Source: a virus. Taken from it: a DNA stretch of 21,721 nucleotides. The DNA lies in the IMG/VR virus record IMGVR_UViG_3300046007_005134, positions 1 to 21,721 of that record; one strand, 5' to 3'. The position numbers and the translations under genes were made by a program. Below, in pieces: positions 1 to 21,721 of the stretch. Numbering within the stretch: position 1 is the first letter of the stretch; each line of letters begins with the position of its first letter. The notes beneath the pieces are model-generated. The model was given only the letters and a program-made list of their open reading frames with translations. It was not told the origin of the DNA and did not search any database.

Positions 1-1222
1 AAGATTGTGTAGTGAGATATCCTGTACCGTTGCTGTAAGCAAGCTTAGATAGTACATAACCGTTTTCGTCAATAAGAAAATAAGTAGGCTGGTTGTTTCC
101 GTTATGAGTACCTAAAAAATAAACAGTATCGTTGTAAATAAAAGCTTCGCTGCCTAATCCAACATCTCTATGCACAACGACTGGACCTACGATTGTACCT
201 GTCGGCGAGCAAGTAATCTTTTCTACATAATCTGTACGATCAGAGGAAAAGGAATAAGTATTAGTAACTTGGAATAGAATAGTAAGACCAGAAGCATCAG
301 CTACAGAAGTAAGCTGCGTACCTGTGGTAGTTACAACTGTATTAAAAGCAGCAGAAGGTGTAGTTAAGGAACTATTAAACGCCCAGCTATACGCATTAGT
401 GCCATCATAAACGGTAAGCCAAATAGTCGCAAGTCCTGTTGGAGGTTGATATCCAGTAACACTTACACGTGTGGCTGTGTACCCAAGAAGTGTATAGGTA
501 GAACCTTGTTGTAGCGTTCGACTCATTTGACTGATACGCATATTAGCGCCATCAGTCCAACCAAAATATAGAATATCACTGATAACGTGTGCGTCGTATG
601 CAGTAGTAGCTGATGTGCTTAAATCTACAGGACCTACCACATTTGTAATAGCAGCGATAGGAATAGCTATGTAACTTAACCGCGCGCCGCTACGTAAGAA
701 TGTGATAATAAAATAGTTTCCGAGCTGATGTACTTTAGATACACTTGCAGTGGAAGGTAAAGCTGTAATGTTTACAAGGGTTTCGCCTGTAGTTTTGGAT
801 GTGATTGTATATTTCCAAACACCGTCTCCATCTAGAAATGCAGAGCAGACAAGACCATTGGTTGATACGCATGAGTCAGCAGCTGTGATACTATAAGCTG
901 TACGAGCAATAGACTCCGTGGAAAGGGATATAGGTTGGATACGTCCCTTGTCTATCCATTGGTCACTCTCATCACTAAAGGCAAATAGGCTAACGCCGAT
1001 AGCAGTGAGGTTGTTCTTGTACGTAGTAAGTGTAGTAGCCTCAGCTCCGCTAGGTAAGCTAGGCAATGGAGCGTAGGCAGTACGCTTCTTTAAAGCATTA
1101 CCTCTTTGAAACAAAGCGTTTTCTAGCAATAAGAAGTTACCAGGCTGTATTTGCCATGGGTCATTCTTAGTATCTAATCCCTGTGCAAAGGGAATGTTTA
1201 ATGTCTGTTTATTTATTGGCAT
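1..1222 (-). CDS. Nozzle/stabilisation-like tail protein, C-terminus cut by window edge
   Basis: An open frame runs from an ATG at 1222 to the left edge with no stop (407 codons visible); the C-terminus lies outside. The protein begins MPINKQTLNIPFAQGLDTKN and continues with DPWQIQPGNF and a FQRGNALKKR stretch. This opening pattern is typical of podovirus nozzle or stabilisation proteins that plug onto the adaptor. The rest is rich in Thr, Ser, Gly and beta-prone repeats, as in beta-propeller-like tail proteins. The start lies 5 bases after the stop of the tail fibre gene, and AGGATC upstream is a weak ribosome site. The role as nozzle is inferred from the N-terminal pattern and position; that it is a virion protein is much more secure. 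Confidence 0.6.
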   Translation of the reverse strand, partial: MPINKQTLNIPFAQGLDTKNDPWQIQPGNFLLLENALFQRGNALKKRTAYAPLPSLPSGAEATTLTTYKNNLTAIGVSLFAFSDESDQWIDKGRIQPISLSTESIARTAYSITAADSCVSTNGLVCSAFLDGDGVWKYTITSKTTGETLVNITALPSTASVSKVHQLGNYFIITFLRSGARLSYIAIPIAAITNVVGPVDLSTSATTAYDAHVISDILYFGWTDGANMRISQMSRTLQQGSTYTLLGYTATRVSVTGYQPPTGLATIWLTVYDGTNAYSWAFNSSLTTPSAAFNTVVTTTGTQLTSVADASGLTILFQVTNTYSFSSDRTDYVEKITCSPTGTIVGPVVVHRDVGLGSEAFIYNDTVYFLGTHNGNNQPTYFLIDENGYVLSKLAYSNGTGYLTTQS

Positions 1223-1227
1223 TTACT

Positions 1228-2520
1228 TTAAGATCCTAGTTGAGCCCAACCAATGTAGTTATACCATTGAGGATTACTAAAAGGCCCCTTGAACTGCAAT
1301 GTAAAAGTGTACGCTCCAACTGACGGCAAGGTTAAAGACTGCATGACGTTTACTGGCCAAGCAATTAATGGTCCGGAAGAAGGAAAACTAAGCCAATTAT
1401 ATTGATCTTCTAAATTTGTTGTCGCAGGAGCTCCATTTATGTCTTTGATTGTAAGATATAAATAATTTGTATAACCGCTTGGCCCAGAGACCACTATTCT
1501 ATAAAACCAACCTCCCCCTGGCGGAACCGCAATGCTTATTCCGTATGAGGATGGGGCATTTTTAAATCCCATCATAGCTAATCTATGATCTTGGGTAGTA
1601 GTAAGAGTTCCAATTGTACCCACTGTTTGCCATGTACTATTCCCCACTAGAGTTGCAGGGATATTTACCGTATAACTGATATACGTTCCAGCACTTTTCT
1701 TATCTTCAGTAATTGCAGCTGCTTGAATATTTCCCGTACTTACAGATAAAAGTCCCAATTTAGAATTAGTTACATTGCCATCAATTAACTCTAAAGTGCC
1801 AACAGAGTTATCAGCCATTTTAGCTAAAGTAATTCCATTATCTTTTACTTGCAAAGTATTAGCAGATATTTCTACAGTTGAATTGTCAGCAGCTACTGAT
1901 ACTACATTGCCTAAACTATTGATAGTCATGAACTGCTGGGAAGCAGGTAAAGATGAAGGTAGTGTAATCGAGTAGTTACCAGGTAGTACGGGATTGGCTT
2001 GTAATCTAATATAATTACTTGCAGCTGTGACATTTCTAATCAATACAGGTCCGCCGTCTAAAGCAGCAGGCGTGGCATTGGTTTGGTTGGATTCGAATAC
2101 AAACGTTTGATTAGCTGGTACGTAAGTGACAGCAGCAGGTGCAATGAGATTACCGATAGAACCTGGTGTACCGTTTACAGCGCCGGAAGCTGTTAATTGT
2201 ACTTGATTACCTAAAGTATCATTATAATATAAATCTTGACCGGATACGTAAATACATCCGATATCAAGTCCACCGGATAAAGGGGAACCCTGTACATCAA
2301 ATCTAGCTGATCTTAAACCTGTGGCATTACTGCCGTTAAAAGGCAAATCTACGTCAATATTTATACCAGCTGGAGTGATCTGAACGCCGCTTCCAGATGC
2401 ATGGTTATGCTGATCAACAAGCGATAAAGAACTATTAAGGTCTAAAGCCCAATTAGGTCCTGGTTCTTGTCCTACCGTTGGTAGAATCAGAGACATATTA
2501 GGTGACAATGTGCTGGGCAT
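1228..2520 (-). CDS. Tail fibre / receptor-binding-type structural protein
   Basis: A 430-residue protein with ATG at 2520, preceded by a strong AAGGAGG. Residues about 18-60 hold a conserved-looking N-terminal segment (GPNWALDLNSSL, then DQHNHASGSGVQITPAGINI), which I recall from podovirus fibre proteins and which probably anchors the fibre to the tail. The middle has low-complexity Ala/Thr/Asn/Val sequence with fibre-shaft wording such as LQVKDNGITLAKMADNSVGT. The last 130 residues look like a compact beta domain rich in Trp, Tyr and Gly and may be the distal knob. No chaperone gene or enzyme motif is visible. Host receptor binding is inferred. Confidence 0.65.
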   Translation of the reverse strand: MPSTLSPNMSLILPTVGQEPGPNWALDLNSSLSLVDQHNHASGSGVQITPAGINIDVDLPFNGSNATGLRSARFDVQGSPLSGGLDIGCIYVSGQDLYYNDTLGNQVQLTASGAVNGTPGSIGNLIAPAAVTYVPANQTFVFESNQTNATPAALDGGPVLIRNVTAASNYIRLQANPVLPGNYSITLPSSLPASQQFMTINSLGNVVSVAADNSTVEISANTLQVKDNGITLAKMADNSVGTLELIDGNVTNSKLGLLSVSTGNIQAAAITEDKKSAGTYISYTVNIPATLVGNSTWQTVGTIGTLTTTQDHRLAMMGFKNAPSSYGISIAVPPGGGWFYRIVVSGPSGYTNYLYLTIKDINGAPATTNLEDQYNWLSFPSSGPLIAWPVNVMQSLTLPSVGAYTFTLQFKGPFSNPQWYNYIGWAQLGS

Positions 2521-2529
2521 AAGCCCTCC

Positions 2530-2835
2530 TTAAAATACAAATAAATCAACTACTACAGGAACTGAGCTGTTTAACACTAGCGTCCTAGACTTTAGTTGGT
2601 TAGAGTCTTGTTTGTCGTATATTGTAGCAGCTGCTCTTACCCGAATCAACTGCCATCCTTGTAAATCCCTGCCTAATCTATGGTCAATAGTATTGTCACC
2701 TAGAATTAAGCTAACATTCTTTAGAATGATACCAGAACTTTGAGGTAAAGACAATACAGGATTAATCTGTGTAGCCCAAGCGGTTTGTAGCAGCGTTAAA
2801 CTGTTATCTTCCGATTTGTATATCGGCAAAGCCAT
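2530..2835 (-). CDS. Small conserved tail protein of unknown role
   Basis: 101 residues, ATG at 2835 with GGAGG seven bases upstream; the start overlaps the last base of the adaptor gene stop, so translation is probably coupled. The C-terminal half (LKNVSLILGDNTIDHRLGRD, then LQGWQLIRVRAAATIYDKQD and a VVVDLFVF end) matches a pattern I recall from many podovirus proteins encoded between adaptor and fibre. No catalytic motif or membrane segment is visible. It is likely a beta-rich virion component, perhaps linking fibre and nozzle; this is inference from position. Confidence 0.6.
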   Translation of the reverse strand: MALPIYKSEDNSLTLLQTAWATQINPVLSLPQSSGIILKNVSLILGDNTIDHRLGRDLQGWQLIRVRAAATIYDKQDSNQLKSRTLVLNSSVPVVVDLFVF

Positions 2836-3851
2836 TAGTAGCCTCCGAACGAGCCATCACCGTTTGGTGAACCATAGCCACCCCAACGTTCCCCGAAGGA
2901 GCGTATGTCAGAGATAGTATCAGGCTGACCTGCATCTCGGTTCATAGCCGAAGATTGAATACGGTCAATAAGCATTTGTTTCTGAGCTAATAAAACTGAT
3001 ACGTCAGATTCTTCTTTTTGCAGACACTTAATCGCCGCATCAACGATAACGTACTCAATCCAACCACTTACGCTCTCTAGCATATCACTATCTTTTAATA
3101 ATGTATTGACTCTAGGAATATACCAAAGTCTGATATACTGATTGGCACTAGGTGTTGGAATAAAAAAGAGAGTATTGCCGACAACGCGATAACGAAGGTT
3201 GAATACCCCAAGAAAAGTAGAAGTAACGTTCGGAAAGACATATCGATTCCTGCTGATAAATTCAAATTTGTGCAGTGTTACCCAGGCGTTACCATTAGCG
3301 CCAAGTCCACAATCTGCTCCTAAAAGCTTGTAGAAAGCTGGAGCTCCGTTAAAGTTACTACCATTAGGCAGCGTATACTGGTTAGTCGATCCATCTGTGA
3401 TAAAAGTAAGAGGAGCGGCTACATAATAATCTTCATACAGTGTCACAAGAAGATCATACAATTCCGCATAGGATTGATTTATATAACTATTCCACTCTTC
3501 TTTCGTAACAAAGTTACTGTTGACTCGATCAGCTCTTTGCTGGGCAAGTAAGCGTACTTGACCTAGGGACATTTGTCCAGTTAGGGCAGGTACTACAGAA
3601 ACAGAGTTTGTATACGAAGAAGTCGTTCCGTTGTCGGATGCTACTTTGTAATAATATGTAGTACCCACAATGACGTTAGTATCAAGATACTGAGGCGTAG
3701 TAGGTGCAGGAGAGATAGCCGTAAAATTGACATTGTCTGTACTCCGTTGTAGTGGGTAACTGGTAGCTCCTGCAACCTGATCCCATGATAAGTATACCTG
3801 ACCATTGCCTTGTTGAGCAATAAGGTTTTGTGGTATTGAAGGTGCGGGCAC
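2835..3851 (-). CDS. Fibronectin type III domain fused to SU10-like head-tail adaptor
   Basis: 338 residues. The start is a GTG at 3851 with AAGGAG five bases upstream; the nearby ATG at 3856 is in another frame and gives an unrelated shadow. Residues about 1-90 form a typical Fn3 domain: PxxPxNL opening, a WDxVAGATSY strand, LQRSTDNVNF, and a TYYYKVAS strand. From about residue 95 (MSLGQVRLLAQQRADRVNSN, then EEWNSYINQSYAELYDLLV) the sequence resembles podovirus adaptor proteins that sit under the portal. It lies between a small structural gene and the tail genes, as expected. A decoration or carbohydrate-binding role for the Fn3 part is inferred. Confidence 0.75.
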   Translation of the reverse strand: MPAPSIPQNLIAQQGNGQVYLSWDQVAGATSYPLQRSTDNVNFTAISPAPTTPQYLDTNVIVGTTYYYKVASDNGTTSSYTNSVSVVPALTGQMSLGQVRLLAQQRADRVNSNFVTKEEWNSYINQSYAELYDLLVTLYEDYYVAAPLTFITDGSTNQYTLPNGSNFNGAPAFYKLLGADCGLGANGNAWVTLHKFEFISRNRYVFPNVTSTFLGVFNLRYRVVGNTLFFIPTPSANQYIRLWYIPRVNTLLKDSDMLESVSGWIEYVIVDAAIKCLQKEESDVSVLLAQKQMLIDRIQSSAMNRDAGQPDTISDIRSFGERWGGYGSPNGDGSFGGY

Positions 3852-3870
3852 GGCATCTCCTTAAGGAAGG

Positions 3871-3892
3871 GGGGCCAGCTTACGCCAGCCCC
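3871..3892 (-). promoter_or_regulatory. Stem-loop in front of the Fn3-adaptor gene
   Basis: As minus-strand RNA this reads GGGGCUGGC, a GUAA loop, then GCUGGCCCC: a 9-bp stem with a tandem U-G/G-U wobble pair and a GNRA tetraloop. It folds well only on the minus strand; the plus strand has two mismatches. A second small stem (GTCGC/GCGAC) lies at 3896-3907. No U-tract follows, so it is not a standard terminator. It could be an mRNA stability or processing element ahead of the GTG start at 3851. Confidence 0.5.
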
Positions 3893-3917
3893 TTAGTCGC
3901 TTGCGACATTGGTAAGA

Positions 3918-4301
3918 TTAAGGAGCAGTGCTGTTACGAAGTACTAACACCATTTTACGAGATTCACCGGAAGATAAATATGTTCCGCCACCTGTAACAA
4001 GACTTGCAAACTGTATATCAATAATTTTATTTTGCACGTCATCATTATCTAATGACATAAGTACTGCAGCAGATACTGGATTAACAGGAAGTTGTTCTAT
4101 CATTAAAAGTTTTACATAAGCATCTTGCATAGTAATTCTATACTTACCTGCAGTGCCTAACTTAGTGATAGACGCAATACCTTTGCTGTTAGCAACATCC
4201 AAAACTGGATCTCCACTACCATCGATCGAGAAGCTTAGGAACAAGCTTACCCGCATTTTTTCTAAACCGAAAGAGAATTGATTAAAAAGCCTATTAGCCA
4301 T
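3918..4301 (-). CDS. Small structural protein, possibly head decoration
   Basis: 127 residues from ATG 4301, which has AAAGGG upstream. The frame stays open to a TTG at 4370, but the extra residues look like translated intergenic sequence and the TTG lacks a ribosome site. The N-terminus, MANRLFNQFSFGLEKMRVSL, resembles small proteins that I recall between capsid and adaptor genes of podoviruses. The rest is mixed beta/alpha with a Gly-rich C-terminal strand and no cysteines or catalytic motif. A decoration or connector role is inferred from position only. Confidence 0.6.
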   Translation of the reverse strand: MANRLFNQFSFGLEKMRVSLFLSFSIDGSGDPVLDVANSKGIASITKLGTAGKYRITMQDAYVKLLMIEQLPVNPVSAAVLMSLDNDDVQNKIIDIQFASLVTGGGTYLSSGESRKMVLVLRNSTAP

Positions 4302-4426
4302 TTTAATGCCCTTTATATGCCTCCGTTCACATTCACCGTACTCAAGGAGGTCATCTAAGTCCGGGTGCAACCTAGAGCATTCTAGGCGTCAAAAATGCTG
4401 TACATCACACATACAGACAAAAATGC

Positions 4427-4735
4427 TTAACATTTCCAACGCTTAAGAGCGGCACCCTTTGGCGTAAGTTTACCGCCTTTTGAGGTAGGTCCTGACACTC
4501 CAGACATTCTTGCACAGAACGATTTACGTCTGCCAGCGGCTTTAGAACCTGGTTTTACTTTACCTGTAACAGGACGTTTAAGACGTGAGCCGTGTTCTCT
4601 ATTATACTTTTCGCGGTAGGCATCACTTAAGCCACCGGTACGGCTATGTTTTTTTGGATTGTATCCATGGAAGGGCTTTGATTTAATACGCCCGCCTCTT
4701 GACATTTTTATAATTTTTGCTATTCTATCTCTCAT
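4427..4735 (-). CDS. Basic DUF6321-like phage protein
   Basis: Up to 102 residues, strongly basic (Lys/Arg runs, RIKSKPFHGYNPKKHSRTGG). The segment VTGKVKPGSKAAGRRKSFCA followed by RMSGVSGP and ending KGAALKRWKC matches a family I recall as DUF6321, widespread in phages and probably nucleic-acid binding. The start is unsettled: ATG 4735 directly follows the T-tract of the capsid terminator, and ATG 4705 (92 residues) lies within. Neither has a clear Shine-Dalgarno. Expression would depend on readthrough of the terminator, or on an unseen promoter. Function is unknown. Confidence 0.7.
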   Translation of the reverse strand: MRDRIAKIIKMSRGGRIKSKPFHGYNPKKHSRTGGLSDAYREKYNREHGSRLKRPVTGKVKPGSKAAGRRKSFCARMSGVSGPTSKGGKLTPKGAALKRWKC

Positions 4736-4768
4736 AAAACAAAAGCCCCCAGGATTACTCCCAGGGGC
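4736..4768 (-). terminator. Intrinsic terminator after the major capsid gene
   Basis: On minus-strand RNA the stem is GCCCCUGGGA, loop GUAA, UCCUGGGGGC (10 pairs including a tandem U-G/G-U), followed at once by UUUUGUUUU. It starts 19 bases after the capsid stop. The same GUAA loop and wobble pair occur in the hairpin at 3871-3892. The T-tract runs directly into the ATG of the next gene. It probably lowers expression of downstream tail genes relative to capsid. Confidence 0.85.
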
Positions 4769-4787
4769 CTCCGTTAGCTATTTGCAA

Positions 4788-6068
4788 TTAAGCAGAAAGC
4801 TTTACTGTGCAGTTCCACCCTGGAGCATTGCAAATCATATTGGCATAATATCCAATTCTGATCTCTAATGCATCAGCCGTGCCAACTCGTAAGCCTTCCA
4901 AACCTTCTAGCCCGTAGGTTAGAATGTGAGGTGCCTTGCCGAGAGACCTGAGCTTCCAAGTGTCCATTTGCAGCAAAAATGCTCGGTTAGCCGGGCAATT
5001 TCTGTCTGGAATCACGGTGATAGGTCCGTATGGAGCGTGGATTCGGATACCAGCAAACGCAATATCAGCTTCTTCGTGCTTGACATCTACGTACTGAACC
5101 TTTGCGCCTAAACTCTTCTCCAAAGCGGAATAACTGGAGAAATTCATGAAGCACATATCTGGCTGTCCACCTTCTTGTGCGACAAGGCTTGAAGCGTCGA
5201 TTAGGGCTTCTTCGATTGACTGGCTTGAACCATCGTATCGCACTCCGGCGAGACGGGTTGGATCTGCCGATCTATCTACGTTCCAAAAGCTGTCTCCAGG
5301 AGCTGGAGCAACTTCAGGCAACCATGCGCTCAATCCGCTAACTTTCAAGAAGCTAGAAGTAGAGGTAGATCCACCAACAGCAACGTCACCTTGTACGGAG
5401 AGGTATCCAGAGGACGCCCAGCCAGACAACGGGTTAACTGACGCTGTACCGCGTAGTACACCGCTTGAGCGGTTAACAGCGGTAAGAACCACCGTAGAGC
5501 TTGAAGGAACACCACCATCTGTAGCAGATACTACAAGAGTCATGCCAACTTCGAAGTTAACAACGCTTGGTACGTCTGCTAATTGGATTACGGTGGCTCC
5601 GACAGCTGTAGAAGGAGAGCTGATGGTGCCGATTTGACCACGGCTTCCTGTACCGCCTTTGAAGATATCGAGAGCTAAGTCGTTTGAGATATTGCGGAAA
5701 GCAGTATCCATAACAAGCTTTGCTTCATCTACGAAAGCACCGGCGTTATCTTTTGTTGCTTCCAACAGTTCGTTCGTGATAGTAGCTAACTGATAGTTGC
5801 TAATACGATAAACGAAGAAGCTGGAGATTTGTGGAGCTGTTTGGTTTCCTTGAGCGTTGCTGAAGGTTGCCGAACGGCCTTGCGGTGTACCATACACCAA
5901 CGGAACTGGAATATATTTTCCAGCGAATCCGCTTGGGCTCTCGTCCTTGGGGAGGAGGGCTAGTAGAGGATTCTTTTTATAGACGAGATCCTTCATATAA
6001 TCGTCACCAGTATAGAGCTCTTTTAAAGCAGCTACCTGGTTACTTACATTTGCGTAAATTGCTGACAT
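4788..6068 (-). CDS. Major capsid protein, HK97 fold
   Basis: 426 residues, ATG 6068 with AAAGGTG upstream. The N-terminal part (LYTGDDYMKDLVYKKNPLLA, then a KYIPVPLVYG strand) and the C-terminal part (IPDRNCPANRAFLLQMDTWK, LEGLEGLRVGTADALEIRIG) follow the pattern of podovirus capsid proteins with the HK97 fold. Residues about 155-230 are a Ser/Thr/Val/Gly-rich beta segment that looks like an inserted surface domain. It lies directly after the scaffold gene and before a strong terminator, and its codons are visibly richer in C and G than those of its neighbours, as expected for high expression. No N-terminal protease-cleaved delta domain is apparent; a separate scaffold is present. Confidence 0.9.
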   Translation of the reverse strand: MSAIYANVSNQVAALKELYTGDDYMKDLVYKKNPLLALLPKDESPSGFAGKYIPVPLVYGTPQGRSATFSNAQGNQTAPQISSFFVYRISNYQLATITNELLEATKDNAGAFVDEAKLVMDTAFRNISNDLALDIFKGGTGSRGQIGTISSPSTAVGATVIQLADVPSVVNFEVGMTLVVSATDGGVPSSSTVVLTAVNRSSGVLRGTASVNPLSGWASSGYLSVQGDVAVGGSTSTSSFLKVSGLSAWLPEVAPAPGDSFWNVDRSADPTRLAGVRYDGSSQSIEEALIDASSLVAQEGGQPDMCFMNFSSYSALEKSLGAKVQYVDVKHEEADIAFAGIRIHAPYGPITVIPDRNCPANRAFLLQMDTWKLRSLGKAPHILTYGLEGLEGLRVGTADALEIRIGYYANMICNAPGWNCTVKLSA

Positions 6069-6080
6069 AAGTCACCTTTA

Positions 6081-6905
6081 TTATTTTAATTGTCCCTTGA
6101 AAGCAGCGATCGCACGTTCCCGGCGACCTTTGTTTGTCAAAGGTTTTGACGATGCTGTAACAGTATTCGTCAATGTTTTTGTTGTTATTTGTGGCTTCTG
6201 GCTTGACTTATCTTCTGATCCAGATTGTGCAGCTTCTGGCGGAGCTAATTTGGATTGCACCTTCTTCAGTTTGGCTAAAGATAGAGCTTCGTCTGTCAGG
6301 TAATCTTCTACCAATGCAGCGGCCTCTTCAGCACTCAGCAGTACACCATCCTCATCATACGTTTGTTTGATTAGTTCCACAACTGCGTCATAGGACCCAG
6401 TGGCGCGGATGGTTTCATAAGCCTCGTCTCCGTCAACCAACATTTTAACTTCTCGGCTGACTTGTTTCACGGCTTGTTCATAGGCAGCTTTTTGCTGCTC
6501 TTGAAGCTTTTCAAAATGACTTTGTTGAGCATCTCGGAGATTCTTAAGCTCTGACTTAATTCTTTTGATCTCAACTTCTTCAGGTCTGCTATTTAGTAAT
6601 ACGCCCGCTACATCATCGTGTGTTAATCCAGCTTCAGCTAATACAGCTAACGTATCGTTTTTAAGTCTGTTTTTCCATTCATCAGCCATTCTAGACTGAT
6701 GCTCTTGCAAGGACTTTTGCTGTTCTTGCAATTGACGAGCTTGAGCTCGGATGGCTTTTTCTTTTCTAGCAAGCTGAGCAAATCTCTCATCAGATTGTTG
6801 AATCTTAGGATTTTGCTCTACAACTGGCTGTTCGCTTTGTTGTGTTGTTTCTAGGGTTTGTTCTGCAGCTATAGGCGCTACAGGTGCCTTCACTTCGTTT
6901 GACAT
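6081..6905 (-). CDS. Capsid scaffolding protein
   Basis: 274 residues, ATG 6905 with AAAGGAG upstream. Composition is dominated by Gln, Glu, Lys and Ala. Residues about 38-75 (ERFAQLARKEKAIRAQARQL onward) and about 115-150 are predicted coiled coil by heptad-like spacing; the N-terminus is disordered and Pro/Gln-rich. The C-terminus (TNKGRRERAIAAFKGQLK) is a short basic helix of the sort scaffolds use to touch the coat protein. The gene sits between portal and capsid, the standard place. No protease motif is seen, so it would act as a removable internal scaffold for the procapsid. Confidence 0.85.
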   Translation of the reverse strand: MSNEVKAPVAPIAAEQTLETTQQSEQPVVEQNPKIQQSDERFAQLARKEKAIRAQARQLQEQQKSLQEHQSRMADEWKNRLKNDTLAVLAEAGLTHDDVAGVLLNSRPEEVEIKRIKSELKNLRDAQQSHFEKLQEQQKAAYEQAVKQVSREVKMLVDGDEAYETIRATGSYDAVVELIKQTYDEDGVLLSAEEAAALVEDYLTDEALSLAKLKKVQSKLAPPEAAQSGSEDKSSQKPQITTKTLTNTVTASSKPLTNKGRRERAIAAFKGQLK

Positions 6906-6916
6906 TTATCACTCCT

Positions 6917-8806
6917 TTAGGTTTGGGGAATCATTGGCGATGTCGGTAATGGCTCTGGTACTGCTAAAGGGGATTCTACCCCTGGAGCCATGGGCATCGG
7001 CGGCTGGGCCGCTTGTTGTAAAGTAATGGCTTGAGAGTTAAACGTACGGACCATTTCAGCTCTCTCAGGCTCAAGCTTTGTAGGCATATACAAGTTGTAG
7101 TATTGATTACTAATCTGTATAGCCAAGTTCAAATCCATGAATGGATCTGGTGGAGTGTACTCACCCTTTTCAATAATCTTGTCAAGGATGTAAAGAATTC
7201 TCTCTTCACCGCTGTTAGCAAGTTTCTCTTGTTGCTCAAGATCTGGGAAGTCAAGCATTCTTCTACCTTCTTGAACACTTACCATACCGCTTTGAATCAT
7301 TTCAATAATCTTCTGTAAACGGCCAGCTGGGTCGCGTGGTAAGCTAGAAGCGTCGTAGCATTGAATAATGTAAGTGTCTTGTAACAAGTCAGATTCAGGA
7401 AGGTTTACTTCTCTTGTTCCGTCTTTGTTTGGATAAACTGTAGAGTAGCTTCCGTCTCTTTCTGCAATATCTTTTGCAAGTTCGATAGCTTGGTAGGCCA
7501 ACTCGACGTAGAGGTTATCATATCTTTTTGAAAGGGTAGCGAAGCGATCAGACTGTAAATCATCATACTCTCTGAGGGCTGCACCAGAATCCAGTCCAGC
7601 AGGCTTTTTACTTGCAGCAGAGAGGGCTGAGATTCCGCTTTGCTGGTAGGCATAATCAACGAGTCTTTGTAATTGTGCATAAACTTCGGCAGGCACGCAA
7701 GGTGCTACTTCGTAAACGGGCTTAGTGCCACGGTACGTGACAATCGATCCCACATCATTGTTAAGCTGAGCTTTAACGACTTTGGAGCCATCCTCGACGA
7801 AAACACGGGGTACGCCGACAAGATTAATAGAACGGCTGATAGTCATCAGAAGCTTGTTAATTTCAACTTGGGTGCCCATTAGTTGTTCAGCTAAGGACTG
7901 ACCAAAGAAACCTAACAAACGCTGGCTGTAATGTAAAAAGACAAAAGGGAACTTTTCTTTGTTGTACTCTTCGTCTAACAGTGTGACGTTGGTGCAAGCT
8001 ATAACGTGTCGTCCATCACCTGCATCGGGACCTGAAGGCAAGTGCCATCCTTCAATGACCATAACTTGGTCAGATGCTGTTTTGCTACTGTCACCGGCGG
8101 TATCAGGATATGCTTGTTCAGCTCGCATGATGTCATTAGCTTTGTCAGGGAACATTTCAACTAGTACTTCTCTATCAACTAATTTAAGCTGATACATCTG
8201 ACGGGGATCGCCATAAAGACCGTCGTTAGGATCTACAAGAAGTTCTGTAAACAGCACTCTTTCTATGTGTACTTTTTTATCTTGACCTTCGTAAACTTTT
8301 AAGCATCCGGTTCCTAGTACGGCTGCATCTCTTAAAGCTTGTGTTCCTAAATCATAAGCTTTGGTACGATAGAATTCGCCCATAACAAATTGATTTAATT
8401 GCTTTGCAAGATTGCGTGCTTTGTAGTCACCATTATCTGTCAAGAAAATAGGACGGGGTCGTGATTGTGTCAAGCGGCTCACCAGCGTGTCCACGCAGGA
8501 TTGTACTACGTTCATAGTAGGACGATCCAGAGGCAGCTGATTGTTCTGGCTTAATTTGTTTAAGCTAGTACCAGCCATCCCGAACAAAGGCATATTAGCG
8601 TATAGACGAGAATAGATAGAGGCTTGTCTATATCTGAATTGAAGTTGTTCTTTTAAGAACGCGGCTGTGGAAATGAGCGCAGCACCTCGTTCGCTTTTAG
8701 AACTTTGTTTCCACCACTTAATTGGACCGGCATCCGCAGGTGTAGCGCGTGTCTTTACTTTGACAACTTCGCGCTCACTTTGAGGACGTTTTGTAATTTT
8801 AGCCAT
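6917..8806 (-). CDS. Portal protein
   Basis: 629 residues, ATG 8806. The order of conserved patches fits podovirus portals: RYRQASIYSRLYANMPLFGM near the N-terminus, a PTMNVVQSCVDTLVSRLTQS helix, VLGTGCLKVYEGQDKKVHIE, a wing strand region with PFVFLHYSQRLLGFFGQSLA, and a long stem/crown helix region. The C-terminus is Pro/Met-rich and probably disordered. It lies upstream of scaffold and capsid and downstream of TerL. Its start is 3 bases beyond the stop of the 67-residue gene, with only a weak ribosome site (GGAC), which suggests translational coupling. It forms the DNA entry vertex. Confidence 0.9.
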   Translation of the reverse strand: MAKITKRPQSEREVVKVKTRATPADAGPIKWWKQSSKSERGAALISTAAFLKEQLQFRYRQASIYSRLYANMPLFGMAGTSLNKLSQNNQLPLDRPTMNVVQSCVDTLVSRLTQSRPRPIFLTDNGDYKARNLAKQLNQFVMGEFYRTKAYDLGTQALRDAAVLGTGCLKVYEGQDKKVHIERVLFTELLVDPNDGLYGDPRQMYQLKLVDREVLVEMFPDKANDIMRAEQAYPDTAGDSSKTASDQVMVIEGWHLPSGPDAGDGRHVIACTNVTLLDEEYNKEKFPFVFLHYSQRLLGFFGQSLAEQLMGTQVEINKLLMTISRSINLVGVPRVFVEDGSKVVKAQLNNDVGSIVTYRGTKPVYEVAPCVPAEVYAQLQRLVDYAYQQSGISALSAASKKPAGLDSGAALREYDDLQSDRFATLSKRYDNLYVELAYQAIELAKDIAERDGSYSTVYPNKDGTREVNLPESDLLQDTYIIQCYDASSLPRDPAGRLQKIIEMIQSGMVSVQEGRRMLDFPDLEQQEKLANSGEERILYILDKIIEKGEYTPPDPFMDLNLAIQISNQYYNLYMPTKLEPERAEMVRTFNSQAITLQQAAQPPMPMAPGVESPLAVPEPLPTSPMIPQT

Positions 8807-8809
8807 AAA

Positions 8810-9013
8810 CTATAGTTGTCCAGCTGACCACATCAAGATGTCTTCTTCAGTGTACTGTGGTTCTTGGTTTTCTTGAATTGTTTCTTGAGCTTTAAGCTTA
8901 GGCTTATTAGCCACAAAACTCTCGATGTTTAAAGAGACTTCAGGGGTGGAAATAGTTTTGACATTATACTTGTGGCATAACTTAATCAACTTTTCCAACT
9001 CTTTCAAGTCCAT
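8810..9013 (-). CDS. Small conserved protein upstream of portal
   Basis: 67 residues, ATG 9013 with GAGG upstream, 3 bases after the previous stop. It begins MDLKELEKLIKLCHKYNVKT, an amphipathic helix, has a Pro/Lys/Gln-rich middle, and ends EEDILMWSAGQL. Similar short proteins with an acidic, Trp-Ser C-terminus occur next to portals of related phages as I recall. Tight packing between two structural genes argues that it is real. Function unknown. Confidence 0.6.
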   Translation of the reverse strand: MDLKELEKLIKLCHKYNVKTISTPEVSLNIESFVANKPKLKAQETIQENQEPQYTEEDILMWSAGQL

Positions 9014-9016
9014 TTA

Positions 9017-9535
9017 CTACCTCGATTGTTTAGGAAACTTTGCAATACGTCTTTTAGCCATGATCTTTTCTAGACGCTTCTTAGGATTATATTCCATATC
9101 AGCGTGAAAAGAACTTTCGCTTGGATCATCATGCTCTTCTTCTTCAACATCTGGATCGAACTCAGAATGGTGGTTAGAAGTCATTTCACCATAAGGATCG
9201 GCTAAAAACTCGTCACTGTGAAAACTGTTGCCCATTGGCTCGTCTTCCAATTCATCAATATAGTCGGGACGGCTTACGTGTACTCCGACTTCACCTTCTG
9301 TGGATTCTTTGTCCATTACTTCCCCACCGTCAGCATAACACCCCATAGCGCAGTGCTTGGGTCCGCCGTGCTCACAGCTTTCTTCCATCATACCACCCTT
9401 GGCCATTTTTTGCATAGCCTTGCGTCTAACGGAGTAAGCGATAGCAGCAGCTTGTCGTGGGTCTTTACCGTGTTCGATTTCCGTCTTAATGTTTTCTTGT
9501 AAAGTCTTTTTAGATTTTCCGTGTTTTAGGGGCAT
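9017..9535 (-). CDS. Conserved protein with [11 protein letters not shown]-terminal motif and acidic C-terminal half
   Basis: 172 residues, ATG 9535 with AGGA upstream. Residues 1-40 ([20 protein letters not shown] then [18 protein letters not shown]) form a short helical module I recall as common in phage genes close to portal or terminase. Residues about 45-75 hold Gly, Met and Cys ([20 protein letters not shown]), a possible metal-binding patch. The remainder is acidic (VEEEEHDD) and repeats a SFHSD/SFHAD motif, with a basic tail. Role unknown; assembly or a packaged internal protein are possible. Confidence 0.65.
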
Positions 9536-9552
9536 TTTTAAAATCCTATAGT

Positions 9553-9574
9553 TAATAGCTTGAATTAGCTACTA
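9553..9574 (-). promoter_or_regulatory. AT-rich stem-loop between terL and the next gene
   Basis: The 60-base gap after TerL holds an 8-bp stem on minus-strand RNA (UAGUAGCU / AGCUAUUA with one G-U pair) around a 6-base loop. There is no clear T-tract directly after it. It may separate TerL and downstream messages, or be chance in AT-rich sequence. Confidence 0.3.
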
Positions 9575-9595
9575 AATTTGCTTATCGAAACACAA

Positions 9596-11014
9596 TTACA
9601 TACCAAAATCATCGTTTTTATTGGCATTTTCGAGATTCTTAAAGTACTCTTCTGCCTGTTCTTCCATCCTCGCAATTTCCTCTAATTCCCATTCTTTTGA
9701 CCCATATTTCAAAAGTTTTGGCGCTGTAGCGTGGGTATACGCATAACTTTCTCGCCAAGCGTATAACAAGGCCTCGCAGATATCTGAGTGGAACCTGCGG
9801 CTGATCACTCTCTTGTCTGGGGTGCTTTTATCTAAATCCCACTCTACTCGCATACAATCTTGTGCAAATTGAGAATCACCTTTAGCTTTTACTTTACCAC
9901 TTCTCATGGCATCATTTAACAGTTCTATGTATTCAATTTTTCTAACCTTTTCAGCAGGTTGAACGGATATCTTATAACGCTTTGATATTTCTTCTGAAAT
10001 CTTTTTACCCAAGCCACCAGTATCAACTACGATTTTGCTGATGTCGTATTGCATACGTAGGGTTTCAATTTGATTGACAAGTTCTGTAATACCTTGATGC
10101 TTTGTTACAATCTCTTCCACAAGATACGTAGAAGGGCTAGTTTCACTCCAAGCAAGTAAACATATAGCATCAGCATCGTTGTACCCAAGGTCAACTCCTA
10201 ATATGTAATTCCATTTACCAGGTGGAAGCTCGTCAAAATCATTTACGTTTTTATCGTAATGGTAAACTAAGGAATCACTGTCCAGCATCCACTTACCGAA
10301 CCACTCACGTTGGATACTTGGATGATCTGCCGTAACTCCTCGACGCTTTAATTCTTCTTCAAAGACTCTTTCGTGAGACATTCCTGCCTTTTTTGAAATA
10401 AACGGATTATCCCAAAAAGCCCAAGAATGGTGAGACCAGTTACTAGAGCGACTGCAATTAAAGAAATAACCGCTAGGAATAGGACCCGGAGTACCAATGA
10501 GACAAAGAGTACCGGCGTGATCCAAAAGAGCAGGGCCAATAATGTCATTAACTAACTCCTCGATAAAAGAAGGGAATGACTGACACTCATCGATGTAAAC
10601 TTTTTTAATAGCAAGTCCACGAAACTTTTCGATCTCTGACTTGTCAGCGGCTCCTGTACAATAAATAGTAGAGCCCGATGGAAACATAACAGATAATTCG
10701 GATGAATTGAAAACGCCGCCAAGATTGAATTGTCGATTTATCTTTTTTAGTTCTGGCCATACAATCCTTTTAGCGTTACTACGTGACAACGTAATATAAA
10801 TACAGATTACGTCAAGATTGTTTACAGCAGTGAACACGAGATCGGCAGCACAGGATACAGTCTTTCCGGCACGTCTTGTTGTAACAGCTACTTTGAATCT
10901 GCTGGGATCTGCTACAAACTCTAACTGTTCTTTAAAAAGAAAATCATCCAACTTGAACGGTTTTTCCTTACGCTTTTTAAGCTCTGTAAGTACGTGTTCA
11001 AGGTTTGGTTTCAT
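9596..11014 (-). CDS. terL: Terminase large subunit
   Basis: 472 residues, ATG 11014. It is the packaging motor: an ATPase that pumps DNA through the portal and a nuclease that cuts the concatemer. Walker A is TTRRAGKT at residues 45-52, Walker B is KVYIDE with D142 and E143, and the coupling motif is LIGTPG at about 172-177. The RNase H-like nuclease acids are D275 (GVDLGYND), D331 (IVVDTGG) and D411 (HSDICEALLYAW). Length is normal for the family. The start overlaps the upstream small gene by 17 bases. The C-terminal tail is charged. Confidence 0.95.
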   Translation of the reverse strand: MKPNLEHVLTELKKRKEKPFKLDDFLFKEQLEFVADPSRFKVAVTTRRAGKTVSCAADLVFTAVNNLDVICIYITLSRSNAKRIVWPELKKINRQFNLGGVFNSSELSVMFPSGSTIYCTGAADKSEIEKFRGLAIKKVYIDECQSFPSFIEELVNDIIGPALLDHAGTLCLIGTPGPIPSGYFFNCSRSSNWSHHSWAFWDNPFISKKAGMSHERVFEEELKRRGVTADHPSIQREWFGKWMLDSDSLVYHYDKNVNDFDELPPGKWNYILGVDLGYNDADAICLLAWSETSPSTYLVEEIVTKHQGITELVNQIETLRMQYDISKIVVDTGGLGKKISEEISKRYKISVQPAEKVRKIEYIELLNDAMRSGKVKAKGDSQFAQDCMRVEWDLDKSTPDKRVISRRFHSDICEALLYAWRESYAYTHATAPKLLKYGSKEWELEEIARMEEQAEEYFKNLENANKNDDFGM

Positions 11015-11243
11015 TTAACAACTCTTTAGCTAATTTCTTTAATTCATCATCCGGAACAGCTGCTAGCTCTTCTTTCTGTTCTTTTTGAGCTTTTGATAAA
11101 TCCGACAGAAGTTTTACGTAAGCTACTAAATCTCTAGCAGACTTATCAGAAAGCTTGCGGGTGGACACTTCCAAGTAAATATGGTTAATGTCCTTTTTTA
11201 CCGCATCACTAGCTTTTTTAAGAAGCTTATTTAGATCTTCCAT
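10998..11243 (-). CDS. Small helical protein upstream of terL, possible small terminase
   Basis: 81 residues from ATG 11243; the frame opens at a TTG (11273), but nothing supports that start. It is wholly helical and charged: MEDLNKLLKKASDAVKKDIN, then ARDLVAYVKLLSDLSKAQKE and a DDELKKLAKELLN helix. It overlaps both the upstream gene and TerL by 17 bases each, so all three are probably coupled. Similar helical proteins directly ahead of TerL act as DNA-recognition small subunits in some phages, but I see no HTH here, so that role is only inferred. Confidence 0.6.
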   Translation of the reverse strand: MEDLNKLLKKASDAVKKDINHIYLEVSTRKLSDKSARDLVAYVKLLSDLSKAQKEQKEELAAVPDDELKKLAKELLNETKP

Positions 11244-11472
11244 TTTTTGTTTCTCTAACGGATTCAGATACAACTTCTGGAGCTAAAATAATAGAATGAA
11301 TGTTGCTCATAGGAATGAAGAAAGTAATATCGTGACTTTCTACAGTAACACCATGATCCCCAACCATCATAACAGCTTTAGGGTGCTTTTCAGGAAGAAT
11401 AGAAATAGCTCCTAGGATGTTAGTCCCTGGGATTGTTATTGCGTGGTTTAATTGAATTGCTCGTGCTCTCAT
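11227..11472 (-). CDS. Conserved hypothetical protein, beta-rich
   Basis: 81 residues, ATG 11472 with AAGGAG six bases upstream. It starts MRARAIQLNHAITIPGTN and contains alternating beta strands (VTVESHDITFFIPMSNIHSI). I recall short proteins of this shape near the terminase of related podoviruses, but know no function. No cysteines, signal peptide or catalytic motif are visible. The good ribosome site and the overlaps on the downstream side support it. Confidence 0.6.
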   Translation of the reverse strand: MRARAIQLNHAITIPGTNILGAISILPEKHPKAVMMVGDHGVTVESHDITFFIPMSNIHSIILAPEVVSESVRETKNGRSK

Positions 11473-11480
11473 GGTTCTCC

Positions 11481-11876
11481 TTAAATAAACGGGTCAAAAT
11501 CCCATTCTTTTGGTTTTATAGACCTTCCAACTTTTGTTAAGTGCGTCACTTTTGTAACACCTTGTGGTAATAGCATTTTAGCTATTCCCATCTTTCTCCA
11601 AGCTTTCTTAACAAAAATCCAGTCTAATACGTTTTCTCTGTAACAAACATATCCTAAAATAACATCTGGATCTTCAGCTAAGGATGCTACTTTTACTTGA
11701 CAAGAAAGTAATCTCTTCTCTAAGAATGCTTTATAGTTCTTAAAGAAAGAATCTTTTTTAATTCTACCAAACCACTCACAGCCGTGGTAAAGACCAAGAA
11801 GCCAAGTAGAATAAATAAGAGGCAAGTCTTCCTCTCTTAGATCTCTAATCTGAATTGTATTTAATGTAACTTGCAT
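11481..11876 (-). CDS. GNAT-fold acetyltransferase-like protein
   Basis: 131 residues, ATG 11876, overlapping the HTH gene by 32 bases. It opens IQIRDLREEDLPLIYSTW like GNAT proteins, has ILGYVCYRENVLDWIFVKKA as the central beta4 strand region, and WRKMGIAKMLL, which fits the (R/Q)xxGxG/A acetyl-CoA pyrophosphate loop with Gly at the second position only partly standard. It ends FDPFI. Similar proteins occur in the terminase operons of podoviruses as I recall. The acetyl acceptor is unknown; it may have lost catalysis and serve as a structural fold. Confidence 0.6.
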   Translation of the reverse strand: MQVTLNTIQIRDLREEDLPLIYSTWLLGLYHGCEWFGRIKKDSFFKNYKAFLEKRLLSCQVKVASLAEDPDVILGYVCYRENVLDWIFVKKAWRKMGIAKMLLPQGVTKVTHLTKVGRSIKPKEWDFDPFI

Positions 11877-12204
11877 ACTTCTTAATTATTTTACTAACCC
11901 AGTTAGGGTGTAAATCTACTACTTTAGCTATATCTTTATTCTGGACACCATCTGCATGTAGTTCCCAGATTTTTTTGTCTCGTTTGCTTTTAAACTTAAA
12001 GTCAAAAAGCATTTGTCTAGCTAACTCGTAATACCTTTGTTTTTCAACAAAAGCATCCGGAGTCCAATACCTCTGAAACTCAATACTATCCCAATGTATC
12101 AGAGGGTTGTCCTGTCTGGAAGGATCTTCTATGTCCTTAAACCCAGACTTAGCTAGCTTCTTATACCACTTCTGTTGAAGTTTCTGAAGTTGTTTCTGAT
12201 CCAT
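11845..12204 (-). CDS. HTH protein, candidate small terminase or regulator
   Basis: 119 residues, ATG 12204 with AAAGAG upstream. Residues 1-30 (LQQKWYKKLAKSGFKDIED) are a conserved-looking helix. Residues about 78-115 form a helix-turn-helix: KKIWELHADGVQNKDIAKVV, then DLHPNWVSKIIKKYASYI, a sigma-4/LuxR-like layout. The position at the head of the packaging operon makes it a candidate for DNA-end recognition (TerS) or for late gene control. It overlaps its neighbours on both sides (44 and 32 bases), which points to translational coupling. Confidence 0.65.
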   Translation of the reverse strand: MDQKQLQKLQQKWYKKLAKSGFKDIEDPSRQDNPLIHWDSIEFQRYWTPDAFVEKQRYYELARQMLFDFKFKSKRDKKIWELHADGVQNKDIAKVVDLHPNWVSKIIKKYASYIKYNSD

Positions 12205-12466
12205 CTTTTTGCTCTTTCTTAGGTGCTCTCTCAGGGTGCATTAGATAGAATGCCAACTCGTTGGCTCGTGCCTTACGCATCATCTTAGCTAACAAGACGG
12301 GATCAAACGAGTCTTCTGTTTGGGGCAAGTGTTGTACAAAAGCTGCGAATAATTTTTTAGAGTCTTCACTTACACCAAACCCATGCTCAGACAAAAAAGA
12401 CTCAGCTTGGGCGTTAAAACCTTCTTGAGTTTGCTCTAATCTAATCAGTTTGGCTTTGCGAAACAT
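12161..12466 (-). CDS. Small hypothetical protein with charged C-terminus
   Basis: 101 residues from ATG 12466, chosen because AAGGAG stands six bases upstream; a TTG at 12472 in the same frame has poorer spacing. The N-terminal half is helical (FNAQAESFLSEHGFGVSEDS, then KKLFAAFVQHLP) and the last 20 residues are Ser/Thr/Glu-rich and disordered. No family recognised. It overlaps the upstream coiled-coil gene by 26 bases. Confidence 0.55.
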   Translation of the reverse strand: MFRKAKLIRLEQTQEGFNAQAESFLSEHGFGVSEDSKKLFAAFVQHLPQTEDSFDPVLLAKMMRKARANELAFYLMHPERAPKKEQKDGSETTSETSTEVV

Positions 12467-12713
12467 TTTCAACTCCTTGTTTAGTTTCTTCTTTCTTTTG
12501 CTGAGATTGTTTTAATTCAACAAATTCACGATTAACGTCAACAAGTTTTCCATTGATTTCGTCAAGAGCAAGTTTAAGTTGAGAAATTTGATATTGCAAT
12601 TCTCCGGCTCTTGTACATAAATCAATGTACATCTTCTTTAATTCTTCTTCAGATCTCATTAGCTTTACTCCTTTTGCTTTTAACGCTCTGCGTTGTTTTC
12701 TATTCAACTTCAT
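12441..12713 (-). CDS. Small coiled-coil protein, first gene of the leftward operon
   Basis: 90 residues from ATG 12713. Residues 1-18 contain NRKQRRALKAKG, a basic start motif common in phage proteins. Residues about 20-72 form a coiled coil (EEELKKMYIDLCTRAGELQY onward), and the end is Gln/Lys-rich. The ATG sits seven bases after a TATAAT, so the message from that promoter would be leaderless. A second in-frame ATG at 12659 has AAAGGAG upstream and would give a 72-residue form; both may be used. Function unknown. Confidence 0.6.
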   Translation of the reverse strand: MKLNRKQRRALKAKGVKLMRSEEELKKMYIDLCTRAGELQYQISQLKLALDEINGKLVDVNREFVELKQSQQKKEETKQGVENVSQSQTD

Positions 12714-12719
12714 ATATGT

Positions 12720-12748
12720 ATTATAACAAATTACGCCTTAAATGTCAA
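12720..12748 (-). promoter_or_regulatory. Consensus sigma70 promoter for the leftward operon, leaderless
   Basis: On the minus strand, TTGACA (12748 to 12743), 17 bp, then TATAAT (12725 to 12720): a match to consensus in every base. The ATG of the first gene starts at 12713, exactly where transcription would begin, so a leaderless message is predicted. Confidence 0.85.
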
Positions 12749-12755
12749 TAGTTAT

Positions 12756-12802
12756 TACGCCGCTTACATAATTTATATTACATATATACTAACTACGGCG
12801 TA
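12756..12802. promoter_or_regulatory. Inverted repeat between tandem leftward promoters, possible operator
   Basis: TACGCCG (12756-12762) and CGGCGTA (12796-12802) are a perfect 7-bp inverted repeat 33 bp apart. A further copy of TTACGCC lies at 12731-12737, inside the promoter spacer, 24 bp from the copy at 12755. GC-rich boxes in an otherwise AT-rich control region look like binding sites for a regulator. Confidence 0.4.
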
Positions 12803-12824
12803 TTACTAAGCCACATATGTAGTT

Positions 12825-12853
12825 ATTATATACACTATTTTTTGCCTTGTCAA
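12825..12853 (-). promoter_or_regulatory. Second consensus sigma70 promoter, leftward
   Basis: On the minus strand, TTGACA (12853 to 12848), 17 bp, TATAAT (12830 to 12825). It lies 105 bp upstream of the first promoter and would give a leader carrying the inverted repeat. A seven-codon ORF (ATG at 12816) begins 8 bases after the -10 box. Confidence 0.75.
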
Positions 12854-12962
12854 GTAGTTTTTTATAAGTGCTTGATATTATTGACATCAAATTTCTTGAC
12901 AAAATTCTCTTGTTTTTAAAATATTTGTGTGTTAGTATTCAAATATAACCCAGGAGGTAGTC

Positions 12963-13262
12963 ATGTACGGACTTGCAAAAGTTATCGAATGGAACGGCGA
13001 AGAAGGTTTACTTGAGGACGAGCAAGGTGACATTCTTCGATTTTCTTACGAAGATATTCACCCAAGAGATCTCGATTACGTCGCAATTGGAGTTACTGTT
13101 TTAATTACCGAACAAGGATACTTAGAACTTACGTCAAGTGGTTTTTCACACTATTTGGAATCGGAAACTGATGAACTTGCTTGTTTTCACGAAAACTATA
13201 AAGATGGTGTATGTAACGATTGTGGCGAACAAGTTGACTGGGTTTTAAAAAAGCCTAGTTGA
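12963..13262 (+). CDS. Cold-shock-like protein with C-terminal zinc motif
   Basis: 99 residues, ATG 12963 with AGGAGG upstream; first gene of the rightward block. Residues 2-55 (GLAKVIEWNGEEGLLEDEQG, then DILRFSYEDI and VAIGVTVLITEQGYLEL) resemble a cold-shock OB fold in strand order, though the RNA-binding aromatic motifs are weak. Residues 74-87 hold C-x-H-x7-C-x2-C, a probable zinc site. The gene is preceded by AT-rich DNA with only weak promoter matches (TTGTTT-17-TAGTAT at 12910-12938). As first early gene it could act on nucleic acids or host functions; this is inference. Confidence 0.65.
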   Translation: MYGLAKVIEWNGEEGLLEDEQGDILRFSYEDIHPRDLDYVAIGVTVLITEQGYLELTSSGFSHYLESETDELACFHENYKDGVCNDCGEQVDWVLKKPS

Positions 13263-13287
13263 CTTTTTGTCTATTATGTTGTATAAT
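13259..13287 (+). promoter_or_regulatory. Sigma70 promoter for the replication genes, leaderless
   Basis: TTGACT (13259-13264), 17 bp, TATAAT (13282-13287). The -35 box overlaps the stop codon of the cold-shock-like gene. The ATG of the nuclease gene is at 13295, seven bases after the -10 box, so transcription should begin on or one base before the start codon. Confidence 0.85.
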
Positions 13288-13294
13288 ACTGTAT

Positions 13295-14185
13295 ATGAAG
13301 TTAACTAACAAACTTGGTTTGCCACAGCCTATTGTTAAAGCTGTGTCTAATGACGGGTACAACAGCGGCGATTGTGATATTAGTGTTACGTCTTTACTAA
13401 AGCCACCTCAGATGAAGGCTTTAGAAAATTTGTTCGAGGAACAACTTGAAGAAGACGTGTCTGATCGCATTTGGAGTTTGCTCGGTCAAGTAGTACACGG
13501 AATCCTCGAAAGAGCTGAAGAGACAGCTATAGCTGAGGAACGTCTTTATATTGACGTTAATGGCTGGCGGGTTGGTGGACAAATGGATAGATTTCTTTTG
13601 AAAGAAGGAATCTTACAAGATTACAAGTTTACTTCTGTATACAAGATTAGAGATGGAGTTCCGGAAGAGTACGCAAAACAGTTAAATATTTATGCTCATA
13701 TTTTGCGTAAGAACGGAAAGAATGTTAACAAGCTACAGATAGTAGCTATATTGCGAGATTGGTCCAAGAACCAATATATGCGCGAAGGAGATCCCTACCC
13801 GGCACAGCAAGTGGTACTTCTTGACGTGCCGATCATACCTGACGAGGAGGTGGCAGCTTACGTTGAAGAACGAGTAAGCCTCCATAAAGCTGCTGCCTCC
13901 CTATCTCCGCACGAGCTGGCAGATCAGACGCCATGCTCTTCGGAAGACAGGTGGGCTAGAGGTGATGTTTGGGCTATTATAAAAAAAGGACAAAAAAAGG
14001 CAACTAGACTTTGTCAAAGCGAAGACGCTGCTAAACTTGCTTTAGAGTCTTTAGGCACTGGGTACTCTATTAAGTTTAGACCAGGAGAAAACGTAAGATG
14101 TCGTAGTTATTGTTCTGCAGCTAGGTTTTGCGAACAATACAAGAAGTTAGAATCACAAAATAAAGGAGACGATGATGAGGATTAG
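13295..14185 (+). CDS. PD-(D/E)XK nuclease, Cas4/RecB-like, with cysteine cluster
   Basis: 296 residues from ATG 13295; the frame is open from 13259, but the extra residues overlie the promoter. It likely digests DNA ends in replication or recombination. Motifs: H68 in GQVVHGIL, D98 in GGQMDRF, D109-x-K111 in QDYKFTS, and Q129 in QLNIYA, the classic order for this superfamily. Four cysteines (C214, then C269, C273 and C279 in CRSYCSAARFC) could hold an iron-sulfur cluster as in Cas4 and AddB; here the first cysteine follows the nuclease motifs. Such genes commonly accompany family A polymerases in phages. The message is predicted leaderless. Confidence 0.85.
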   Translation: MKLTNKLGLPQPIVKAVSNDGYNSGDCDISVTSLLKPPQMKALENLFEEQLEEDVSDRIWSLLGQVVHGILERAEETAIAEERLYIDVNGWRVGGQMDRFLLKEGILQDYKFTSVYKIRDGVPEEYAKQLNIYAHILRKNGKNVNKLQIVAILRDWSKNQYMREGDPYPAQQVVLLDVPIIPDEEVAAYVEERVSLHKAAASLSPHELADQTPCSSEDRWARGDVWAIIKKGQKKATRLCQSEDAAKLALESLGTGYSIKFRPGENVRCRSYCSAARFCEQYKKLESQNKGDDDED

Positions 14186-14405
14186 AACAGATGATTTGAG
14201 GATGTTAATGGATTATTTAGATAAAGAATTAGTTGAAGAGGTTGAAGTTCGAGTAGTGCCAGCTAATTTTGCTGCTTATTTTACTTTTTCAGATCTTGAC
14301 GGTAGAGAGTGCGAGATCACTCTTTATGCTGCTATGCGAGATATGCGTCCAGATTTGATGAAAAAAATGCAACTAAAAACTAGACTTAAAAAGGAGACAC
14401 AATGA
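14175..14405 (+). CDS. Small conserved protein of the replication block
   Basis: 76 residues from the second of two adjacent ATGs (14175), because AAAGGAG then has a six-base spacer; ATG 14172 is the alternative. It overlaps the nuclease stop. MRIRTDDLRMLMDYLDKELV suggests an N-terminal helix, followed by strands (VEVRVVPANFAAYFTFSD, ECEITLYAAMRD). I recall short proteins with this layout between nuclease and polymerase genes in related phages; function unknown. Confidence 0.6.
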   Translation: MRIRTDDLRMLMDYLDKELVEEVEVRVVPANFAAYFTFSDLDGRECEITLYAAMRDMRPDLMKKMQLKTRLKKETQ

Positions 14406-14635
14406 GCGATGGTATGACTGAAGCGTTTAGAACTAAAAAACCTAAAAAAGAAAAAGAAGTGAGAAAAGAAATTAACAAGCACGTTACATTAGTTATCAAC
14501 AAAACTGCTAATGTTGTTTTTATTGAGAATACTATGGGAGGCCCCCAGCTTACAGATCAAATTTATTTAAAAGTTGATACTTTTGAACAAATTGTAAAAG
14601 AAGTTAAAAAGGCTCTTAAAAATGGATCAAAATAA
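14402..14635 (+). CDS. Small lysine-rich hypothetical protein
   Basis: 77 residues, ATG 14402 with AAAGGAG upstream, overlapping the previous stop by 4 bases (ATGA). Residues 11-27 are very lysine-rich (RTKKPKKEKEVRKEINK); the rest is beta/alpha (HVTLVINKTANVVFIENT, EQIVKEVKKALKNG). No family recognised. Confidence 0.55.
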   Translation: MSDGMTEAFRTKKPKKEKEVRKEINKHVTLVINKTANVVFIENTMGGPQLTDQIYLKVDTFEQIVKEVKKALKNGSK

Positions 14636-14801
14636 ACAATTGAGACTTCATTTTTTTAGTGTTGCTATGCAAGCAATAATTCAAAGAGAAGGCGTTCTAT
14701 GTGCTCTAAAAAAAGAACAGATAGCTAAAGAAGCTTTAGAGTACGCTGAAAAGGCCGTTGAGGCCTGGGAACAAAAGATGTATGAACAAACGTTACTATA
14801 A
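14622..14801 (+). CDS. Very small helical protein (59 aa)
   Basis: ATG 14622 lies inside the end of the previous gene and the frame closes with TAA at 14799-14801. The protein begins MDQNKQLRLHFFSVAMQAII and continues as one or two charged helices (EQIAKEALEYAEKAVEAWEQ). It fills the gap between two genes exactly and ends just before the Shine-Dalgarno of the next gene, which argues it is real. The ribosome site is weak (AAAAAGG), so coupling to the upstream gene is likely. Function unknown. Confidence 0.55.
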   Translation: MDQNKQLRLHFFSVAMQAIIQREGVLCALKKEQIAKEALEYAEKAVEAWEQKMYEQTLL

Positions 14802-14815
14802 CAAAGGAGTAAACA

Positions 14816-15283
14816 ATGAGTAAAAACTCATCAGGTGCAGGTAGCAATTGGGCTACTCGTACAAAAACAGCTGCAAAAGAAGTGCCACTTAGCAAAGCTA
14901 CGTCAGACCGCGGAGAACGACGTACCGCTGTTGTGGAATCATTCACGCCTAAGTCCTACAAGACTGGTAGTTTCGGCGTCGAAGTTAAGTATTCCGTAGC
15001 AGGGTTACAGCGCCCCGTATACGAAAATATTGTATTGACAAAGCTCTCTGACAGTGGTACTATGGAACCAACCAAGTACGGAGAGAGCAATTTGAAACGA
15101 CGGTTGCAAGCTTTTGGTCTGGATAGCGATGCTATTAACGCATTCCCTATTCCTCGATCACCTAAAGATGCAGGCAATGATGCTTACAATCTTTCAGGAA
15201 CAAATGTCGCTGTCTATCTCGTTGATGAGGAATACCTTGGAAAGCCCACAAAGCGAGTGCGTGCTGTATTCCCTATCGGTTGA
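14816..15283 (+). CDS. DUF669-like / possible single-strand DNA-binding protein
   Basis: 155 residues, ATG 14816 with AAAGGAG upstream. The N-terminal 30 residues are Ser/Ala/Lys-rich and disordered. The core (TAVVESFTPKSYKTGSFGVE, VKYSVAGLQRPVYENIVLTK) is beta-rich, followed by LKRRLQAFGLDSDAINAF and a C-terminal strand region VAVYLVDEEYLGKPTKRVRA. This order recalls phage DUF669-like proteins next to polymerases, thought to bind single-stranded DNA. It is placed directly ahead of the polymerase and is more GC-rich than its neighbours. The assignment rests on pattern and context. Confidence 0.5.
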   Translation: MSKNSSGAGSNWATRTKTAAKEVPLSKATSDRGERRTAVVESFTPKSYKTGSFGVEVKYSVAGLQRPVYENIVLTKLSDSGTMEPTKYGESNLKRRLQAFGLDSDAINAFPIPRSPKDAGNDAYNLSGTNVAVYLVDEEYLGKPTKRVRAVFPIG

Positions 15284-15291
15284 TAGCTTAT

Positions 15292-15350
15292 AGCCGTGAA
15301 TGTAAATCGGCTCGATAGTCGTGGCCCCGGACTTTAAACGGGGCATTTTT
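15292..15350 (+). terminator. Two stem-loops, the second an intrinsic-terminator-like hairpin, directly before the polymerase ATG
   Basis: A 5-bp stem AGCCG/CGGCT (15292-15296, 15308-15312) is followed by a perfect 6-bp stem GCCCCG/CGGGGC (15324-15329, 15339-15344) and ATTTTT. The polymerase ATG is at 15353, two bases after the T-tract. It may attenuate transcription or control translation of the polymerase. Confidence 0.6.
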
Positions 15351-15352
15351 AC

Positions 15353-17308
15353 ATGAAATACAAAACAGTAACAACATTAGAAGAATTTATTAGTATTGTT
15401 ACACAATGGAAAGGCTTAATGGCCTGTGACATTGAAACACATCCTACTTGTATTTTAGGAGTGTCTCTTGCAGCAGAGACAACAAACAATGGCATAAACG
15501 CTATTTATATACCATTAAAAGTTTATGACAAAGAAAAGAATATATTTACTGAGGCTTCTGATAAAAACCTTGCGGACAGTCTTGGCACTATGCTTATGGA
15601 CTACCATCTTGTTGGTCATAATTTCACTTACGACAAAACGCACTTAGATAAACATTATAAAGTAGAGACTTATTGGAAAGCCGATACCCGTATTATGTGG
15701 CATCTGGCCTCTGCCCCTTCTGGCCCAAGGCCTTATGGTCTTAAAGACGCCCAGGTGGAACTATTAGATATGGAACAGCGAGGCAATACCGAATTAATAA
15801 GTAATATTAAAGCTAACGGGGGCAAGGGCAAAGGCGAAGACATGCACTTAGCCGACCTTGAGGTATTAGCTAAGTATGCTGCATTGGATGCCTATTCTAC
15901 TATTCTTTTGTATAAAAAGTTGTCACCGTTTTTTGATATAAACGATTATTGGTGGATGCTTGAACAAATGATGAAATACAACATTTTGTTGCAGAACAAC
16001 ACCGATAGCGGCGTTTCAGTGGATGTACCTGGGCTTGAGAGGTCTCACCAGAGACTTCTTAAAACAAAAGAAGCAGCTAAGTCTCGGTTTCAGAAGGAGC
16101 TAAAGAATGAAATCCAATCACTCGAAAAAGACTGGGCAGATCGTAGAATTACCGAGTATAAGCGGGAAAGCAACAGAACTTGGTATGCGAATCATCCAGA
16201 AAAATGGGAACGTTTCAACCTCAATTCTGACGCACATAAAAGAGAACTATTTTTTGAAAAACTCGGACACACACCCCTCAATTTTACCGAAGGAGGCAAA
16301 CCTAGTGTGGACGGGGATAGCATCAAACGGCTCCAGGGTAATTTTGTGGAGGCTTACTTAAAATATGAAAAAGCTAATACGTTATCTACTAATTTCTCTG
16401 GACCTTATTTGTCAAGCTGTAGAGACAGTCGGCTTCACCCTGGCTTTAACATTTGCGGTACTGTATCTTATCGTCTCTCAGGTTTTAAGCCATACCTACT
16501 TAATGCTCCGTTTGACGAGAAAGCGATACTTAAAAATCTTAAGTGCGACGAGGGATATGTTGGTGTACACGCCGACTTATCCGCAATTGAACCCACGGTT
16601 ACCGCGCACTACAGCGAAGACCCCTCCCTCCTCAAAGTCTTCAGGGACGGGCTAGGCGATATTTATCTTGACTTAGCTTTAGAGCTTTTTAAGACAGACA
16701 AAGAGCTTCATTACGGATACAACCCAAATATACCTATTACCTCTGAAGTTAAAGAAAGATTTGCTAAACAACGTAAAGTTGCTAAAGTTATTCAGCTTGC
16801 TGTACAATATACAGGCACTAAACACACTGTGTCTAAAAACCTTACAAAAGAAGGTATACCAACTACTGTCGAACAAGCAGACGAATATGTAAAAGCTTAC
16901 TGGCGTAAATTCGATGCTGTAAGAAAGTTTAACTATCAACTACGTGAAGTTAATCGTAAAGACGGTCATCTTCGCAATATCATAGGAAGGATAATACGTG
17001 TACCCGATCCGGAATATAAAGACTTACCTAACAGATTTGTACAAAGTAGTGCGCACGACATACTCATACTATGGGTGCTTAGTATCTATGGGCGTTGTAA
17101 GGAAGAAGGCATTAAAATCAAGCCTATCTTACTTGACTGTCACGATAGTACCAGCAATCAAGTTCCAAAAGAACAAGCAGAACGACTCAAACAAATATAC
17201 GTGTCCACCCTCCGAACTTTAAATGATCAACTTGGATTGTGTGTAAATATAAAAGCGGAGGCTAAGACATTCAATACTTTAGCCGGATTGAAAAACGAGG
17301 AAGAATAG
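15353..17308 (+). CDS. DNA polymerase, family A, with 3'-5' exonuclease
   Basis: 651 residues; replicates the phage genome. The proofreading domain is complete: D26-x-E28 (CDIET), N90 to D94 (GHNFTYD), Y175 to D179 (YAALD). Polymerase motif A is ADLSAIEPTVTAHYS with D408 and the steric-gate E413, but Thr where DYSQIELR has Arg. Motif B is R474-x3-K478-x3-L482-x3-Y486, so the Pol I Phe762 position is Leu. Motif C is H597-D598-S599 rather than HDE. No 5' nuclease domain is present. The ATG has no Shine-Dalgarno and follows a terminator-like hairpin. Leu at this position is reported as common in virioplankton polymerases. Confidence 0.93.
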   Translation: MKYKTVTTLEEFISIVTQWKGLMACDIETHPTCILGVSLAAETTNNGINAIYIPLKVYDKEKNIFTEASDKNLADSLGTMLMDYHLVGHNFTYDKTHLDKHYKVETYWKADTRIMWHLASAPSGPRPYGLKDAQVELLDMEQRGNTELISNIKANGGKGKGEDMHLADLEVLAKYAALDAYSTILLYKKLSPFFDINDYWWMLEQMMKYNILLQNNTDSGVSVDVPGLERSHQRLLKTKEAAKSRFQKELKNEIQSLEKDWADRRITEYKRESNRTWYANHPEKWERFNLNSDAHKRELFFEKLGHTPLNFTEGGKPSVDGDSIKRLQGNFVEAYLKYEKANTLSTNFSGPYLSSCRDSRLHPGFNICGTVSYRLSGFKPYLLNAPFDEKAILKNLKCDEGYVGVHADLSAIEPTVTAHYSEDPSLLKVFRDGLGDIYLDLALELFKTDKELHYGYNPNIPITSEVKERFAKQRKVAKVIQLAVQYTGTKHTVSKNLTKEGIPTTVEQADEYVKAYWRKFDAVRKFNYQLREVNRKDGHLRNIIGRIIRVPDPEYKDLPNRFVQSSAHDILILWVLSIYGRCKEEGIKIKPILLDCHDSTSNQVPKEQAERLKQIYVSTLRTLNDQLGLCVNIKAEAKTFNTLAGLKNEEE

Positions 17309-17311
17309 TTA

Positions 17312-17340
17312 TTGACTTAAATAATCACATTTGCTATAAT
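17312..17340 (+). promoter_or_regulatory. Sigma70 promoter for the ClpP-like gene
   Basis: TTGACT (17312-17317), 17 bp, TATAAT (17335-17340). It lies in the 52-base gap after the polymerase. The start should fall near 17347, giving a short leader with GGAG before the ATG at 17361. Confidence 0.8.
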
Positions 17341-17360
17341 GTAAATAGAATGGAGAACAA

Positions 17361-18143
17361 ATGAAAAATCTAATGTTAATGATCGCGATGTTACTGTCCT
17401 GCGGGGCCTGTAAAGCTAGTCAATCAGGGGACGTTATTGAATTATCAGAAGACAATACAGTTCAGTTGAATTTACCTATTTTTAGCGACACAGCAGCAGA
17501 AGTGCAAAAAAGACTTCTCGAAAAAGACGTTAAGTTAAAAGCAGGAAAGCCGCTTTATTTAGTACTTAATACCCCCGGCGGCAGTATTCAAGATGGTCTT
17601 ATGATTATTGAGACCGCTAAGAGTTTAAAGCGCCCGATACATACTATTAGTATTTTTAGTGCTAGTATGGGATTCGTTATTTCCCAGTATTTAGATAAAC
17701 GTTATGCTCTGGACTCTGCTGTCATTATGACCCATAAAGCTCGGGTGGGCAACGTAGGCGGAGACGTTCCTGGAAGTTTTATTAACATGGCTCAGTATCT
17801 CTTAAATTTTGTTAATAACATTAACGAAAAGATTGCTATTCGTTCTAAAATGGAATTAGACTCTTACAACAAGCTTATCGAGTCAGATTATTGGATGGGT
17901 TCTACTCAAGCTATTGATCACAATTTTATGGATAAAGTTGTGACTATTTCTTGTGATAAATCTTTGCAAGGTTATGCGGAACCTCAAAGAGTTGACTTAG
18001 GATTTTTTGCTGTTACTGTTCAGTTTCACAAATGTCCTTTAATTACTCAACCTAACCTAGTAGAAGGAAATGCTTCAAATATGGATTTGCTTATCAACAA
18101 AAAAGCAAAACTTAGAAACACTTTTCCTCAACTATTTCAATAA
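17361..18143 (+). CDS. Exported ClpP/S14-like serine protease, probable lipoprotein
   Basis: 260 residues, ATG 17361 with GGAG. Residues 1-16 are a signal peptide (MKNLMLMIAMLLSCGACKAS), with LLSC as a possible lipobox; cleavage at a later site is the alternative. The core has the ClpP fold: LYLVLNTPGGSIQDGLMIIE (oxyanion region), S102 in SASMGF, H125 in MTHKA, and D176 in SDYWM, so the triad is complete. Two later cysteines (SCDKSLQG, FHKCPL) may form a disulfide, which suits an extracytoplasmic site. It has its own promoter and lies far from the capsid genes, so a prohead protease role is unlikely. The substrate is unknown. Confidence 0.8.
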   Translation: MKNLMLMIAMLLSCGACKASQSGDVIELSEDNTVQLNLPIFSDTAAEVQKRLLEKDVKLKAGKPLYLVLNTPGGSIQDGLMIIETAKSLKRPIHTISIFSASMGFVISQYLDKRYALDSAVIMTHKARVGNVGGDVPGSFINMAQYLLNFVNNINEKIAIRSKMELDSYNKLIESDYWMGSTQAIDHNFMDKVVTISCDKSLQGYAEPQRVDLGFFAVTVQFHKCPLITQPNLVEGNASNMDLLINKKAKLRNTFPQLFQ

Positions 18144-18154
18144 GGAGTGGTAAT

Positions 18155-18922
18155 GTGGCTTACACTTTTAGTTTATACTCTGCTACCGCAGATTATGGTG
18201 CTGTGCCTAATTTCCTGGTACTCGGTGAGAGTGATCTTAAAGGCTTCTCGTCTCTCTACCAGGTTACGGCAGAGACCGCAAAAGCGGTTGAGCAGGCAGG
18301 AACTGTTAAGGGATTTAAGGGTGTTGTCTGGTCAAAAAGACTCTGGATGGACTTCGACAACCCCGAAGCCGCCAAACGGGCCGATGGCAAGTTAAAGGAG
18401 ATGGGATATGATTATATTAGTTACAGCACTGGTAACCGTGGTATGCATTTTGGGATCTTACGCAGCCATCCTCCTAGCCACTTACTTCCCTTACTCGATA
18501 AAGCCTGGGTCAAAGAACACTTCCCAGAAGCCGACAGTTCGATCTACACCCATTTACATCCGTTCAGAATACCGGGAACAATCCATGAAAAAACAGGGAG
18601 ACCAAAGGTACTCATCGCTGAGCACAGAGGAAGTATCCTTACACTTCCCCCACTTAAAAGGGAAGAAATGCAAATTGTTTCTACTGGACAAAAACAAGGA
18701 AAAAGCGTATTTGATTGTTTCTATGTAATGGCGAATACAGTTCCAGTAAACAATGGACAACGGCATCAAATTATGATAAGATTGTTAAACGCGTTGAAAA
18801 ACGATGCCGGCGTTCCGATGGATATAGCGATGTGGTGGACAGGTGAGTGGAATAAAATGTTGAGTGAACCGAAGGAAGACCATGAAATCGAAAAAGCCGT
18901 TCGATCAATATACGAAAGATGA
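18155..18922 (+). CDS. Small archaeo-eukaryotic primase (PrimPol)
   Basis: 255 residues from GTG 18155, with AAGGAG seven bases upstream. It should synthesise primers for replication. Motif I is LWMDFDN with D66 and D68; motif II is STGNRGMHFG with H98; motif III is around D127 (ADSSIYTHLHPFRIPGTIHE), continuing to the KTG turn. Residues about 170-255 resemble a helical primase C-terminal domain (NNGQRHQIMIRLLNAL). It stands alone: no helicase domain is fused and none is in the window. The first 400 bases are visibly more GC-rich than flanking genes, which may reflect transfer. Confidence 0.8.
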   Translation: MAYTFSLYSATADYGAVPNFLVLGESDLKGFSSLYQVTAETAKAVEQAGTVKGFKGVVWSKRLWMDFDNPEAAKRADGKLKEMGYDYISYSTGNRGMHFGILRSHPPSHLLPLLDKAWVKEHFPEADSSIYTHLHPFRIPGTIHEKTGRPKVLIAEHRGSILTLPPLKREEMQIVSTGQKQGKSVFDCFYVMANTVPVNNGQRHQIMIRLLNALKNDAGVPMDIAMWWTGEWNKMLSEPKEDHEIEKAVRSIYER

Positions 18923-19250
18923 TATCGATAAATATCGGTTTCAGTTCGTTAAGAACACACTACGACGTGCAAGTTACAGGTGGCCTTGGCGTAACGTAGC
19001 AATTAAACGAGCATGGCTCGAGTGGGGAAAATACAAATGCGAAAAATGCAAAAAAGTAGTGCCCTCAAAAGAAAAGCAGTTAGATCACACCCAGCCCGTA
19101 GTGGACATAAAAAAGGGCTTCGAAGGTTGGGACAAATACTGCGAGAGACTGTTCACCGACTCCTTGGGCTTCAAAGTCCTATGTTTGAGTTGCCACGAAA
19201 AGAAAACAAAAAAAGAAAACGTAGCAAGAAGGAAGTATAAAAATGGCTAA
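18882..19250 (+). CDS. HNH endonuclease
   Basis: 122 residues from ATG 18882 (AAGGA six bases upstream); the frame is open from 18864 without a better start. It overlaps the primase C-terminus by 41 bases. A zinc knuckle holds C53-x2-C56 and C101-x2-C104, and the beta-beta-alpha metal core reads QLDHTQPV (D68, H69) and LCLSCHEKK (H105). The N-terminus is basic and Trp-rich (YRWPWRNVAIKRAWLEWGKY). In a replication block it may resolve or nick DNA, or it may be a homing-type nuclease. It lies between genes, not within one. Confidence 0.82.
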   Translation: MKSKKPFDQYTKDDIDKYRFQFVKNTLRRASYRWPWRNVAIKRAWLEWGKYKCEKCKKVVPSKEKQLDHTQPVVDIKKGFEGWDKYCERLFTDSLGFKVLCLSCHEKKTKKENVARRKYKNG

Positions 19251-19935
19251 AATATTAGTGATAGCTGATACGCAAGCACCATTTATACATCAAGATTACT
19301 TGCGATTTTTAAAAGCCGTACAAAAGAAGTATGGTACAACTTTAACTGTTCATGTCGGCGATCTCGTAGACCACCACGCTTTAGGGGACTGGGATCACGA
19401 TCCAGATGGTTTTAGTGCTGGACAAGAGCTTCAACAAGCTATTAAACAGCTTACGCCTTTTTATAAAGCATTTCCTAGTATGCTTGTGTGCAAAGGTAAC
19501 CATGATGAGCGAATCTTCAGAAGAGCTCTAAAACACGGCATTCCTAGGGCTTACTTACGTGAGTACAGGGATTTTATGAAAGCCCCAAAAGGCTGGAAAT
19601 GGGTCGATAAGGCTGAAGTGGATAATGTTATATATAAACATGGTCTAGGGTATTCTGGAGTACAGGGAGCTATAAACGCCGCTAAGGATGAGCTTAAGTC
19701 ATGCGTTATTGGTCACTTGCATGCAGACGCCGGTGTACTGTTCTGGGCCAATTCTCAGGTACTGTTGTTTGGTATGAATGTAGGGTCTGGGATTGATAAA
19801 GACGCATACGCATTTGAGTATGGAAAGCATATGCGTAAAAAGCCGATTCTAAGCTGCGGAGTGGTTATTAATGGTAATCCCACGCTGATAGCTATGCACT
19901 TAAACAAACGAGGAAGGTGGACAGGTAAATTATGA
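19243..19935 (+). CDS. Calcineurin-like metallophosphoesterase
   Basis: 230 residues, ATG 19243, overlapping the HNH gene by 8 bases. Metal-binding motifs in order: D9-x-Q11 (ADTQAPF; the usual second residue is His), GD at 39-40 (HVGDLVDHH), GNHDE with N86 and H87, H133 (YKHG) and GHLH with H158 and H160. Such phage proteins may act on DNA ends, nucleotides or 2',3'-cyclic phosphates. Its place after primase and HNH genes suggests nucleic-acid processing, perhaps an Mre11-like partner, though no SbcC-like ATPase is seen. Confidence 0.82.
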   Translation: MAKILVIADTQAPFIHQDYLRFLKAVQKKYGTTLTVHVGDLVDHHALGDWDHDPDGFSAGQELQQAIKQLTPFYKAFPSMLVCKGNHDERIFRRALKHGIPRAYLREYRDFMKAPKGWKWVDKAEVDNVIYKHGLGYSGVQGAINAAKDELKSCVIGHLHADAGVLFWANSQVLLFGMNVGSGIDKDAYAFEYGKHMRKKPILSCGVVINGNPTLIAMHLNKRGRWTGKL

Positions 19936-20153
19936 AGTTGTTATCAAAAATAAGACTTACTATTGTTCAATGGCTTGTCGTTACGTTAGCAGCTGTAGCT
20001 GGGATATTAGCTGTAGCTTTTAAACTACAAGGCGATAAACTTAAAGAAGTTAAATTAAAGCTTATGGAAAAGGATCTTGACTTAGCTATTAAGAAAGATT
20101 CTGACAACATTAAAGAAAAAAAGAAAAAACTTAGAGAGGCTAAAAGAAAATGA
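19932..20153 (+). CDS. Membrane-anchored coiled-coil protein, possible inner-membrane spanin or holin
   Basis: 73 residues, ATG 19932, overlapping the previous stop (ATGA). Residues about 10-30 (IVQWLVVTLAAVAGILAVAF) are a transmembrane segment, followed by a highly charged Lys/Glu/Asp coiled coil (KLKEVKLKLMEKDLDLAIKK onward). One N-terminal membrane helix plus a coiled coil is the layout of an Rz-type i-spanin. No enzyme motif is present. The lysis role is inferred from layout and neighbours. Confidence 0.6.
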   Translation: MKLLSKIRLTIVQWLVVTLAAVAGILAVAFKLQGDKLKEVKLKLMEKDLDLAIKKDSDNIKEKKKKLREAKRK

Positions 20154-20278
20154 GGTTTACGCCTATAATTATAATTTACGCTATTCTTTTGTTTATTGCG
20201 GCTATTGCTGTAAAGCAGTTGAATGTGTGTACGGACAAATTAAGAAAAAACAAAATAGAAATTCTACCAATTGATTAG
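20150..20278 (+). CDS. Tiny single-pass membrane protein (42 aa)
   Basis: ATG 20150 overlaps the previous stop by four bases (ATGA); stop TAG at 20276-20278. It begins MRFTPIIIIYAILLFIAAIA, a hydrophobic membrane helix, then a short charged tail with one Cys. The tight overlap and exact fit between neighbours argue for a real gene. It could be a holin, antiholin or regulator; no family is recognised. Confidence 0.55.
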   Translation: MRFTPIIIIYAILLFIAAIAVKQLNVCTDKLRKNKIEILPID

Positions 20279-20285
20279 GTGACAT

Positions 20286-20546
20286 ATGAAGCCAAAAATG
20301 CACAGAAGTCTACCAATAGTGATGATTGAAGCAATCGATCATTGCATGGACACTCCACGTAACTTGCGAGAAGATGTTATGAAGTTTCATGTAGTGGGTA
20401 TTTTGTTTGCTGAAACTAAAGATGCATGGTATTTGGCTAGTTGGTTGTTTATGAAAGATATCAATGACGGTAATAATGAAGGGTTTATGATCGTAAAAAC
20501 CCCCGGCGCTAAGATTACTATACTAGGGCATTTAAATAATGAGTAA
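20286..20546 (+). CDS. Hypothetical protein
   Basis: 86 residues, ATG 20286 with AGGTGA upstream. Sequence is mixed: PIVMIEAIDHCMDTPRNLRE helical, then VVGILFAETKDAWYLASWLF and a final strand region. No signal peptide, metal motif or recognised family. It overlaps the next gene by 8 bases. Confidence 0.5.
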   Translation: MKPKMHRSLPIVMIEAIDHCMDTPRNLREDVMKFHVVGILFAETKDAWYLASWLFMKDINDGNNEGFMIVKTPGAKITILGHLNNE

Positions 20547-20790
20547 GTATTTGTTAATAGTATTCCTAGTGTCACAATTGTGTCTAGGAAATGAACAGAA
20601 ATGTGAAAAAGCATTGTCTGCCTGTGAGGAAGTAATTCACGCCCAAGACAAAGCTATTGACAATTTAAAAAAATCTGTTATAGTTTTAAAGAAAGAGCTA
20701 GAGCAGTCAAAACGAACAACACCTACTTGGGTGTTAATTGTTGGAGGTATAGCGACTGGCATAATCATTAGCTCTGTAGTAAGGAGATAA
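20539..20790 (+). CDS. Exported coiled-coil protein with C-terminal membrane segment, spanin-like
   Basis: 83 residues, ATG 20539. Residues 1-17 are a signal-like segment (MSKYLLIVFLVSQLCLG); SQLC is a poor lipobox, so type I cleavage is as likely. A coiled coil follows (CEKALSACEEVIHAQDKAID, then LKKSVIVLKKELEQSK) and residues about 60-80 (TPTWVLIVGGIATGIIISSV) form a membrane helix. N-terminal export signal plus C-terminal membrane anchor is the topology of unimolecular spanins. Similar CxKALxACxxVI proteins are frequent in podovirus late regions as I recall. Confidence 0.6.
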   Translation: MSKYLLIVFLVSQLCLGNEQKCEKALSACEEVIHAQDKAIDNLKKSVIVLKKELEQSKRTTPTWVLIVGGIATGIIISSVVRR

Positions 20791-20791
20791 T

Positions 20792-21286
20792 ATGAGATTC
20801 TTTATAGCTTGTTTGTTGTTTCTAAATAGTTGCGGTTATTCTGACGATCTTACCTTCACTTGGCCTGCTAAGATTAAGATAGTTTCTACCACTCCTGCAG
20901 CTGAAACAATGCAAATGATTTTAGCTATCCAAGATCTTAATAAATTTTTACCAGAAACAGTAGTTTTTTTTCAAGGCGACACACGTTCAATTTTTCCATT
21001 TCAGATTGTAGTTAGATTAGCTTCAGAGGATAGAGGTAGTTACGCTGGATTAGCTACAGTTTACAATGATTCTTGTATTATTACTATATATCCTGTATCT
21101 GTTAGAAACAACATTGTAAAGACTGTTATGTGGCATGAAATTGCGCATTGTGTCGGCGTCGGTCATAAAGACACTTCTGGTCACATTATGTCTACAAATG
21201 TCCATAACTTTGGAGGATACAGCGAGGAAAAGTTAAAAGTGTTTGCTAATGATTTTATGGCACTTTTCAATAAGGTAAAATTCTAA
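20792..21286 (+). CDS. Metzincin-type zinc metalloprotease, probable lipoprotein
   Basis: 164 residues, ATG 20792 with AAGGAG. Residues 1-14 are a signal peptide with LNSC as a plausible lipobox (MRFFIACLLFLNSCGYSD). The zinc motif is complete: H115-E116-x2-H119-x5-H125 (WHEIAHCVGVGH), with G122 in the metzincin glycine position, and a Met-turn at M133 (SGHIMST). The domain is short for the family. It would act in the periplasm or on the outer membrane. Its place among lysis-like genes suggests degradation of envelope or surface proteins; this is inference. Confidence 0.8.
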   Translation: MRFFIACLLFLNSCGYSDDLTFTWPAKIKIVSTTPAAETMQMILAIQDLNKFLPETVVFFQGDTRSIFPFQIVVRLASEDRGSYAGLATVYNDSCIITIYPVSVRNNIVKTVMWHEIAHCVGVGHKDTSGHIMSTNVHNFGGYSEEKLKVFANDFMALFNKVKF

Positions 21287-21519
21287 TGAAGAATAAACCA
21301 TGTTGCATCAATAAGGTGAACTTGTATGAAATGTGCTTAGATTGTTATAACCTGTATTTTGCAGACCCTAACGCTTTTATGTTACAAGATCCTTACGACG
21401 TTTATTTGGAAGAAAAAGCAAACAGTTCTCCGTATAAGCAATTAACGTGCGAATGCGGAAGCGAAAGCTACGGTGGCACTACGCATAGTCATTGGTGTCC
21501 AAAAGGAGAAAACAAATGA
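21286..21519 (+). CDS. Small cysteine-rich, probably zinc-binding protein
   Basis: 77 residues, ATG 21286 overlapping the last base of the protease stop. Two cysteine groups: C6, C7, C17, C20, and C55, C57, H67, H69, C71 (CECG, then THSHWCP). They could bind two zinc ions. The middle is acidic and helical. The C-terminal CxCG...HxxWC pattern recurs in small phage proteins as I recall; function unknown. Confidence 0.55.
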   Translation: MKNKPCCINKVNLYEMCLDCYNLYFADPNAFMLQDPYDVYLEEKANSSPYKQLTCECGSESYGGTTHSHWCPKGENK

Positions 21520-21721
21520 TACTAAAAAACAAAAGATACGATGGTAGTTATATCCAAATGTATGTATCAGATGATGCTACTTGGCAGGAAGCAGTAGATG
21601 AGTTCATTCACTTCTTGCAAGGCTGCGGCTATATCGTGCAAGGGTATGAGATAGGTGATTATATCTCTGAGCAATATCATTTCCAAAAAAAAGAAGTTCA
21701 AGACTTACAAAAGTTAATGTC
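21516..21721 (+). CDS. Hypothetical protein, C-terminus cut by window edge
   Basis: ATG 21516 overlaps the previous stop (ATGA) and has AAAAGGAG upstream. The frame is open for 68 codons to the edge. It begins MILKNKRYDGSYIQMYVSDD and continues with helical sequence (WQEAVDEFIHFLQGCG). No family recognised. The overlap and ribosome site support it as a real gene. Confidence 0.55.
   Translation, partial: MILKNKRYDGSYIQMYVSDDATWQEAVDEFIHFLQGCGYIVQGYEIGDYISEQYHFQKKEVQDLQKLM

Follow-up and report, generated by a model that had tools for sequence, protein, structure and literature searches.

Known ClpP proteases form chambers in the cytoplasm or in organelles and rely on an unfoldase powered by ATP. 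The same fold is used on the periplasmic side, where the serine proteases SppA, SohB and NfeD (S49 and relatives) work without an ATPase, some of them anchored in the membrane, and the S49 site is of the Ser-Lys type. Phages encode ClpP-type head maturation proteases (phrog_94, phrog_133 and phrog_1684), which are capsid-linked. In ClpP of N. meningitidis, the pocket for the IGF loops of ClpX and ClpA is formed by Y67, F87, F54 and other residues (PMC6853987), and the C-terminus of ClpP adjoins the docking pocket, which it is capable of blocking (PMC9823225). When no ATPase is present, the substrates of ClpP are limited to short peptides (PMC9753991). No exported or periplasmic phage ClpP was found in the open-access literature searched.

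The window, that is, the whole stretch of DNA analysed here, is the 21,721-base virus record IMGVR_UViG_3300046007_005134. Structural genes occupy the minus strand of its left part (portal, phrog_156; major head protein, phrog_9953; and terminase), and its right part is a plus-strand arm encoding an exonuclease, a family A DNA polymerase, a ClpP-like protein, a primase-like protein, an HNH endonuclease and a metallophosphoesterase. The ClpP-like gene (17361-18143, plus strand; 260 aa plus stop), predicted to encode an exported serine protease, lies between the DNA polymerase and primase-like genes, far from the portal and major head genes and on the opposite strand. Its ATG start is supported by a ribosome binding site, GGAG, read directly at 17352-17355 (plus strand) and conserved ahead of the start codon in every relative aligned.

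A first scan with the window protein retrieved contigs whose proteins were identical or 73% identical to it, and subsequent scans with a growing alignment raised the count to 53 loci and later to at least 129, on virus contigs of 4 to 171 kb. The exported set was defined as 92 deduplicated rows with both C-terminal cysteines, including the window protein and its identical copy; one extra row, whose protein was cut by a contig end, was kept outside the 92.

The product was assigned to ClpP by several routes. Pfam CLP_protease matched residues 27-195 (E 8e-21), the closest solved structures in a PDB sequence search were ClpPs (1y7o, E 2e-18), and the AlphaFold2 model was confident (pLDDT 92.1, pTM 0.85), its ClpP domain superposing at about 2 Å rmsd over about 168 columns (Foldseek E 1e-15), so that the ClpP-fold catalytic domain was placed at 17439-17945 (plus strand). 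The model also contained a long helix matching the ClpP handle. The sequence-only reading had proposed a complete ClpP-type triad, S102, H125 and D176, and the alignment bore this out for the window protein: S102, H125, D176, G74 and M103 corresponded to S97, H122, D171, G68 and M98 of E. coli ClpP (EcClpP), the reference sequence used being in agreement with the expected length and with the known numbering of these residues. The codons lie at 17664-17666 (Ser102, the nucleophile), 17733-17735 (His125) and 17886-17888 (Asp176, the third triad position), all on the plus strand. The active-site Ser and His and both oxyanion residues (Gly and Met) were present in all 92 aligned rows. The third position was Glu in 85 rows, Asp in 5 and Gln in 2, and Asp occurred only in the close relatives of the window protein, indicating that the triad as first described holds for the window subclade and not as a family trait.

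The ATPase-docking face differed from that of bacterial ClpP. At the positions of EcClpP Y62, F82 and F49, which correspond to pocket residues reported in N. meningitidis (PMC6853987), the window protein has V, S and E, without the hydrophobic pocket for IGF loops, and the family as a whole has V or F, G/A/S and K/E. The N-terminal axial loop of ClpP was missing from the window protein, with the signal sequence in its place. The pocket was poorly kept in signal-less ClpP-like proteins of phages too, and its loss is therefore not special to the exported clade.

Directly past the residue matching the pocket-rim L189, the window protein continues beyond the ClpP structures into a C-terminal module of 65 residues (residues 196-260; 17946-18140, plus strand), for which no PDB sequence match and nothing consistent in Pfam was found. 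Its C...CP pattern was invariant, with 26 residues separating the cysteines of the window protein, and the two cysteines pointed out earlier, C198 (17952-17954, plus strand) and C225 (18033-18035, plus strand), were kept across the whole family. We infer that C198 and C225 form a disulfide in an oxidising compartment and that the module caps the old docking pocket. A nearly full-length structural match was obtained with A0A7D3V576 (BFVD; 242 columns, TMq 0.73, 28% identity) of Fadolivirus, which, unlike the phage family, belongs to a giant virus of amoebae; judging from the model, this match takes in much of the C-terminal region.

The N-terminus of the window protein begins with K2 and a hydrophobic core of 9-12 residues, and the predicted signal sequence covers residues 1 to about 20 (17361-17420, plus strand). 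By a composition criterion, an export-type hydrophobic N-terminus was present in 92 of the 92 family rows, compared with 0 of 28 signal-less phage ClpP-likes, which agrees with the signal peptide suggested from the sequence; a check for homologues lacking the signal found it in all full-length members. The window protein is presumably exported by this sequence. The majority of members resembled classical signal peptides (for example, MKFLVIFLLTISTCFA-REI and MNKVLLILLCICSTAIA-KND), while in about one third the catalytic domain was preceded by a hydrophobic segment plus over 40 residues; these members may be membrane-anchored instead of released.

The lipobox that had been suggested for the window protein is possible but not established. 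LLSC (C14) fits loosely, with Leu at -2 and a very short leader, and is not common to the relatives, whereas C17 is shared by the window protein and two 73% identical relatives (CGAC, CSGC and CFGC), with Cys at -3. These three proteins read CGACKA, CSGCKA and CFGCKA at the candidate cleavage region, which can be taken as a non-standard lipobox (C17) or as a signal peptidase I site after C-K-A. The canonical lipobox, [LVI][ASTVI][GAS]C, was found in the family only in L014 and L024 and not in the window protein; most members have no lipobox.

To place the exported proteins among their relatives, they were compared with 28 ClpP-like proteins from the same contigs, which share the ClpP fold and the triad (for example, L060:2419-3042) but have no signal and no C198/C225 pair, and mostly carry Asp at the third position. 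In a FastTree phylogeny of the catalytic domain, all 92 exported-type rows formed one clade (support 0.916), and the signal-less proteins lay outside it. The split of signal and cysteine pair between the 92 and the 28 gave a p value of 1e-26, which is inflated by kinship within a single clade. Signal and cysteine pair were probably gained once, as far as the tree indicates, and the association is therefore not one of 120 independent observations; its weight lies in the fact that neither trait was lost within the clade. In many of these phages, a second, signal-less ClpP-like gene was located upstream of the exported gene, often only a few genes away (L060:2419-3042, L073:3113-3697 and L131:999-1571). 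Obligate pairing of the two was rejected, as about half of 22 records, which may be fragments, had one ClpP gene only, including the 38 kb L004. The exported ClpP-like family is apparently a large viral clade new to description, and apparently confined to viruses.

Based on these results, we favor, with a probability of about 0.68, a ClpP-type serine peptidase that is exported by Sec, needs no ATP and acts during infection, either in the periplasm or on the inner membrane's outer face. Sequence and model contribute the fold, the Ser-His-acid site, the oxyanion hole, the export-type signal and the loss of the pocket, to which the added two-cysteine module, the virus-wide clade and the independence from capsid genes are joined. 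In the proposed mechanism, the Sec signal would take the ClpP-type protein to the periplasm or the outer face of the inner membrane, where a ring or barrel like that of ClpP would still assemble, the Cys198-Cys225 disulfide would form in the oxidising compartment, and the C-terminal module would come to lie over the old ATPase-docking face. As there is no unfoldase, the substrates would be short peptides, or unfolded regions of host or phage proteins that are exported or membrane-bound, and not folded proteins.

A narrower version of this explanation is that of an SppA/SohB/NfeD-like (S49-type) peptidase facing the membrane, which would remove signal peptides or cleave membrane proteins. The fold, the membrane side and the ATP independence are the same, and the anchor-plus-linker form of about one third of the members would suit it, which makes it a credible, if unlikely, alternative. 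However, the site is of the S14 type, Ser-His-acid, with a strictly kept His where S49 has Ser-Lys, and no S49 profile matched in Pfam, CLP_protease being the sole report for all 44 members scanned.

The gene had also been credited with its own promoter, and a putative sigma-70-type promoter, TTGACT-17-TATAAT with an extended -10 (TGC), was indeed located at 17312-17340 (plus strand; 11/12 consensus match). Among four relatives with the same gene order, it was retained in L004, L005 (TACAAT) and L012 (TATAAT) and absent in L013. It is one of only five sequences scoring 11-12/12 in the right half (9.2 kb), where matches at any level numbered 43, compared with 24.2 ± 4.8 in shuffles; the other strong matches are at 12748 and 12853 on the minus strand and at 13259 and 20657 on the plus strand. 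As the promoter is thus not the only strong match, a separate transcription timing is plausible but unproven. On the minus strand at 12720-12853, two perfect TTGACA-17-TATAAT sequences stand in tandem at the divergence of the two gene arms.

Together with the export-type signal and the non-structural position, a promoter of its own would be in keeping with a protein that changes the host surface and excludes later phages (superinfection exclusion), a role that the sequence-only reading had suggested. We consider this doubtful: neither a receptor nor a lysogeny gene nor any known partner in exclusion was found, PADLOC returned no match and thus no link to defence, and the exclusion literature surveyed does not appear to describe such proteases.

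Processing of the phage's own exported proteins, such as lysis proteins, appears decidedly doubtful. It could draw on the same arm, which encodes an exported coiled-coil protein (20539-20790) and a lipoprotein resembling metalloproteases (20792-21286), but these neighbors were kept only in the window subclade, whereas the ClpP-like gene occurs across unrelated contexts. Both neighbors deserve description in their own right. The small protein at 20539-20790 (plus strand) has a predicted export signal, a coiled coil and a C-terminal membrane segment, and its gene adjoins the lipoprotein gene in a spanin-like layout; its library matches (PHROG) were weak only. The protein at 20792-21286 (plus strand) is a predicted lipoprotein (N-terminal LNSC) with a metzincin-like HExxHxxGxxH motif and a weak Peptidase_M10 match; the motif was kept in L004, L012 and L013, with a variant in L005. 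Judging by these motifs, the window phage may export two proteases.

The exported ClpP-like genes were distributed over at least five unrelated contexts. Counted over the 92 rows, with one row falling into two contexts, there were 5 rows in the polymerase-primase context (the window type), 21 in an SbcD-SbcC-helicase arm of larger phages, 21 in a capsid operon, 23 with an HNH/D5-like set, 2 beside FtsH and 21 in others. Considering the 21 capsid-operon rows, and that the best PHROG matches were head maturation proteases (phrog_94, E 6e-17), the protein might be a ClpP-type head maturation protease with an incidentally hydrophobic N-terminus. We regard this as very unlikely, since the PHROG label reflects the shared ClpP fold and the window gene lies outside the capsid module. 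Moreover, the phages with a capsid-operon member own a separate HK97-type head maturation protease (phrog_1028, E 4.5e-39) along with the major head protein phrog_752, and capsid maturation is therefore unlikely as a function common to the family, in line with the non-capsid role anticipated by the sequence-only reading. The capsid-operon members, searched for homologues without an export signal, all kept the export-type N-terminus and the cysteine pair, and a signal-less ClpP-like gene was often present there too. The family is thus like the phrog_94, phrog_133 and phrog_1684 proteases in being phage-encoded and of ClpP fold, and unlike them in its signal, its cysteine module and its coexistence with other head proteases.

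In L014, a full phage FtsH (L014:6874-8673; TIGR01241, 814 bits) was located directly downstream of a lipoprotein-type exported ClpP, and the same was seen in L024. Partnership with FtsH as a general rule was rejected, as a true FtsH was present in only 2 of 22 records and the other matches were weak AAA ones.

To find members outside the virus contigs, five family members were searched with tblastn against 50,697 isolated-phage records, and no match covered 80% of the query, so that no cultured representative was found. A pattern scan of 84,980 bacterial and archaeal genomes, which is blind to divergent cellular homologues with other motifs, returned two clear members, both on contigs with phage genes inside metagenome-assembled genomes (MAGs), and a third locus that was a weak match. 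One of these MAGs held further copies, the examined one being in the same phage gene order, and no member was found in 57 other genomes of the phylum of one MAG. A cellular origin was rejected, as the pattern scan of the 84,980 genomes gave no clear member outside phage contigs. The clear ClpP homology might suggest a cytoplasmic ClpP of the ordinary kind, taken over from a host, but this is highly improbable given the signal in all members, the lost pocket residues, the extra C-terminal module, the missing N-terminal axial loop and the lack of clear members outside phage contigs in that scan.

Compared with bacterial ClpP (MEROPS S14, PF00574), the phage family is alike in fold, in Ser and His, in the oxyanion Gly and Met and, in the model, in the handle helix; it differs in its predicted export, a third residue that is mostly Glu, the lost pocket residues, the absent N-terminal axial loop and the additional two-cysteine module. 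A wider proposal, which we put forward tentatively and at somewhat less than even odds, is that a virus-specific ClpP clade has moved out of the cytoplasm, dropping its ATPase and gaining both a signal for export and a cap, stabilised by a disulfide, over the former docking face. In many unrelated phages it would then serve as a peptidase barrel in the periplasm, attacking or remodelling the envelope of the host. The automatic labels 'head maturation protease' and 'ATP-dependent Clp protease' are likely wrong for the exported clade. If the proposal is true, this clade with its conserved active site would represent a ClpP that functions beyond the cytoplasm and independently of ATP, and would suggest that viruses commonly need, in a way so far unstudied, to cut proteins in the host envelope.
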